This document shows, one piece after another, positions 1 through 64,000 of a stretch of 64,000 nt of DNA. The stretch covers positions 186,001 to 250,000 of the forward strand of contig NZ_CP047170.1 of assembly GCF_016806125.1 (NCBI RefSeq), written 5' to 3'. Each line of letters starts with the position of its first letter. Position 1 is the first letter of the stretch. Under the pieces are notes generated by a model, which saw only the letters and a program-made list of their open reading frames with translations, did not search any database and had not been told where the DNA came from. The position numbers and the translations under genes were made by a program. Origin of the DNA: Ponticoccus alexandrii. Lineage in GTDB: Bacteria > Pseudomonadota > Alphaproteobacteria > Rhodobacterales > Rhodobacteraceae.

Positions 1-777
1 CTGTTCCAGTTGCCCGCAGCCGGTTACGACAAGGTCGACATGAACGCGCTGCCCGCGGGCTGCGCCCTCTGCAACGCCTTCGGGCACGAGAACGCCATCG
101 CGGAATATGTCATGACGGCACTGCTGTCGCGTCATGTGCCGCTAGCGGATGCGGATGCCCGGCTGCGGCAGGGCGACTGGCACTACTGGGCCGGCGGCCC
201 GGACGGGCTGCGGACAGAGATGGGCCAGCAGAGCATCGGCATCCTCGGCCACGGCCATATCGGCAAGGCGGTCAAGGAGCGCGCGCTGGCCTTCGGCATG
301 ACGGTCCACGTCGCCAACCGCTCGCCGGTCGAAGATGCGCGCGTCACGGCCCATGGGCTGGAGGCGCTGACCGCGATGGCCGGACAGGTGGACGTGCTGC
401 TCAACACGCTGCCACTGACCGGCAGCACCGAAGGTTTGATCGGCGCGGATGTGCTCGGCGCTCTGCGCGATGGCGCTGTTGTCATGAATGTCGGGCGCGG
501 GCCGGTGATCGACGAGGACGCTTTGTTTGGCGCGCTGAAAGGGGGCCGCCTGAACGCGGTGCTCGACACCTGGTACGTCTATCCCTCGGCGGAGGACACG
601 TCTCCGCAGCCCTCGAAGCACCCGTTTCGCGACCTGCCGAACGTCACCCTCACCCCGCACATGTCTGGCTGGACCACCGGCACCATTGCCCGCCGCACCG
701 CCACCGTGGCGGAGAACGTCAACCGGCTGGCACGCGGCGAGACGCTGATCAACATCGTCAAGGCCGCCCGGGACTGA
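1..777 (+). CDS. D-2-hydroxyacid dehydrogenase, 3' part
   Basis: NAD(P)-dependent 2-hydroxyacid dehydrogenase of the D-isomer family, which reduces or oxidises a 2-keto/2-hydroxy acid in the cytoplasm. The frame is open to the first base of the window, so the true start and the N-terminal half of the substrate domain lie outside; about 258 codons are visible. The dinucleotide-binding glycine motif reads GILGHGHIGKAV. The catalytic-domain signature follows, with the conserved Arg in NVGRGPVID and the catalytic His in TPHMSGWT. The family's usual length is 310-330 aa, so roughly 60 residues are missing. It converges on the peptide ABC operon, which is on the other strand, so the two are probably not co-transcribed. 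The substrate cannot be told; glyoxylate/hydroxypyruvate or phosphonate-type acids are possible. Confidence 0.85.
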   Translation: MFQLPAAGYDKVDMNALPAGCALCNAFGHENAIAEYVMTALLSRHVPLADADARLRQGDWHYWAGGPDGLRTEMGQQSIGILGHGHIGKAVKERALAFGMTVHVANRSPVEDARVTAHGLEALTAMAGQVDVLLNTLPLTGSTEGLIGADVLGALRDGAVVMNVGRGPVIDEDALFGALKGGRLNAVLDTWYVYPSAEDTSPQPSKHPFRDLPNVTLTPHMSGWTTGTIARRTATVAENVNRLARGETLINIVKAARD

Positions 778-879
778 CGGCGGGGATCAGACGGGGCGCG
801 AGGGAGATGCAGGGCGAAAGCACGGACCCAGCCGCGCATCGCCAGGACCGGCAGGGGCGCTGCCCCGTTCCACCCTGCC

Positions 880-1842
880 CTATTCCGCCAGGTGGCAGGC
901 CACGCGGGTCTGCCCGAGGTGGCGCATCTCGGGCCGGGTCGTCTTGCAGACCGCCTGCGCGATGGGGCAACGCGGGTGAAAGGCGCAGCCGGGCGGCGGG
1001 TTGATCGGATCCGGGATCTCACCCTCGGGCGGCTGCACCTCGCGGCCAAAGCCATCCATGCGCGGTGCCGCCTCCAGAAGCATCTGCGTGTAGGGGTGCT
1101 TCGGATCGTCGAAAAGCGCCTCGGGCGCGGCCTCTTCCACCAGCCGCCCAAGGTAGAGCACGCCGATGCGGTCCGCCATGTGGCGCACCACCGTCAGGTC
1201 GTGGCTGATGAAGACATAGGTCAGGCCGAACTGGTCCTTGAGGTCGCTCATCAGGTTCAGCACCTGCGCCTGCACCGAGACATCCAGCGCCGAGGTCGGC
1301 TCGTCGCAGACGATCAGACGCGGGTCCGAAGCCAGCGCCCGGGCGATGCAGATGCGCTGGCGCTGCCCGCCCGAGAACTCATGCGGGAACTTGCCAGCGT
1401 CCTTGACCGACAGGCCGACCTGTTCCAGCAGTTTCTCGGCCAGTCCCTCGGTCTTTCCGCCGCGCGCGGCGACGGGTTCGACGATGATATCGCGCACCCG
1501 CCAGCGCGGATTGAGCGAGGCATAGGGGTCCTGAAAGATCATCTGGATGTCGGCCCGGACCTTCGCGACCTTGGCCGCATCGGTTTCGCGCGCAAGGTCC
1601 ACACCCTCGATCTGGACCGCGCCGTCCGAGGGCCGCAGAAGCCCCACCAGCATCTTGCCGATGGTCGACTTTCCCGATCCGCTTTCACCGACCAGCGCGT
1701 AGGTCGTGCGTTCCGGGACTTCGAAATCGACCTCTGACACGGCGGTCAGATAGGCCTTGGGGCGTCGTTCCAGCACGCGGTTCAACCAGGGTTTCGAGAC
1801 GTCGAAAACGCGGCTGAGACTATCGACCTTGACCAATGCCAT
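880..1842 (-). CDS. Oligopeptide/dipeptide ABC transporter ATP-binding protein (DppF/OppF type)
   Basis: Second ATPase of a Dpp/Opp-type importer; it powers uptake through the two inner-membrane permeases encoded upstream. 320 aa, the normal length. Walker A GESGSGKST is at residues 52-60, the signature FSGGQ at 156-160 and Walker B LIVCDE at 176-181, followed by the D-loop. The C-terminal cysteine-containing extension (GCAFHPRCP) is typical of the oligopeptide subfamily. Its ATG overlaps the TAA of the preceding ATPase gene by one base (TAATG), which indicates translational coupling. It is the last gene of the minus-strand operon. Whether the cargo is peptide, nickel, opine or sugar cannot be read from the ATPase. 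Confidence 0.93.
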   Translation of the reverse strand: MALVKVDSLSRVFDVSKPWLNRVLERRPKAYLTAVSEVDFEVPERTTYALVGESGSGKSTIGKMLVGLLRPSDGAVQIEGVDLARETDAAKVAKVRADIQMIFQDPYASLNPRWRVRDIIVEPVAARGGKTEGLAEKLLEQVGLSVKDAGKFPHEFSGGQRQRICIARALASDPRLIVCDEPTSALDVSVQAQVLNLMSDLKDQFGLTYVFISHDLTVVRHMADRIGVLYLGRLVEEAAPEALFDDPKHPYTQMLLEAAPRMDGFGREVQPPEGEIPDPINPPPGCAFHPRCPIAQAVCKTTRPEMRHLGQTRVACHLAE

Positions 1843-2825
1843 TACAGGGCCTCTTCTTGGGCGTCTTGTGTCAGGGGGTACCAGCAGGCGGCCTTACCGT
1901 CCTGCACCTTCGGCGGGGGCGGCTGGCGGCAGAGGTCGGTGGCCCGGGGGCAGCGCGGGTGAAAGGCGCAGCCGTCGGGGACCGCGTCCAGCCGGGGCAT
2001 GGCGCCGGGGATCTGGTGCAGCCGCGCCTTGCCCGCCGAGGCCAGCGGCGTCGAGGCCATGAGCCCGTGGGTATAGGGGTGCTGCGGGCGGGTCAGCACA
2101 TCGCGCACCGGGCCAAGTTCCGCCAGTCGTCCGGCGTACATCACCGCGACGCGGTCGGTGGCCTCTGCGATCACGCCCATGTCGTGGGTGATCAGCATGA
2201 CCGCCGTGCCGCGCTCGCGGCAAAGCCTCTTGAGCAGGGCGATGATCTGCGCCTGAACGCTGACGTCGAGCGCGGTGGTGGGCTCGTCGGCGATGATGAG
2301 GCTCGGCTCGGCACAAAGCGCGAGGGCGATCACCACCCGCTGCCGCATCCCGCCGGAGAACTCGTGCGGGTAGCTGTCCACCCGCTCGGCGGCGCCGGGG
2401 ATGCCGACCTCTTGCAGGGCGGTGACGGCGCGGGCGCGGGCCTCGCGTTCGCCGATCTTCAGGTGGGTCAGCATGGTCTCGACCAGCTGGTCGCCGATCC
2501 GCAACAGCGGGTTCAGCGAGGTCAGCGGGTCCTGAAACACCATGCCGATCTCCTTGCCGCGCAGGCGGCGCATGGCCTCGCCCTTCAGCTGGTCGATGCG
2601 TTGGCCGTTCAGCCAGATCTCTCCGCTGGCGATATGGGCGGGCGGGCTGAGCAGGTCGATGACGGCATTGCCCGCCATCGACTTGCCCGCGCCGCTTTCG
2701 CCCACGACGCCAAGGATCTCGCCGCGCGCGATGTCGTAGCTGACGCCTTCCACCGGGCGCAGGATGCCGTGGCGGGTCGGGATCTCGACGGTGAGGTTGC
2801 GGATCGAAAGGACGGTGTCGGTCAT
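1842..2825 (-). CDS. Oligopeptide/dipeptide ABC transporter ATP-binding protein (DppD/OppD type)
   Basis: First ATPase of the same importer, expected to pair with the DppF-type subunit as a heterodimer on the cytoplasmic face. 327 aa. Walker A GESGAGKS is at residues 42-49, the signature FSGGMRQR follows the Q-loop region, and Walker B is LIIADEPTTALD. The C-terminal oligopeptide-type extension has the cysteine pair GCAFHPRCP. The gene is separated from the upstream permease gene by 202 bases that hold a large inverted repeat, the only sizeable gap among the permease and ATPase genes. This could set a different expression level for the ATPases. Confidence 0.93.
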   Translation of the reverse strand: MTDTVLSIRNLTVEIPTRHGILRPVEGVSYDIARGEILGVVGESGAGKSMAGNAVIDLLSPPAHIASGEIWLNGQRIDQLKGEAMRRLRGKEIGMVFQDPLTSLNPLLRIGDQLVETMLTHLKIGEREARARAVTALQEVGIPGAAERVDSYPHEFSGGMRQRVVIALALCAEPSLIIADEPTTALDVSVQAQIIALLKRLCRERGTAVMLITHDMGVIAEATDRVAVMYAGRLAELGPVRDVLTRPQHPYTHGLMASTPLASAGKARLHQIPGAMPRLDAVPDGCAFHPRCPRATDLCRQPPPPKVQDGKAACWYPLTQDAQEEAL

Positions 2826-2856
2826 GCGGTACCCTCTGTCGACGCTCGCAACGCAA

Positions 2857-2999
2857 GGCGCGCAAGCGCCATGCCCGACCTCGGGAGGGCGGTGATGCCG
2901 GGTGTGTCAGTCGTTCGACAGCCTGACAGATGTGCCGAGCGCGGCAGTTGTGGCTGGATGCCCTCCCGGGGGGGAGGTCGGGCATGGCGCTTGCGCGCC
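2857..2999. repeat. 143-bp palindromic (MITE/REP-like) element between permease and ATPase genes
   Basis: Left arm 2857-2890 and right arm 2960-2999 are reverse complements: 26 bp perfect (starting GGCGCGCAAGCGCCATGCCC), then 8 more bp (GGGAGGGC) after a C-run of 1 in the left arm versus 7 in the right arm. The 69-nt centre holds a smaller palindrome, TGTCAG (2905-2910) with CTGACA (2923-2928). The arms are long enough to form a very stable stem in DNA or mRNA. No coding sense is apparent. It could be a non-autonomous mobile element or an intercistronic RNA hairpin; other genomic copies cannot be checked from this window. Confidence 0.8.
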
Positions 3000-3027
3000 G
3001 GGGGGATCGACGTGATCGGTCTGCTCA

Positions 3028-3993
3028 TCACCGCAGCCTCGGGTTCAGGGCGTCGCGCAGCCAGTCGCCCAGCAGGTTCACCGACAGGGCCAGCGCCAGC
3101 AGCGTGCAGGCCGGGAAGAACAGGATCCACCACTCGCCCGAGAACAGGAACCCCTGCCCGATGCGGATCAGAGTGCCCAGCGAGGGCTGCGTGGGCGGCG
3201 CTCCGACGCCGAGAAACGAAAGCGTCGCCTCGGCGATGATCGCCAGCGCCAGCGAGATGGTCGCGATCACCAGCACCGGCGACAGCACGTTGGGCAGGAT
3301 GTGCCGCAGCATGATCGCCCCCGGCCTGCGCCCGATCAGGCGGGCGGCGGCGACGTATTCCTTGTTCTTCTCGACCAGCGTGGCGCCCCTGACGACGCGG
3401 GCGAATTGCACCCAGTCGCTAAGGCCGATGGCAAGGATCAGCACCCAGATCGCCATCTGGTCGCGGTACTCGACCGGGGTCACGCCCTTGGCCACACCAA
3501 AGATCAGCATCGCCACGAGGATCGAGGGGAAGGTCAGCTGCACATCGGCGATGCGCATGATGATCGTTTCCAGCCAGCCGCCGACATAGCCCGAGATCAG
3601 CCCCAGCGTGATCCCCAGCACCATGGCGAAGGCCACCGCAGAGACCCCCACGAAGAGAGAGATCCGCATCCCGTAGAGGATCGTCGAGAAGACGTCGCGC
3701 CCCTGATCGTCGGTGCCCATCAGAAAGGTGTCGCCGGTAAAGGCGTTGGGCGTCCCCGGCGGCGTGAAGCCGTTCATCAGGTTCAGCGAGGCCGGATCGA
3801 AAGGGTTGCTGGGCGCGATCCACGGCGCCAGCAGCGCCGAAAGCAGCAGCACCAGAACCACCAGCGCCGACACAACCGCCACCGGAGAGCGGCGGAAGCT
3901 GTAGAAGACGTCGCTTTCCAGCGCGAGACGCAGGCGCGATTTGCTGACGGCGACGGGCATGTCGGAGGGCGTGTCCGGGCGGGTGTCGGTCAT
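3028..3993 (-). CDS. Peptide/nickel-type ABC transporter permease (DppC/OppC type)
   Basis: Second transmembrane subunit of the importer, 321 aa, in the inner membrane. A cytoplasmic N-terminus is followed by a first helix (VVSALVVLVLLLSALLAPWI) and a periplasmic segment. The binding-protein-dependent permease core follows, with the EAA-type loop seen as EATLSFLGVGAPPTQPSLG near the C-terminus, where it contacts the ATPases. The start at 3993 lies one base from the stop of the upstream permease gene, so the two are tightly linked. The downstream neighbour is the palindromic element and then the DppD-type ATPase. Confidence 0.92.
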   Translation of the reverse strand: MTDTRPDTPSDMPVAVSKSRLRLALESDVFYSFRRSPVAVVSALVVLVLLLSALLAPWIAPSNPFDPASLNLMNGFTPPGTPNAFTGDTFLMGTDDQGRDVFSTILYGMRISLFVGVSAVAFAMVLGITLGLISGYVGGWLETIIMRIADVQLTFPSILVAMLIFGVAKGVTPVEYRDQMAIWVLILAIGLSDWVQFARVVRGATLVEKNKEYVAAARLIGRRPGAIMLRHILPNVLSPVLVIATISLALAIIAEATLSFLGVGAPPTQPSLGTLIRIGQGFLFSGEWWILFFPACTLLALALSVNLLGDWLRDALNPRLR

Positions 3994-3994
3994 G

Positions 3995-4975
3995 TCAGTG
4001 CCCTCCGGTGCGGTCGGCGCGCAGGCGCGGGTCGATGAAGAAATAGAGGATATCCACCAAGAGGTTGATGCCCACGAACATCACCGAGATCAGCATCAGG
4101 TAGGCGGCCATCACGGGGATGTCGACGAACTGGATCGCGTTGATGAACAAGAGGCCAACGCCCGGCCACTGGAACACCGTTTCGGTGATGATGGCGAAGG
4201 CGATGATCGCGCCCAGTTGCAGGCCGATGACGGTGATCACCGGGACCATGGTGCTCTTCAGCGCGTGGCGGAAGTTGACGGCGCGCTCACGCAGGCCACG
4301 CGCCCGGGCGAACCGGATGTAGTCCTGCCGCAGGACCTCCAGCATCTCGGAGCGCACCAGCCGCATGATCAGTGTCATCTGGTACAGCCCCAGCGTGATC
4401 GAGGGCAGGATCAACGCCTTCAGCCCGCTGGTCGTGAGAAAGCCGGTGGTCCAGCCGCCTAGGTCCACCACCGTGCCCCGACCGAAGCTTGGCAGCCAGC
4501 CCAGCTCGACCGAGAAGACGTAGATCAGCAGGATCCCGATCAGGAAGGTCGGCAGCGACACCCCGATCAAAGAGCCGGACATGATCACGCTGGCCAGCAC
4601 GCCGTCGCGGCGGATCGCGGTGAAGACGCCAAGGGCGATGCCGAAGACAATGGCCAGCACACCCGAAACGAAGGCCAGTTCCAGCGTGGCGGGGGCGCGT
4701 TCCAGCAGGATCTCGGTCACCGGGCGGCCCTGCCGGTAGCTGACGCCAAAGTTGCCCTGTGCGGCCTCTTGCAGGAACTTGAAGTACTGCACCACGAAGG
4801 GTTGATCGAGCCCGAGGCGCTCGCGCAGGCGGGCGATGTCCTCGGCGGTGCGTTCCTGCCCCAGCATGTTGTCGATCGGATCGCCGACGAAGGTGAACAT
4901 GGAAAAGGCGACGAGGCCCGTGACCAGCAGCACGAGGATCGACTGCCCCAGTCGCCGGATGATGAATGCGAGCAT
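3995..4975 (-). CDS. Peptide/nickel-type ABC transporter permease (DppB/OppB type)
   Basis: First transmembrane subunit of the importer, 326 aa. It begins with the N-terminal helix typical of DppB (MLAFIIRRLGQSILVLLVTG). A periplasmic region (the stretch with LGLDQPFVVQYFKFL) precedes a further five helices, and the cytoplasmic coupling loop is seen as ARARGLRERAVNFRHALK. Length and layout match the family. It lies 54 bases downstream of the second binding-protein gene and ends one base before the DppC-type permease gene. It should form the translocation channel with DppC. Confidence 0.92.
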   Translation of the reverse strand: MLAFIIRRLGQSILVLLVTGLVAFSMFTFVGDPIDNMLGQERTAEDIARLRERLGLDQPFVVQYFKFLQEAAQGNFGVSYRQGRPVTEILLERAPATLELAFVSGVLAIVFGIALGVFTAIRRDGVLASVIMSGSLIGVSLPTFLIGILLIYVFSVELGWLPSFGRGTVVDLGGWTTGFLTTSGLKALILPSITLGLYQMTLIMRLVRSEMLEVLRQDYIRFARARGLRERAVNFRHALKSTMVPVITVIGLQLGAIIAFAIITETVFQWPGVGLLFINAIQFVDIPVMAAYLMLISVMFVGINLLVDILYFFIDPRLRADRTGGH

Positions 4976-5029
4976 CCTGCCCCCGTTCGGTTTGGGTCGG
5001 GGCCGCGCACGGGCGGCCCCTGCCTGTCT

Positions 5030-6595
5030 TCAGTTCACCGTCACCCAGCGCAGGATGAAGAAATCGTCCGGGCGCTGCGTCAGGTCGATGTTCGCCCGCG
5101 TGCCCCAGACCAGAGGCTGCACGTAAAGCGGCACATAGGCCTGTTCGTCGGTCATGATCTGCGCGACCTCGTCCAGCATCGCCTGCCGTTTTCCCTCGTC
5201 CAGTTCCGACTGGATCATCGGCAGAAGCTCGTCGATGCGGGCGTTGGAATAGCCGCCGAAGTTCCAGCTTCCCAGCTTCTTCTCCTCGTTCTCGGTGGCG
5301 ACGAGGAAGCGGATCGGGTGCTCGGCGTCGAAGGTGCCCGGGGACCAGCCCAGCAGGAACATGTCGAAGTTGTCGGACCGCAGTTCCGGCCAGTAGTTGT
5401 TGACCGGCATCGCCTCGAGCGTGGCGCGCATCCCGGCCTGCGCAAGCATGCCGGTGATCGCCTGACAGACCGCTTCGTCGTTCAGGTAACGGTCGTTCGG
5501 GCACTTGAGCCCGAAGGAGAAGCCGTCGGGATAGCCCGCCTCTGCCAGCAGGGCCTTCGCCTGCTCGGGATCGTAGGCGGGGACGCCGTCGAGCGCCTCG
5601 GAGTAGCCGCTGGTGCCCGGGGCGACAAGCTGGTTCACCGGCTGGGCATTGCCGCGCATGATGGTCTGCACGATGGCGGGCACGTTGATCGCATGCGCCA
5701 CGGCGCGGCGGACGCGCGGATCGGCAAAGGGGTTCTCGTCCTGAACGTCCGAGGAATACTTCAGCGCCTCGGCGTCATGCGGAAAGCCCAACATGATCAC
5801 ACGCGCCTCGATCCCCTGCACGACCTTCACGTCGGGATTTTGCGCCAGCCGAGCGACGTCCTGAATCGGCACCGGGTTGATGAAATCCACGTCGCCGGAC
5901 AGAAGCGCCGCCAGCGCCGTCGCCGGGTTCTGGATCGGCGTCAGTTCGGCGCGGGTGATGTTGTGTCCTGCCTCGTCCCACCATCCGTCGAAGGGCTCCA
6001 GCACCGTGCGCAGGCCCGGCTCTCGCGCGGTGACGCGGAAGGCGCCCGTGCCATTGGTGTTCAGCGTGGCGAAGTTGCCGCTTTCCTTGTCGGGGCGGGC
6101 GGCGTTGTTGGCTTCGGCCCAGCCGCTGTCCATGATCATCCAGTTGGCGATGGACGAGGGGAACAGCGGGTTCGGCGCCGAGGTCATGAAGTCGACGGTG
6201 TAATCGTCCACCACGACCACGTCCGAAACCGGGGCGAACCAGCTTGCGGTGTCCGATTCCGGGCTGGAGGCGCGCTGGTAGGAAAACAGCACGTCCTTGG
6301 CGGTGAAATCGGCGCCGTCGTGGAAGGTCACGCCCTCGCGCAGAGTGAACCGCCAGCCTTCGCCCTCGCCGATGGGTTCCCACGCCGTGGCCAGCGCGGG
6401 CTCGACGCTCATGTCCTTTCCGCGCCGCACGAGGCCTTCGTAGACGTTGTTCAGAAAGCCCAGAACCGGAGTCGAGTTGACCGCGTGCGGGTCCATCGAC
6501 TGCGGGTCGGTGGTGACGGCCCAGCGGAACTCTTCCGCATGGGCGGCAGAGGCGCAGGCAGCGGCCAGCGCGGCCGAAAGCATGATGTGTCGCAT
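5030..6595 (-). CDS. ABC transporter substrate-binding protein, family 5 (second copy)
   Basis: Periplasmic binding protein of the peptide/nickel/opine class (SBP_bac_5), 521 aa from the chosen start. The ATG at 6595 is preferred over a longer frame because GGAAGGAA sits just upstream and the protein then starts with a clean Sec signal peptide (MRHIMLSAALAAACASAAHA, cleavage after AHA). The mature part begins EEFRWAVTTDPQSMDPHAV and contains the family-5 landmarks RWRFTLREGVTFHDG (as GWRFTLREGVTFHDG here) and FADPRVRRAVAHAIN. It lies between a paralogous binding-protein gene and the DppB-type gene. Two binding proteins for one channel suggest a widened substrate range. Confidence 0.92.
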   Translation of the reverse strand: MRHIMLSAALAAACASAAHAEEFRWAVTTDPQSMDPHAVNSTPVLGFLNNVYEGLVRRGKDMSVEPALATAWEPIGEGEGWRFTLREGVTFHDGADFTAKDVLFSYQRASSPESDTASWFAPVSDVVVVDDYTVDFMTSAPNPLFPSSIANWMIMDSGWAEANNAARPDKESGNFATLNTNGTGAFRVTAREPGLRTVLEPFDGWWDEAGHNITRAELTPIQNPATALAALLSGDVDFINPVPIQDVARLAQNPDVKVVQGIEARVIMLGFPHDAEALKYSSDVQDENPFADPRVRRAVAHAINVPAIVQTIMRGNAQPVNQLVAPGTSGYSEALDGVPAYDPEQAKALLAEAGYPDGFSFGLKCPNDRYLNDEAVCQAITGMLAQAGMRATLEAMPVNNYWPELRSDNFDMFLLGWSPGTFDAEHPIRFLVATENEEKKLGSWNFGGYSNARIDELLPMIQSELDEGKRQAMLDEVAQIMTDEQAYVPLYVQPLVWGTRANIDLTQRPDDFFILRWVTVN

Positions 6596-6615
6596 GATGG
6601 TTCCTTCCCCCGGGG

Positions 6616-6692
6616 GCCGCGCCGATCTGCACCGGCGCGGCATTCGCGGGTCAAGTAGAACACGAAACCCCGTGCGCCACCAAGACGCACGG
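6616..6692 (-). other. Pair of intercistronic stem-loops between the two binding-protein genes
   Basis: Two perfect inverted repeats lie in the 107-base gap: GCCGCGCCG (6616-6624) with CGGCGCGGC (6633-6641), and CCGTGCG (6670-6676) with CGCACGG (6686-6692). Neither is followed by a T-run in the direction of transcription. They look like mRNA-stabilising or attenuating hairpins behind a highly expressed binding-protein gene rather than a full terminator. Confidence 0.45.
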
Positions 6693-6702
6693 GACGGCGC
6701 GA

Positions 6703-8283
6703 TCAGTTCACAGTGAATTTTTTCACCTTGGGCTGATCCTCGGGGTCGACCTCGATCCCGAACTTCTCGGCCATGCCCCAGTTCAGCACCTGGTGGTGGA
6801 TCGGGATATAGAGCGCCTCATCCTGAACGACCCGCCAGATCGCGGCGATTTCGGCGTCGCGGGCCTCCAGATCCGTGTTCGAGGCAAGCGCCTTGATGCG
6901 GGCATCGAGGTCGTCGTTGTCGTAGCCGGTCGCGTTCCACGTCCCGATGTCGCTTTCACGCCCGTGCACGAGGAAGTTGAAGATGTATTCGGAATCGTAG
7001 GTCGGAACGCCCCAGCCCAGCATGTAGAAATCGGTGCCGCCGTCGGAAATCAGCGGGAAGTGCTGCGCCTTCGGCTTGGCGTCGAGGTTCACGGTGACGC
7101 CGATCTGGCCCAGCATCCCCACGGCGGCCTGACAGATCGCCTCGTCGTTGATATAGCGGTCGTTCGGGCAGTCCAGCCGGATCGAGAATCCGTCCCCGTA
7201 GCCCGCCTCTTCCATCAACGCCTTGGCGCCCTCGATGTCGGTCGAGGATTCGGCGTCCATCTCGGCAGTCCAGCCGTTGACGAAGGGCGGCGCAATCATG
7301 CCCGCCGGGATCGACTGGCCGCGCATGACGACCTGCTGGATCGCATCGCGGTTGATCGCCATGGACATCGCCTTGCGCACGCGCACATCCGACAAGGGGT
7401 TCTTGCCGTCGACGTTGTCCCCTTCGATGTCATCGGGACCCATGTTCAGGCCGAAGAAGATGACCCGGTTCTGCGGCGCCTGCTTGACCGTCAGGCCATC
7501 GCCATTTTCGACCCGTTCAAGATCCTGCACCGGCATGTCCTGAAGGAAATCGATCTCACCCGACAGCATCGCCGCAACGCGGGTCGCGGGGTTCTGGATC
7601 GGGGTATAGACGATCTCGGTCACCTCCATCGGGAACTGGTCGCGGCCCCAGTATTCCTCATTGATGGTCATGACGGTGCGCACGTCCGGTTCGCGGCTTT
7701 GCAGCTTGTAGGGGCCGGTGCCATTGGCATTCGTGGTGGCATAGGTGATCTCGCCGCCCTCGAAGTCCTGCACCTCGGCGGTGTCGTTGGCCTCGGCCCA
7801 GCCCTTGTCCATGATGAAGAGGTTGGTCAGGTTCGCCGGCAGGATCGGGTTCGGCCCCTCGGTGACCATCTCGACGGTGTAGTCGTCCACTGCGCGCACT
7901 TCGGTGATCGAGTTGATCAGCTCTTTCATGTCCGAGTTCGGCTGCTTGGCACGCTCGAAGCTGAAGACCACGTCCTCGGCAGTGAAATCCGCGCCGTCGT
8001 GGAATTTGACACCCTCACGAAGGTTGAAGACCCAGACGGTCGGATCGTCTTCCTTGGGCGCCCAGTCGGTGGCAAGCGCAGGCTCGAAGGCGCCGGTCAC
8101 GTCACGGATGATCAGCGGCTCGTACATCTGGTGGCGGATGGTGTGGGTCGGGCCTTCGTTCTGGGCGTGCGGGTCCAGCGTCAGCGCATCCCCGGCGCGC
8201 GCCCAGCGAAGGGTTTCGGCGCCCAGCGGCACCGTGGTCGCCATCAGCGCACCGATCATGGAAAGGGCGAAGGTCTTTTTCAT
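6703..8283 (-). CDS. ABC transporter substrate-binding protein, family 5 (first copy)
   Basis: Periplasmic binding protein of the peptide/nickel class, 526 aa. The ATG at 8283 is chosen because CAGGGAG lies 7-8 bases upstream and because it gives a normal signal peptide (MKKTFALSMIGALMATTVPLG, cut near GAE). The frame stays open for a further 170 codons upstream, but that part is arginine-rich and looks non-coding. The mature protein starts ETLRWARAGDALTLDPHAQN and has the family motif WVFNLREGVKFHDGADFTAE. It is clearly paralogous to the next gene downstream, sharing motifs such as LDCPNDRYINDEAICQA versus LKCPNDRYLNDEAVCQA. First gene of the six-gene operon. Confidence 0.93.
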   Translation of the reverse strand: MKKTFALSMIGALMATTVPLGAETLRWARAGDALTLDPHAQNEGPTHTIRHQMYEPLIIRDVTGAFEPALATDWAPKEDDPTVWVFNLREGVKFHDGADFTAEDVVFSFERAKQPNSDMKELINSITEVRAVDDYTVEMVTEGPNPILPANLTNLFIMDKGWAEANDTAEVQDFEGGEITYATTNANGTGPYKLQSREPDVRTVMTINEEYWGRDQFPMEVTEIVYTPIQNPATRVAAMLSGEIDFLQDMPVQDLERVENGDGLTVKQAPQNRVIFFGLNMGPDDIEGDNVDGKNPLSDVRVRKAMSMAINRDAIQQVVMRGQSIPAGMIAPPFVNGWTAEMDAESSTDIEGAKALMEEAGYGDGFSIRLDCPNDRYINDEAICQAAVGMLGQIGVTVNLDAKPKAQHFPLISDGGTDFYMLGWGVPTYDSEYIFNFLVHGRESDIGTWNATGYDNDDLDARIKALASNTDLEARDAEIAAIWRVVQDEALYIPIHHQVLNWGMAEKFGIEVDPEDQPKVKKFTVN

Positions 8284-8858
8284 CGTGGTCTCCCTGTCGG
8301 ACAGTTTCTGTCTCTGACCGGGAGTGTTCGTTTTTTGGGCTGCGTTGACAAGAGCTACCGGCCATGACGCCACGGCGCGATGACGACCCGGGCCGCCGCA
8401 ACCGAGCGGAAGACTGCGCCAGACAGCCCTTCCGCTCCGCCGTGCCCTGCGCGCTATCGCCTGCGACCTTGTCAGGGGGGCATCACCCGACCGCCGGAGA
8501 GCGAAGGAGCCTGCCGGTTCCATGCGCCCGGTCCCGCCGCCTCGACGGCGTCCGGTTTCCGCGCGCCGTGATCGGCTACACCGCCCGGGTGTATCAGCGG
8601 TGCGCTCACGGCCTCCGGGACGTCGGGGTTCTGTTTGCCTCACGCGAAACCACCCTGCCGCCGCGTCCCGGCGGGACCGGCTCGCGCGCCTTGGCGGGCT
8701 GTCGGCGCCCGGGCCCGGTGGCGCGGCACATCCAGGCCTGACGCCGGCGGCGGATGCGCCAGTCTCCCTCTTTCGCAACGGCAAGACGGGCACCGCGCCC
8801 CAGATCCACCCGCCACAGCATCAAGGCCAACCGGGTTCGGTGGCCGCGCGGCCAGCCC
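8284..8858. other. Intergenic region upstream of the peptide ABC operon
   Basis: 575 bases between the SDR gene and the first binding-protein gene, both on the minus strand. Open frames exist on both strands but are arginine/proline-rich and lack a plausible ribosome site or recognisable motif, so I call no gene. The segment next to the binding protein should carry the operon promoter. Confidence 0.5.
8323..8351 (-). promoter_or_regulatory. Possible sigma70-type promoter of the peptide ABC operon
   Basis: On the minus strand TTGTCA (8346-8351) is followed after 17 bases by AACACT (8323-8328), about 40 bases upstream of the binding-protein start at 8283. The -35 matches consensus at 5 of 6 positions and the -10 only at 3 of 6, so this is a weak call based on spacing and position. 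Confidence 0.3.
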
Positions 8859-9626
8859 TCAGGCCAGCATCTGGCCGTCGCCGCAGACAGAGACCGCCTG
8901 ACCGGAAATCGTGCGCCCGCGCGGGCTGGTCAGGAACAGGATCTGGTCGGCGATCTGCTCGGGCAGCACGTAGTCCTTGATCGAGGTGTAGGAAAAGGCC
9001 TCGGCCTCGACCTGCTCGAAGCTCAGGCCCCGGCGCTGCGCCTTGGCCTCCAGCACCCGGCGCTGGCGGTCGCCCGCGACGATGCCGGGCAGGATGGCGT
9101 TGCAGCGGATGCCGTCGCGGCCCAGTTCGATCGACAGCGACTTGGTGAAGCCGATGACGCCCCATTTCGCCGCAGCATAGGGGGTGCGCATGGCGAAACC
9201 CAGCCGCCCGGCCAGCGACGACAGGTTGATGATCGAGGCATTGTCGCTTTCCCGCAGCGCCGGGACCGCGTGGCGCACGCAGTGAAATTGCGAGGACAGG
9301 CAGATCGCCAGCGTGGCGTCCCAGTCCGCCGGGTCCAACTCCTCGACCGGGCCGGTCGGACCGGCGATGCCTGCGTTGTTCACGAGGATGTCGAGGCCGC
9401 CCAGATGCGCCTGCGCCGCCGCCATGAAATCCGCGATCTGGCGCGCGTCGCCCATATCGGCGCGCTGGCGAAAGACCTCGGCGGGCAGCGTATCCAGCGC
9501 CTCCTCGGCGATGTCGCAGGTCGCCACGCGGGCGCCCTCGGCCAGGTAGGCGTCGACGATGGCGCGACCGATGCCCTGCGCCCCGGCGGTGACGATGACG
9601 CGCGCGCCCTCCAGTTCCAGTTTCAT
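8859..9626 (-). CDS. SDR family NAD(P)-dependent oxidoreductase
   Basis: Classical short-chain dehydrogenase/reductase, 255 aa, cytoplasmic. The cofactor glycine motif TAGAQGIG is at residues 13-20 and NNAG at 83-86; the catalytic Ser is in INLSS (about 136-137), with Tyr150 and Lys154 in YAAAK. An Asp after beta-2 (CDIAEEAL) favours NAD(H) over NADP(H). Its start overlaps the stop of the upstream GntR gene by 4 bases (ATGA), so regulator and enzyme form one transcript. That transcript is divergent from a transporter and catabolic operon. A role in oxidising a hydroxylated substrate imported by that transporter is inferred. Confidence 0.9.
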   Translation of the reverse strand: MKLELEGARVIVTAGAQGIGRAIVDAYLAEGARVATCDIAEEALDTLPAEVFRQRADMGDARQIADFMAAAQAHLGGLDILVNNAGIAGPTGPVEELDPADWDATLAICLSSQFHCVRHAVPALRESDNASIINLSSLAGRLGFAMRTPYAAAKWGVIGFTKSLSIELGRDGIRCNAILPGIVAGDRQRRVLEAKAQRRGLSFEQVEAEAFSYTSIKDYVLPEQIADQILFLTSPRGRTISGQAVSVCGDGQMLA

Positions 9627-10363
9627 GTGATGATCCTCCTCCGGTTGTCGCCCGTCTCGACGCCGCCATGGGCGCGGATAAGCTCTGATGCGACGCGGAT
9701 GTCTTCCGCGATGGCCCGTGCCGCCGTGTCGCCGTCGCCCGCGCGCAGAGCGTCACAAAACATCCGGTGATGGGCGCGGGAATGGTGGCTGCGCGAGCGC
9801 TCGGCGTCCTCGGTCTCGCTGGCGCCGGTGTCGACGCCGATGTCGAAGTTGATGACCGGCCCGGCCTTCAGCCAGAGCACGGTGATGACCTCCATCAACG
9901 CAGGGGACCGCGCCGCGCGGTAGACCGCGAAATGCAGGTCCTTGTTCGCGGCGACGGCGGCGGCGCTGCCATAGGCCTGATCCAGCACCTCTTCGAACCG
10001 CTCGGCCAGCGCGGCGATCTGCGCGACCTCGGCCCGGCCCGCGCGCTCTGCCGCCAGCCGCGCCGCCTGCCCCTCGTTCAACATCCGCACCATGGTCAGG
10101 TCGGCGAATTCCTCTGCCGTCATCAGGGGCACCATGACCGCGCGCTTGGGCGAAACCTGCAGCGCGCCGCTGGTGGCAAGGCGACTCACCGCCTCGCGCA
10201 CGGGCATCATCGAAATCTCCAGCCGCTCCGACAGATCGCGCAGGGACAGCCGGTCGCGGGGCCGGAGCGCGCCGGACAGCAGCATCTCTGACAGCGTGTC
10301 AAACACCTGTTCCGAAAGGGTTTGTCGGCGGGCGGGTTCTATGCGGTCAAGCGGCTGGGTCAT
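9623..10363 (-). CDS. GntR family transcriptional regulator (FadR/FCD type)
   Basis: 246-aa cytoplasmic regulator. The N-terminal winged helix-turn-helix (about residues 12-75) includes LSLRDLSERLEISMMPVREA and the wing. The C-terminal FCD ligand-binding domain is all-alpha, with metal-binding-type residues in KDLHFAVYRAA and HHSRAHHRMFCDALR. Such regulators usually repress the adjacent catabolic operon and are released by a carboxylic-acid ligand. It is divergent from the plus-strand Liv-type operon, and the 177-base gap contains a perfect 21-bp palindrome (10407-10427) that is the obvious operator candidate. Translationally coupled to the SDR gene. Confidence 0.92.
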   Translation of the reverse strand: MTQPLDRIEPARRQTLSEQVFDTLSEMLLSGALRPRDRLSLRDLSERLEISMMPVREAVSRLATSGALQVSPKRAVMVPLMTAEEFADLTMVRMLNEGQAARLAAERAGRAEVAQIAALAERFEEVLDQAYGSAAAVAANKDLHFAVYRAARSPALMEVITVLWLKAGPVINFDIGVDTGASETEDAERSRSHHSRAHHRMFCDALRAGDGDTAARAIAEDIRVASELIRAHGGVETGDNRRRIIT

Positions 10364-10406
10364 GATCTTTCTTAACGTCTGTTGACACCTTCACGGCCAA
10401 TCTGCA

Positions 10407-10427
10407 ACTGTGATCTCAGATCACAGT
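10407..10427. promoter_or_regulatory. 21-bp palindromic operator, probable GntR site
   Basis: ACTGTGATCT and AGATCACAGT form a perfect inverted repeat around a single C, in the middle of the divergent region between the GntR gene and the plus-strand transporter operon. A TTGACA hexamer at 10382-10387 lies 19 bases upstream of the palindrome, so a bound repressor would cover the matching -10 region of the plus-strand promoter. Assignment to the adjacent GntR protein is by position. Confidence 0.65.
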
Positions 10428-10540
10428 AGATCGGTCTCTACTGCAAGTCCTGATCCACCGGCGGAGGAGGAAAGTCAGCCGGAAAGGTCAGGGGACCGGT
10501 CGGGTGTGGTTCTCGGGCACATGTTCCAGGGAGGAATACC

Positions 10541-11785
10541 ATGAAAACGACCATGACGAACCGCAGGGGATTCCTGCGGGCGGGTGCGGCTGGCCTTGCG
10601 CTGGGTGTCGCGGCCCCGGCCTACCTGCGCGCGCAGGGCGCGCCGCTGAAGATCGGCCACCTGACGCCGACCACCGGCTTCCTCGGGCCGCTTGGCGAAT
10701 ACGCCCAGATGGGCATCAAGCTGGCGGTCGACCACATCAACGCCAATGGCGGCGCCGGGGGCCGTCAGGTCGAACTGATCATGGAGGACAGCGTCAACCC
10801 GCAGACCGCCTCGACCAAGGCCGAACGCATGTTCGAGCGCGATCAGGTCGACATGATCATCGGCGAGATTTCCTCGGCGTCCTGCCTGACGATCTCTCAA
10901 GTTGCGGCGCGCTACGGCAAGGTCTTCGTCAACACCGGCGGCAACTCTGACAGCCTGCGCGGGCAGGACTGCAACCGCTACATGTTCCACGTCGAGACGC
11001 AGAACTCGATGTATGTCAACGCCGAGGGCCAGTATTTCAAGACGCAGGACATGGTCGACGGCAAGAACTGGTACATGATGACGGCGGACTATGCCTTCGG
11101 GCATGACCTGCTGGCAGCGGCCAAGGCCTTCCTCGACACCAACGGCGGCCAGATCGCGGGCGAGGATCTTGTGCCCACCGATGCCACCGACTTCTCGTCC
11201 TACATGCTGAAGATCCGTCAGGCCCAGCCGGACGTGGTGGCGCTGAACCTCGCAGGCACGCAGATCACCAACTTCTTCAAGCAGTACGGCGAGTTCGGGC
11301 TGGACTTCACCCTTGGCGGCTTTGGCTTCGACACCGTCTCCGCATGGGCCGCAGGCGCGCAGAACTTCCGCGGCACATGGCCGAACGTCTGGAACCACCG
11401 CGTGCAGAACGATGCGAGCCAGGCCTTCGTGCAGGCCTTCACCGAGGCCTACGGCAAGCCGCCGGAGAACCAGGCCTGGGGCGATTACAACGCGGGTCTC
11501 ATCATGGCCAAGGCCGTGGCAGAGGCAGGCGACGCGGGCGGCGATGCCCTTGTCGACTACCTCGAAAGCGACGAGGCCAAGTTCGACCTGATGAAGAACC
11601 GTCAGGGCTATTTCCGCCCCTCGGATCACCAGTTGATTCAGGAGATCTACGCGATCACCGCCCTTCCGGCGGACGAGGTGCAGAACGAGTACGACATCTT
11701 CACCACCTCCGAGCCGCTGCCGGGGTCCGACGAGCCGCTTGAGACGCTGGCGCAAAGCGTCACCGGCGGCACCTGCTCGCTCTGA
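10541..11785 (+). CDS. Branched-chain-amino-acid-type ABC transporter substrate-binding protein
   Basis: Periplasmic binding protein of the Leu/Ile/Val class (Peripla_BP_6), 414 aa. The start is supported by GGGAGGAA 6 bases upstream. The N-terminus (NRRGFLRAGAAGLALG, then APAYLRAQG) is a twin-arginine-like signal with a hydrophobic core. The mature protein starts LKIGHLTPTTGFLGPLGEYA and has the two-lobe signature with conserved serines and alanines in the ligand cleft (EISSASCL). First gene of a five-gene operon with both transporter halves and two enzymes. Family members bind branched amino acids, urea, amides or aromatic acids. The enzymes suggest a hydroxy or keto acid or a carnitine-like cargo, which is inference. 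Confidence 0.9.
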   Translation: MKTTMTNRRGFLRAGAAGLALGVAAPAYLRAQGAPLKIGHLTPTTGFLGPLGEYAQMGIKLAVDHINANGGAGGRQVELIMEDSVNPQTASTKAERMFERDQVDMIIGEISSASCLTISQVAARYGKVFVNTGGNSDSLRGQDCNRYMFHVETQNSMYVNAEGQYFKTQDMVDGKNWYMMTADYAFGHDLLAAAKAFLDTNGGQIAGEDLVPTDATDFSSYMLKIRQAQPDVVALNLAGTQITNFFKQYGEFGLDFTLGGFGFDTVSAWAAGAQNFRGTWPNVWNHRVQNDASQAFVQAFTEAYGKPPENQAWGDYNAGLIMAKAVAEAGDAGGDALVDYLESDEAKFDLMKNRQGYFRPSDHQLIQEIYAITALPADEVQNEYDIFTTSEPLPGSDEPLETLAQSVTGGTCSL

Positions 11786-11791
11786 ACCATC

Positions 11792-11817
11792 CGGGCGGGG
11801 CGTCTGCGTCCCGCCCG
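11792..11817 (+). other. Intercistronic stem-loop after the binding-protein gene
   Basis: CGGGCGGGGCG (11792-11802) pairs with CGTCCCGCCCG (11807-11817) around a TCTG loop, with one G-U pair. It begins 7 bases after the stop codon of the binding-protein gene and has no T-run. It probably lowers expression of the downstream permease genes relative to the binding protein by partial termination or 3' end protection. Confidence 0.5.
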
Positions 11818-11852
11818 CCTGACCAAGAACAAATGGGGGGAGATGCACCGCC

Positions 11853-12728
11853 ATGCTGGGGCTATTCATCGCGCAGGTTCTGAACGGGTTGCTGGACGGC
11901 ACCTATTACCTGCTCATCGCGCTGGGACTGTCGCTGATCTTCTCGCTGGGCGGGATCATCAACCTTGCGCACGGGGCCTTTTTCGCCATCGGCGCCTATC
12001 TGGCGATCGTCATCACGCCCTACGTGGGCTTCTTCGGCGCGCTGGTGCTGGTGCCGCTGATCGTGGCGGGGCTGGGGATGCTGACCGAGCGGACGCTCTT
12101 CACCCGCTTCTACCGCATCGACCCACTCTATTCGCTGCTGCTGACCTTCGGCCTTGCCATGGTGATCGAGCAGGGGCTGCGCTGGATCTTCGGCGCCTCT
12201 CCGCAGAACTACAACATGCCCGACATCCTGCGCGGTCAGGTCTTCATGGGCGACTTCATCTATTCGCGCTATCGCCTCTTCCTTATCGCCGTGGCGGTGA
12301 CGGCGGTCGCCGCGCTTTGGGTGCTGCTGAACAAGACCTCCTTCGGGCGGATCGTGCGCGCGGGCGTGCAGAACCCCGAGATCGTGGGTTCCTTGGGCAT
12401 CTCGCTGCGCCCCTACCTCTCGGCCATTGCGGGCATCGCCATCGGCCTTGCGGGGCTGGCGGGGGTGCTCTTGTCGCCCATTCACACCGTACATCCCGCG
12501 ATGGGGGCAGAGATCATCGTGCTGGCCTTCGTCGTGGTGGTGATCGGCGGGCTGGGGTCCTTCTGGGGGGTCATCCTAGCCGCCGTGCTGGTCGGCCTGA
12601 CCAAGGGCCTCTTCGTGGCGGTCGGATGGTCGACATGGTCGACCGCCGCCATCTTCCTGCTGATGTTCGTGGTCCTGCTGGTGCGCCCGCGCGGGCTTCT
12701 GGGCGAACGCATCCTCCGGTTCGAGTGA
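11853..12728 (+). CDS. livH: Branched-chain-amino-acid-type ABC permease (LivH)
   Basis: Inner-membrane permease, 291 aa. The start at 11853 follows GGGGGGAG at good spacing; another in-register frame begins 10 bases earlier but lacks membrane character. The LivH N-terminus is recognisable (QVLNGLLDGTYYLLIALGLS, then the INLAHGAFFAIGAYLA motif that marks this family). Eight or so helices follow, with the conserved GGLGSFWGVILAAVLVGL near the C-terminus. It should pair with the permease domain of the downstream fusion protein. Four bases separate it from the next gene. Confidence 0.94.
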   Translation: MLGLFIAQVLNGLLDGTYYLLIALGLSLIFSLGGIINLAHGAFFAIGAYLAIVITPYVGFFGALVLVPLIVAGLGMLTERTLFTRFYRIDPLYSLLLTFGLAMVIEQGLRWIFGASPQNYNMPDILRGQVFMGDFIYSRYRLFLIAVAVTAVAALWVLLNKTSFGRIVRAGVQNPEIVGSLGISLRPYLSAIAGIAIGLAGLAGVLLSPIHTVHPAMGAEIIVLAFVVVVIGGLGSFWGVILAAVLVGLTKGLFVAVGWSTWSTAAIFLLMFVVLLVRPRGLLGERILRFE

Positions 12729-12732
12729 CGTA

Positions 12733-15243
12733 ATGATCCGCATCCATCCGCTTCTGATCGCCGCGGCGGCACTTGTCGCCCTGCCCTTCATCATCATCGC
12801 CGCAGGCCTGACCTATACCTCCGCGACCGAGGTCGTGGTCTACGGCCTGGCCTGCATGGGCCTGAACATCCTTGCGGGCCGCACGGGGCTTGTCAGCTTT
12901 GGCCACGGCGCGTGGTTCGGACTGGGCGCCTACCTTGCCGGCCTGACCTCGCTGGCCATGGGCGGCGCCTTCTTCGTGCCGCTTCTGGTCGCGGTGATCG
13001 CCACCGCCGTGATCGCCACCGGCTTCGGCGCGCTGATCCTGCGCCGCCGGGGGGTCTATTTCTCGCTGATGACGCTAGCGCTTTCGGCGCTGGGTTTCTC
13101 CATCGCCTTCCGCTGGACCGAGGTCACCGGCGGCGAGAACGGCCTCGGCGGGATCGAGCGCCCGGCCTTCGCGGGCGTCGATTTCAGCATGTCCCAACCC
13201 TACTACTGGCTGGTGGCGCTGATCGCCTTCGCCATCATGGTCCTGCTCTGGCGGTTCAACAACTCGCCGCTGGGCACCGTCCTTCTGGCGATCCGCGAGA
13301 ACGAGCAGCGCGCGCGTTTCCTTGGCTACAAGGTCGACCGCTACAAGCTCGCGGCCTTCGTTCTGTCCGCCACGATCACCGCGCTGGCGGGCGTGTTGCT
13401 GCTTTACAAGAACCGCATGACCTCGGCGGAACCGATGTCGGTGATCTTCTCGGGCGAACTGCTCGCCATGGTCGTGATCGGCGGGATGCGCAGCTACCTT
13501 GGCCCGGCGCTCGGCGCGCTCTTCTACATCCTCTTCCGCGAGTACCTGTCGATCTACACCGACAACTGGCTCTTGTGGTTCGGCCTCGTCTTCATGGGCT
13601 TCGTGCTCTTCGCGCGCGAGGGGCTGATCGGCATTCCCGGCCAGATCCGCCGCTATCTGAACCCACCGGCAGAGACCGGCGCCGCCATGGCAGGCCGCAA
13701 GGCCGGGGTGCATCCCCTGCCCGACTTCCTGAAGCCCGCGCAGCACAGCGACGGCGCTTTGCTCGAGGCCAAGGGCATCTCCAAGGCCTTTGGCGGGCTG
13801 AAGGCGGTCAACGCGGTGGACATCTCGGTCCGCGACCGCTCGCTGCATGCCCTCATCGGCCCCAACGGGGCGGGCAAGACCACCGCCTTCAACCTGATGT
13901 CCGGCCTCTACAAACCCGACGCGGGCAGCGTGACCCTGATGGGCCAGCCGCTGTCGGGCCGCACGCCCGAGGAGATCTCGGCGGCGGGCATCGGGCGCAG
14001 CTTCCAGATCACCAACCTGTTCCCCTCGCTGACCGTGCAGGAGAACATCCGCCTTGCGGTACAGGCGGGCGACGCGCAGCGCATGAACCCGCTGATCCGC
14101 GCCCGCACTCTGGATCAGGTCAACGCCCGTACCGCGCAGATCATGGAATACGCAGGGCTTTCGGGCATGGAGGACGCCGAGGCCGCCTCGCTGTCCTACG
14201 GCGGACAGCGGCTCTTGGACCTCGGCCTTGCGCTGGGGAACCACCCGCGCATCCTGCTGGCGGACGAGCCGCTTGCGGGCCTTTCGGTGGCAGAGCGCGA
14301 GCGCATCGGCCACCTGCTCAAGGCGCTCTCGGCGGATATCCCGGTGCTGCTGGTGGAACACGACATCGACCGCGTCTTCGAGCTCGCCGACCACGTCACC
14401 GTCATGAACGAGGGCGAGGTGCTGCTGGACGGCACCGTGGCCGACGCGCGGGGCGACAAGCGCGTGCAAGAGGTCTACATCGGCTCGGGCACCTCTGCCG
14501 TGGTGGGCAAGGACCGCACCAGCGCCGTGCAGGACAAGGTCCTGCTCGCGCTCGACAAGGTCAACGTCAGCTATGGCAAGAGCCACATCATCCACGACGT
14601 CAGCTTCGACCTGCGGCAGGGCGAGATCCTCGCGCTTCTGGGCCGCAACGGCGCGGGCAAGTCGACGCTTCTGAAGGCGCTGATCGGCATTGCCCCGGTC
14701 AGCAGCGGCGAGATCCGTCTGGATGGCACACCCATTCACGGCCTCAGTTCGGCGGCCATGGCGCGCGCGGGCATCTCTTACGTGCCGCAGGGGCGCGGCC
14801 TCTTTGCGGGCATGTCGGTGCGCGACAATCTGGAACTGGGCCGCATCCGCCGCCAGACCGGCGCGGGCATCCATTGGGACGAAGAGCGCATCCTGTCCTA
14901 CTTCCCCCGCCTGAAAGAGCGCATCGACACGCCCGCCGACTACCTTTCGGGCGGCGAGCAGCAGATGGCCGCCGTGGCCCGCGCGTTGTCCGGCGACACC
15001 CGGGTGCTGCTGCTGGACGAACCCTTCGAGGGCCTCTCCCCCGCCATCGTCGAGCAGCTGTTCGAGACCTTCGACCGCCTGCGCGAAGAGGTGTCCATCA
15101 TCATCGTGGACCACAACCTCGACCTCGCGCTGACGCTGTCGGACCGCACCGTCGCGCTGGAACGCGGCAGTATCATCCATGACGGGCCCTCCGCCGCGCT
15201 GGCCCATGACATCGACCTGCGCCGTCAGGTCCTGTGGCTGTAA
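12733..15243 (+). CDS. Fused Liv-type permease-ATPase-ATPase (LivM-LivG-LivF)
   Basis: 836-aa fusion of three normally separate subunits. Residues about 1-315 are a LivM permease (LNILAGRTGLVSFGHGAWFG, ending FAREGLIGIPGQIRRYL). A linker runs to about 340. The first ATPase (LivG type) has Walker A GPNGAGKTT at 376-384, signature LSYGGQ near 487 and Walker B ILLADE near 507-512. After about 600 comes the second ATPase (LivF type), with Walker A GRNGAGKST at 637-645, signature LSGGEQQ at 738-744 and Walker B VLLLDE at 758-763. No stop or frameshift lies between the domains and all motifs are intact. With LivH and the binding protein it makes a complete importer from three genes. LivM-LivG fusions are known; the triple fusion is less usual. 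Confidence 0.95.
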   Translation: MIRIHPLLIAAAALVALPFIIIAAGLTYTSATEVVVYGLACMGLNILAGRTGLVSFGHGAWFGLGAYLAGLTSLAMGGAFFVPLLVAVIATAVIATGFGALILRRRGVYFSLMTLALSALGFSIAFRWTEVTGGENGLGGIERPAFAGVDFSMSQPYYWLVALIAFAIMVLLWRFNNSPLGTVLLAIRENEQRARFLGYKVDRYKLAAFVLSATITALAGVLLLYKNRMTSAEPMSVIFSGELLAMVVIGGMRSYLGPALGALFYILFREYLSIYTDNWLLWFGLVFMGFVLFAREGLIGIPGQIRRYLNPPAETGAAMAGRKAGVHPLPDFLKPAQHSDGALLEAKGISKAFGGLKAVNAVDISVRDRSLHALIGPNGAGKTTAFNLMSGLYKPDAGSVTLMGQPLSGRTPEEISAAGIGRSFQITNLFPSLTVQENIRLAVQAGDAQRMNPLIRARTLDQVNARTAQIMEYAGLSGMEDAEAASLSYGGQRLLDLGLALGNHPRILLADEPLAGLSVAERERIGHLLKALSADIPVLLVEHDIDRVFELADHVTVMNEGEVLLDGTVADARGDKRVQEVYIGSGTSAVVGKDRTSAVQDKVLLALDKVNVSYGKSHIIHDVSFDLRQGEILALLGRNGAGKSTLLKALIGIAPVSSGEIRLDGTPIHGLSSAAMARAGISYVPQGRGLFAGMSVRDNLELGRIRRQTGAGIHWDEERILSYFPRLKERIDTPADYLSGGEQQMAAVARALSGDTRVLLLDEPFEGLSPAIVEQLFETFDRLREEVSIIIVDHNLDLALTLSDRTVALERGSIIHDGPSAALAHDIDLRRQVLWL

Positions 15244-15258
15244 CGAAAGGGCCCTGAC

Positions 15259-16191
15259 ATGACCGAGACAGTCGCCATCATCGGTGCGGGCCTGATCGGC
15301 CGCGCATGGAGCGCGCTCTTCGCCCGCGCCGGGCACAACGTGCAGGTCTGGGACGCCGATGCCGCCGTTCTGGACCGCTTCGCCGCCGACATGGCCGTGC
15401 TTTGCGACACCCTGCGGGCCGAGGGCCTCTTGCAGGACCGCGACGGGACGCTGGCCCGCATCCGCACCTGCCCAACGCTGGAAGAGGCGGTCGCGGGCGC
15501 GGGCTTCGTGCAGGAGAACGGCCCCGAGAAGATCGAGGTCAAGACCGACCTCTTCGCCCGGCTCGATGCGGCCACCCCGCCCGGCGCGATCATCGCCTCT
15601 TCGACCTCCGCCATCGTCGCCTCGCGCTTCACCGAAGCGCTGGAGCATCGCCACCGCTGCCTCGTCGGGCACCCGGTGAACCCACCGCACCTTGTCCCGG
15701 TGGTCGAGCTTTGCCCCGCGCCCTGGACCTCGACAGAGACCATGGACCGCGCCGAAGCGCTCTACCGCGACATCGGACAGGTGCCGGTGCGCATGACCCG
15801 CGAGCGCGACGGCTTTGTCCTGAACCGCCTGCAGGGCGCTCTGCTGGGCGAGGCGCTGCGCCTTCTGGGTGAGGGCGTCGTCAGCGTCGAGGGGCTGGAC
15901 GCCACTATCAAGGACGGGCTGGGCCTGCGGTGGGCGCTGATGGGGCCGATCGAGACCATCGACCTGAACGCTCCCGGCGGGATCACCGATTACGCCACCC
16001 GTTACGGCGGCTTCTACGCACGCCTTGCGCAGGAACCGGCGGGGCCGGAGGTCTTTTCCGTCGACAACGCCGAGAAGATCGCCGCCACATGGCCGCAGGA
16101 CCGCAGTCCGGAAACCATCCGGGCCCGGCAGGACAGGCGCGACGCGCGCCTTGCCGCCCTGCGTCGCCACCTTGCATCCGAACAATCCTGA
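15259..16191 (+). CDS. 3-hydroxyacyl-CoA dehydrogenase family protein (lambda-crystallin/L-gulonate 3-dehydrogenase-like)
   Basis: NAD-dependent 3-hydroxy acid dehydrogenase, 310 aa. Rossmann motif GAGLIG is at residues 9-14. The central signature HPVNPPHLVPVVELCP and the C-terminal segment with GFVLNRLQGALLGEALRL, then GPIETIDLNAPGG, match the free-acid branch typified by lambda-crystallin (CRYL1) more closely than beta-oxidation enzymes. The domains are 3HCDH_N then 3HCDH_C. It lies 15 bases after the transporter fusion gene and 14 before the beta-keto acid cleavage enzyme gene. A two-step path is implied: oxidise a 3-hydroxy acid to the 3-keto acid, then cleave with acetyl-CoA. L-carnitine dehydrogenase belongs to the same superfamily and is an alternative function. 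Confidence 0.88.
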   Translation: MTETVAIIGAGLIGRAWSALFARAGHNVQVWDADAAVLDRFAADMAVLCDTLRAEGLLQDRDGTLARIRTCPTLEEAVAGAGFVQENGPEKIEVKTDLFARLDAATPPGAIIASSTSAIVASRFTEALEHRHRCLVGHPVNPPHLVPVVELCPAPWTSTETMDRAEALYRDIGQVPVRMTRERDGFVLNRLQGALLGEALRLLGEGVVSVEGLDATIKDGLGLRWALMGPIETIDLNAPGGITDYATRYGGFYARLAQEPAGPEVFSVDNAEKIAATWPQDRSPETIRARQDRRDARLAALRRHLASEQS

Positions 16192-16205
16192 AGGAGCCCC
16201 AGACC

Positions 16206-17135
16206 ATGGCGAAACCCCGCAAGGTCATCATCACCTGCGCCGTGACCGGCGCGATCCACACGCCCTCGATGTCCGAATACCTGCCTGTCACGGCCTCGGA
16301 GATCGCCGATGCCGCCATCGGCGCGGCAGAGGCGGGCGCGGCCATCGTGCACCTGCACGCCCGCAACCCCGAGGATGGCAGCCCCGACCAGTCGCCCGAG
16401 GCCTTCGCGCCCTTCCTCGGCGTGATCAAGCAGGCCTCGGACTGCGTCGTGAACATCACCACCGGCGGCGCGCCCACCATGACCATTGAGGAACGCGTCC
16501 GCCCCGCAGAGACGCACCGCCCCGAGGTCGCCTCGCTCAACATGGGGTCGATGAACTTCGGCCTCTTCCCGATGCTCAAGCGCTTTCCGAACCCCAAGCA
16601 CCAATGGGAACGCGACTACCTTGGCAACAAGAACATCATCTTCAACAACAGCTTCGGGCAGATCGAATACATCCTGACGACGCTCGGGCCGCTCGGCACC
16701 CGGTTCGAATTCGAATGCTACGACACGGCGCACCTCTATAACCTCAAGCACTTTCTGGACGCGGGTCTGGTGAAGGCGCCACTCTTCATCCAGACGGTCT
16801 TTGGTCTGATGGGCGGCATCGGCGCGCATCCCGACGACGTCATGCACATGAAGCGCACGGCAGACCGGCTGTTCGGCGACCAATACCAGTGGTCGGTCCT
16901 CGGCGCAGGCAAGAACCAGCTTCCCATCGCGGCGATGGCGGCGGCCATGGGCGGCAACATCCGCGTCGGGCTGGAGGATTCGCTCTGGGCCGGACCGGGG
17001 CAATTGGCCAAGACCAACGCCGAGCAGGTGACGAAGGCCCGCCAGATCATTGATGGGCTGGGGCTGGAGCTGGCAACCCCGGACGAGGCGCGCGAGATCC
17101 TGCACCTGAAGGGGGCGGATCAGGTCGGCTTCTGA
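16206..17135 (+). CDS. Beta-keto acid cleavage enzyme (BKACE, DUF849)
   Basis: 309-aa TIM-barrel enzyme of the Kce/BKACE family, which condenses a beta-keto acid with acetyl-CoA to give acetoacetate and a new acyl-CoA. The start at 16206 follows AAGGAG at good spacing, although the frame is open further upstream. Visible landmarks are the metal-binding HLHARNP (His49, His51), the NITTGG motif of the active site, and GVxA-type GVEDS region seen as VGLEDSLWAG. Last gene of the Liv-type operon. Substrate class cannot be set from sequence; dehydrocarnitine, 5-hydroxy-3-oxo acids and 3-keto-5-aminohexanoate are known for relatives. Confidence 0.92.
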   Translation: MAKPRKVIITCAVTGAIHTPSMSEYLPVTASEIADAAIGAAEAGAAIVHLHARNPEDGSPDQSPEAFAPFLGVIKQASDCVVNITTGGAPTMTIEERVRPAETHRPEVASLNMGSMNFGLFPMLKRFPNPKHQWERDYLGNKNIIFNNSFGQIEYILTTLGPLGTRFEFECYDTAHLYNLKHFLDAGLVKAPLFIQTVFGLMGGIGAHPDDVMHMKRTADRLFGDQYQWSVLGAGKNQLPIAAMAAAMGGNIRVGLEDSLWAGPGQLAKTNAEQVTKARQIIDGLGLELATPDEAREILHLKGADQVGF

Positions 17136-17153
17136 CCGGCCCTGGCCCTGAGG

Positions 17154-17182
17154 GGCCGGATCGCGTCACGGTCGATCCGGCC
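17154..17182 (+). terminator. Stem-loop at the end of the Liv/BKACE operon
   Basis: GGCCGGATCG (17154-17163) and CGATCCGGCC (17173-17182) form a perfect 10-bp stem with a 9-base loop, 19 bases after the stop codon of the cleavage enzyme. No T-run follows on either strand, so it is either a factor-dependent terminator or a 3' end protecting hairpin for this operon. Confidence 0.5.
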
Positions 17183-17550
17183 TGCCGGAAGCGGGGACCG
17201 TACCCCAGACTTCCCTTCAGAGGAAGCCGCGCACAAAGGTGTCAACCGCTGGGCGCCTGATGGCCCGACACGCTCCTTGGGGCGCTTGCCCTGCCCCAGC
17301 GTGGCGACGGATGGACGTCTCTGCGCAGGTCGCGCAGGAAATCATCGGCGGCGATCTGCGGGTCGCCGACATCAATCGCGCCGCGGACTTTCTGTGCCCG
17401 GCAGAAGACCACGCATGTCCTGACCCAGCTCTGAACTGATCGGCATCGCCCAAAAAGCTGGTCGGTTTTGGGTGGACATCAACAGCGCAGAAGATCATCG
17501 GCACAACAACTCCGATGATCCTGACGCCATCTGACACCGCTCCGGGTTAC
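17183..17550. other. Intergenic region between convergent operons, no gene recognised
   Basis: About 370 bases between the stop codons of two convergent operons. A 66-codon frame (plus, 17239-17439) and a 106-codon frame (minus, 17217-17537) are open, but neither has a good ribosome site or a motif I recognise. The local composition is less GC-rich than the flanks and could be decayed coding sequence. Confidence 0.4.
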
Positions 17551-18438
17551 TCAAATCGCCAGATTGTAAACCCGTGCTGCCGTTCCTCGGAACAATGCGT
17601 CGCGTTCGGTGACCGAATAATCTGCCGTCGCGGAGTCGAAACCGGCGAAAATCGTATCGAAGCTACCGCAGAGATTGTCTACCGGGAAGTTGGAAGCGAA
17701 CATCGCGCGTTCCGGTCCAAAGGTGTCTACGGAGAAGCGGATGATGTCGCGGTTGTCATCCAGACGCCAAGGACGCCCTTTCAGGCCAATGCCGGAGATC
17801 TTCAGGAACACGTTGGGAAAGCTTGCCGCCGATCGCAGCGCCTCTTGCCATCCGGAAATGCCTTCGGGCGACCGATCTGCGGGCAGGCCGGTGTGGTTAA
17901 TGATGATCGGAACGTCTTCCGAGATCCGGCGAAGCCCGGCGATCTCGGGCAGGTGCCACCAGTTCGTCTGGAGATCGAACATCAGGTCCGTCTGCGCAAG
18001 GCGCCTGTATCCTGCCTGGTAGTGGGCCTCGGACATCGCGCCAGTGCCTTGGCCGGGGCCGGGGTTCGAGCGCGGTTTATGGCGGACGGATCGGACAACC
18101 GGCAGGTCGGCATAGCGCTCAAGGACTGTGGAAAGGTCATCGCGATCCAGCCAGGCCTGCGCGACATGTGCCGCCGGACGGCCGTTGGTCTGATCGGACA
18201 ATGCCTGCATCCAGACCGCCTCGCCTGTGGGGTCTGCCGGATCCCACTCGCCTTCCATCGTGACGGTTGCGACGACATCCCAACCCGCGGTTGCCGCGTC
18301 GTACTCTGGCGGAAGGAAGCGACCGCGGATCGCGGAATAATCACCGTAGCGGAAGGGGATCATCGGCTCCTCGGTGAGCCATGGATGCGGGTTGTCGTCC
18401 GGGTCCCAGTAATGGTGATGAGCGTCGATGATCTTCAT
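17551..18438 (-). CDS. Amidohydrolase family protein (COG3618, lactonase-like)
   Basis: Cytoplasmic metal-dependent TIM-barrel hydrolase of the amidohydrolase-2 class, 295 aa. The start at 18438 gives MKIIDAHHHYWD, with the metal-binding HxH at residues 7-9; its ATG overlaps the stop of tctA (ATGA). Further family marks are IIINHTG and the C-terminal FASNFPVD that supplies the metal Asp. Relatives hydrolyse sugar lactones (fuconolactonase) or 2-pyrone-4,6-dicarboxylate. Last gene of a nine-gene operon with two transporters, so a lactone or cyclic carboxylate catabolite is likely. The frame runs on far upstream in antisense-type sequence that I do not count. Confidence 0.9.
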   Translation of the reverse strand: MKIIDAHHHYWDPDDNPHPWLTEEPMIPFRYGDYSAIRGRFLPPEYDAATAGWDVVATVTMEGEWDPADPTGEAVWMQALSDQTNGRPAAHVAQAWLDRDDLSTVLERYADLPVVRSVRHKPRSNPGPGQGTGAMSEAHYQAGYRRLAQTDLMFDLQTNWWHLPEIAGLRRISEDVPIIINHTGLPADRSPEGISGWQEALRSAASFPNVFLKISGIGLKGRPWRLDDNRDIIRFSVDTFGPERAMFASNFPVDNLCGSFDTIFAGFDSATADYSVTERDALFRGTAARVYNLAI

Positions 18439-19910
18439 GCCTTGCGCCTCCTGATCCAGCCGATGACGGGAGCCGCCCAGATCGCGAGCACGAACAGCGC
18501 GAGAATCGCTGCGATGGGACGCTGGACAAAGATAAGCGGATCGCCGTGAGATTTGAGCATTGAGGTTACGAAATTGAACTCCAGCATCGAACCAAGGACG
18601 ATCCCGAGGATCGCGGGAGCGAGGGGGATACCGTTTTCTTCGAACAGCCAGCCAATGAAGCCGAATGCAAGCATCACGCCAACGCCGAAGAGAGCATTGT
18701 TGATGGCGAAGGATCCGACCATGCACGCGGCGAGGACGATCGGCATCAACAGCGATTGTGGCACACGAAGCAGGTGGCGCGAGATGCGGATCACCATCCA
18801 CCCCAGCGGCAGCAGCAGCAGGTTTGCCAGCAGAAACGCGATGAAGATCGCGTAGACCAGTTCTGGCGTCTTGACGAAGATGATCGGGCCGGGCTCCAGC
18901 CCCTTCAGATAAAGGACGCCAATGACGATCGCGGTGATGGAATCGCCAGGAATGCCGAACACCAGCGTTGGCACCCATGCGGTGGAGAGCGCGCCGTTGT
19001 TGGCGGCTCCTGCCTCGATGAGGCCCTCGTCGTGGCCCTTGCCAAATTTCTCGGGCGTCTTGGAGCGGCGTTTGGCGATCGCATATGCGACCCATGCGGC
19101 CATATCTGCTCCGGCACCCGGTAGCGCGCCCACAAGTGCCCCGGTCAGGCCGCCCCGAAACAGGTTTTTCCACCGACGAGCGAGGTTTGACCAAAGCCCG
19201 GTAAGGACCGGGCCCATCGGGGGCGCTTCGCGTGGCGGGTGGTTTCGCGATGCGTTGCGGATGATCTCTGTCAGAGCGAACATGCCGATCATGGCCGGGA
19301 TGAAGCTGACACCCCCCATGAGCTCGTAGGATCCGAATGTGTACCGCGCCTGCCCCGCGACCTCATCGATGCCGATGAATGAGACCCAGAGACCGAACAG
19401 GAGGGACAGCACACCTTTGAGAGCGGACCCTGTCGCGACGATGGCGGCGCAGGACAGGCCGAGCAGCGCCAGCCAGAAATACTCTACCGACGAGAAATTG
19501 GTCGCGAAGCGCGCCAGCAACGGAGCGGCGAACATAAGAAGCAGGATGCCCATGACGCCGCCCACCAGTGCGGCGCCCATGGACAGGCCGAGGCCGCGCT
19601 CGGGTTGGCCGGCACGGGTCATGGCGAAGGCGTCGTCGACATAGGCAGCCGAAGCGGGCGTCCCCGGAATCCGCAACAGCGCGCCGGGGATATCGCCCGA
19701 AAAGATCGCCATTGCGGCAAGCGCGGCGATTGCTGAGATCGCGGGAACCGGATCCATGAAGAACGTGATCGGGACCAGAAGCGCCACGCCCATGACCGCA
19801 GTCAGTCCCGGGATTGCCCCGAGCACAACACCCAGAGCGGAGGCCGCGAGGATGGTCAGCAGAACTTCGAAGGTAAAGACATAGGACAAGGCCTCGAGAA
19901 AGACGGTCAT
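18435..19910 (-). CDS. tctA: Tripartite tricarboxylate transporter, large permease (TctA)
   Basis: Inner-membrane large subunit of a TTT-family secondary importer, 491 aa, with about 11-12 helices. The start at 19910 is chosen because it overlaps the tctB stop (ATGA) and gives the standard N-terminus MTVFLEALSYVFTFEVLLTI; the ATG nine bases upstream would also fit. Family marks include LGAIPGLTAVMGVALLVPIT, GDIPGALLRIPGTPASAAY and the second half repeat GALPGAGADMAAWVAYA. It works with TctB and the periplasmic TctC encoded just upstream. The substrate class is carboxylic acids, but citrate itself is not implied. Confidence 0.95.
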   Translation of the reverse strand: MTVFLEALSYVFTFEVLLTILAASALGVVLGAIPGLTAVMGVALLVPITFFMDPVPAISAIAALAAMAIFSGDIPGALLRIPGTPASAAYVDDAFAMTRAGQPERGLGLSMGAALVGGVMGILLLMFAAPLLARFATNFSSVEYFWLALLGLSCAAIVATGSALKGVLSLLFGLWVSFIGIDEVAGQARYTFGSYELMGGVSFIPAMIGMFALTEIIRNASRNHPPREAPPMGPVLTGLWSNLARRWKNLFRGGLTGALVGALPGAGADMAAWVAYAIAKRRSKTPEKFGKGHDEGLIEAGAANNGALSTAWVPTLVFGIPGDSITAIVIGVLYLKGLEPGPIIFVKTPELVYAIFIAFLLANLLLLPLGWMVIRISRHLLRVPQSLLMPIVLAACMVGSFAINNALFGVGVMLAFGFIGWLFEENGIPLAPAILGIVLGSMLEFNFVTSMLKSHGDPLIFVQRPIAAILALFVLAIWAAPVIGWIRRRKA

Positions 19911-20365
19911 GCGAGCCATCCTTCGATGACACCGCGGGGAAGCGGCACCCGCAGCAGGCTGGAGAAAATCAAATGCAACAGGATCGGCAACCCGATAGCG
20001 ACCATTGCCGCAGGTGCCGGCCGGGCACCAAAGATCAGCGCGAGCGCGCCGGTCAGCAGGCCGGTGGTCAGCAGGAAACCAAGCGACTGGACTGTGAGCA
20101 GCCAGATCACCACCCCCGCAACCACCGCCAGCTTGCACAAGGCGTCTCGGTTGCGAAGGTCGTCGGCTATGCGCAGGAACGGTCCCGGCGTGGCCACGAT
20201 GATCTGCACGAAGCCAGCGAGGATCGTCGCGACCCCGACAATGCGCGGGAAAAACGCGGAGCCGAATTGTTGCCCGGGCACCGCTCGGAACCCGAAAGTC
20301 CCGGCTATGATGGCAAGACCTCCGAGAATGGCGAGAAGGCCGATCATCCGGTCGTTGAATTTCAT
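19907..20365 (-). CDS. tctB: Tripartite tricarboxylate transporter, small permease (TctB)
   Basis: 152-aa membrane protein with four predicted helices (for example LLAILGGLAIIAGTFGF and KLAVVAGVVIWLLTVQSLGF), the typical size and layout of TctB. The motif GSAFFPRIVGVATILAG, in which PR follows the first periplasmic loop, is a family mark. It sits between the binding-protein and large-permease genes, with a 4-base overlap into tctA. Its role is to complete the membrane complex. Confidence 0.92.
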   Translation of the reverse strand: MKFNDRMIGLLAILGGLAIIAGTFGFRAVPGQQFGSAFFPRIVGVATILAGFVQIIVATPGPFLRIADDLRNRDALCKLAVVAGVVIWLLTVQSLGFLLTTGLLTGALALIFGARPAPAAMVAIGLPILLHLIFSSLLRVPLPRGVIEGWLA

Positions 20366-20427
20366 GATTGCTCCAGAAATGCGCCCGCCGGGTTGCGTAT
20401 CCCGGCGGGCTAGAGATTTTGCGGGCC

Positions 20428-21393
20428 TCAGTTCACGAGACCAAGGTCGCCAAGCAGTTCGCCAGCTTCGTCCGCAAAGCCCTCCGCAAATGTCTGGAAC
20501 GCTGCGGAGCCGTCGAAATATGGCGTGATCCCGCGCTGCGCGAGTGAGTCCTGAACCGTGGACGTTGCGTGGGCCTCCTCGGCCGCAGCGGCGATTTTCG
20601 CTATTACATCCTCGGGCAGGCCGGCTGGCGCACAGAGCGAGAACCAGTTGGAGATCGAGAAATCTACCCCGCTTTCCTTGAGTGTCGGCACGTCCGGGAA
20701 TGCCGGGGACCGCTCGTCAGACATGATGCCGAGGATCCGGACTTCGCCCGCGTCGGAGAGTGCCTTCGCTTCGACCGGAGATCCGGTGAAGAGGTTCAGC
20801 CCGCCGGAAATCATGTCCTGCAATGCCGGTGCGCCGCCTTTTGACGGGATAAAGTCGATCTTGTCGACCGGCTCTCCCAGCGCTTTCAGCAGGCCGGCGG
20901 TGGCCATGTGCCATGTACCACCGATACCGGAACCGGAGGACCTGAAACTTCCCTTGGGTTCACTCTTGAAAGCTTCGATGATCTGATCGAGGTTTTCGTA
21001 GGGGCTGTCCTCGGCGACCGTGATACCGGAGGGGATCAGGGCCAGCCGCGAGATCAGCGTGTAGCTCTCTGGCGTGATGTCGGCGAGGCCCATGGTTTCG
21101 AAATAGGTGATCTCGGGCGTGCAGGCGCCAAGCGTGTAACCATCGGGCCGGGCCTGTGTAATGGCAGCGTGGCCGACCACGCCGGAACCACCATCGCGGT
21201 TGACGACATTGATCGGCTGCCCCATCGCTTCTTCAAAGCCCGCCGCAAAGATTCGGATGATGGTGTCGGTGCCGCCACCAGCACCCCAAGGCACAATGAT
21301 CGTCACGGGCCGATCGGGATAGTCCGCAGCGAAGCCGGCGGTTGCAGTCACCGCCAGAGCGGCGCCTGCCAGAAGTTTCGCAAGTGTTTTCAT
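20428..21393 (-). CDS. tctC: Tripartite tricarboxylate transporter substrate-binding protein (TctC/Bug)
   Basis: Periplasmic Bug-family receptor, 321 aa. The ATG at 21393 follows GGAGGAAC and gives the signal peptide MKTLAKLLAGAALAVTATAG, cut before ADYPDRPVT. The N-terminal motif PDRPVTIIVPWGAGGGTD is diagnostic of the family and forms part of the carboxylate pocket. Later marks include GVVGHAAITQARPDGYTLG. Bug receptors bind mono-, di- or tricarboxylates through water-mediated contacts. It lies 18 bases after the cyclase gene and 62 before tctB, in the usual C-B-A order. Confidence 0.95.
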   Translation of the reverse strand: MKTLAKLLAGAALAVTATAGFAADYPDRPVTIIVPWGAGGGTDTIIRIFAAGFEEAMGQPINVVNRDGGSGVVGHAAITQARPDGYTLGACTPEITYFETMGLADITPESYTLISRLALIPSGITVAEDSPYENLDQIIEAFKSEPKGSFRSSGSGIGGTWHMATAGLLKALGEPVDKIDFIPSKGGAPALQDMISGGLNLFTGSPVEAKALSDAGEVRILGIMSDERSPAFPDVPTLKESGVDFSISNWFSLCAPAGLPEDVIAKIAAAAEEAHATSTVQDSLAQRGITPYFDGSAAFQTFAEGFADEAGELLGDLGLVN

Positions 21394-21411
21394 AGGTTCC
21401 TCCATTTGACT

Positions 21412-22098
21412 TCAGGTATTGCCCGAGAGTTCCAGCCCATCGATGGCGACAACCCGTGCCGGGGCTCCGTCGGCGCTGGAAATCTTGAGCGGCAAGGCGC
21501 AGAGAAAGGTTCTCGGGCCAGGAATGGCCGCGGTATCGACGAGGTATTCGATGAGGGTGATCCCGTGCCGCAGGATCTCGTCATGGGTGACATGTTCCTG
21601 GATGGGGGGGCAGATACCGTCGAGCCCCAGCCGAATGGTGTAGTCCTGCGGGAAGTCGAAGGCGACAGCCTTGGGTTTTAGAGCGGCCACGGCCCGGCTC
21701 GCTTCGCGGCTCATGAAGGGGGCATCGCGCCAGAATGCCTCGGTGCGCCAGTCGCGCTGCTCGCTCCACGCGCTGCGCAGCAATATGATCGGTTCGCCTG
21801 TATAATCCGCGAGCGCACTGCGGATGCGCTCAGCCGTAATTTCCTCGTTCGGTGCGATGTCGCTTAGTTCTGCAATGAAACAGGGGCCAGCGACGTCTGC
21901 GAGGTCGGTTTCCTCGATGGTCGGCGCGCCGGGCAGCATATGGCGCCGGGCGTCCACGTGCGTAAACGAGTGAACCGAAAGGTTGATCCTTGTGACCTGA
22001 AAAGGCTTGGCGTCGGAATGATCTCCCGTGACTTCGCGCGCTGCGGGCCAGCGGAAATGGTCTTCGACGATTGGCATGGAAAGGTCGTAGATCTTCAT
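21412..22098 (-). CDS. Cyclase family protein (kynurenine formamidase-like)
   Basis: 228-aa metal-dependent hydrolase of the cyclase family (PF04199). The metal-binding signature, usually HxGTHxDxPxH, appears here as HSFTHVDARRH at residues 43-53, keeping both histidines, the Asp and the last His but with Phe-Thr in place of Gly-Thr. The central VAFDFPQDYTIR and the late region with HGITLIEYLVD fit the family. Relatives hydrolyse formylkynurenine or isatin. In this catabolic operon, between a TRAP and a TTT transporter, ring or lactone opening is more likely, by inference. Four bases separate it from dctM. Confidence 0.85.
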   Translation of the reverse strand: MKIYDLSMPIVEDHFRWPAAREVTGDHSDAKPFQVTRINLSVHSFTHVDARRHMLPGAPTIEETDLADVAGPCFIAELSDIAPNEEITAERIRSALADYTGEPIILLRSAWSEQRDWRTEAFWRDAPFMSREASRAVAALKPKAVAFDFPQDYTIRLGLDGICPPIQEHVTHDEILRHGITLIEYLVDTAAIPGPRTFLCALPLKISSADGAPARVVAIDGLELSGNT

Positions 22099-22101
22099 CG
22101 C

Positions 22102-23388
22102 TTAGCCTCCTCTATAGAGATCTGGGAGAGTCGTGGTGACGGCCGGAAGGAAAGTCAGGATCGCAAGGGCAACGAAGAGCGCGACCATGAAGGGAATGCT
22201 CTCCCGCATGACCTTCTCGGGTCTCTCTTCCGCGATCAGCGCCGAGACGTAGATCAGGTAGCCCACGGGTGGCGTGGTCAGTCCGATCATCAGGTTGAAG
22301 ACCAGCATGACGCCGAAATGGACCGAGCTGATCCCCATGCTCTCCGCTGTCGGCAGCAAAAGCGGCACGAGGATCACGAGGGCGGCGAGCGGATCGAGGA
22401 AGAGGCCGATCAGAAGTGCGAAAACGTTGACGAGCAGCAGGAAGACGATCGGGTTACTGCTGTATGTGGTGATCAGCTCCCCGACAGCCTGGCTAAGACG
22501 CAGGTCCGCGACGATCCAGGCGAAGAGCGAGGAAGCGCCGACAATGACCAGAACGATCGAAGTTCCCTTTGCTGCCGCCACGAGCGACTGGATGATGCCA
22601 GCCAGCCCCAGTTCCCGGAAATACAAGGTGCCGACGAGGAAGGCGTAGAGGCACGCAATTGCGCCTGCCTCGGTCGCGGTCATGACCCCTCCGAGAATGC
22701 CGCCGACGATAATCACCGGCGTCAGCAAGGCCACCAGCGCGCCGAAGCCAGTCCGAAGAACCTCGCTGGCGCTCTTGCGCGGACTTGATTCGAAACCACG
22801 CCGACGCGCGAGGATCGCCACTGCCACCATCAGGCAGAGACCGATGACAATGCCGGGCACTATGCCTGCAAGAAACATCTCGCCCACAGACTGTTCGGCA
22901 AGAACGGCATAGACGATCATCGGGATCGAAGGAGGGATGATTGGTCCGACCACGGAAGAGCATTGTGTGACCGCGGCAGCGAAGGCGCCGGAATACCCGC
23001 GCCGCTTCATTTCTGGGATCATCACCGAGCCGATAGCGGCTGTGTCCGCCACCGCCGAACCGGAGATGCCCGAGAAGAAAAGGCTGGAGACGATATTCAC
23101 CTGTGCCAGACCGCCTTTGAGATGGCCAACGATGGCCTGAGCGAAGTCAATGACACGGCGCGTGATGCCGCCACGGTTCATCAGTTCGCCGGCCAGGAAG
23201 AAGAACCCGACAGCGAGAAGCAGAAACTGGTCCATGCCGTTCATGAACACCTGCGACACCAGGATCATCGGCATTTCGGGCCGAACGACGGCAATCGTGA
23301 CTACCGAGGCGGCAAGGATCGCAAAGATCAGCGGCACGCCCAGCAGAGCAAGCGTTAGCATAGAGCCGAAGAGAAGAACGGTGTTCAT
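22102..23388 (-). CDS. dctM: TRAP transporter large permease (DctM)
   Basis: 428-aa inner-membrane protein of the DctM family with about 12 helices. Characteristic segments are LAVGFFFLAGELMNRGGITR near the start, the GPIIPPSIPMIVYA motif in the middle, and GLTTPPVGYLIYVSALIAEE near the end. It couples carboxylate uptake to a sodium gradient together with DctQ and DctP. Its ATG overlaps the dctQ stop (ATGA). It lies in the same operon as a complete TTT transporter, which is an unusual combination. Confidence 0.95.
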   Translation of the reverse strand: MNTVLLFGSMLTLALLGVPLIFAILAASVVTIAVVRPEMPMILVSQVFMNGMDQFLLLAVGFFFLAGELMNRGGITRRVIDFAQAIVGHLKGGLAQVNIVSSLFFSGISGSAVADTAAIGSVMIPEMKRRGYSGAFAAAVTQCSSVVGPIIPPSIPMIVYAVLAEQSVGEMFLAGIVPGIVIGLCLMVAVAILARRRGFESSPRKSASEVLRTGFGALVALLTPVIIVGGILGGVMTATEAGAIACLYAFLVGTLYFRELGLAGIIQSLVAAAKGTSIVLVIVGASSLFAWIVADLRLSQAVGELITTYSSNPIVFLLLVNVFALLIGLFLDPLAALVILVPLLLPTAESMGISSVHFGVMLVFNLMIGLTTPPVGYLIYVSALIAEERPEKVMRESIPFMVALFVALAILTFLPAVTTTLPDLYRGG

Positions 23389-23864
23389 TCCGAGGTCTCC
23401 TCTTGGCGCTCGGCATCAACGAGCCGGGTGAGCAAGCCGGAAACCTGCGTGCCAGCCCAGAGCAGGCAGCCGACGATCCCCGCCGACCAGTACCAGCTCT
23501 TGGAAATTCCGAGCGCGACATAGCGGTCGCGCCCGAAGGAGGTGTTCAGCTGCCAGGCGCCCCAGACGAGAAGTGCCAGCATCGACAGCACGACGATTGT
23601 TCGCAACGCGCGGAGGACAACAAGCGCCCTCCGCCCCAACAGCGTATCAAGGAGTGTGATCCGCATGTGGTCGGCGTTGGCTGCCGCCACGAGGATCATC
23701 CAGATGTAGATCAGCCGAATCGCTTCTTCCGACCAGATGATCGAGGAGCCGAGTAAGTAGCGGCTCCCGACCTGGGCGATGCCAAGGCACAAGACCATGG
23801 CCAGCAGCAGCGCAGAGGCGCCGTTGATCGCACGCCGAAGAAAACTGTCGATCCGGCAGATCAT
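23385..23864 (-). CDS. dctQ: TRAP transporter small permease (DctQ)
   Basis: 159-aa membrane protein with four predicted helices, the normal size for DctQ. The conserved SIIWSEEAIRLIYIWMILVA segment carries the WSEE-type motif that packs against DctM. It lies between dctP (11-base gap) and dctM (4-base overlap) in the canonical P-Q-M order. No other function is likely. Confidence 0.93.
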   Translation of the reverse strand: MICRIDSFLRRAINGASALLLAMVLCLGIAQVGSRYLLGSSIIWSEEAIRLIYIWMILVAAANADHMRITLLDTLLGRRALVVLRALRTIVVLSMLALLVWGAWQLNTSFGRDRYVALGISKSWYWSAGIVGCLLWAGTQVSGLLTRLVDAERQEETSE

Positions 23865-23875
23865 GATCCTGACTC

Positions 23876-24865
23876 CTACGCCGCCGCTGCGTCGACCTGA
23901 TCGATCAGGTCAGAACCGAACTGCGCAACATAGGCCTTTCGGGTCGTTTCGGCGACAGCCTCGCGGAACGCATCTGAGTTGGGATTTTCCTCGATCTCCA
24001 TCCCGGCTGCGGCCATCGCTTCCAGCGCAACCTTGTCCTCTTCATCGTTGAGTTCGCGCTGGAACGACGCGGCCTCGCGCGCGGCCTCTTTCATCGCCGC
24101 CTGGAACTCGGGCGAGAGGCCCGACCAGCGGCGCGCATTTACCACAAGCGGCGAAGTCGTGTAGGCGTGACGCGTAAGGCTCATGTATTTCTGAACCTCG
24201 TGCAGCTTGTTGGCGTAGATGTGATTGACCGGGTTTTCCTGGCCATCGATCGTGCCGGTTTGCAGGGCCGAATATACCTCGGCAAAGGGCATCGGCGTGG
24301 GGGCCGCACCAAGCGTCTCGAAAGCCAGCACATGGGCCGGGTTCGGCGTTGTCCGGATCTTCAGCCCCTTGAGGTCCGCGGGTTCCTTCACCGGACGGGC
24401 GCTGTTCGTCAGGTTACGGAAACCCAGTTCCCAGAACGCGATGCCTTGCAGACCTGCGTCACCCATCGAGCCCATAAGCGTTTCGCCCACTGCTCCGTCC
24501 AGAACCTTGAAGGCATGTGCATCGGACTGGAAAAGGAACGGCAGGTCGAGAAGGTTCAACACCGGCATGCTGGCCGTAAAGTAGGGGTTGCCTGTCGTCA
24601 CCATGTCGATGGTGCCGAGACGGGTGCCTTCAAGCATGGTCGGCGAGTTTCCGAGCGCGCCATTGCCATAGACTTCGATTGCCAGCGCTCCGCCGGTCTT
24701 TTCTGCCACCAACTCGGCGAATTTTCCTGCCGCGGCGGACACTGAATCGCTGGCCGAACCGTAATGGGCAAAGCGCAGCGATGTCTCCGCCGCCCGAAGA
24801 ACACCTGGCATAGCAAGCACGGTGCCGGTCAGCGCAAGGCGCTTGGTAAATTCACGTCTGTTCAT
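23876..24865 (-). CDS. dctP: TRAP transporter substrate-binding protein (DctP)
   Basis: Periplasmic DctP-type receptor, 329 aa. The ATG at 24865 follows GGGAGGAGA and gives a twin-arginine-like N-terminus (NRREFTKRLALTGTVLAMPG) ahead of LRAAETSLRFAHYGSA. The conserved carboxylate-binding region is present as LKGLKIRTTPNP, whose Arg forms the salt bridge with the substrate carboxylate, and PFAEVYSALQTGTIDGQENP follows. Second gene of the operon, after the PdxA-like gene. Ligand is a carboxylate, identity unknown. Confidence 0.94.
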   Translation of the reverse strand: MNRREFTKRLALTGTVLAMPGVLRAAETSLRFAHYGSASDSVSAAAGKFAELVAEKTGGALAIEVYGNGALGNSPTMLEGTRLGTIDMVTTGNPYFTASMPVLNLLDLPFLFQSDAHAFKVLDGAVGETLMGSMGDAGLQGIAFWELGFRNLTNSARPVKEPADLKGLKIRTTPNPAHVLAFETLGAAPTPMPFAEVYSALQTGTIDGQENPVNHIYANKLHEVQKYMSLTRHAYTTSPLVVNARRWSGLSPEFQAAMKEAAREAASFQRELNDEEDKVALEAMAAAGMEIEENPNSDAFREAVAETTRKAYVAQFGSDLIDQVDAAAA

Positions 24866-24921
24866 TGGGTCTCCTCCCTTATGAAATGACACCCGGCCTT
24901 TTTGCGGCCGGTCGGAAAAAA

Positions 24922-26004
24922 TCAGGCGTCTTGGGCCTCCCAGACCACCTCGCGGTCGAGGGCTCGGGCGATCAATTCAGCGATGGCCGGCGGGTGCGTG
25001 GGTTTCGAACGCATCTCTATCCGCGCCAGCTTCCGGCCCAAGGTCACCGCGTTGCGGGTCGCGCCGAGATCTGCCTTGCCCTGACCCGCGATGTCGTAAG
25101 CGGTGCCATGTGCTGGGGTAACGATTGGAAAGGGGTAGTTCGCGATCAGCGTTACACCGCGGTCGAAGCCGACCAGCTTCATCGCGATCTGCCCCTGGTC
25201 GTGATACATCGTCATAACCGCGTCGAACTCACCCTTGAGGGCGCGCACGAAAACGGTGTCAGAAGGGATCGGCCCGGTCACGGCCATCTGCCGGGCGCGA
25301 GCGCGATCGACCGCGGGCTGGATGATGTCATCATCCTCGGTGCCGAAGTTCCGTCCATCTCCGGCATGCGGGTTGAGCGCTGCCACACCGATGCGCGGCC
25401 GTTCGAAGCCGGCGCCACGCATGACCTTGTCGGTAAGGCAAAGGCTGTCGAAGATGCGATCCGCCGTAAGCGTATCCGCCACCGCGCGCAGCGGGATATG
25501 CGAGGTCACCCGCGCGTTCCAGACCTCGTCCAGAACGTTGAATTCGCGCCCGCTTTCGGACGGATGAATCGTCGCGTTCACGAAGCCGATTTCGTCAACA
25601 TAATCGGGTTGAGCGAGCCGCATGCCGTGTTTGTTGAAGGGAGTGAAGAAGACAACATCCGCATGACCTGCATCGGCCAAAAGCAATGCAGCGCGGAAAT
25701 TCTGCACCGCTGCCAGCCCTGCCTCCGGGCTCGCCTCCCCCACGGGTACACTGTCGGCGTCGCAATTTCCCATGTCGAGAAGGAAGCTCCCCTCGGGAAG
25801 TTCGGCGCCGATCTCTGCGGGCGTCAGCACCGGCAGATCGATCTCGACCCCCGCCTCTGCCGCGCCACGGTTCAGCAGGCGGCGGTCGCCAAGCACGATC
25901 AGGTCGCCCTCGTTCGCCTCTGGATCGGCGATCACCCTGGCCGCCAACTCGGCGCTGATGCCACCTGCATCCCCAATCGCCATCGCAATTCTCATCTTGC
26001 TCAT
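24922..26004 (-). CDS. PdxA-like 4-phospho-hydroxyacid dehydrogenase (PdxA2 type)
   Basis: 360-aa oxidoreductase related to 4-hydroxythreonine-4-phosphate dehydrogenase. The ATG at 26004 is supported by TGGGAGGC 7 bases upstream. Core family motifs are present: AALNPHAGDGRNFGTEDDDI, then MYHDQGQIAMKLVGFDRG and HGTAYDIAGQGKADL, which hold metal-binding His residues. The segment that in PdxA reads GHTE is replaced by FVNATIHPSESGREF, so this is unlikely to be the vitamin B6 enzyme. PdxA2 relatives oxidise and decarboxylate phosphorylated four-carbon sugar acids; no DUF1537 kinase is nearby. First gene of the nine-gene transport and catabolic operon, facing a GntR gene. Confidence 0.85.
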   Translation of the reverse strand: MSKMRIAMAIGDAGGISAELAARVIADPEANEGDLIVLGDRRLLNRGAAEAGVEIDLPVLTPAEIGAELPEGSFLLDMGNCDADSVPVGEASPEAGLAAVQNFRAALLLADAGHADVVFFTPFNKHGMRLAQPDYVDEIGFVNATIHPSESGREFNVLDEVWNARVTSHIPLRAVADTLTADRIFDSLCLTDKVMRGAGFERPRIGVAALNPHAGDGRNFGTEDDDIIQPAVDRARARQMAVTGPIPSDTVFVRALKGEFDAVMTMYHDQGQIAMKLVGFDRGVTLIANYPFPIVTPAHGTAYDIAGQGKADLGATRNAVTLGRKLARIEMRSKPTHPPAIAELIARALDREVVWEAQDA

Positions 26005-26176
26005 AGTGCCTCCCAGGCGAACAGAACCACCGCCGGCAAACGGACTGCCGTGCGTGGTCACGCGTCAAAAATGCAGAGAGGAGATCGCGGGGAACTCGGC
26101 GCATCCGCAGCATAGCGCAGCGCGTGACGAATCCGCTTCCAGGACCTCCTCCTCTTGCCCCGAATGATTCTGTGTT

Positions 26177-26207
26177 TTGTATACTGTGTATTTTACACAT
26201 TGTACAA
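26177..26207. promoter_or_regulatory. Nested palindromic operator between pdxA-like gene and gntR
   Basis: Inner palindrome TGTGTA (26185-26190) TTT TACACA (26194-26199) is flanked by TTGTATAC (26177-26184) and TTGTACAA (26200-26207), which are nearly symmetric and resemble the TTGTNNACAA sites of FadR-type GntR regulators. On the minus strand TTGTAC (26202-26207) and TATACA (26178-26183) also make a -35/-10 pair with 18-base spacing for the operon. A bound repressor would sit on this promoter. Confidence 0.65.
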
Positions 26208-26264
26208 GGCGGTAAATCCGCAGGAAACTTGCTATACCTGTTTGGCCACCCTAATCGCGGAGCG

Positions 26265-26939
26265 ATGCAGAGCAGAATGACGCAGCATTCAGAACCCTTG
26301 GCGATCGAACGCCTCAGCCTTCATGATCAGATCGCCAACCGGATCCGTGATATGATCATTGAAGGCTATCTTGAGCCCGGAGCGCGGATCGACGAGGTCG
26401 GCCTTGCCGAAAAGCTCGGCGTTTCGCGCACGCCGTTTCGCGAAGCATTGCGGACACTTGCCGCCGAGGGGCTGATCGTTACCCGACGCTCCAAGGGCAG
26501 CCTGGTCCGCAAGTTTTCCGCCGAGGATGTGCGCCAAATGCTCGAGGTGCTCGGTCACATCGAGCTTCTCGCCGGTCAGCTCGTCTGCGAACGGGCGAGT
26601 GAGGATCAGGTGGCAGACCTTCTCGCACTGCACGCGCAGATCCTTGATCGATGGAAGGCCCGGGACAGAATGGCTTATTATAAGCTGAATCAGGAGTTCC
26701 ACAGCTTTTTGGGCCAGAGCTCCGGGAATGCCGTTCTGGCGGAGACGCAGCTGAACCTGCAGGCAAGGCTCAAGCGGGTTCGTTTCATGGGCAACCGTGA
26801 TCCCGAGGACTGGGACCGCGCTGTGAATGAGCACGAGACGATGGCAGAGGCCCTCCGTGCACGGGACGGAGCGCGGCTGGGTCAAGCTATGAAGCAGCAT
26901 CTCGATGCAACCTGGGAGCGGGTCAGGCATCAAATGTGA
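26265..26939 (+). CDS. GntR family transcriptional regulator (FCD domain)
   Basis: 224-aa regulator from the ATG at 26265; the ATG at 26277 is an alternative, since the only GGAG lies very close to the first start and far from the second. Winged helix at about residues 17-80 (SLHDQIANRIRDMIIEGYLE, LGVSRTPFREALRTL). C-terminal FCD domain with NQEFHSFLGQ and the late His in NEHETMAEALRARDG, lacking some metal ligands seen in other members. Divergent from the TRAP/TTT operon, with the nested palindrome between them. It probably represses that operon and itself, with a pathway acid as inducer. Last intact gene before the mobile-DNA debris. Confidence 0.9.
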   Translation: MQSRMTQHSEPLAIERLSLHDQIANRIRDMIIEGYLEPGARIDEVGLAEKLGVSRTPFREALRTLAAEGLIVTRRSKGSLVRKFSAEDVRQMLEVLGHIELLAGQLVCERASEDQVADLLALHAQILDRWKARDRMAYYKLNQEFHSFLGQSSGNAVLAETQLNLQARLKRVRFMGNRDPEDWDRAVNEHETMAEALRARDGARLGQAMKQHLDATWERVRHQM

Positions 26940-26942
26940 GGA

Positions 26943-27062
26943 ATTGCGATTGGCAAGCGACCTCATGCGGCTGAAGGCGTAGCGAATGGCCTCGGCCAGT
27001 TTGGTTTTCCCCGATATTTTAGGCAGTTGGACCTTCAGCCAGATCTCCGGCTCGTCGAAGAT
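26943..27062 (-). pseudogene. IS66-type transposase fragment
   Basis: About 40 codons in one frame read EIWLKVQLPKISGKTKLAEA, then IRYAFSRM, which resembles the conserved SGKSPLAKAIRYALTR block near the C-terminus of IS66 TnpC transposases. Both ends are missing: it stops against the end of the gntR gene on one side and against the DUF6878 remnant on the other. It is evidence of past IS insertion followed by deletion. Confidence 0.6.
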
Positions 27063-27276
27063 GTGACCGTGCAGCCAGCGGGCATCGAGTTGCCGGAAGA
27101 TCTTTTCGCGAAAGTCGGGGATTTTGCCTGGTCGGCGGCCTACCACCAGCATCCGGGCTTCGAGAACAACGAGGGCGGCTACGGCACGCTGACATGAGAC
27201 ATCGCCCGCGACAGCATCGCGCTGGATCATGCCGACCGATATGTCGAGTGCTCCCACAGCCACGACGAGGCTCTGA
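27054..27276 (+). pseudogene. DUF6878 family protein remnant with in-frame TGA
   Basis: The plus-strand frame reads HPGFENNEGGYGTLT, stop, DIARDSIALDHADRYVE, matching the C-terminal half of the DUF6878 proteins found on alphaproteobacterial plasmids and integrative elements. The TGA at 27195-27197 stands where the family has Trp (TGG), a single-base change. The N-terminal half is absent, cut off near the IS66 fragment. It directly precedes a DUF6915 remnant, the usual gene order for this pair. Family identification is from memory of the conserved motifs. Confidence 0.6.
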
Positions 27277-27277
27277 G

Positions 27278-27487
27278 ATGGCCCATCCCCTGGACATGCC
27301 GAAAGTTCCGCCCGGAAATACGGCGGCAAGCCTTCGGACTATCAGGCGCAGCACGAGTTTTTCGACGTCTCCAAGGAGCACCTCGCGCTCTTCGTCCACC
27401 GTGCTTACAGGCACAACACGCTCGGAATCTTCGAACTGGAGCGCCAGTTCGGCAGAACGCTGACCAACAGTGCGGGCCGGGTCATCT
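27278..27487 (+). pseudogene. DUF6915 family protein remnant, frameshifted and truncated
   Basis: ATG at 27278 starts MAHPLD, then the family sequence continues in another frame as HAESSARKYGGKPSDY, and later HRAYRHNTLGIFELERQFG and TNSAGRVIS. One base appears lost just after codon 6 (GGACAT where GACCAT would keep frame). The match ends at about 27487, where the family would continue for some 30 more residues. DUF6915 genes commonly follow DUF6878 genes on mobile elements, as here. Function unknown. Confidence 0.6.
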
Positions 27488-27489
27488 CG

Positions 27490-27815
27490 CGCGCGCTGAA
27501 CAGCAGCCGGATTGCATCGACTTCCGCCTTCCGCCGAGACACGATGAGGTTGGCACGATCTTCCATGGCCGCCATCAAGTCATCTTGGGCCCGCCTGAGC
27601 GTCAGATAGGTGCTTTCGTCAAGAAGCGACTCCACGATCATCGGCGCGGTCTCGACCGAATACGTGCGTGTGATGACCTCGTGCCGGCTTCGGATGATGG
27701 TGAATGAGACCTTTCCGACGCTTCCTGGCGGGTGCAGCAGTCGGATGTAGTCGGCCGCCGATAGGTCGGCGGCGGCAGGCGAATTTCGGCGGGACTCAGA
27801 TGATGAGTGCTCCAT
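27490..27815 (-). pseudogene. Remnant of a mobile-element gene, possibly replication/primase-like
   Basis: The minus-strand frame from an ATG at 27815 encodes ADYIRLLHPPGSVGKVSFTI and RTYSVETAPMIVES, which looks like the start of a larger plasmid or ICE replication-type protein. After about residue 73 the sequence changes character (RRAQDDLMAAMEDRANLIVS), suggesting a fused fragment. It then runs into the DUF6915 remnant on the opposite strand. I am not sure of the family; coding character and position among debris are the support. Confidence 0.35.
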
Positions 27816-28120
27816 CGCAAGGAACTGCTTGCCTGCGAGTCACCACGGAAAACTGCCCCAGGGCGGGGTGGTCGAGCGCCGGACTTCTAAAGCTCCGAAA
27901 TCCTGGCCCGCTTATGCCTGCTTCCGTGCGAAGGTGTCAGAACCTACGTTCCTGCATGACCTATGAATCCATGAGGCCGCGGCTGTCGGCGTTGCCAAAC
28001 GCTGGGTGCTTTTGCGGCGGCATTGGTGAACATATATAATATGAAGCATGTGACATGAGCGACCGCAAAGGCGCGATTTTCGCCTTGTTTCTCGGGTCAT
28101 GCCCCTCTAAACGGGTCAGC
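27816..28120. other. Non-coding spacer upstream of tRNA-Ser
   Basis: About 300 bases with no convincing gene on either strand. The sequence contains short lower-GC stretches near 28030-28060 that may include the tRNA promoter, but I see no strong -35/-10 pair. Confidence 0.4.
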
Positions 28121-28210
28121 GGAGACGTGGCCGAGTGGTCGAAGGCGCTCCCCTGCTAAGGGAGTAGGCCCGGAAGGGTCTCGAGGGTTCGAATCCCTTC
28201 GTCTCCGCCA
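28121..28210 (+). tRNA. tRNA-Ser (anticodon GCT)
   Basis: Complete class II tRNA of 90 bases with encoded CCA. The acceptor stem GGAGACG (28121-28127) pairs with CGTCTCC (28200-28206); discriminator G at 28207 and CCA at 28208-28210. The anticodon stem CTCCC/GGGAG encloses loop CTGCTAA, giving anticodon GCT at 28155-28157. A long variable arm follows, and the T arm has the GGTTCGAATCC motif. A P4-type integrase stub begins 149 bases downstream, so this tRNA gene is the probable attachment site of a lost genomic island. Confidence 0.97.
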
Positions 28211-28358
28211 CCTACCATTTTCATTGAATGGCCTTGGGGCGCTTGATAGCGTATAAGTCTGTGGACTTATGCGCTTATTCTCGTTCGTTGGTTGCGTTCG
28301 TTTCACTTCGATTGCGCTCGGTTCTATTCGTTCCGTGGTATGAAAGGTGGTACGTTTG

Positions 28359-28454
28359 ATGGCCTACACCTCCGGCAAACTAACCAAGAATCTTGTCCGC
28401 ACCCTCGGCCCGGGGCGGCACGGCGACGGCAACGGCCTCTACCTCGTGGTTGAC
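28359..28454 (+). pseudogene. P4-type tyrosine integrase, 5' stub
   Basis: ATG at 28359 begins MAYTSGKLTKNLVRTLG and reaches DGNGLYLVVD before the reading frame runs directly into the left end of the IS21 element at 28455. The motif K-L-T ... DGxGLYL is the N-terminal DUF4102 arm-binding domain of P4-like integrases that insert at tRNA 3' ends. Only 32 of about 400 codons remain; the rest is not found on the other side of the IS. It marks the tRNA-Ser locus as a former island integration site. Confidence 0.8.
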
Positions 28455-28527
28455 CTGTTGGATGTCACTGAGAACTGACCCAGCATTGTCATCGAGATTT
28501 GACCCGCCTGTCAGTATGTCTGTCGGT

Positions 28528-29319
28528 TCATGATGGGGTCAACATTGGCGTCTCCTTCCTCTTCTTTTTCGCGGTTTCCGAGCTGGCCTTGAAGCGATAG
28601 CTGTCGTTTCCGGTTTCCAGGATGTGGCAGCGGTGCGTGAGGCGATCGAGGAGCGCGGTGGTCATCTTGGCGTCGCCAAAGACGCTGGCCCATTCGCTGA
28701 AGCTCAGGTTCGTGGTGATCACGACACTGGTGCGTTCGTAGAGTTTACTGAGGAGGTGGAACAGCAAGGCGCCGCCCGAAGCGCTGAATGGCAGGTATCC
28801 GAGTTCGTCGAGGATCACCAATTCGGTTTTCACCAAGGCCTCGGCGATTTTCCCGGCCCTTCCCAGCGCTTTTTCCTGTTCCAGCGCGTTCACCAGCTCG
28901 ACCGTGGAGAAGAAGCGCACACGTTTGCGGTGATGCTCGATCGCCTGGACCCCGAGGGCGGTCGCCACATGGCTTTTCCCGGTGCCGGGCCCGCCAATCA
29001 GGACCACATTCTCGGCGGCGTCCAGGAACTCGCATCGATGAAGCTGCCGGACGAGGGCTTCGTTGACCTCGCTGGCCGCGAAGTCGAAGCCCGACAGGTC
29101 CTTGTGGGCTGGGAACCGCGCTGCCTTCATGTGATAGGAGATGGACCGCACTTCACGTTCTGCCATTTCGGCCTTCAGCAGCTGCGACAGGATGGGGATC
29201 GCCGCGTCGAACGCAGGCGCGCCCTGTTCCATGAGGTCATGCACGGCTTGGGCCATGCCTGGCATCTTCAGACTGCGGAGCATGATAACGATGGCAGCGC
29301 CGGCGGGATCATGACGCAT
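28528..29319 (-). CDS. istB: IS21 helper ATPase IstB
   Basis: DnaA-like AAA+ ATPase that activates and targets the IstA transposase. 263 aa from the ATG at 29319, which overlaps the end of istA by 11 bases. Walker A GGPGTGKS is at residues 109-116, and Walker B appears as [12 protein letters not shown], the hallmark IstB motif. Sensor-type [15 protein letters not shown] follows, and the C-terminus is basic (KKKRKE). A longer frame with an upstream ATG is open but would overlap istA more. Intact, so the element may still be mobile. Confidence 0.95.
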
Positions 29320-30838
29320 GGCGTTTGCCTCCGGATGTGCGCAGCCCATCGTAGCGTGCGACATTGGCCTCGGGCTCTTTCGTCAAAACAAGCCTTGAAG
29401 GCGGCGTCACGTCGGGCTGGTCAGTCGGCGTGCCATCCACCAGCCTATGGAGCAGGTTCAACACGTGGGTCTTTGTCGGCACGCCTGCCTGCAGTGCCAT
29501 GTTCACCGCGCACAGCACGACTTGCTCGTCGTGATGCAACACCAGGGACAAGATTTCCACCATCTCTCGATCGCCGCCGGGTTTGCGCAGCAGTTTGTCC
29601 TGCAACTGGCGGAATGCCTCCGGCATCTCGATAAACGGGGCGCCGTTGCGCAGCGCGCCCGGCTTGCGCTGGACCACAGCAAGGTAATGGTGCCAATCAT
29701 AGATGACTCGGCCCGGTTGCCGATGCGACCTTTCAATGATGCGCTGGTGCTCGCAAACGACGTGCCCTTCGGCAACGATAACAAGCCTTTCGGGGTAGAT
29801 ATGCAGGCTGACGGGCTGGTTCGCAAAACTGGCAGGCACGGAGTAGCAATTACGATCAAACGTGATGAGGCAGGTTGGGGACACCCGCTTGCGTTGCTCG
29901 ACATAGCCGTCGAATGCCGTGGGCAATGGCATCAACGAGGACTTCTCGGCTTCCCAGACGTCCGCGATGCTGCCGGGCAAGGCGCCATGTGTGGTCTCGG
30001 CCCACAGCGCCTTGCACCGTTCTTCCAGCCAGCGGTTCAGCGCATCGAGATCCGAGAAAGTGGGCATCACCTGCCACATCCGGCTGCGCGCATCGCGGAC
30101 GTTCTTCTCGACCTGGCCCTTCTCCCATCCTGCAGCCGGATTGCAGAAGCCGGGTTCGAACACGTAGTGGCTGGTCATCGCCATGAAGCGCGCATTCACG
30201 TCGCGCTTCTTGCCGACGCCCACGCGGTCGACAGCAGTCCTCATGTTATCGTAGATCCCACGACCCGGCACGCCTTCGAAGACCCTGAACGCGTGCCAGT
30301 GCGCGTCGAACAGCATCTCATGTGTCTGCAGCAAATACGCCCTGACCAAGAACGCGCGGCTGTGCGACAGCTTGATGTGTGCGACCTGCAGCTTGGTCCG
30401 TTCACCCCCGATGATCGCGTAGTCTTCGCTCCAATCGAATTGGAAAGCCTCGCCCGGCTTGAACACCAGAGGCACGAATGTCCCGCGATCCGTCGTGTTC
30501 TGCGCGCGCTGCCGGTCCGATTTCCAGGCTCGGACAAAGGCCGAGACCCGCTCGTAGGACCCGTCGAACCCCAGCTGAACCAGATCCGCGTGCATCTGCT
30601 TCGCCGTCCGTCGCTCCTTGCGCGATTTGCGCTGTTCGGACAGCAACCAGCCCGATAGCTTCTCCGCGTACGGGTCAAGCTTGCTCGGCCTCGATGGCGC
30701 TTTGAACTTGGGCTCCACGATCCCCGCGCGCAGGTAACGCCTGATTGTATTGCGCGACAAACCAGTCCGCCGCGAAATCTCGCGGATGGGCAATTTATCC
30801 CGAAGTGCCCAACGTCGAATGACGCTCAAAATATCCAT
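29309..30838 (-). CDS. istA: IS21 transposase IstA
   Basis: DDE transposase of the IS21 family, about 509 aa from the ATG at 30838, which has GGAGTG 6 bases upstream; a TTG 27 bases earlier is an alternative. The N-terminal helix-turn-helix has [20 protein letters not shown]. The catalytic triad is visible as [15 protein letters not shown] and EKGQVEKNV, in the usual spacing. A C-terminal Mu-type beta domain ([17 protein letters not shown]) follows. No internal stop. Transcribed from inside the right end of the element. Confidence 0.95.
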
Positions 30839-30952
30839 GTCGATCACTCCAATGACCCCCGACAAATCCCGTCAGGGGAGGGGTTCCACATGGGTCAATT
30901 CTCAGTGACATTTTCTATCGTGGCTGGGTCAGTTCTCAGTGACATCCAACAG

Positions 30953-31161
30953 GCCGGTCTTCAGATCCTCGACCGTTGCCCGCTTCCGCCACTTTGTCAC
31001 CGTCTTGGCATTGATGCCCAGCTCTCGGCTCAGTTCCGCGGTCGAAGCTTGCGATCGCTGTATTGCAGCTCTGATGGCGTGCGTGCCCTCTCGGCAGATT
31101 TGCCAGGCAAATCGCCTGCTGGGTAATAGTACGTGGCGCTGCCGTGACGAACTTGTCCCAT
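30953..31161 (-). pseudogene. IS481-type transposase, N-terminal remnant
   Basis: From an ATG at 31161 the frame reads MGQVRHGSAT, then shifts to another frame with AIRAAIQRSQASTAELSREL and GINAKTVTKWRKRATVEDLK, the N-terminal helix-turn-helix region typical of IS481-family transposases. It stops exactly at the right end of the IS21 element (30952). At least one frameshift, plus loss of the whole catalytic part, leaves it inactive. It shows the IS21 copy sits at a junction between unrelated broken sequences. Confidence 0.7.
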
Positions 31162-31330
31162 AGTGCTCCCTTCCAGTTTTGCGAAAGGACCACACCATCA
31201 AACCGCGGGATCAAACACCTGGACGTGATGCAGCGTAGACTTTCTCGATCCCTTTGAATAACAGCGTATACGAAGCTTGGTGGAACACGCTTCGCGGGCA
31301 CCAAGCCGTTCATACTTAGGGAGGTTTACC

Positions 31331-32425
31331 TTGGATCGTCGGTCTTTCATTCGTGCAGCAGGTACACTCGGTGCCGGTGCTGCCGTTTCCACTCTGGCGG
31401 CGCCTGCCGTCGCGCAGGGCAACATCACCTGGCGCATGGTCACCACATGGCCGAAAAACTTTCCGGGCCTCGGCGTCGGCGCGCAGCGTCTGGCAGACCG
31501 GATCACCGCGGCCTCGGGTGGCCGTCTGACGGTTCAGGTCTTCTCGGCTGGCGAGCTGGTGCCGCCGCTGCAATCTCTGGACGCCGTGATCGACGGCACC
31601 GCCGAGATGAGCCACGGTGCCGCCTACTACTGGCAGAACAAGTCGCCCGCGCTGTCGTTCTTCACCGGCGTACCCTATGGCATGACGTCGCGCGAGCTGA
31701 CCGCGTGGATCCGCTACATGGGCGGGCAGGAGATCTGGGACGAGATCTATGACCAGTTCGGCGTGCAGGGCTTCCTGTCTGGCGACACCGGCACGCAGGC
31801 CGGCGGCTGGTTCCGCAACGAGCTGACCGGCGTGGCCGACGTGCAGGGCCTGCGCTTCCGCACCCCCGGCCTTGGCGGTCGCGTGTGGGAGAAGCTGGGC
31901 GCCACCGTGACCAACATGGCGGCGGGCGAGATCTTCCAGGCACTGCAGTCGGGTACGCTGGACGCGGCCGAATTCGTCGGTCCCTACAACGACCTCGCTC
32001 TGGGGTTCTATCAGGTGGCGAAGAACTACTACTTCCCCTCCTTCGTGGAGCCGGGCCTCGCCACCGAGCTGGTCGTGGACAAGAAGAAGTACCAAGAGCT
32101 TCCCGAGGACCTGCAGGCCCTGATCAAGGACATCTGCCAGGCCGAGTACGACCAGGTGGCATCCGACTTCTACGCCAACGACCCGCGCGCGCTGCAGACC
32201 CTGATCAACGATCACGGCGTCAATGTGATGCAGTTCCCCGACGAGATCCTGCAGGCCGGTGCCGAAGCCGCCAAGGAAATCATCACCGGGCTGCGCGACT
32301 CGGATGACCCGCTGGTCAAAAAGACCGCCGAGAGCTTCGTCTCGTCGCTGGAGATCGTGCGCACGCGGTCGCGCGACACCGACGGCGCCTTCGTTCAGGC
32401 GCGCGAGAAGTACTTCACGCTCTGA
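31331..32425 (+). CDS. TRAP transporter substrate-binding protein (TakP-like, keto-acid type)
   Basis: Periplasmic TRAP receptor, 364 aa. I choose the TTG at 31331 because GGGAGG lies 6 bases upstream and the protein then starts with a twin-arginine signal (DRRSFIRAAGTLGAGAAVS, cut after AVA). Strong motif agreement with TakP: VFSAGELVPPLQSLDAVIDG, GGWFRNELTGVADVQGLRFR with the carboxylate-binding Arg, then EFVGPYNDLALGF. TakP binds 2-oxo acids such as pyruvate with sodium. First gene of a dctP-Q-M set. The upstream 170 bases border the IS debris and should carry its promoter. Confidence 0.93.
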   Translation: MDRRSFIRAAGTLGAGAAVSTLAAPAVAQGNITWRMVTTWPKNFPGLGVGAQRLADRITAASGGRLTVQVFSAGELVPPLQSLDAVIDGTAEMSHGAAYYWQNKSPALSFFTGVPYGMTSRELTAWIRYMGGQEIWDEIYDQFGVQGFLSGDTGTQAGGWFRNELTGVADVQGLRFRTPGLGGRVWEKLGATVTNMAAGEIFQALQSGTLDAAEFVGPYNDLALGFYQVAKNYYFPSFVEPGLATELVVDKKKYQELPEDLQALIKDICQAEYDQVASDFYANDPRALQTLINDHGVNVMQFPDEILQAGAEAAKEIITGLRDSDDPLVKKTAESFVSSLEIVRTRSRDTDGAFVQAREKYFTL

Positions 32426-32447
32426 TCCCCTGCGGGTGGGAACATCC

Positions 32448-32471
32448 GGCCCGGACCGACAGGTCCGGGCC
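32448..32471 (+). other. Intercistronic stem-loop after the TRAP binding-protein gene
   Basis: GGCCCGGACC (32448-32457) and GGTCCGGGCC (32462-32471) form a perfect 10-bp stem with a GACA loop, 23 bases after the stop codon. A TTGC stretch rather than a T-run follows. It probably gives partial termination or mRNA protection, so that the receptor is made in excess over the permeases. Confidence 0.5.
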
Positions 32472-32603
32472 TTGCACGTTTCAGGCGGGCCGGACAGAGG
32501 CCGGTTGCACACGGGCCGCAGGCCCGTTCCGCCCGACGGCGCCCCGGCAAGGGCAGGGACGCGGTGACGCCGGCCTTCGCGGCGCCTGGGAAAGGGATGC
32601 AGG

Positions 32604-33182
32604 ATGCGATTTCTTGCAGGGCTTGCCGCGCTGATCTGCGGCATTAACCTCGTCATAGGCCGGGTCTTCGCGTGGCTTGCGCTGGCCATCGTGCTGGTAT
32701 GCTTCACCGTGGTGGTGCAGCGCTACGTCTTTGCCACCAGCTTCGTCTGGATGCAGGACCTCTACATCTGGATGAACGGCGCCATGTTCACCGCCGTCGC
32801 GGGCTTCGCCCTGATGCGGGACGACCATGTTCGGGTCGACATCTTCTATCGCTCCGCTTCGATGCGGAAGAAGGCGCTGGCCGACCTGCTCGGCACGGTG
32901 GTCTTCCTCTTCCCGTTCTGCTGGGTGGTCTATGTCTACTCGATCCCCTTCGTCACCCGGGCCTGGGGCTACCACGAGGCCTCGGCCAACGTCGGCGGCA
33001 TGCCCGGCCTCTTCGTGCTGAAGAGCTTCATCATCCTCTTTGCCGGACTGCTTGCCCTGCAGGGCATCGCGATGCTGATCCGCTCGGTGCTGGTCCTCTC
33101 GGGCCGGCAAGAACTCGTTCCCGCGCTCATGCGCTATGCCCCCGACACGGCCCCGGTCGGCACCCACGAGGAGGCCGTCTGA
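32604..33182 (+). CDS. dctQ: TRAP transporter small permease (DctQ)
   Basis: 192-aa membrane protein with four predicted helices. The start is supported by AAGGGATGCAGG just upstream. The conserved region TSFVWMQDLYIWMNGAMFTA carries the DctQ-type W-Q-D-L-Y motif. Slightly longer than the DctQ of the other TRAP system and not closely similar, in line with a different TRAP subfamily. Its stop TGA overlaps the ATG of the large permease (TGATG). Confidence 0.93.
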   Translation: MRFLAGLAALICGINLVIGRVFAWLALAIVLVCFTVVVQRYVFATSFVWMQDLYIWMNGAMFTAVAGFALMRDDHVRVDIFYRSASMRKKALADLLGTVVFLFPFCWVVYVYSIPFVTRAWGYHEASANVGGMPGLFVLKSFIILFAGLLALQGIAMLIRSVLVLSGRQELVPALMRYAPDTAPVGTHEEAV

Positions 33183-34573
33183 TGGATCCCGTTCTCATCG
33201 GCGAGATCCTCGCCGCGCTCATGTTCTTCGGCGTCATCGGCTTCCTGCTGCTCGGCTTCCCCGTCGCCTTCACGCTTGCCGGGGTGTCGTTGTTGTTCGG
33301 GGCCGTGGGCATGTCCTTCGGCGTGTTCGACCCGTCGAACTTCGGCTCGCTTCCCAACCGTTACATCGGCTTCATGACCAACGAGGTGCTGGTCGCGGTG
33401 CCGCTCTTCATCTTCATGGGCGTGATGCTGGAACGCAGCCAGATCGCCGAACAGCTGCTGATGACCATGGGCAAGCTCTTCGGCAACCTGCGCGGGGGGC
33501 TGGGGTTCTCGGTCATCCTCGTGGGCGCGATGCTCGCGGCCTCGACAGGCGTGGTCGGCGCGACGGTGGTGACGATGGGGCTGATCTCGCTGCCCGCGAT
33601 GCTGCGGGCGGGCTACGATCCGAAGCTCGCCACCGGGGTGATCTGCGCCAGCGGCACGCTGGGCCAGATCGTGCCGCCGTCGACGGTGCTGATCTTCATG
33701 GGTGACATGCTTTCGGGCATCAACAGCCAGGTGCAGATGGCCAAGGGCAACTTCGCGCCGGTGCCGGTCTCGGTCGGCGACCTCTTCGCGGGGGCCCTGC
33801 TGCCGGGCATGCTGCTGGTCGGTCTCTACCTCGCGTGGGTTCTGTTCAAGGCGGTGACCGATCCCGCCTCCTGCCCGGCGACCCCCGTCCCGGCGGCAGA
33901 GCGCGGACAGCTCGGGCGCGAGGTGCTGGTCGCCCTCGTACCGCCGATGCTGCTGATCCTCGCCGTGCTCGGCTCTATCCTCGGCGGCATCGCAACGCCG
34001 ACCGAGGCCGCCTCGGTCGGGGCTGTCGGCGCCATGATCCTTGCGGCCATCCGCTGGCGGCTCAGCTTCGGAGTGCTGAAATCGACGATCGTCTCGACCG
34101 CGACGATCACCAGCATGGTCTTCGTCATCCTGCTCGGCGCCTCGGTCTTCTCGGTGGTGTTCCGGATGATGGGCGGAGACAACCTCGTCCACGAGTTCCT
34201 GCAGAACCTGCCCGGCGGCAAGCTGGCGGCGGTGGCCATTGTCATGCTGATCATGTTCTTCCTCGGCTTCATCCTCGACACCTTCGAGATCATCTTCATC
34301 GTGATCCCAATCACCGCGCCGGTTCTGCTTGCGCTGGACGTCGACCCGGTCTGGCTGGGGGTGATCGTCGGGGTGAACCTGCAGACCTCGTTCCTGACCC
34401 CGCCCTTCGGCTTCGCCCTCTTCTACCTGCGGGGGGTGGCGCCGTCGGACATGCCGACCTCGGCCATCTACAAGGGGGTCTTTCCCTTCGTCGCGCTTCA
34501 GCTGGTGGCGATCGCGTTGCTCTTTGCCTTCCCGGAGATCGTGACATGGCTGCCGAGGTTGATCGCGGGGTGA
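33182..34573 (+). CDS. dctM: TRAP transporter large permease (DctM)
   Basis: 463-aa inner-membrane permease. The ATG at 33182 overlaps the dctQ stop; the longer open frame upstream is out-of-frame dctQ sequence and is not counted. DctM marks: AASTGVVGATVVTMGLISLP, GTLGQIVPPSTVLIFMGDML, then GVNLQTSFLTPPFGFALFYL near the end. An insertion of about 20-30 residues after GNFAPVP, and the overall length, place it in the larger DctM subgroup that accompanies TakP-like receptors. Completes the sodium-coupled keto-acid-type importer. Confidence 0.94.
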   Translation: MDPVLIGEILAALMFFGVIGFLLLGFPVAFTLAGVSLLFGAVGMSFGVFDPSNFGSLPNRYIGFMTNEVLVAVPLFIFMGVMLERSQIAEQLLMTMGKLFGNLRGGLGFSVILVGAMLAASTGVVGATVVTMGLISLPAMLRAGYDPKLATGVICASGTLGQIVPPSTVLIFMGDMLSGINSQVQMAKGNFAPVPVSVGDLFAGALLPGMLLVGLYLAWVLFKAVTDPASCPATPVPAAERGQLGREVLVALVPPMLLILAVLGSILGGIATPTEAASVGAVGAMILAAIRWRLSFGVLKSTIVSTATITSMVFVILLGASVFSVVFRMMGGDNLVHEFLQNLPGGKLAAVAIVMLIMFFLGFILDTFEIIFIVIPITAPVLLALDVDPVWLGVIVGVNLQTSFLTPPFGFALFYLRGVAPSDMPTSAIYKGVFPFVALQLVAIALLFAFPEIVTWLPRLIAG

Positions 34574-34771
34574 GGCCGGTGGCATCATGAACGGCAATCC
34601 CTGGATGCCACATACCGACAGACTGGCAAAGCGGATAGGCCGGGTGCAGGCGCTCGAAGAACGCCTGCACGGCAAGGGCGGCCATTCCAATCCCGAGAGG
34701 GTGCCTGCCGGTCGCGCTCAGGGATCGCCGAACTCCCTCTTGTGCAAGCCAAGAAACCGGGGCTGGGGTCG

Positions 34772-34978
34772 TCACGTTATGGCAACGCCATGGTCGAGAC
34801 CTTCTTCAAGGCCATTAAGTCAGAACAGTTTTGGTCGGTTGCCTGGAAAACCTGCAAGCAGGCGTAAAATGCCATCGCCAGATACATCGACGGGTTCTAC
34901 AATCCCGTCAGGCGACATTCATCGCTCGGCTTCGTGAGCCCGACCGCATGTGAGCGAAAGGCCCGCGAAGTGAGTTAA
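34772..34978 (+). pseudogene. IS3-type transposase, C-terminal fragment
   Basis: About 68 codons: SRYGNAMVETFFKAIKSE, then an in-frame TAA, then NAIARYIDGFYNPVRRHSSL and SPTACERKAREVS. This is the C-terminal end of the IS3-family catalytic domain (NAMVE with the last catalytic Glu, then YNxxRRHSxLG). The rest of the element is missing and one stop interrupts the frame. The preceding 200 bases after the dctM gene hold no gene I can support. Confidence 0.75.
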
Positions 34979-35379
34979 TCGCTCTCCACAAAAACCGGGC
35001 AAATCCAGATACCACCGCCGAAGCCGCGCCGTGACTAAGATGAATTGCGTGAAGCTACATGGCGCGCGACTTTGATCGTCAGGTCGCCGAACTCCAGATC
35101 CGTGCCGCCGTGCTGAACGGCTACACCGCGCCCGGCATACCTGTCACCGAGCCCGTGGGATAAGTACGTCCGGGCAAAGGGTAAGTCCGGGGTTGGGGTT
35201 CAAGCCCTTTGCGCAACAAAGCCCCCGGCAGGGAAAAGCGACCGTTTTTCGCATCAATCCAGTGGGCCCTGCTCGGATCGAGCCGCTCATCTGAATGCCT
35301 CATCAGGCGCTCGCACCGCAAGCGCCTGATGAAAGCAACGGCTGGTGTCGAATGCTCACCGGCCACGCGGGACCGGTGA
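34979..35379. other. Intergenic debris with a 34-codon frame and an inverted repeat
   Basis: A short plus-strand frame at 35059-35163 encodes MARDFDRQVAELQIRAAVLN and ends TEPVG, which looks like the N-terminus of a longer protein I cannot name. At 35300-35332 TCATCAGGCGCT and AGCGCCTGATGA form a perfect 12-bp inverted repeat with a 9-base loop. No complete gene is visible. Confidence 0.4.
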
Positions 35380-35995
35380 GCCCCATCAGCCCTGGCTGAT
35401 CGACACGACCTCATCCTGTCCCGTCTTGCGCAGCCAGTCCGGAATGCCGACCGGCTCCTTCTGGCTTTCGGACAACAACGGCACGAAGTCTGTCCCGTCA
35501 GCCGGGGCTGGGCCGCCGCGGGATGGTTCAGTACCTTCGCCGCGCGCTACGGAGACGGCAGCCTGGGCGAGGCGCTGCAAAAGGCCGCCGCCGCAGCCGC
35601 AGCCGACCGAATCTATGGCGAGCTATCGGTCTGGCTGGCGGAGACATATGCGCCCAAGGCCAGCCCCGAGGACGGGCTCGGGGCCGACCGCTTTATGCTG
35701 TACGCGAACCTTTGGCTCGGGCTTGAAAGGCTTGATCTCGACGAGGCCTACCAGTGGGCGACAGAGGAATAGCTGCGTCTTGAAGAAGAAAAGCGGGTCG
35801 AGGCCGGGCGCATTCGCAGTGGCGCCAGCTTCGACGAGATCCGGCACGATCTGGACAGCGACCCGGCGCACACGCTGCGGGGGGCCGAGGCGGCGCTGGA
35901 CGATCCATCGCCACTGGGCGAAGCGGGGGATCATCGGCCCGGTCAGTGGGTCGACGCGCAGCCGCCACAGGCCCCTTTTGCCCGATGGGCCACGG
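35380..35995 (+). pseudogene. Remnant of an unidentified gene with in-frame TAG
   Basis: The plus-strand frame from 35380 lacks a start codon but reads as plausible protein: AAGWFSTFAARYGDGSLGEA, then YANLWLGLERLDLDEAYQWA, a TAG at 35770-35772, and in the same frame LRLEEEKRVEAGRIRSGASF. Third-position GC preference is kept across the stop. I do not recognise the family. It lies at the 3' side of the adhesin secretion operon, next to IS debris, and may be a truncated island gene. Confidence 0.35.
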
Positions 35996-37348
35996 TCAGA
36001 ACCGATTATCCCCAAGCGGATAGCCGTAGAGGCGCGTGCCCTCCAGCCCGAGGATGCTGCGCAGATGCCCGCTGCGCCTCGCGCATTGCAGCTGGCTTCT
36101 GGCGAGTTCGGAGCGCAACTGCACCAGTTCCGCCTTGCGGGTATAGTATTCCTCTTCGTTATCCAGAAGCTCGGACAGCTGCCGCGTGCCGAGATCCAGA
36201 TACTGGCTGCGGTACAGATCGCGGGTTTCGGACAAAAGCGCGATCTGGTGGTGCAGCAGGGCGCGCTTCTGTTTTCCGGCGGCCAGCGACCGCAGCAGCG
36301 CACGCTCCTCGATGCTGCCTTCGAGGTCTGCCGCCTCGACCCGCGCTCGGGCTGCCGCAAGCGTATTGCCCGCGGCCCGGACCCGGGCCCCCAGCGCACC
36401 GCCCTTCAGCAAATCCGACTGCACATCGAGGTTCAGACCGACCGGCAGCGTATCGGAGCCGATCTCTCCGCGCACCACAGGTTTGAGAACGACGCGCGGG
36501 GTCATGGCATTCTGCGCCTGTTCCTCGGCCAGCTGTGCGCGCCCCAGTTCAAGCCGGGCCAGGAGGACGTCGTCGGTTGCCCCGGCCGGCTTGCAGGAGG
36601 GCGCCGTGATGTCAACGCTACCGCCGCGCGATTGACCGCTCAGCAGGGTCAGGCGGTCACGCGTCTCGGCCAGCGCCAGTTCGGTGTCGTTGACCAGAAA
36701 GGCCGCCGATTGAAGGCGCCGCCGGGTTTCCAGAACGTCGGTCGAAGAGACCGCGCCGCTCGCCGCGCGGGCGGCGACAAGGTCTTCCAGGGCACGCAGC
36801 GCGTCGAACTGCTTGCGGTAGACGCCAAGAAGATCGGATTGCGTCTGCACGTCGTCATAGGTTTCAAGAAGCGCGATCAGCGCCTCGTCGACCTCTTTCT
36901 GGAAGCCGACATAACTGATCTGCATGTCGAAATCGGCAATCCTGACGGCCCGTTTGCTCTTGCCGCCGTCAAACAACAGTTGCGATCCGGTCAGTTCCGC
37001 AACCGGCTTGCCCTTGCCTGCGGAACCGATCCCGCCGCCCGCCGTCAGGCCAAGCGCCGGAAAGAGCACCGCGCGCTGTATCCGGACCTCGTCGGCGCTG
37101 GCCGAAACGCGGCTGGCGGCCTCGCGCACGGCGGGGTTGCGCAACAGCCCGTTGCGCGCCGCGCTCTTGGCATCGCGGCCCTCCGCCGGAGCCAGTTGCG
37201 CAAGACCTTCGGCGCGCTCGATCAGCGCCGCCTCCATGCCATCAGGCGCGGGCAACGCCGCACAGCCCGCAAGCGACAGGCTCAACAAGGCCAGCGCCAG
37301 ACCCCTGCGTCCTGCGTTTCCCTGCCCAGAGCGTCGATTGTGGATCAT
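35996..37348 (-). CDS. TolC-family outer membrane lipoprotein of type I secretion
   Basis: Outer membrane channel component, 450 aa. The N-terminus has a signal with lipobox LSLAGC, so the protein should be lipid-anchored. Two outer membrane efflux repeats follow: the first includes AVREAASRVSASADEVRIQR and GSQLLFDGGKSKRAVRIADF, the second VRAAGNTLAAARARVEAADL, then LDLGTRQLSELLDNEEEYYT. The glycine and aspartate pattern LLFDGGK is typical of type I secretion channels such as those of Bap/Lap adhesins. Last gene of the operon, so it would export the giant adhesin with the ABC and HlyD proteins encoded upstream. Confidence 0.88.
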   Translation of the reverse strand: MIHNRRSGQGNAGRRGLALALLSLSLAGCAALPAPDGMEAALIERAEGLAQLAPAEGRDAKSAARNGLLRNPAVREAASRVSASADEVRIQRAVLFPALGLTAGGGIGSAGKGKPVAELTGSQLLFDGGKSKRAVRIADFDMQISYVGFQKEVDEALIALLETYDDVQTQSDLLGVYRKQFDALRALEDLVAARAASGAVSSTDVLETRRRLQSAAFLVNDTELALAETRDRLTLLSGQSRGGSVDITAPSCKPAGATDDVLLARLELGRAQLAEEQAQNAMTPRVVLKPVVRGEIGSDTLPVGLNLDVQSDLLKGGALGARVRAAGNTLAAARARVEAADLEGSIEERALLRSLAAGKQKRALLHHQIALLSETRDLYRSQYLDLGTRQLSELLDNEEEYYTRKAELVQLRSELARSQLQCARRSGHLRSILGLEGTRLYGYPLGDNRF

Positions 37349-37361
37349 GCAGTGAGTACCC

Positions 37362-37787
37362 TTACCTTGCCCAGATCAGATTTGCGCATTGCGGGCGACG
37401 CCATGCAGCGCGTTCTACCGCTCCGTCATCGTCGAAGAACACGCGGTACTGGCAGATCAGCCTGTCGCGCCCGGTCAGGGACAGCGACAGGTGGTACTCC
37501 AGCGAGCCGTCGCCATAGCCGATCGCCGGACGCCCAAGCGTCCGTTGCAGGTCCAGCCGCGACATCCCCGGTTGCACGCTGCGGATCCGGGCGATCCGCT
37601 CTTCGTGGCCTTCCCGGGCATAGGTCGCGTTCATATCGGGGTAGCGACGGGACTCGGACGAGAACCCCGCCTTCGGATCAAGCTGATGGGCCGGGTTCAC
37701 CGTCTGCGCGGTTGCGGTGCCCAGGGGCAGAACAAGCAGGAGGGCCGTGGCCAGAAGGGCGCGATGCGCGCCGCCGAATCGTGTCAT
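37362..37787 (-). CDS. BamE/SmpA-like periplasmic protein in the type I secretion operon
   Basis: 141-aa exported protein with a Sec signal (MTRFGGAHRALLATALLLVL, cut near ATA). The mature part has the BamE/SmpA-fold pattern: RIRSVQPGMSRLDLQRTLGR, meaning a short helix, P-G-M-S, then G-x-P, followed by beta strands YHLSLSLTGRDRLICQYRVF. No lipobox Cys is at the cleavage site, so it is probably soluble in the periplasm. Lies between the HlyD and TolC genes with short gaps (60 and 13 bases). It is not a core type I secretion part; a role in assembly of the outer membrane channel or adhesin is inferred. Confidence 0.75.
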   Translation of the reverse strand: MTRFGGAHRALLATALLLVLPLGTATAQTVNPAHQLDPKAGFSSESRRYPDMNATYAREGHEERIARIRSVQPGMSRLDLQRTLGRPAIGYGDGSLEYHLSLSLTGRDRLICQYRVFFDDDGAVERAAWRRPQCANLIWAR

Positions 37788-37847
37788 GTCGTGAACCTCT
37801 TCGCGGTCATGTCGGGTGTTGGAAATGGGCCGGAAGGACCCGCGGTC

Positions 37848-39023
37848 TCATCGTTCACGAAGCGCCTCCTGTGCCCGGTTGAACGGTTTGACGAGATATT
37901 GCCAGACGGTCTTTTCCCCAGTGCGTATGTCGACCGTGGCGATCATGCCCGGCACGATGGGAAAGCGCGTGCCGATCTCGTTGATCAGGAAATCCTCTTG
38001 GGTGCGGATGTAGGCGCGGTAATAGACCTGGTCTGGATTGACCTCGTCCCGCACGGTGTTGGGCGAGATCGTCACCACCTCGCCCGAGAGCCCGCCGAAG
38101 ATCGCGTAGTCATAGGCCGACAGCTTGACCTGCGCCTCTTGTCCGGGGTGGATGAAAGCGATGTCGCGCGGGGAAATCCGGGCCTCGATCAGCAGTTGGT
38201 CATCCATCGGAACGATGGTCATCAGGTTGCCGCCGGGCGGAACGACACCGCCGATGGTCGTCACCGCGATGTCCTTGACGATGCCGCGCATCGGCGCCTG
38301 AAACACCAGCCGCGCAAGCTGGTCGGACCGGCCGCGCATGACAGAGGCCTGCACCTCGGCCTCGGCGTTGACGCGCTGCAATTCCTCGCCAGCCTGGACC
38401 CTCGCATCGGCCTGCAGGCGCGCGATCTCCAGCTCGGTCTGGGCGGCCTCGCGGCGCAGGCGGATCACCTCGACCCGGCTGGCCGCGCCGTTCCTTTGCA
38501 GAGTTTCCGCGATATCAAGCTCTTGCCGGGTCAGTTCCAGACCCTCGGTCAGGCCCGACAGCGCCTCTTGCAGACTGTTGCGACGAGAACGGAACAGGGC
38601 CAGTTCGTTGCGGCGCAGCTGGTCGAAGTCATCCCCCGAGAGTTCGACCGGAAAGTTCACCGTCTCGCGACCGTCAAGCTCTGCGCGTAGCCGCGCAGCC
38701 GCCGCGATGGCGGCGTGGTACTTGGCCGCCGCTTCCTCGACGTTAGAGGCCGAACGCGTGGCGTCGAGCCGGGCGATGGTCTGGCCCTTCTCGACCATAT
38801 CGCCCTCTCTGACAGAGATCGCGGTGACAATGCCCCCTTCCAGCGACTGGATCACCTGTTCGCGCGACGAAGGCACAACCGTGCCCTGACCGCGTGAGAC
38901 CTCGACCAGCGGAAAATACCAGGCCCAGCCCAGGAACAGTGCCAGCATCACGAAGACCAGCCAGACCAGCTGGCGCTCGGCCCGGGCCGTGGGGCGTTCC
39001 TCGATGAAGGACAGATCCGTCAT
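37848..39023 (-). CDS. HlyD-family periplasmic adaptor of type I secretion
   Basis: 391-aa membrane fusion protein. A short cytoplasmic N-terminus, one transmembrane helix (LVWLVFVMLALFLGWAWYF), then the lipoyl half-motif (VVPSSREQVIQSLEGGIVTA), a long alpha-helical hairpin (about residues 95-235) and the second lipoyl and beta-barrel parts (GIVKDIAVTTIGGVVPPGG). The late YYRAYIRTQEDFLINEIG region is typical of type I secretion adaptors. Its start overlaps the ABC exporter stop by 4 bases. It bridges the inner membrane ABC protein and the TolC-like channel. Confidence 0.93.
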   Translation of the reverse strand: MTDLSFIEERPTARAERQLVWLVFVMLALFLGWAWYFPLVEVSRGQGTVVPSSREQVIQSLEGGIVTAISVREGDMVEKGQTIARLDATRSASNVEEAAAKYHAAIAAAARLRAELDGRETVNFPVELSGDDFDQLRRNELALFRSRRNSLQEALSGLTEGLELTRQELDIAETLQRNGAASRVEVIRLRREAAQTELEIARLQADARVQAGEELQRVNAEAEVQASVMRGRSDQLARLVFQAPMRGIVKDIAVTTIGGVVPPGGNLMTIVPMDDQLLIEARISPRDIAFIHPGQEAQVKLSAYDYAIFGGLSGEVVTISPNTVRDEVNPDQVYYRAYIRTQEDFLINEIGTRFPIVPGMIATVDIRTGEKTVWQYLVKPFNRAQEALRER

Positions 39024-41158
39024 GCCGCGGCCTCGCCGCCGCGCAATTGCGCCAGCACCTTGTCCTTCGGGCCGTCCATGGCGATGCGCCCGTTGCTGAC
39101 CACGATCAGGCGGTCGACGATCCGCAGGATGGCCGGGCGATGGGTGGCGACGATCACCGATTTTTCGGGCCCCAGCCGCCCCAGCATCTCGATCATCGCG
39201 GCCTCGGACACCTCGTCGAAGGCGGCGGTCGGTTCGTCCAGCAGCAGGACGTTGGGATCGCGCAGCAGGATGCGCGCCATAAGCAGGCCCTGTTTCTGAC
39301 CGCCGGACAGGCCAAGGCCGCCCTCCTGCACCAGATGATCCAGCCCGTCGGGCAGCCGCTCGACGAAATCGACAAGGCTCATGCGACGCAGCATGTCCAT
39401 GATGGCCGCGTCGGTGGCATCCGGCGCCCCCAGCGTCAGGTTCTCGCGCAGCGTGCCGTGGAACAGCCGCGCACCCTGCCCCAGCAGCGCTACATCCCGG
39501 CGCAGGTCGTTGGGATCGATCAATCCCATCACCACGTCGTCGATACGGATTTCACCGGCCATTGGCTCGACCAGCCCGGCGAGCCCCGAAAGCAGCGTCG
39601 ATTTGCCGGCACCGTTGCGCCCCAGAATCGCGATGCGTTCGCCGGGCGCGATCCGCATCCGCTCGACCTTCAGGATCGGGGTCTGCGGGTCATGGCCGAA
39701 GACCGCGTCCTTCAGGGCAAAATCGCCCTGGATCACCGGCTTGTGGATGCGCTGTTCCTGCGGGGCGGTATCGACCGGCAGGGCCATCAGCTGATCCAGC
39801 GCCTGACGGGCGACCCGGGCCTGTTGCCAGCGGTTCAGGATCTGGGTGACAGAGGTCAGCGGCGCCAGCATCCGCGACGACAGGATCGAGGCCGCAACCA
39901 GCGCGCCGGTGCTCAGATCGCCCGCCATGACCATCGGTGCCCCGAAGAAGACCACCACTGCGAAGACCGCGCCCTGCACCGCCTGCGCCCAGGACGACAG
40001 GCGGTTCACAAGGTCGCGCAGTTGCATAGACGACCCGGCGGTGGTCTCGTTGTAGTGGTTCCACAGGTTCTGGAACCGGGTTTCGGCCTGCAGCGACTTG
40101 ATGTCGTCGATCCCCTGGATCGCCTCGACCAGCATGGCGCTGCGCAGCGCGCTTTCGCGGGTATTGGCCTCGGCCAGGCGACGCAGGCGCTTCTGGGCCA
40201 GCAGCCCGGGCGCCACCATCAGGACCACGGCGGCCAGCGGAATCCAGACAAGCCCGCCGACGATGGCATAGAACAGCGCGCAGAACAGCAGGAAAAACGG
40301 CACATCGGCCACCGCCGATACGGTGGTCGAGGTCATCATATCCCGCACGTGTTCCAGTTCGCGGACCTGCGAGATGAAAGTCCCGGTCGACCGGGGGCGG
40401 GCGGAATTGCGCACCCGCAGCGCATGGCCGAACACCCTGTCCGAGATCCGCAGGTCGGCGGCCTTGCCCGCCTCGTCGGTGATGCGTCCGCGCGCAAGGC
40501 GCATCAAAAGACCGAAGAACGAGGCCAGCATGACACCGGCAAACAGCACCCAGAGCGTATTCATCGACTGGCTGGGAATGACGCGGTCGTAGACCTGCAT
40601 CGAAAAGATGATCCCGGCCAGCGCCAGCACGTTGGTGACCAGCGAGGCGACCATGACCGCCCGGTAGGGCGCAAGGTCGGCCAGGGCGATGCTGCGTAGC
40701 CAGTCGGGACGCCAGGGCGCGATATAGTCGTCGATGCGCCGGTCAGGCCGGGCCGACAGTGGGCGCAGAACGAACAGGCGCCGCAGGCGCCCTGTCAGGT
40801 CCGCGCGGGAAACCGGCGTTTCCAGCCCCTTCTCGCCGGCGAGCGCAATCCCGAAGCCATCTGCGGTTTCCCGTTCGACGACGCCGATCTCGCCATTGTC
40901 GAACTCGACCAGAAGGGGCAAGCGCAGGGTCGAGATCGCCTCGGGCCGAATGTCAGGTTCGCGGATCGAAAGCCCCGCAGAGCGCGCCAGCACCCGCAGC
41001 CGGTCCGCATCCGCAGACCAGGCAAGGTCCAGTCGAACACGTTGGGGAGAGACGGCAATGCCGTAATGCGCGGCGATGCGCAATACGGCCTCCGTCCACC
41101 CCCTTTGCGCGGTGGACCCGCCCGTTTCCGGGCGGGTTATGCGCCTTTCGACGGTCAC
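39020..41158 (-). CDS. Type I secretion ABC transporter, permease/ATPase (LapB/RtxB type)
   Basis: 712-aa inner-membrane exporter. Residues about 20-120 form a C39-like domain without a catalytic Cys, as in RTX and Lap systems that do not cleave their cargo. A six-helix transmembrane domain (about 165-440, with SMQVYDRVIPSQSMNTLWVL, the family mark) follows. The ATPase has Walker A GRNGAGKST near 510, signature LGLSGGQKQ and Walker B VLLLDEPTAAFDE. It begins 4 bases after the giant adhesin gene and is followed by HlyD with a 4-base overlap, so the cargo is almost certainly that adhesin. Confidence 0.95.
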   Translation of the reverse strand: MTVERRITRPETGGSTAQRGWTEAVLRIAAHYGIAVSPQRVRLDLAWSADADRLRVLARSAGLSIREPDIRPEAISTLRLPLLVEFDNGEIGVVERETADGFGIALAGEKGLETPVSRADLTGRLRRLFVLRPLSARPDRRIDDYIAPWRPDWLRSIALADLAPYRAVMVASLVTNVLALAGIIFSMQVYDRVIPSQSMNTLWVLFAGVMLASFFGLLMRLARGRITDEAGKAADLRISDRVFGHALRVRNSARPRSTGTFISQVRELEHVRDMMTSTTVSAVADVPFFLLFCALFYAIVGGLVWIPLAAVVLMVAPGLLAQKRLRRLAEANTRESALRSAMLVEAIQGIDDIKSLQAETRFQNLWNHYNETTAGSSMQLRDLVNRLSSWAQAVQGAVFAVVVFFGAPMVMAGDLSTGALVAASILSSRMLAPLTSVTQILNRWQQARVARQALDQLMALPVDTAPQEQRIHKPVIQGDFALKDAVFGHDPQTPILKVERMRIAPGERIAILGRNGAGKSTLLSGLAGLVEPMAGEIRIDDVVMGLIDPNDLRRDVALLGQGARLFHGTLRENLTLGAPDATDAAIMDMLRRMSLVDFVERLPDGLDHLVQEGGLGLSGGQKQGLLMARILLRDPNVLLLDEPTAAFDEVSEAAMIEMLGRLGPEKSVIVATHRPAILRIVDRLIVVSNGRIAMDGPKDKVLAQLRGGEAAA

Positions 41159-41162
41159 GGCG

Positions 41163-44100
41163 TCACACCTCGTAGGCGCCGGACTGAAGCTCGTCCTCCA
41201 GAACGCGGCCCGGCAGCGGTTGTCCGGTCAGGACATCGTCGCCTTGCGGCTTCGCGCCGTCATCCGATGTCTCTTCCGGCAGACCGGCGGTCAGATCTTC
41301 TTCGCCCCGTACCGGTGCCATCAGATCGTCAAGGCGCAGCGTCTCTGGCTCTTCGTCGGGCCGGTCGGCCAGCTTGCCCTCGTCGAGCGAGGCCAGGCCG
41401 AAGCCTTCCGCGCCGCCACCGAACCCGAAGGACATCATCGACGCCGCGGCGAAGGAGCTGGGCAGCGGCGCGACCGTCACGTCTTCGACGGTGAGGGTCA
41501 CGTCCGGTTCGCCCACGCTGGTGCCGGTAAATGTCCCGTCGCCATTGTCGGTCCAGTCGCCGGACAGCGACAGCGTGTTCTCTGCCGATCCCCGCACCGT
41601 CAGCAGGTTGTCGCCATCGGTCATGGCGCGCACCTGCTCGGGTGTCAGATCGGTGATCGCGTTGGACCCCGCGACGCCAAGATCGAGCGTTTCGACATTG
41701 CGCAGCTGTGCGCCGAGGTCCGCCCCGGTCAGGCTTTCGCCGCCACGCAGATGCACCGTGTCCTCGCCCGCCTTGCCGTTGATGGCAGAGCCGGTCCAGA
41801 TCAGGCTGTTGTCGCCCGTGGTCGGCAGCTGTTGACTCAGGTTCACCGTAAGGCTGGTGCCTGCGTCGGCCGAAACCGCGCCTGCATCGCCGCTTTCCAC
41901 CGTGTGCGCGATCACGTCGATCTGAACGCCGGCTGTGCCGCTGTCCTGATCGGTCAGTGCATCGCGCGCCTGAACGAACCCGAGATTGTCCAGATCGGTC
42001 TGGCTCAGCCCGGTCAGGGTATAGGTGTCGCTGGCGGCATCGTAGCTGATGCCCGAGACCAGTGGCGTCGTGCCCGTGTAGAAGGACGCGAATTCTCCCA
42101 GACCCTTGATTTCAAGCGTCGTCGTCTCGGTGCTTTCATCCGCTGCGGCGATCACCGATGCGTCCTCGGAGTCGACCATGGAGGCATTGAGGTTCAGCGC
42201 CACGATGGTCCCTTCCCGACCGAAGGAATTGGTCCCCGTCAGCGTCAGGCCATTGGCCACGGGATCGACCGTGATGTCGCCGATCGGCAGCACATCCACG
42301 CGGGTCTCGGACAGGGATGTTTCGCCCGAGGTCACCGAGAGTTCGAGGTCGTCCAGTGTGCCGCTCCAGTTTTGCGGCGGCAGGATGCCAACATAGGGCG
42401 GAAGAGCGGAGCCGCCGCTGGCCAGAACCCAGGTGTTGACACCGCCCGAACCACCGGCGTTGACCGCCATTTCAGCAAGACTCGCATCGCTCGCGCTGGC
42501 CCCGGTATACAGCAGGAATCCTTCGGGCAGGTTCGACAGGAGAACCGTGAGGATCTCTTCGGAACCGTCCGCATCGTTCAGGATAAGTGACAGGTCGAGA
42601 CCGATCAGGGCCCCGTTGCTGGAATCCGCCGCCTCGGTCCCGCCCCGCGGGCCGGTGGGGGCAAGCGCGACGCCATCGTTGCTCAGCTCGACGGGCACGG
42701 TGGCCGTGCCTGTCGAGACCATCGCGTCGCCGCCAGTCTCGATGTTGCTGATCCAGGCGTCGAAGGTGACGTCCCCGGCGACCATGCTGTCAGGCGTGAA
42801 CACCAAATCCTGCGGCCCGTTCATCCCCACGCCCGGCACGACGTAATAGGTGCCGTCGGGGATGCCCGCGACGCCGGTGACGGTTTGAGGAACCAGCGCC
42901 GTGCCCCCCTGCGACAGGGTCCCGTTTTCCAGTCCGCTCGTCCCGCCGATCTGCAGATAGAGATCGCCGGTGACGGTCGATCCCGCGCTGCCATCCGCCG
43001 GGTTCGTCACGGTGATCGTGAGCGGAATATCTGTGTCGCTTTCGGTCACCTTGCCATCAGGGTCGGATGCGCCAAGGACGATTTCGACCTCGGCCACGTC
43101 GGTCACCGGGTTCACCGGAACGGCGGGCGCGATGGTCTCTGCCTCGGACCGGCCACCACCGGCCACGGCGGTGGTCAGCGTGGCATTTACCTCGAAGGGT
43201 CCGGCAAGATTGTTGTCGTTGCCATTCTGCGGCGGTGTGATCTCGATGCTGTCCATAAGCGCATCCAGCTTGGCCTGAACGGCAGCGGCATCATCGCCCG
43301 ATGCGGTGGTGACCGATGCGGTCCAGACTTCCTGGCCGTTGATCACGGTGCGCACCATGCCATCCACCTGCGTGCCCGCAGGCAGATCGACGATGGTGAC
43401 CGTCAGGATGTTCGGGCTGCTGGTTTGCGCAGCGACCTCTGCGTCGACCATGTCGGACAGCAGGAAGCTGGTGTCCTCGGTCGCCTCAGCTCCGGTGTAT
43501 TCCCAGGTTTCGATGGTTGCCGGGGGCGTCACGGTGCCCGGCAGGAAGGTAGTGGTCAGGAACCACTGTGCCGTATCGGACAGGACATCGGTCGCCGATC
43601 CGGCCATGTCGCCCCGGTCCTGGGTCTGCACCGTGACCGAGATTGGCGCGTCGGTCAGCCCGGCTGCGCCATAGCCCACGGTGAAAGTGACCGGCAGGTC
43701 AATCCCGCCCGCAGCGTTGATCGGCAGTGCATCGGTGCCCTCGTAGGTCAGCAGCCATGTGCCGCCGCCAAGCAGTTCGCCGCCCTCGACGATCACGCCC
43801 TCGGGCACGTCCTCCAGGATCACGCGCACAAGGTGCTCGCTGCCATCATGATCGGGGTTGCCGATGTTCAGGTTGACGGTCACCTGTTCGCCGCTGGTGT
43901 CAACGGTCACGCTGTCGCCCGGCACCGAGTTGATGCTGTCGATGGTCAGCGCAGGCGCGTCGCTGACCGGCGTGGCGGTCAACTCGAACCGTCCGTCGAT
44001 CCAGTTGCCCGTGACCGGCGTCACGCTGCCATCGCCCGGATCGGTGATGCGGTATTGCAGGTCGAAACCGCCCAGCGAGCCATCCAGATGTGCGCCGCCC

Positions 44101-46145
44101 TGTGCCGAAAGCTGGCCCGCCTGTGCGCCGGTCAGTTCGTAGTAGTCGACACCGCCTTCGGTGACGACCGTGAGGCCGGCCGCCGAAAGGGGCACCTCGG
44201 AACCGGGCGCACCCAGATACAGCGTGAAGTCGCCGTTCTCCGCGTCCGAGACGCTAATGCGCAAGCCGTCGAGCACCTCGTCGGTATCGCCGTTCTGATG
44301 CACGATCCCAAGGTCGATGGGCTGCAACACATCCTCGACGACCTCCGCTTGTGTCGTGATCGTGGCTTCGGGCGACGGGGTCACCGTGAAGCTGACCACG
44401 GTTGGGGCCCCGGTTCGGGAATCCCCGTCGTCCTCTGTCGTGACGGGCACCACCGCGAAATCGACCTGTCCCGAGAAGTTGTCAGGGACGGTGATCTGGG
44501 TGCTGCCGATCTCGGTATCCTTGATGATCCACACCCGGTCGGAACCGGTCTTGTCCGGACCGGTCAGCAGGGTGCCCTGACTGAGGTCGAAGCCTTCGGG
44601 CAGCCCCGTGACCTGAAGGGTCAGCGTCTCGGAGCCGTCCGTATCAGGCGAGCTGGCGGAAACCAGATCGCCAAGGGTGACGGCATCGCTATTGCCGTCC
44701 AGATCAGCCTCTACATAGGTCTGCGGAGTCACGATCACGTCGGCTTCGTCCGCGACACCCTTCACCGGGATATCCAGCGGCAAGGTGATCGGCGGCGACA
44801 CGTTCTGAATAGGTGTCCCGCCGTTATACAGCTCATCCACGGACTGGGCGGTGACGTTGAGTTGAAAGTCGGCGTTGCTGTTCGGCGGCGGTGTCAGAAG
44901 AAGCGGCAGCGACGGATCGAAATCGAGGAAAGTCGCGACGCCTCCGGTTATCGTCACCGGCTGGCCGTCATACGTCAACGTCGCCCCTGCGGGGATATCC
45001 TCGATGGTGACGTTGAACGTCTCCGAGGGGTCCGAACTGCGCGGGCGGATCACCAGCGGGATCTCGGTATCCTCAATCCCATGGGTGCGCGCCGACAGCG
45101 ACATCGTCACCTCGTCGGCGACAGGCGAGATCAGGACGTTGGTCAGGTACGATTGCCCGCTGGTCGCCTCGACCGTCGAGCCGGTGCCATCATCGTCGGG
45201 GTCGACCGTGTGGGCCTGCACCCCGATCCGGAACTGCCCCGAGAAGTTCTCGGCGGCGCGGAATTGCAGGGTGTGGAGGTATTCCATCGGCACATCGACG
45301 GGCGTGCCGTCGAAGATGGCCTGATGCCACGTCGATCCGTCGAACCACTGGAACTGAGAGCCGATTGCATCGGTCTGCGACCCGTCGCCATGGATCAGCT
45401 CGGGGGTCAGCCGGGCGAAGGTCTGCTCGCCGCTGTCCTGATTGGTCCAATCGGCGCCAAGGTCGAAGCCGTCGCTGTTCAGGTCGAACCAGACGTCCTC
45501 TTCTCCTGGGGTGGTATAGTCGAAATCACCGTTCATGGTCAGGTCATCCGTGCCATCGGTGTCGGTGCCAACGGTCTCGGCCACCGGGTTCACGGTGACG
45601 GCAACGTCATGAACGGTCGATCTGACATCCTGAACCGGCGCACCGTCGATCCAGGCGGTGTCCTGGCTCGTGACCGTGACTGGAATGGTCACATCGCTGC
45701 TGTCATGGGCGGGCGGGGTGAGGGTGACGGTATCGAGATAGGCTTCGATGGAGCCTGTCCCATGCGCAGTATTGGTGATTGTTACCGTCGACCCGGATGT
45801 ATTCACCAACACCTCAGGCGCAAACGGCGCCGTCAGAGTCCAACCTGCCGGCACGTCGAAAGACAGATTGAGAACGAACTCCTGCCCTCCGGTCTCGGCC
45901 CTATCGCTGGTGTCCGTAACGGCAAACCCGGCAAGGAACGCGATGGCGCTATCCTCGTCGCCTTCGGCCGGCGCAATTATGGAATCGTCCGCAACCGGTG
46001 TCACATTCAGGTTCAGGTTGACGCTGTCGCTTTCCCCTCCGCTGGTGGTTCCCGGAACGGTTGCGCTGCCATTCCAATGGCCATCGTCATCGGTGTCCTG
46101 ACTGTTCAGGGCGACAGTGATGTTATTAAGCTCACCACTGAAGTC
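41163..46145 (-). CDS. Giant BapA-like adhesin, C-terminal part (after frameshift)
   Basis: C-terminal about 1,660 codons of the adhesin, in a different frame from the N-terminal part. The first usable start in this frame is a GTG at 46004, but the frame is open and coding up to 46146, where FSGELNNITVALNSQDTDDD directly continues the broken module, so I treat it as the same gene. It holds repeated Ig/cadherin-like modules, many with an NFSG- or NWSG-type motif. The last part has a type I secretion C-terminal region (RNVETLDLGVAGSNAITDLT, then VTLTVEDV) and an acidic tail. No RTX nonapeptide array is seen. Without recoding, this half would not be joined to the N-terminus, and the secretion signal would be lost. 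Confidence 0.85.
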   Translation of the reverse strand, partial: DFSGELNNITVALNSQDTDDDGHWNGSATVPGTTSGGESDSVNLNLNVTPVADDSIIAPAEGDEDSAIAFLAGFAVTDTSDRAETGGQEFVLNLSFDVPAGWTLTAPFAPEVLVNTSGSTVTITNTAHGTGSIEAYLDTVTLTPPAHDSSDVTIPVTVTSQDTAWIDGAPVQDVRSTVHDVAVTVNPVAETVGTDTDGTDDLTMNGDFDYTTPGEEDVWFDLNSDGFDLGADWTNQDSGEQTFARLTPELIHGDGSQTDAIGSQFQWFDGSTWHQAIFDGTPVDVPMEYLHTLQFRAAENFSGQFRIGVQAHTVDPDDDGTGSTVEATSGQSYLTNVLISPVADEVTMSLSARTHGIEDTEIPLVIRPRSSDPSETFNVTIEDIPAGATLTYDGQPVTITGGVATFLDFDPSLPLLLTPPPNSNADFQLNVTAQSVDELYNGGTPIQNVSPPITLPLDIPVKGVADEADVIVTPQTYVEADLDGNSDAVTLGDLVSASSPDTDGSETLTLQVTGLPEGFDLSQGTLLTGPDKTGSDRVWIIKDTEIGSTQITVPDNFSGQVDFAVVPVTTEDDGDSRTGAPTVVSFTVTPSPEATITTQAEVVEDVLQPIDLGIVHQNGDTDEVLDGLRISVSDAENGDFTLYLGAPGSEVPLSAAGLTVVTEGGVDYYELTGAQAGQLSAQGGAHLDGSLGGFDLQYRITDPGDGSVTPVTGNWIDGRFELTATPVSDAPALTIDSINSVPGDSVTVDTSGEQVTVNLNIGNPDHDGSEHLVRVILEDVPEGVIVEGGELLGGGTWLLTYEGTDALPINAAGGIDLPVTFTVGYGAAGLTDAPISVTVQTQDRGDMAGSATDVLSDTAQWFLTTTFLPGTVTPPATIETWEYTGAEATEDTSFLLSDMVDAEVAAQTSSPNILTVTIVDLPAGTQVDGMVRTVINGQEVWTASVTTASGDDAAAVQAKLDALMDSIEITPPQNGNDNNLAGPFEVNATLTTAVAGGGRSEAETIAPAVPVNPVTDVAEVEIVLGASDPDGKVTESDTDIPLTITVTNPADGSAGSTVTGDLYLQIGGTSGLENGTLSQGGTALVPQTVTGVAGIPDGTYYVVPGVGMNGPQDLVFTPDSMVAGDVTFDAWISNIETGGDAMVSTGTATVPVELSNDGVALAPTGPRGGTEAADSSNGALIGLDLSLILNDADGSEEILTVLLSNLPEGFLLYTGASASDASLAEMAVNAGGSGGVNTWVLASGGSALPPYVGILPPQNWSGTLDDLELSVTSGETSLSETRVDVLPIGDITVDPVANGLTLTGTNSFGREGTIVALNLNASMVDSEDASVIAAADESTETTTLEIKGLGEFASFYTGTTPLVSGISYDAASDTYTLTGLSQTDLDNLGFVQARDALTDQDSGTAGVQIDVIAHTVESGDAGAVSADAGTSLTVNLSQQLPTTGDNSLIWTGSAINGKAGEDTVHLRGGESLTGADLGAQLRNVETLDLGVAGSNAITDLTPEQVRAMTDGDNLLTVRGSAENTLSLSGDWTDNGDGTFTGTSVGEPDVTLTVEDVTVAPLPSSFAAASMMSFGFGGGAEGFGLASLDEGKLADRPDEEPETLRLDDLMAPVRGEEDLTAGLPEETSDDGAKPQGDDVLTGQPLPGRVLEDELQSGAYEV

Positions 46146-49100
46146 GGGGCACCGCCGATCTCGATGGTCGGCAGCGCGGTCGGGTCGTCCGTCAGACCCG
46201 GGGCGGGAATGTCAAAGCTTTCGCCTGCCGCGACCGTAGTGCCGTTGACGACGATGTCCGTGCCGGAGCCGTTGGTGACGGTGAAGGACCGGACCTCGCT
46301 GCCGTCGAGATCGGCAAAGCTGGAGGTGAGGATGGCTGAAATGTCGACCGTGGTGTCCTCTTTCAAGGTCAGCTCGGCCTGGGCGGTGCCGGTATAGACA
46401 ATGGCGTCGGCATTGGCGACGGTCGAGGCATCGGCGGCGTTGAACTCCAGAGCAACCGGATCGGTCACCGCCTCGACATAGACCGCCACGGTTTCCGAAC
46501 TGGTGGCGCCGGCCACGCCGGGCAAGATCGTGCCGGTTGCATCGACCTCGTAACTGGTCACGCTGTAGGTCACCTCGAAGTTCTCCGAGGCATGTTCGGG
46601 TGGTGTCACCGTCATCGCCTCGAACTCGGCGCCGGTCATGGACAGCATGCCGCTGGCGCTGTCCACCAGCGCGGCATCGCTCAGCGTGATGGTCACGCTG
46701 CCGCTGGCGTCGACGACATGAGTGCTGCCGCTACCCCAGGACAGGGTCGCGCCTTCGGGCAGACCGGACAGGGTGATCTCGCCGATCCGTTCGGGGGTTG
46801 CGTTGTTGCCGGGGGCGGCGCCGTTATCGGTGATGATCGGGGCGTTCATCCCCAGCGCCACGGCGGTGTCCTCTGCCACATTGATGCTCTCAGCGTCGAC
46901 CGACAGCGTCGGCGCATCGGACACCGGCGCGACAGTGATCGTCACGGTCGTGGATCCCGGGACGCCATCGTCTTGAGTTTCGAAGACAAACTCTTCGGTG
47001 CCGCTGAAATTCGGCGCGGGGACATAGGTGATCTCCCCCGTGGCGCTAATCGTCACCGTGCCGTGGGTGAAGACGTGGTCGACACTGCCGTCGGGCTGCG
47101 TTGTCGAGCTATCAGGCGCCGCACCGCCTTGGGACACGATCGTGTTCGTCGGGGTCATGTCCGCAGACAGCGTAAAGCTGTTGGCGGGGTTGTTTGCCTG
47201 GCTGTCCTCGACAACGTCCACCTGCAGCGTTGTGACAGGTGCATCGTCGGCCACGGTGACGGTAAAATCGGCCAGCGCGGTATCGCCATCGCTGTCACGC
47301 GCCTCGACGCCGAAGGTCAGGTCGAGGTCTGCCGCGCCGTCATGATCGAGCGGGCCGCGCAGATCGAACGTATATCCTGCCGTTGCCGATGTCGGATCGG
47401 TCAGGGTCACAACAAATATGGTATCCCCACCGGCGCCCTTGGTCGCGGTCAGGGTCTGCCCGTCGGCTGAAACCACATAGACAAGGTCCACGCCGCCCGA
47501 GCTCAGCCCGGCGGGCGGGCTGTTGGTGGTGAAGGTCACGGTCACATCGTCCTGCCCGGGAGTCAGGTCAAGTGTACCGCTGACCTCGCGCAGGGCCGCA
47601 TCGGGGTTGCTGCCGTTGGCCAGATGCTGTTCGTCGATGCCTGTATCCTGCGGCATCCCCAGTTCCGGAACCGTATCGGTCACGGTGATCTGCTGGGTCG
47701 CAGAGCCCGGCGACACGTCGCCATCGCCATCGATGGTGGTATAGCTGAAATCGTCCCGCAGTTCGGTGTCGTTTGTCGGCTTGACGTGATTGGCGCTGTC
47801 ACTGGGCCAGTAGGACCAGGTGCCGTCGCTGGAGACGGTCAGAGAGCCGTATTGCGTGCTGACGGTTTCCGAGCCGCCCTGGGGGATCTGGACCGACGCG
47901 GAATTGCCGCCGGCGTCGGTATAGGTGATCTCGTGCACCCGGCCGCCATCGGCGCCCAGCGTGTCGTTGGCAAGCAGGTTGTCGCCGCCATTCGCAGAGC
48001 CGACACGGGAACCGCCTTCGACAACGGTGACCGCTGTATCCGCCTGAGGCGCAGCGGGGGCATCGTCCTCGACACCGGCGACAAGGCGATCCACCCGGAT
48101 GTCGCCATCGCTTTCGACAGCGGCAATCTGGATCGTCTCGCGGATGATGTCATTGGCGGCGCTGTCGCTGTGATCCCCGGTGTTGCCGGTCAGCGTGTAG
48201 CTGTAGCTGATCTCGCCAGTTGCCGCATCGTACCCGGTGATGCTGAGCGTGCCGTATTGCGTCGTCACATCCACCGGCGTGGTCGCCGCAGTCTGCAGCT
48301 CGGCCAGCGTCACTGTCGTGCCGCCGCTCAGGGCGCCGCCCGAAACCGTGCCGCCGATTACGATCGAGGCAAGCGGCGATGCGCTAGTGCCCAGAACAAA
48401 GGTCGCGCTGGTGGTGTCGGTGCCTGTCCCCTCGGCGGTGCCGCCGGTCAGGCCGGATTCCTTGACGAGGATATCCTCGGGTTGTCCCGGGGCCGTATCG
48501 GAGATCTCAAGCCCGGTCACGGTGCGACCGTCCGTGTCGGTGTTGCCATAGGCATCGACCGCGCTGGCGGACAGCACCGTTTCACCTGTGGCCAGCGGCC
48601 CGGGCAGGGGCACGCTCCAGGTGCCGTCGGGCTGGACCGTCGCGGAATATTGCGTGCCGTCCACGTCCAGCGTGACGCTTGCGCCCGATTCACCGGTTCC
48701 GGTGATCACCGGCGCGACGCCGTCTTCCACCAGGACCGGGTCGATTGTCACGGTCGTGACGGTGTCCTTCAGAATGCTGTCGGTCGTCGTCACGGTATTG
48801 CCGGCGGCGTCCTCGACAACGGCGGTCACGGTCAGGGTGCCGTCGTCCAGCCCGCTCAGATCGGCGGTCACGGAATAAGAACCATCCAGCTGCACCACGA
48901 TGCTGCCCGCGGGAACGGTCACGCTCTTCGTGCCGTCAGAGACTGTCAGGCCGGTGATCTGGCCGCCGACCGCCGCCTGTCCGTCGATCGCAACCTGGGT
49001 CAGATCGTCCACCGAGGACAGCACGTTGTCGGGAAGCGTGGCACCGGCAGGGCTGGCATCGTCGGTGATGTCGACACTGGCGCTGTTGATGATCCAATTC

Positions 49101-52100
49101 GCGGTCGCCGTGGCATTGGCGGTGCCGCTGCCATCGTCGACGGTGTAGGGCAGGATCAGTTCGGCTGGCGCATTGGGACCTGGCACGAAGGTCAGCGTGC
49201 CGTCCGCCGCCATCGAGACCGTTCCGCGGCCACCGCTGAGGGTGATGCTGCCGCCGGCGGTAATGGCCTGACCGTCCACCTCGGTCACGGTCAGGGTGGC
49301 GGTTTCGCCGGTGTCGACGTCGCTGTCATTGGCCAGGACATCCAGCACCGCATCGTCGCCCGCGACGACCAGCGTCGCGTCGTCCTGCGCATCCGGCCGG
49401 TCGTTGCTGCCGTTGATCGTAACGGTGACCGTCACGGTGTGAGAGGCGCCCAGCGAATCCTCGACCGTGACCTCGTAGCCCTGCGTCAGGACCGCGCCCG
49501 CAGGCAGCGTATCGAGATCGGCATCGTTCACCGTGAAGGTCCAGGTGACCTCTCCGGTGACAGGGTCGAGCCCGCCCGGTGTGAAGGTGCCCAGGTAGCC
49601 CGCGCCCTGCGGCGCGGCGCTGACCGTGTGGGTGTCCGTCGCGTCCAGGCCCGAGACCTGAAGCGTCCCGGTCTCGACGTGGTCCTGCGTGTTTTCCGCC
49701 GGATCGCCGTCGGCCAGTTCCGTGATCGTCGCCGAAAGGTCCGACCCGGCCGAGATCTCGGGCACATCGTTGGTGCCGTTGATGGTGATCGTCACCACCT
49801 GCTCGTCGAAGCCGCCGTCGTTGTCGGTTACCCTTACGGTGATCTCTTCGGTCAGGGTGCCTCCGACGGGAAGCGCCTGCACATCGGGGTGGGCGTTGTC
49901 CAGCGCATAGCGCCACTGGCCGGTGCTGTCGACGGTCAGGGTGCCGTAATCGCCGGTGCTCCCTTCCACGGTCCAGACATGGGTGTTGCTGGTGTCGACG
50001 TCATCCTGCGACAGCTGGCCCGTCGCGGACAGAGTGACATCCTCGGTGACGGCGCCCGTGGCGACGCCCGAGATTACCGGATCGTCGTTTGTGCCGTTGA
50101 TGGTGACAGTGATGGTGCTGGTCGTGGTCCCGTCGGCCGAGGTGACCTGCCAGCTTTCCGTGAAGCTCTCACCCAGGGCAAGGGACTGAACCTCGGGCAG
50201 GGTATTGTCGACCTCATAGACCCAGTTTCCGGCCGCGTCGACGATCAGAGTGCCCAGTGCGGCACCGCCATGGCTGGCGCCCCCGAAGGCCAGGCTGCCG
50301 GTGGCGAAGCGGTCCTCGCCCGCGTCCACATCCGTGATCGTGACCTGCCCGGTCGTGCTCAGAACACCGGTGCCGCCATCGGAATCCTCGGTCACCTGCC
50401 CGGAATCGTCGGTCACAACCGGCACGTCGTTTGTTCCTGTCACGGTGACCACGATGGTCTCGCTTGCGGTGCCGTCGAGGCTGTCGACCGTCAGCCGGTC
50501 GGTCACGATCTCGCCATCGGTCAGGGCCTGCGTGGCCGCAAGGTCATTGTCCAGCACATAGGTCCAGGCGCCGGTTGCAGCGTCGAAGCTGAAGCTGCCG
50601 TAGGTTCCCTGCAAATCGGCCGGTGTCTGGAAGACCGCCTCGCCGCTATCGACGTCATTGACGGTCAGTGTGCCGCCCGCAGTGGGGGTGCCCGCCGCGG
50701 CGTTCGACACGCCTCCGGCCTCGACAACGGATCCGGTCGCGTCGCCGGTGATCGTGGCAGGATCGTTCTCCGGCGTGACGGTGACGTTGACGGTGATGGT
50801 GTCGGTGCCGCCCTGGCCGTCGTCGACGGTCACCGTGAAGCTGTCGCCGCCGTTGTAATCGGGGTTCGGCACGTATTCGTAGCTGCCGTCCGGGTTCACC
50901 GTGACGGTGCCGTTCGACGGCCCGCCGTCCAGCGTGAAGGTCAGGTCGTCGCCGTCCACATCCGTCGCGGTGACGGTGCCGCTCACCGGCGTGTCCTCGG
51001 GCGTGGTCACGGACGCATCCTCACCCACCGGCGGATCGTTCTCCGGGGTGACGGTGACGTTGACGGTGATGGTGTCACTGCCGCCCTGCCCGTCGTCGAC
51101 GGTCACGGTGAAGCTGTCGCCGCCGTTGTAATCGGGGTTCGGGACGTATTCGTAGCTGCCGTCCGGGTTCACCGTGACGGTGCCGTTCGACGGCCCGCCG
51201 TCCAGCGTGAAGGTCAGGTCGTCGCCGTCCACATCCGTCGCCGTGACGGTGCCGCTCACCGGCGTGTCCTCGGGCGTGGTCACAGCCGCATCCTCACCCA
51301 CCGGCGGATCGTTCTCCGGCGTGACGGTGACGTTGACGGTGATGGTGTCGGTGCCGCCCTGGCCGTCGTCGACGGTCACCGTGAAGCTGTCGCCGCCGTT
51401 GTAATCGGGGTTCGGGACGTATTCGTAGCTGCCGTCCGGGTTCACCGTGACGGTGCCGTTCGACGGCCCGCCGTCCAGCGTGAAGGTCAGGTCGTCGCCG
51501 TCCACATCCGTCGCCGTGACGGTGCCGCTCACCGGCGTGTCCTCGGGCGTGGTCACAGCCGCGTCCTCACCCACCGGCGGATCGTTCTCCGGGGTGACGG
51601 TGACAGAGACGGTGATGGTGTCGGAGCCGCCCTGGCCGTCGTCGACGGTCACCGTGAAGCTGTCGCCGCCGTTGTAATCGGGGTTCGGGACGTATTCGTA
51701 GCTGCCGTCCGGGTTCACCGTGACGGTGCCGTTCGACGGCCCGCCGTCCAGCGTGAAGGTCAGGTCGTCGCCGTCCACATCCGTCGCGGTGACGGTGCCG
51801 CTCACCGGCGTGTCCTCGGGCGTGGTCACGGACGCATCCTCACCCACCGGCGGATCGTTCTCCGGGGTGACGGTGACGTTGACGGTGATGGTGTCACTGC
51901 CGCCCTGCCCGTCGTCGACGGTCACGGTGAAGCTGTCGCCGCCGTTGTAATCGGGGTTCGGGACGTATTCGTAGCTGCCGTCCGGGTTCACCGTGACGGT
52001 GCCGTTCGACGGCCCGCCGTCCAGCGTGAAGGTCAGGTCGTCGCCGTCCACATCCGTCGCCGTGACGGTGCCGCTCACCGGCGTGTCCTCGGGCGTGGTC

Positions 52101-55100
52101 ACAGCCGCATCCTCACCCACCGGCGGATCGTTCTCCGGCGTGACGGTGACGTTGACGGTGATGGTGTCGGTGCCGCCCTGGCCGTCGTCGACGGTCACCG
52201 TGAAGCTGTCGCCGCCGTTGTAATCGGGGTTCGGGACGTATTCGTAGCTGCCGTCCGGGTTCACCGTGACGGTGCCGTTCGACGGCCCGCCGTCCAGCGT
52301 GAAGGTCAGGTCGTCGCCGTCCACATCCGTCGCCGTGACGGTGCCGCTCACCGGCGTGTCCTCGGGCGTGGTCACAGCCGCGTCCTCACCCACCGGCGGA
52401 TCGTTCTCCGGGGTGACGGTGACAGAGACGGTGATGGTGTCGGAGCCGCCCTGGCCGTCGTCGACGGTCACCGTGAAGCTGTCGCCGCCGTTGTAATCGG
52501 GGTTCGGGACGTATTCGTAGCTGCCGTCCGGGTTCACCGTGACGGTGCCGTTCGACGGCCCGCCGTCCAGCGTGAAGGTCAGGTCGTCGCCGTCCACATC
52601 CGTCGCCGTGACGGTGCCGCTGACCGGCGTGTCCTCGGGCGTGGTCACAGCCGCGTCCTCACCCACCGGCGGATCGTTCTCCGGCGTGACGGTGACGTTG
52701 ACGGTGATGGTGTCGGAGCCGCCCTGGCCGTCGTCGACGGTCACCGTGAAGCTGTCGCCGCCGTTGTAATCGGGGTTCGGGACGTATTCGTAGCTGCCGT
52801 CCGGGTTCACCGTGACGGTGCCGTTCGACGGCCCGCCGTCCAGCGTGAAGGTCAGGTCGTCGCCGTCCACATCCGTCGCCGTGACGGTGCCGCTGACCGG
52901 CGTGTCCTCGGGCGTGGTCACGGCCGCATCCTCACCTGCGGGCGGATCGTTCTCCGGCGTGACGGTGACAGAGACGGTGATGGTGTCGGAGCCGCCCTGC
53001 CCGTCGTCGACGGTCACCGTGAAGCTGTCGCCGCCGTTGTAATCGGGGTTCGGGACGTATTCGTAGCTGCCGTCCGGGTTCACCGTGACGGTGCCGTTCG
53101 ACGGCCCGCCGTCCAGCGTGAAGGTCAGGTCGTCGCCGTCCACATCCGTCGCCGTGACGGTGCCGCTCACCGGCGTGTCCTCGGGCGTGGTCACAGCCGC
53201 GTCCTCACCCACCGGCGGATCGTTCTCCGGCGTGACGGTGACAGAGACGGTGATGGTGTCGGAGCCGCCCTGGCCGTCGTCGACGGTCACGGTGAAGCTG
53301 TCGCCGCCGTTGTAATCGGGGTTCGGGACGTATTCGTAGCTGCCGTCCGGGTTCACCGTGACGGTGCCGTTCGACGGCCCGCCGTCCAGCGTGAAGGTCA
53401 GGTCGTCGCCGTCCACATCCGTCGCCGTGACGGTGCCGCTCACCGGCGTGTCCTCGGGCGTGGTCACAGCCGCATCCTCACCCACCGGCGGATCGTTCTC
53501 CGGCGTGACGGTGACAGAGACGGTGATGGTGTCACTGCCGCCCTGCCCGTCGTCGACGGTCACGGTGAAGCTGTCGCCGCCGTTGTAATCGGGGTTCGGG
53601 ACGTATTCGTAGCTGCCGTCCGGGTTCACCGTGACGGTGCCGTTCGACGGCCCGCCGTCCAGCGTGAAGGTCAGGTCGTCGCCGTCCACATCCGTCGCCG
53701 TGACGGTGCCGCTGACCGGCGTGTCCTCGGGCGTGGTCACAGCCGCGTCCTCACCCACCGGCGGATCGTTCTCCGGCGTGACGGTGACGTTGACGGTGAT
53801 GGTGTCGGAGCCGCCCTGGCCGTCGTCGACGGTCACGGTGAAGCTGTCGCCGCCGTTGTAATCGGGGTTCGGGACGTATTCGTAGCTGCCGTCCGGGTTC
53901 ACCGTGACGGTGCCGTTCGACGGCCCGCCGTCCAGCGTGAAGGTCAGGTCGTCGCCGTCCACATCCGTCGCGGTGACGGTGCCGCTCACCGGCGTGTCCT
54001 CGGGCGTGGTCACAGCCGCATCCTCACCCACCGGCGGATCGTTCTCCGGCGTGACGGTGACAGAGACGGTGATGGTGTCACTGCCGCCCTGCCCGTCGTC
54101 GACGGTCACGGTGAAGCTGTCGCCGCCGTTGTAATCGGGGTTCGGGACGTATTCGTAGCTGCCGTCCGGGTTCACCGTGACGGTGCCGTTCGACGGCCCG
54201 CCGTCCAGCGTGAAGGTCAGGTCGTCGCCATCCACATCCGTCGCGGTGACGGTGCCGCTCACCGGCGTGTCCTCGAGCGTGGTCACGGACGCGTCCTCAC
54301 CCACCGGCGGATCGTTCTCCGGCGTGACGGTGACAGAGACAGTGATGGTGTCGGTGCCACCCTGCCCGTCGTCGACGGTCACGGTGAAGCTGTCGCCGCC
54401 GTTGTAGTCGGGGTTCGGGACGTATTCGTAGCTGCCGTCCGGGTTCACCGTGACGGTGCCGTTCGACGGCCCGCCGTCCAGCGTGAAGGTCAGGTCGTCG
54501 CCATCCACATCCGTCGCGGTGACGGTGCCGCTCACCGGCGTGTCCTCGAGCGTGGTCACGGACGCGTCCTCACCCACCGGCGGATCGTTCTCCGGCGTGA
54601 CGGTGACAGAGACAGTGATGGTGTCGGTGCCACCCTGCCCGTCGTCGACGGTCACGGTGAAGCTGTCGCCGCCGTTGTAGTCGGGGTTCGGGACGTACTC
54701 GTAGCTGCCGTCCGGGTTCACCGTGACGGTGCCGTTCGACGGCCCGCCGTCCAGCGTGAAGGTCAGGTCGTCGCCGTCCACATCCGTCGCCGTGACGGTG
54801 CCGCTGACCGGCGTGTCCTCGGGCGTGGTCACGGACGCATCCTCACCCACCGGCGGATCGTTCTCCGGGGTGACGGTGACGTTGACGGTGATGGTGTCGG
54901 TGCCGCCCTGGCCGTCGTCGACGGTCACGGTGAAGCTGTCGCCGCCGTTGTAATCGGGGTTCGGGACGTATTCGTAGCTGCCGTCCGGGTTCACCGTGAC
55001 GGTGCCGTTCGACGGCCCGCCGTCCAGCGTGAAGGTCAGGTCGTCGCCATCCACATCCGTCGCGGTGACGGTGCCGCTCACCGGCGTGTCCTCGAGCGTG

Positions 55101-57469
55101 GTCACAGCCGCGTCCTCACCCACCGGCGGATCGTTCTCCGGCGTGACGGTGACAGAGACAGTGATGGTGTCGGAGCCGCCCTGCCCGTCGTCGACGGTCA
55201 CGGTGAAGCTGTCGCCGCCGTTGTAATCGGGGTTCGGGACGTATTCGTAGCTGCCGTCCGGGTTCACCGTGACGGTGCCGTTCGACGGCCCGCCGTCCAG
55301 CGTGAAGGTCAGGTCGTCGCCATCCACATCCGTCGCGGTGACGGTGCCGCTCACCGGCGTGTCCTCGAGCGTGGTCACGGACGCGTCCTCACCCACCGGC
55401 GGATCGTTCTCCGGCGTGACGGTGACAGAGACAGTGATGGTGTCGGTGCCACCCTGCCCGTCGTCGACGGTCACGGTGAAGCTGTCGCCGCCGTTGTAGT
55501 CGGGGTTCGGGACGTACTCGTAGCTGCCGTCCGGGTTCACCGTGACGGTGCCGTTCGACGGCCCGCCGTCCAGCGTGAAGGTCAGGTCGTCGCCATCCAC
55601 ATCCGTCGCGGTGACGGTGCCGCTCACCGGCGTGTCCTCGAGCGTGGTCACGGACGCGTCCTCACCCACCGGCGGATCGTTCTCCGGCGTGACGGTGACA
55701 GAGACAGTGATGGTGTCGGTGCCACCCTGCCCGTCGTCGACGGTCACGGTGAAGCTGTCGCCGCCGTTGTAGTCGGGGTTCGGGACGTATTCGTAGCTGC
55801 CGTCCGGGTTCACCGTGACGGTGCCGTTCGACGGCCCGCCGTCCAGCGTGAAGGTCAGGTCGTCGCCATCCACATCCGTCGCGGTGACGGTGCCGCTCAC
55901 CGGCGTGTCCTCGAGCGTGGTCACGGACGCGTCCTCACCCACCGGCGGATCGTTCTCCGGCGTGACGGTGACAGAGACAGTGATGGTGTCGGTGCCACCC
56001 TGCCCGTCGTCGACGGTCACGGTGAAGCTGTCGCCGCCGTTGTAGTCGGGGTTCGGGACGTACTCGTAGCTGCCGTCCGGGTTCACCGTGACGGTGCCGT
56101 TCGACGGCCCGCCGTCCAGCGTGAAGGTCAGGTCGTCGCCGTCCACATCCGTCGCCGTGACGGTGCCGCTGACCGGCGTGTCCTCGGGCGTGGTCACGGA
56201 CGCATCCTCACCCACCGGCGGATCGTTCTCCGGGGTGACGGTGACGTTGACGGTGATGGTGTCGGTGCCGCCCTGGCCGTCGTCGACGGTCACGGTGAAG
56301 CTGTCGCCGCCGTTGTAATCGGGGTTCGGGACGTATTCGTAGCTGCCGTCCGGGTTCACCGTGACGGTGCCGTTCGACGGCCCGCCGTCCAGCGTGAAGG
56401 TCAGGTCGTCGCCATCCACATCCGTCGCGGTGACGGTGCCGCTCACCGGCGTGTCCTCGAGCGTGGTCACGGACGCGTCCTCACCCACCGGCGGATCGTT
56501 CTCCGGCGTGACGGTGACAGAGACAGTGATGGTGTCGGTGCCACCCTGCCCGTCGTCGACGGTCACGGTGAAGCTGTCGCCGCCGTTGTAGTCGGGGTTC
56601 GGGACGTATTCGTAGCTGCCGTCCGGGTTCACCGTGACGGTGCCGTTCGACGGCCCGCCGTCCAGCGTGAAGGTCAGGTCGTCGCCGTCCACATCCGTCG
56701 CCGTGACGGTGCCGCTGACCGGCGTGTCCTCGGGCGTGGTCACGGCCGCATCCTCACCTGCGGGCGGATCGTTCTCCGGCGTGACGGTGACAGAGACGGT
56801 GATGGTGTCGGAGCCGCCCTGCCCGTCGTCGACGGTCACCGTGAAGCTGTCGCCGCCGTTGTAATCGGGGTTCGGGACGTATTCGTAGCTGCCGTCCGGG
56901 TTCACCGTGACGGTGCCGTTCGACGGCCCGCCGTCCAGCGTGAAGGTCAGGTCGTCGCCGTCCACATCCGTCGCCGTGACGGTGCCGCTCACCGGCGTGT
57001 CCTCGGGCGTGGTCACAGCCGCATCCTCACCTGCGGGCGGGGTGTTGGGCGCGGGGGTCTCGGAATCCGGGCCATCACTGCCCGCAACAAGGGCTGCGCC
57101 GCCCGCCAATGCGCCAAGACCCGCCAAAGCGGCAACCGGAAGCGGGGGGACAAGGAGGGCGTCCTCGATCTCGGCGATATCGAAGCCGGCCCATTCCTCG
57201 CCGTATTGCGCCCACCAGGTGACGCCGTTGCCGTCCTCGAACACCAGATCGTTGCGACCATCGGCGTCCTGGACAAAGAAATCCGCGATGATCAGCCGGG
57301 TGCCGTCCTTGAGAACGAGGATCAGATCGCTGCCGTCCCGATCAAAGCGCAGCACCTGCTCGGGCCCGATGGCCAGCTGGACAACACTGGGCGCTTCCAG
57401 CGCGATCCGGGTGCCGTCAAAGACCTTGGAGGCACCGTCCTGCGCTTTCGGGAAAATTGTCGCTTTCAT
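46106..57469 (-). CDS. Giant BapA-like adhesin, N-terminal part (frameshifted)
   Basis: Cell-surface or biofilm adhesin, 3,787 codons before a premature TGA caused by frameshift. The ATG at 57469 follows TTGGAGAG. Residues 1-105 resemble the BapA-type N-terminal domain (LILVLKDGTRLIIADFFVQD, then GNGVTWWAQYGEEWAGFD). An Ala/Gly hydrophobic stretch (LAGLGALAGGAALVAG) follows. Then come 23 tandem 91-aa cadherin-like (tandem-95) repeats, about five VCBS-type repeats (for example DNDLAATQALTDGEIVTDRL), Ig-like modules, and a T1SS-143-like module (EGGSRVGSANGGDNLLANDT). No LapG-type TAAG site is obvious in the N-terminal part. First gene of the five-gene secretion operon. Its likely control element is a lux-box-like palindrome 150 bases upstream. 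Confidence 0.9.
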   Translation of the reverse strand: MKATIFPKAQDGASKVFDGTRIALEAPSVVQLAIGPEQVLRFDRDGSDLILVLKDGTRLIIADFFVQDADGRNDLVFEDGNGVTWWAQYGEEWAGFDIAEIEDALLVPPLPVAALAGLGALAGGAALVAGSDGPDSETPAPNTPPAGEDAAVTTPEDTPVSGTVTATDVDGDDLTFTLDGGPSNGTVTVNPDGSYEYVPNPDYNGGDSFTVTVDDGQGGSDTITVSVTVTPENDPPAGEDAAVTTPEDTPVSGTVTATDVDGDDLTFTLDGGPSNGTVTVNPDGSYEYVPNPDYNGGDSFTVTVDDGQGGTDTITVSVTVTPENDPPVGEDASVTTLEDTPVSGTVTATDVDGDDLTFTLDGGPSNGTVTVNPDGSYEYVPNPDYNGGDSFTVTVDDGQGGTDTITVNVTVTPENDPPVGEDASVTTPEDTPVSGTVTATDVDGDDLTFTLDGGPSNGTVTVNPDGSYEYVPNPDYNGGDSFTVTVDDGQGGTDTITVSVTVTPENDPPVGEDASVTTLEDTPVSGTVTATDVDGDDLTFTLDGGPSNGTVTVNPDGSYEYVPNPDYNGGDSFTVTVDDGQGGTDTITVSVTVTPENDPPVGEDASVTTLEDTPVSGTVTATDVDGDDLTFTLDGGPSNGTVTVNPDGSYEYVPNPDYNGGDSFTVTVDDGQGGTDTITVSVTVTPENDPPVGEDASVTTLEDTPVSGTVTATDVDGDDLTFTLDGGPSNGTVTVNPDGSYEYVPNPDYNGGDSFTVTVDDGQGGSDTITVSVTVTPENDPPVGEDAAVTTLEDTPVSGTVTATDVDGDDLTFTLDGGPSNGTVTVNPDGSYEYVPNPDYNGGDSFTVTVDDGQGGTDTITVNVTVTPENDPPVGEDASVTTPEDTPVSGTVTATDVDGDDLTFTLDGGPSNGTVTVNPDGSYEYVPNPDYNGGDSFTVTVDDGQGGTDTITVSVTVTPENDPPVGEDASVTTLEDTPVSGTVTATDVDGDDLTFTLDGGPSNGTVTVNPDGSYEYVPNPDYNGGDSFTVTVDDGQGGTDTITVSVTVTPENDPPVGEDASVTTLEDTPVSGTVTATDVDGDDLTFTLDGGPSNGTVTVNPDGSYEYVPNPDYNGGDSFTVTVDDGQGGSDTITVSVTVTPENDPPVGEDAAVTTPEDTPVSGTVTATDVDGDDLTFTLDGGPSNGTVTVNPDGSYEYVPNPDYNGGDSFTVTVDDGQGGSDTITVNVTVTPENDPPVGEDAAVTTPEDTPVSGTVTATDVDGDDLTFTLDGGPSNGTVTVNPDGSYEYVPNPDYNGGDSFTVTVDDGQGGSDTITVSVTVTPENDPPVGEDAAVTTPEDTPVSGTVTATDVDGDDLTFTLDGGPSNGTVTVNPDGSYEYVPNPDYNGGDSFTVTVDDGQGGSDTITVSVTVTPENDPPVGEDAAVTTPEDTPVSGTVTATDVDGDDLTFTLDGGPSNGTVTVNPDGSYEYVPNPDYNGGDSFTVTVDDGQGGSDTITVSVTVTPENDPPAGEDAAVTTPEDTPVSGTVTATDVDGDDLTFTLDGGPSNGTVTVNPDGSYEYVPNPDYNGGDSFTVTVDDGQGGSDTITVNVTVTPENDPPVGEDAAVTTPEDTPVSGTVTATDVDGDDLTFTLDGGPSNGTVTVNPDGSYEYVPNPDYNGGDSFTVTVDDGQGGSDTITVSVTVTPENDPPVGEDAAVTTPEDTPVSGTVTATDVDGDDLTFTLDGGPSNGTVTVNPDGSYEYVPNPDYNGGDSFTVTVDDGQGGTDTITVNVTVTPENDPPVGEDAAVTTPEDTPVSGTVTATDVDGDDLTFTLDGGPSNGTVTVNPDGSYEYVPNPDYNGGDSFTVTVDDGQGGSDTITVNVTVTPENDPPVGEDASVTTPEDTPVSGTVTATDVDGDDLTFTLDGGPSNGTVTVNPDGSYEYVPNPDYNGGDSFTVTVDDGQGGSDTITVSVTVTPENDPPVGEDAAVTTPEDTPVSGTVTATDVDGDDLTFTLDGGPSNGTVTVNPDGSYEYVPNPDYNGGDSFTVTVDDGQGGTDTITVNVTVTPENDPPVGEDAAVTTPEDTPVSGTVTATDVDGDDLTFTLDGGPSNGTVTVNPDGSYEYVPNPDYNGGDSFTVTVDDGQGGSDTITVNVTVTPENDPPVGEDASVTTPEDTPVSGTVTATDVDGDDLTFTLDGGPSNGTVTVNPDGSYEYVPNPDYNGGDSFTVTVDDGQGGTDTITVNVTVTPENDPATITGDATGSVVEAGGVSNAAAGTPTAGGTLTVNDVDSGEAVFQTPADLQGTYGSFSFDAATGAWTYVLDNDLAATQALTDGEIVTDRLTVDSLDGTASETIVVTVTGTNDVPVVTDDSGQVTEDSDGGTGVLSTTGQVTITDVDAGEDRFATGSLAFGGASHGGAALGTLIVDAAGNWVYEVDNTLPEVQSLALGESFTESWQVTSADGTTTSTITVTINGTNDDPVISGVATGAVTEDVTLSATGQLSQDDVDTSNTHVWTVEGSTGDYGTLTVDSTGQWRYALDNAHPDVQALPVGGTLTEEITVRVTDNDGGFDEQVVTITINGTNDVPEISAGSDLSATITELADGDPAENTQDHVETGTLQVSGLDATDTHTVSAAPQGAGYLGTFTPGGLDPVTGEVTWTFTVNDADLDTLPAGAVLTQGYEVTVEDSLGASHTVTVTVTINGSNDRPDAQDDATLVVAGDDAVLDVLANDSDVDTGETATLTVTEVDGQAITAGGSITLSGGRGTVSMAADGTLTFVPGPNAPAELILPYTVDDGSGTANATATANWIINSASVDITDDASPAGATLPDNVLSSVDDLTQVAIDGQAAVGGQITGLTVSDGTKSVTVPAGSIVVQLDGSYSVTADLSGLDDGTLTVTAVVEDAAGNTVTTTDSILKDTVTTVTIDPVLVEDGVAPVITGTGESGASVTLDVDGTQYSATVQPDGTWSVPLPGPLATGETVLSASAVDAYGNTDTDGRTVTGLEISDTAPGQPEDILVKESGLTGGTAEGTGTDTTSATFVLGTSASPLASIVIGGTVSGGALSGGTTVTLAELQTAATTPVDVTTQYGTLSITGYDAATGEISYSYTLTGNTGDHSDSAANDIIRETIQIAAVESDGDIRVDRLVAGVEDDAPAAPQADTAVTVVEGGSRVGSANGGDNLLANDTLGADGGRVHEITYTDAGGNSASVQIPQGGSETVSTQYGSLTVSSDGTWSYWPSDSANHVKPTNDTELRDDFSYTTIDGDGDVSPGSATQQITVTDTVPELGMPQDTGIDEQHLANGSNPDAALREVSGTLDLTPGQDDVTVTFTTNSPPAGLSSGGVDLVYVVSADGQTLTATKGAGGDTIFVVTLTDPTSATAGYTFDLRGPLDHDGAADLDLTFGVEARDSDGDTALADFTVTVADDAPVTTLQVDVVEDSQANNPANSFTLSADMTPTNTIVSQGGAAPDSSTTQPDGSVDHVFTHGTVTISATGEITYVPAPNFSGTEEFVFETQDDGVPGSTTVTITVAPVSDAPTLSVDAESINVAEDTAVALGMNAPIITDNGAAPGNNATPERIGEITLSGLPEGATLSWGSGSTHVVDASGSVTITLSDAALVDSASGMLSMTGAEFEAMTVTPPEHASENFEVTYSVTSYEVDATGTILPGVAGATSSETVAVYVEAVTDPVALEFNAADASTVANADAIVYTGTAQAELTLKEDTTVDISAILTSSFADLDGSEVRSFTVTNGSGTDIVVNGTTVAAGESFDIPAPGLTDDPTALPTIEIGGAPTSVVSLITSLSP
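46146..46149 (-). other. Frameshift site in the giant adhesin (4-base C run on the coding strand)
   Basis: On the coding strand GCC CCG ACT TCA ends the frame 13 codons later. One extra C (GCC CCC GAC TTC AGT) would give APDFSGELNN and join both halves into one frame of about 5,440 codons. The NFSG/DFSG motif recurs in other modules of the protein, so the joined frame is the ancestral one. A homopolymer run is a common site of indels and of sequencing error. Confidence 0.85.
50763..57041 (-). repeat. 23 tandem 273-bp repeats encoding 91-aa cadherin-like modules
   Basis: Exact period 273 bp with 23 copies (6,279 bp), nearly identical in DNA. Each unit encodes PEDTPVSGTVTATDVDGDDL, then DGGPSNGTVTVNPDGSYEYV, then DYNGGDSFTVTVDDGQGG. 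Units differ mainly at five amino-acid positions: A/V after PP, A/S after GEDA, P/L before EDT, S/T before DTI, and S/N in ITV-V. These markers reveal larger blocks: units 18-20 and 21-23 are near copies (819 bp), and units 3-7 resemble 8-11. Copy number may vary between strains. Confidence 0.95.
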
Positions 57470-57730
57470 GATGCTCTCCAACTCTTAAAATGCCTGGCCG
57501 GCCTGCGAAAAAAGCCCCACCCGACAAGGAGTAGCCTTTGCGCATGTCATTTTGTTCGACCGTACGTTATTGTTCCGCACGTCACCCGGACGTTGAACAG
57601 TTGCCCCCCCGAAGCTCAACTGGTAGTTCTACCAGTCGCAATTCGAGCTGCCGGTACGCCCTGGTGTCGACCTGAAGACCGGGCACAGGTTATTGCTTTT
57701 TCTGGGCGCGTCGTATGGGGTTACAGTGAT
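57470..57730. promoter_or_regulatory. Divergent control region between the adhesin operon and the luxR-type gene
   Basis: About 260 bases with lower GC than the genes on each side. It contains the lux-box-like palindrome at 57619-57636. A run GCGAAAAAAGCC lies near 57505. I see no near-consensus sigma70 pair, so the promoters may depend on activation. Confidence 0.6.
57619..57636. promoter_or_regulatory. Lux-box-like palindrome
   Basis: Perfect 18-bp inverted repeat ACTGGTAG-TT-CTACCAGT. It contains CTG-N10-CAG, the core spacing of LuxR-type quorum-sensing boxes. It lies between a LuxR-family gene (start 57731) and the adhesin operon (start 57469), 95 and 150 bases from the two start codons. 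The obvious binder is the adjacent LuxR-type protein; this is inferred from position and pattern. Confidence 0.75.
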
Positions 57731-58456
57731 ATGTTGCCGAAGTTATCCAAGGCGGCTTGCCGTCTCTCCGGGGCTGAGGACATGGTGGAACTTGGCACTG
57801 CCATGGAGGCCGCGGCGCAAGAGCTGGGCTTCGTTTCCTTCAACATCACCGTCGACAAGCGGCATGCTGTCGAGTTTATGGAGGACCCGCTGCTGACCAC
57901 CTGGTCCAGAGAGGATCTGCTGGCCTACTCAAGCGACGGCTGGGCCGAAAGGGACCCGCTCTTGCAAAGCGCGGTGCAGAAGGCGACGCCATTCCTTTGG
58001 TCCGCGGAGGGCTGGCGCAACAGCGGCCATTGCGAATATTCCGAATACCTCGCGCTCAACGGCATCGCGGGCGGCGCAACGGTTCCTCTTCACGGCGGGC
58101 CGGGCAAGCTTGGCGCGATGACATTCCTGGCCATCTCGGATGACGCCCTGAACGCCGATACCCTGCACGCTGCGAATGTTCTGGCGCTTTTCGGGCTAGC
58201 CCGTGTTCAGGTTCTGCGCGAAGGGATTGCCCTGCAAAGCCCCACGCCCGACCCGCTTCACTCGCTGTCCAGGCGACAGAAAGAAATCCTGCACTGGGTT
58301 GCGGAGGGCAAGACAAACCGGGAGATCGCGGTGATCATGTGAAGCACGCTCAGCACGATCAACTACCACCTCGAGCAGATCAGGCAGAAACTTGGCGTGA
58401 CCAACCGCACCAGAGCAGCGGCGCTTTATAAAGGCCAAGTTGCGCCCCGGGGTTAA
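57731..58456 (+). pseudogene. LuxR-family autoinducer-binding regulator with premature TGA
   Basis: 241-codon LuxR-type regulator, interrupted at codon 204. The N-terminal autoinducer-binding domain has the conserved Asp-Pro (WAERDPLLQ), Trp (ATPFLWSAEGW) and Gly (GIAGGATVPLHG) pattern, and a Tyr nine residues before the Asp. The Trp four residues before that Tyr is replaced by Asp, so the ligand may not be a standard acyl-homoserine lactone. The GerE helix-turn-helix starts LSRRQKEILHWVAEGKTNRE, then IAVIM, TGA (58340-58342), STLSTINYHLEQIRQKLGV. The stop falls where the family has Gly (GGA to TGA fits). The last 37 codons, with the recognition helix, stay open to TAA at 58454. No luxI is in the window. 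Confidence 0.85.
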
Positions 58457-58595
58457 CGCCCGGGCCTGTCGCGATTTTTGATGTATATCCGGCTTTGAAA
58501 CGCGCCGTGTTCGCGGGAGGCTGATTTGGGTCAGCAACGCGGAGGTTGTCACGTTAACAGGGCAACGCTGCGAAATGGCGCGTATCTTTTGGATT

Positions 58596-59302
58596 TCAGG
58601 CGAGACTGGCTGCGATCTTCCATGCGTCGAAGGCCTCTAGGCGATAATATAGGATGCCGATAGCGTTGAGACGGCTGGCGGGACGGCGAAGCTGTTGCGG
58701 ATGGCGGAATGCACCGGCACGAAGCGTTTCAATCCGCCAGCAGAGCGGAAGCCCTGCGTTGTTCATTGCCGTTTTCGGAACGGCGGGTGGCTGTTTTCGG
58801 CTCGGGTGTTGAGACTCGTGTGAGAGCGATGCTCCAAGCCTGGGGCAACCTCGCGCCTGACTGCGCCGTATGACGCTAATCTATCCGTCACGATGCGCGT
58901 TGGCACGAAATCATGCCGCTTCATCAGCTTGACGAGCAGGCGTCTGGCCGCCCGTATACGCCGCTTGCGCTGCAGGATTTATTCCAGCACGACGCCATGC
59001 TGATCGACCGCCCGCCACAGCCAGAATTCTCGACCGCCGATCTTCACCTGCACTTCGTCCAGATGCCAGATATCGCCGGGTCGCGCCTGTCGGCGGCGCA
59101 GGCTACAGGCGATCCGCGCGGCGAATTTGGCGGTCCATCGCCGGATCGTCTCGTAGGACACATCGATGCCGCGCTCCAGCAGCATCTCTTCGACCTCACG
59201 CAGGCCGAGATTGAAGCGGACATAGAGCCAGAGAGCATGTGCGATGATCTCAGGCGGGAAACGGTGGCGCTTGTAGCTTATCGGCGGCGGGGTCATCCGC
59301 AT
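58596..59302 (-). pseudogene. IS6-family transposase, degraded
   Basis: From the ATG at 59302 the frame gives YKRHRFPPEIIAHALWLYVR, then RGIDVSYETIRRW and DIWHLDEVQVKIGG, the IS6-type N-terminus with the first catalytic Asp in HLDE. A TAA follows VDQHGVVLE. The same frame continues RLLVKLMKRHDFVPTRIVTD and GAVRREVAPGLEHRSH, reaches NTRAENSHPPFRKRQ with the last catalytic Glu, then a TGA. A frameshift leads to the family's last residues LEAFDAWKIAASLA, ending at 58596. At least three lesions, so inactive. It lies just downstream of the broken luxR-type gene. Confidence 0.85.
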
Positions 59303-59611
59303 CGGCTACGCCGAAGTCACGCAAAGGCCAATGACCGCCGCGCTGACGTGACAACCCCCACCTGCCTGGTATTCATCGGTTCCTGCCTTTCTGAGCCGAC
59401 TGCGGTGGACGCTCGAACCGTGCGAGCCAGTTTTACGTTCGGCCTTTGGCTGGGCTCCTTACGCCTAGCCGGAAAAAGAGGCGGCACCGCGTGATCCGGT
59501 GCCGCCAGGAATTCGTCAACAGGAAGGAGGAAGAGGGTACATTATTCTTTTAAAACAGCGCCTTATCAAGAATCTCTTAGTGCGGACCATGTCAATGACA
59601 CTTATTCGCGA
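59303..59611. other. Intergenic region between the IS6 remnant and pyruvate carboxylase
   Basis: About 310 bases. It contains the terminator of the pyruvate carboxylase gene and otherwise no gene I can support. A 193-codon plus-strand frame crossing this region is the complement of the transposase remnant. Confidence 0.5.
59470..59506 (-). terminator. Intrinsic terminator of pyruvate carboxylase
   Basis: GGCGGCACCG (59480-59489) and CGGTGCCGCC (59497-59506) form a perfect 10-bp stem with a 7-base loop. Read on the minus strand the stem is followed by TCTTTTTCC, a proper T-run. It lies about 105 bases after the pyruvate carboxylase stop codon. Confidence 0.85.
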
Positions 59612-62600
59612 TCACTCCAATTCAATCAAAAGATCCTTGGCGTCGATCTGGGCGCCATGCATGACGTGGACTGCTTTGACGGTCGCGTCGCGATCGGCGT
59701 ACAGGCCTGTCTCCATCTTCATTGCTTCGATGGTCAGCAGCAAATCGCCATTGTGGACCTGCTGGCCGACCTGCACCGCGACCGAAGCGACAACACCCGG
59801 CATCGGTGCGCCAATGTGGTCCGCATTGCCGGTCTGCGCTTTGGGGCGGGCTGTGGTGGCCGATTTGACCATTCGGTTGGGTACGCGCACGGTCCGCGGC
59901 TGGCCGTTCAGTTCGAAGAAGACCTTCACATCGCCGGCCTCGTCGGTTTCACCCACGGCTTGCAGACGGATCTCAAGTTCTTTGCCGGGGTCGATCTCGG
60001 CGCTGATCTCGTCGCCCGGTTCCATGCCATAGAAGAAGACCGGCGTGGGCAGGCTGCGCACGGGGCCGTAGTCTCGATGGCGGCCCATGTAATCGAGGAA
60101 GACCTTGGGATACATCAGATAACCGTTCAGATCCTCGTCATCGATTTCCAGACCGTCCAGCTTTTGCGACAGCTCGGCGCGGGTGGCCTCCATATCGACA
60201 GGCGCCAGACGCGCGCCGGGACGGCTGGTGTCAGGGGCCTGGCCTTTCAGCACCTTCGCGACGATCCCGTCCGGGAACCCGCCCGGAGGCTGGCCCAGAT
60301 TGCCCTTCATCATGTCGATGACCGAATCCGGGAACGATACATCGCGCTGCGGGTCTTCGACCTCGGAACGGGTCAGGTTCTGGCTGACCATCATTAGCGC
60401 CATGTCGCCAACAACCTTGGACGAGGGCGTCACCTTGACGATATCGCCAAACATCATGTTCACGTCGGCATAGACCTGCGCGACCTCGTGCCAGCGCTCC
60501 TCAAGGCCCATGCTCCGGGCCTGCGCCTTGAGGTTGGTGAACTGTCCGCCAGGCATTTCGTGCAGGTACACCTCGGAAGCGGGCGCCTCGAGACCGGCCT
60601 CAAAAGCGGTGTACTGCTGGCGCACGGCCTCCCAGTAGTTCGAGATCTCGCGCACGGCACTGACGTCGACGCCGGTCTCGCGCCCGGTGTGTCTGGTCGC
60701 CTCGACAATCGAACCGAGGCAGGGCTGCGAAGTGCCGCCCGAGAATGCATCCATCGCGACGTCGACCACATCGACTCCCGCGTCCGCCGCGGCCAGAACC
60801 GTGGCCGCCGACACGCCACTGGTGTCATGGGTGTGGAAGTGGATCGGCAGGCCGACCTCATTTTTCAGGGTCTCGATCAGCACGCGCGCCTGGGCGGGTT
60901 TCAAAAGGCCCGCCATGTCCTTCAGGCCCAGAATGTGGGCGCCGGCAGCGCGCAGGTCCCGGCCCATGGCGACGTAGTATTTCAGATCATACTTGGACCG
61001 CTCGGGATCGAACAGATCGCCCGTATAGCAGATGGTGCCTTCACAGACCTTGTTCGCGTCCATCACCGCATCCATGGCGACGCGCATGTTTTCCACCCAG
61101 TTCAGGCTGTCGAACACGCGGAAGACATCGACGCCGCTGGTGGCGGCCTGTTTCACGAAGGCCTGCACCACGTTGTCGGGATAGTTGGTGTAACCAACGC
61201 CGTTCGAGGCCCGCAGCAGCATCTGCGTCATCAGGTTCGGCATCTTTTCACGGATGTCGCGCAGGCGCTGCCACGGGCATTCCTGCAGGAACCGGTAGGC
61301 CACATCGAAGGTGGCCCCGCCCCAGCATTCGACGCTGAACAGGTGCGGGAGGTTGGCGGCATAGGCCGGAGCCACCTTGATCATGTCAATCGATCGCATC
61401 CGCGTCGCCAGCAGAGACTGGTGTCCGTCGCGCATGGTGGTGTCGGTCAGCATCAGCTGTGTCTGGTTGGCCAGCCAGTCGGCGACGGCCTGCGGGCCTT
61501 TGGCGTCCAGCAGCTGCCGGGTGCCCGGCGGCGGCATATCGGTGCGCAGCGCGGGAACACGCGGCAAACGGGCCTCGGCGGCGGGTTTCGGGCAGCCCGT
61601 GGTTTCCGGGTGACCGTTCACGGTGATATCCGCGATATAGGTCAGGAGTTTGGTTGCGCGGTCGCGGCGTGCCTTGAAGTTGAACAGCTCCGGCGTCGTG
61701 TCGATGAACTTGGTTGTATAGGCGTTCGACAGGAAAGTCGGATGCTTCAGCAGGTTGATCACGAAGTCGATATTGGTGGAAACGCCGCGGATCCGGAACT
61801 CGCGCAGGGCGCGATCCATGCGCGCGATCGCCTTTTCCGGCGTCGGCGCCGATGCGGTGACCTTTGTCAGAAGGCTGTCGTAATAGCGCGTGATCAGGCC
61901 ACCCGCATAGGCCGTGCCGCCGTCCAGACGGATGCCCATGCCGGTCGCGCTGCGATAGGCGGTGATGCGGCCGTAGTCCGGAATGAAGTTGTTTGTCGGA
62001 TCCTCGGTCGTCACGCGGATCTGCAAGGCGTGACCGTGCAGCGTGATGTCCGTCTGGCAGGCGGCGCCGGTGGCTTCGGCCAGCGTCTTGCCCTCTGCGA
62101 TCAGGATCTGAGCCTGCACGATGTCGATGCCGGTGACTTCCTCGGTGACGGTGTGCTCCACCTGCACGCGTGGGTTGACCTCGATGAAATAGAAGTTGCC
62201 GGTGTCAATATCCATCAGGAATTCGACGGTGCCGGCGCATTCATAATTCACATGCTGACAGATCTTCTTGCCCAACGCGCAGATCTCGGCGCGCTGTTCT
62301 TCGGAAAGATACGGCGCTGGGGCGCGTTCCACGACCTTCTGGTTCCGGCGCTGGACCGAGCAGTCGCGTTCGAACAGGTGGTAGATCTGGCCATGGCTGT
62401 CGCCAAGGATCTGCACCTCGACGTGGCGGGCTCGGATGATCATCTTCTCCAGATAACCCTCCCCGTTGCCAAAGGCGGCCTCGGCTTCGCGGCGCCCTTC
62501 CAGTACCTTTTCCTTCAGCGTGTCCGGCCCCTCGATCGGGCGCATGCCGCGGCCACCGCCACCCCACGAGGCCTTGAGCATCAGCGGATAGCCGATTTCG

Positions 62601-63055
62601 GCCGCTTCCCTAGCGATGGCCCCAAAATCGTCGCCCAGAACCTCGGTTGCGGGGATGACGGGCACGCCCGCTTCAATCGCCACGCGGCGGGCGCTGGCCT
62701 TGTCGCCAAGGGCGCGCATGGTTTCGGCCCTGGGACCGATAAAGGCAATGCCGTTGGCGGCGCAGGCGTCCACGAACTCGGGGTTTTCCGAAAGCAGGCC
62801 ATAGCCGGGATGGATGGCATCGGCGCCGCATGCCCTGGCCACGCGGATGATCTCGGGGATCGACAGATAGGCCGCGACCGGACCCAGACCCTCGCCGATC
62901 CGGTAGGCCTCATCCGCCTTGAAGCGGTGCAGGCCCAGCTTGTCCTCTTCCGCATAGACGGCAACGGTCCGTTTGCCCATCTCGTTGGCGGCACGCATGA
63001 TGCGGATCGCGATCTCTCCCCGGTTTGCGATGAGGATCTTCTGAAAATTGGCCAT
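59612..63055 (-). CDS. pyc: Pyruvate carboxylase
   Basis: 1,147-aa single-chain biotin enzyme that carboxylates pyruvate to oxaloacetate, a main anaplerotic step. Biotin carboxylase domain at about 1-455 (ILIANRGEIAIRIMRAANEM, ATP-grasp KASWGGGGRGMR, then FIEVNPRVQVEHTVTEEVTG). Carboxyltransferase barrel at about 535-805 (LTDTTMRDGHQSLLATRMRS; metal site HFHTHDTSG). Conserved carboxylase domain at about 830-1030. Biotinyl domain at the C-terminus with EAMKMET and biotin Lys at residue 1113. All catalytic motifs are intact and length is normal. Transcribed alone toward a strong terminator. Confidence 0.98.
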   Translation of the reverse strand: MANFQKILIANRGEIAIRIMRAANEMGKRTVAVYAEEDKLGLHRFKADEAYRIGEGLGPVAAYLSIPEIIRVARACGADAIHPGYGLLSENPEFVDACAANGIAFIGPRAETMRALGDKASARRVAIEAGVPVIPATEVLGDDFGAIAREAAEIGYPLMLKASWGGGGRGMRPIEGPDTLKEKVLEGRREAEAAFGNGEGYLEKMIIRARHVEVQILGDSHGQIYHLFERDCSVQRRNQKVVERAPAPYLSEEQRAEICALGKKICQHVNYECAGTVEFLMDIDTGNFYFIEVNPRVQVEHTVTEEVTGIDIVQAQILIAEGKTLAEATGAACQTDITLHGHALQIRVTTEDPTNNFIPDYGRITAYRSATGMGIRLDGGTAYAGGLITRYYDSLLTKVTASAPTPEKAIARMDRALREFRIRGVSTNIDFVINLLKHPTFLSNAYTTKFIDTTPELFNFKARRDRATKLLTYIADITVNGHPETTGCPKPAAEARLPRVPALRTDMPPPGTRQLLDAKGPQAVADWLANQTQLMLTDTTMRDGHQSLLATRMRSIDMIKVAPAYAANLPHLFSVECWGGATFDVAYRFLQECPWQRLRDIREKMPNLMTQMLLRASNGVGYTNYPDNVVQAFVKQAATSGVDVFRVFDSLNWVENMRVAMDAVMDANKVCEGTICYTGDLFDPERSKYDLKYYVAMGRDLRAAGAHILGLKDMAGLLKPAQARVLIETLKNEVGLPIHFHTHDTSGVSAATVLAAADAGVDVVDVAMDAFSGGTSQPCLGSIVEATRHTGRETGVDVSAVREISNYWEAVRQQYTAFEAGLEAPASEVYLHEMPGGQFTNLKAQARSMGLEERWHEVAQVYADVNMMFGDIVKVTPSSKVVGDMALMMVSQNLTRSEVEDPQRDVSFPDSVIDMMKGNLGQPPGGFPDGIVAKVLKGQAPDTSRPGARLAPVDMEATRAELSQKLDGLEIDDEDLNGYLMYPKVFLDYMGRHRDYGPVRSLPTPVFFYGMEPGDEISAEIDPGKELEIRLQAVGETDEAGDVKVFFELNGQPRTVRVPNRMVKSATTARPKAQTGNADHIGAPMPGVVASVAVQVGQQVHNGDLLLTIEAMKMETGLYADRDATVKAVHVMHGAQIDAKDLLIELE

Positions 63056-63119
63056 GATAGGTCTTTTGTCTCAGTTGCTGGGCGGTCGGTGCAGGGCGCG
63101 GCGAAGCGCCAGGGACGGG

Positions 63120-64000
63120 TCAGGCTTCGGCGGGTGTCACGCGCTGTCCGTCCCCGAAAAGAAGCAGGTCCGAGGGGTCGACAGAGAGGCTGACCGCGTC
63201 GCCCGCCCCCAGCCCCGGCCTGTGGCGCATCTTGACCTTGAAGGTCTCCTGCCGGTGCGAACGCAGCGTATAAACGGCATCGAGACCGAGGTTTTCGACC
63301 TTTTCCACCTGTGCCGGGGCGCGATCCGGCCGTGCCGGTTCGAGGCGGATATGTTCAGGCCGCACGCCGATCTGGGCGTGTTCGGCGGACAGGGTGCCGG
63401 GCATGGTCAGCCCCGCCCCGATCGAGGGGGCGACCAGGCGATCGCCCTCGCGTTCCACCGCGAACAGGTTCAGCGGCGGCGATCCGATGAAATAGCCGAC
63501 AAAGGCATTGGCGGGGCGCGCAAAGAGATCCTCGGGCGGTCCCGACTGCTGCAGCTCTCCGTCCTTCATCACGACGACTTCATCGGCAAAGGACATCGCC
63601 TCGCTCTGGTCATGGGTCACAAGGATCATCGTGATCCCGGTTGCCTTGTTGATGTCCCGCAGCTTGCGGCGCAGGCTGAACTTCATCTGGGGATCGATCA
63701 CCGTCAGCGGTTCGTCCAGAAGGACCGCGGCGACATCGTCGCGCACCAGTCCGCGACCAAGCGAGATGATCTGTTTCAGATCTGCGCTCAGGCGTTTTGC
63801 CGGTTCGTCCAGCCGCTCGGTCAGATCGAGAATATCGGCTATGTGCGCGATACGGGCTGAAATACGGGCCCGGTCCCAGCCTCGGCACTCCAGCGGAAAG
63901 GCAAGGTTCTGGCGCACCGTCTTGGTGGTGTAGATCACCGGAAACTGGAAGACCTGCGCGATGTTGCGGTCGACTGTGCGGGTTCGGGTCACATCGCGCC
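63120..64000 (-). CDS. Glycerol-type ABC transporter ATP-binding protein (GlpT-like), partial
   Basis: C-terminal about 290 residues of a carbohydrate-type importer ATPase; the frame is open through the right edge, so the N-terminus and Walker A are outside the window. Visible parts are the Q-loop region NIAQVFQFPVIYTTKTVRQN, the degenerate signature LSADLKQ in place of LSGGQ, Walker B AVLLDEPLTVIDPQ, H-loop LVTHDQSEAM, and a C-terminal MalK/TOBE-like domain (GVRPEHIRLEPA). The RNIAQVFQFPVIY and GYFIGSPP motifs match the GlpS/GlpT pair that imports glycerol. Upstream of pyc by 64 bases on the same strand. Confidence 0.85.
   Translation of the reverse strand, partial: RDVTRTRTVDRNIAQVFQFPVIYTTKTVRQNLAFPLECRGWDRARISARIAHIADILDLTERLDEPAKRLSADLKQIISLGRGLVRDDVAAVLLDEPLTVIDPQMKFSLRRKLRDINKATGITMILVTHDQSEAMSFADEVVVMKDGELQQSGPPEDLFARPANAFVGYFIGSPPLNLFAVEREGDRLVAPSIGAGLTMPGTLSAEHAQIGVRPEHIRLEPARPDRAPAQVEKVENLGLDAVYTLRSHRQETFKVKMRHRPGLGAGDAVSLSVDPSDLLLFGDGQRVTPAEA

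Follow-up and report, generated by a model that had tools for sequence, protein, structure and literature searches.

The window (the whole stretch of 64,000 nt that was analysed) carries on its minus strand two genes of a peptide ABC transporter operon, one for an OppC/DppC-type permease (3028-3993; PF00528, BPD_transp_1, and PF12911, OppC_N) and, downstream of it, one for an OppD/DppD-type ATPase (1842-2825; PF00005, ABC_tran, and PF08352, oligo_HPY). The Pfam domains of both neighbours agree with the initial annotation, in which a large palindrome separated permease from ATPase genes. This palindromic element occupies positions 2855-3001, bounds that were set by comparison with relatives and that fall within 1 nt of the 147-bp core of two copies found in genome G312. 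In its C-run-first orientation, which is that of the minus strand, it matches at 124 bits the full length (positions 1-148 of 148) of the covariance model R1, built from 30 copies including this one. Comparison of the arms, one of 34 nt without the C-run (2857-2890) and one of 40 nt with it (2960-2999), gave six extra C's in the longer arm as the sole difference between the first and the reverse complement of the second, just as had been described, and the outer 26 bp of the palindrome have no mismatch. The small central palindrome reported together with the arms is present in this copy, but it is not a feature of the family, the consensus structure of 30 copies having no central pairs.

The strong hairpin proposed earlier was also recovered, as both strands of the element fold much more stably than 200 dinucleotide shuffles (z of -8.4 for the minus and -7.0 for the plus strand; no shuffle was equally stable). 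A U-run is absent 3' of the palindrome, which therefore is not an intrinsic terminator. An Rfam scan of the whole window gave a single match, a tRNA at 28121-28207, and none above the gathering score for the element; its best weak match, to the whalefall-1 RNA (RF01762) over the second arm, scored 16.7 bits where the cut-off is 37 (E of 0.064) and was treated as chance.

The whole element lies inside a small open reading frame of 68 codons plus stop (2822-3028, minus strand) that bridges the two transporter genes: its ATG overlaps the stop codon of the permease (TGATG) and its TGA overlaps the start codon of the ATPase (ATGA). The ATPase gene has a GAGGG of its own 5' of its ATG. This doubly coupled mini-ORF and the role of the C-run as a kept hairpin loop, described below, are two points that the initial annotation did not contain.

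Copies of the palindrome in Rhodobacteraceae

BLAST located the element at four places of its own genome (5.09 Mb) and in 24 of 198 genomes of the family, so that it is clearly multi-copy. With E values up to 0.001 accepted and seven candidates scored in each genome, the 30-copy covariance model found matches in 94 of 394 sampled family genomes, sister types counted. An order-wide sample of 101 genomes gave 36 with a match, all 36 belonging to the same family, the Rhodobacteraceae. Within the genome collection 23 stretches contain the exact 23-nt arm, 21 of them titled Rhodobacteraceae, Paracoccaceae or genera of roseobacters, and the other two lying on one contig titled Enemella evansiae, a title that looks wrong. 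Ten weaker loci that were fetched represent sister types with the same plan in other letters. Spread by plasmids was rejected, as only one of 72,556 plasmid records matches the consensus (Salipiger profundus), and so was a phage origin, the consensus having no match in phage records and the exact arm none in viral contigs. The element is one copy of a dispersed, apparently non-autonomous palindromic repeat family, whose core of about 145 nt has a variable centre some 70 nt long. The kind, dispersed palindromic repeats, is known and the family appears to be new; a literature search by titles and abstract openings, with subscription papers mostly outside it, returned no description of the repeat or of bridging mini-ORFs around palindromes. 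Its unusual traits are two hairpins that compete under a three-way constraint, and the residence in doubly coupled mini-ORFs.

Empty sites were found. The element is absent from all 12 orthologous permease/ATPase junctions examined (six plasmid records and six genomes), for which reason a conserved regulatory RNA of peptide operons was rejected; the sequence is not a single-copy one kept in every orthologous operon. At this junction Ruegeria TM1040, Tritonibacter and Pontibrevibacter have the permease and ATPase genes overlapping or almost touching, short gaps are found in G025, G165, G007 and G222, the gap is of 100 nt in Roseobacter ponti and of about 1.1 kb in G346, and two Sulfitobacter plasmids have small ORFs there. 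In G001, a genome of the same genus with flanking genes about 95% identical to those of the window, the place is taken by an unrelated ORF of 169 aa. This ORF overlaps both the upstream stop and the downstream start, with TGATG at both ends. The junction is a hotspot, occupied by unrelated small ORFs in relatives (window 2826-3027; L213:1168-1677, L214, L074, L079). The reverse case was met in a sugar-ABC operon, where G001, G419 and G088 have the element and G000 a Trypco2-like ORF. The latter (L110:4977-5258; PF19631, 25.6 bits with a cut-off of 24.2) stands in the place of the palindrome and begins at the same stop-start overlap.

Two copies located at different loci of G312 (L127 and L130) have in common 147 bp at 96.6% identity, and their same-orientation match stops at the core on both sides. 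To the right of L127 about 15 nt are similar to the left flank of L130 in inverted orientation, and other copies of this genome have 25-40 nt of flank in common; the G312 cores thus sit in mosaic, partly repeated flanks. Near-identical, core-bounded copies at different loci and the empty sites together support dispersal. At a junction that we read from Pfam domains as cysS-cimA, six copies have site and orientation in common, yet a quick tree (support values left aside) does not unite them in a single clade. Plain vertical descent is therefore doubtful there, and repeated insertion or conversion is possible.

The initial annotation had suggested a MITE or REP-type element, and a conventional MITE or REP/BIME moved by an arm-recognising transposase is a possible explanation of these data, if not the one that we favour. 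The family is dispersed, with empty sites and core-bounded copies; like a MITE, the element is small and multi-copy, with terminal inverted repeats and no transposase of its own, and like REPs and BIMEs its copies are dispersed, extragenic palindromes near gene ends. However, RAYT (PF01797) was detected in one of 14 carrier genomes and not in the other 13, the same search being positive in five of 14 named control genomes, and by eye no target duplication was seen in the flanks examined. The partner arm was readable in 22 of the 23 stretches with the exact arm (L062 is cut at its edge), and there the arms enclose nothing but the small element; the family is not known to have a parent element. 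For these reasons (RAYT, target duplications and parent) 'REP' or 'MITE' denotes here a likeness and not membership, and the earlier interpretation as a whole is partly supported. By reading, the window arms and the consensus also lack the GTAG or CGTC tag by which REPs are classed (PMC3733652). According to the same source, CGTC REPs seem to have no dedicated transposase and predominate in Alphaproteobacteria, and the carriers of the element, 13 of 14 with no RAYT detected, resemble them in this respect. Unlike REPs, the element has the untagged core with a variable centre described above, and CGTC ends are found only on inserts nested in three copies. MITEs and the enterobacterial RU/ERIC repeats are small and non-autonomous, with inverted ends, and can form or extend reading frames (PMC2759123, whose main text has neither 'operon' nor 'translational coupling'). 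The element is likewise a small, apparently non-autonomous repeat with inverted ends that can form or extend reading frames, but unlike them it has no recognised parent transposon or target duplication.

Competing hairpins and three-way covariation

On the C-run-first strand three segments can be distinguished, A (ATGCCCGACCTC) and B (GGGAGGGCAT), which make up the 40-nt arm, and C (GCCCTCCCGAGGTCGGGCAT), which is the 34-nt arm. A and B can pair either with each other, in a local hairpin that has a loop of four bases and a CGAC bulge, or with C in the long hairpin. In the window the local hairpin spans 2958-2985 on the minus strand, with ATGCC, the CGAC bulge and CTCCC on one side, GGGAGGGCAT on the other and the loop at 2968-2971 within the C-run. 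Both structures were evaluated in an alignment (A5) of 68 of the 74 copies, the six copies with inserts being left out. The local hairpin has 96.6% of its cells paired and 47 two-sided changes (8.9 in shuffles), these changes being confined to two of its ten pairs, and the long hairpin has 91.2% of cells paired and 121 two-sided changes (26.8 in shuffles). The local loop is of 4 nt in 61 of the 68 copies, which indicates that the C-run that breaks the palindrome is, as judged from the alignment, the kept loop of a competing local hairpin.

In 60 of the 68 copies, and in seven different states, the dinucleotide at alignment positions 17-18 is complementary to 43-44 as well as to 130-131; in the window these covarying positions are 2984-2985 on the minus strand with partners at 2958-2959 and 2871-2872. 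The three sites account for the six strongest APC-corrected mutual-information pairs of the alignment. The covariation gives a clear example of a single base pair that serves two rival partners. A strand with two states or three copies of one recognition word could explain the constraint, and the data fit either; it might derive from recognition, by a mobilising or binding protein, either of the folded strand or of the word present three times.

Template switching that copies one arm onto the other could also produce the covariation, as a mutational by-product with no selection. Quasipalindrome correction is a known mutational process, but it should also erase the asymmetry of the C-run, whose four-nucleotide loop is kept in the copies counted above, and the mismatch between alignment columns 41 and 135, a pair that is non-standard in 26 of the 68 copies, so that we consider this origin doubtful.

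In the six copies with inserts, further hairpins are found by reading at the loop or at the bulge, and three of them begin with CGTC and end with GACG or GATG. These three, nested in the apical loop (L112:2841-3032, L115:3019-3211 and L154:3022-3213), resemble dimers of CGTC REPs.

Position of the copies and bridging mini-ORFs

Genes were called with our own codon-likelihood caller rather than taken from public annotation, and with overlaps below 25 nt not counted none of the 74 copies overlaps a called gene (0/74 by at least 25 nt); two copies overlap one by 6 and 18 nt. There were 56 copies between co-directional genes (27 sense and 29 antisense), 14 between convergent and 3 between divergent ones, and one undetermined, whereas the control gaps of at least 30 nt at the same loci were 123 co-directional, 31 convergent and 43 divergent. 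Divergent gaps are thus avoided (3/73 copies vs 43/197 control gaps, P = 2e-4; this and the following P values assume independent copies and gaps, which is not wholly true). The median distance of the copies is 32 nt from the upstream stop and 61 nt to the next start. BPD_transp_1 was matched by 12 of 53 upstream and 6 of 54 downstream proteins, and ABC_tran by 4 of 53 and 6 of 54 (small proteins, 3/56 and 2/56, had been dropped beforehand). These are plain counts of neighbours, from which no enrichment in ABC operons is claimed.

The palindrome might act in cis as an RNA hairpin that stabilises or attenuates the transcript between the two genes and is under selection for a certain permease:ATPase ratio, as REP hairpins within operons are. 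The very stable fold on both strands, the location near the 3' ends of genes and the covariation in favour of alternative hairpins would suit such a role. However, the orientation of the copies is balanced, and the C-run-first strand has no preference for G-U (39 G.T vs 63 A.C cells in the long hairpin), both observations being evidence against a strand-specific RNA switch. With the element also missing from the 12 orthologous junctions and with no U-run for termination, we find this explanation quite unlikely.

A copy was considered coupled when a small ORF around it starts between -8 and +6 nt from the end of the upstream stop and ends between -3 and +20 nt from the next start. Such bridging ORFs contain 26 of the 56 co-directional copies (27 by a slightly different test); with orthologues merged, the count is 18 of 45 loci. 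Exact overlap with the upstream stop and with the downstream start, as in the window copy, was found in 20 of 56 copies vs 4 of 65 control gaps. The difference is marked in gaps up to 300 nt, of which 23 of 32 with the element were bridged vs 4 of 48 controls (P = 4e-9), while above 300 nt the figures were 4 of 24 and 2 of 17. Correspondingly, 29 of the 56 copies are not doubly coupled (30 by the other test), including 20 of the 24 in the longer gaps, and the five co-directional copies among the ten sister-type loci are not doubly coupled. The right frame was found in 23 of 31 cases vs one third expected (P = 4e-6). Shuffling the dinucleotides of the element in place left on average 13.2 of 31 coupled, because frames tend to stay open in GC-rich DNA and are set here by the flanks; removing one or two bases left 1 and 3 of 31.

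In a 400-kb sample of the element's own genome, 11 of 96 gaps were coupled, including real small genes (one of them presumably yacG), and a strong palindrome was present in one of the 96 gaps, itself coupled, too few for a general rule. The six coupled control gaps (four short and two long) contain, by reading, other palindromes in five cases and a Trypco2-like gene in the sixth. Those with unrelated palindromes include L141:1750-2115, L141:4160-4550, L146:1105-1280 and L153:4150-4300. Of four copies found later, L243 is doubly coupled, L239 is coupled at the start with the next long ORF beginning 17 nt past its end, L241 is coupled at the start and then continues in frame into the downstream gene, and L242 is coupled at neither end. 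In the case of L241 (G443) the open frame passes through the element into a membrane-protein gene, a possible N-terminal fusion. At two empty cysS-cimA junctions (L189 and L204, by reading) the genes overlap directly, in the same way as ORF and upstream stop overlap where the element is present.

Translational coupling requires genes that overlap or nearly touch, and it is therefore puzzling how operons survive the insertion of a stable palindrome. Reinitiation is almost lost when about 20 nt separate the genes (PMC10666635), so that an untranslated insert of 145 nt should uncouple them. The reading that we prefer, to which we give a probability of roughly 60%, is that of a REP/MITE-like dispersed palindrome that operons would tolerate wherever translational coupling is kept up by a bridging mini-ORF. 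From the sequence we infer that the mini-ORF is translated; it could carry ribosomes across an insertion that otherwise interrupts translation of the operon, and through it the termination-reinitiation coupling of the downstream gene, and its protection from Rho, would survive, with a peptide that need have no function of its own. Against bridging, the ATPase gene, with its GAGGG, could initiate alone. A family bridged by ORFs from end to end would give a direct and testable answer to how operons survive palindromes, and bridging could account for one class of the short 'hypothetical' ORFs that lie between the genes of operons.

A bolder proposal, which we hold to be unlikely, would make of the element a coupling module that is both mobile and translated: ribosomes would reinitiate into the mini-ORF at the upstream stop, melt one of the two mutually exclusive hairpins and reinitiate at the downstream start, each insertion setting a new ratio of upstream to downstream protein with the operon unbroken. 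More widely, unrelated palindromic repeats in these bacteria would then persist in operons only as bridging mini-ORFs.

It is very improbable that the mini-ORF is a genuine gene for a small protein, with the palindrome as its coding sequence and comparable to the Rickettsia palindromic elements (RPEs), since in spite of the start and stop overlaps of many copies and of recurrent arm-derived peptides such as ALPGGRSGMAHARR, the first arm is read in all three frames and in both orientations with no conserved peptide, three orthologous pairs of mini-ORFs have no excess of third-position differences (4/8/4, 14/14/11 and 3/1/1 at codon positions 1/2/3), and the three mini-ORFs scanned had no Pfam or NCBIfam match (E of 0.01 for that of the window, which was among them). 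RPEs are, like the element, palindromic repeats of about 150 bp located within reading frames in an alphaproteobacterial lineage; the peptide that they encode is conserved, and many of them are in-frame insertions within host genes (PMC10969869). Unlike them, the element occupies a mini-ORF of its own between the genes of an operon, in any frame (0, 1 or 2), and no copy lies within a called gene, L241 alone running in frame into the next one.

Some shorter palindromes were also observed. At the cysS-cimA junction of other genera they are found upstream of cimA (L187, L193, L195, L196, L197, L201, L203, L206 and L207), several with a similar CGACC plan, and one at L139:300-470 is likewise coupled at both ends. 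The element's own genome (L219-L238) has several short palindromes centred on TTCGAA in intergenic gaps.
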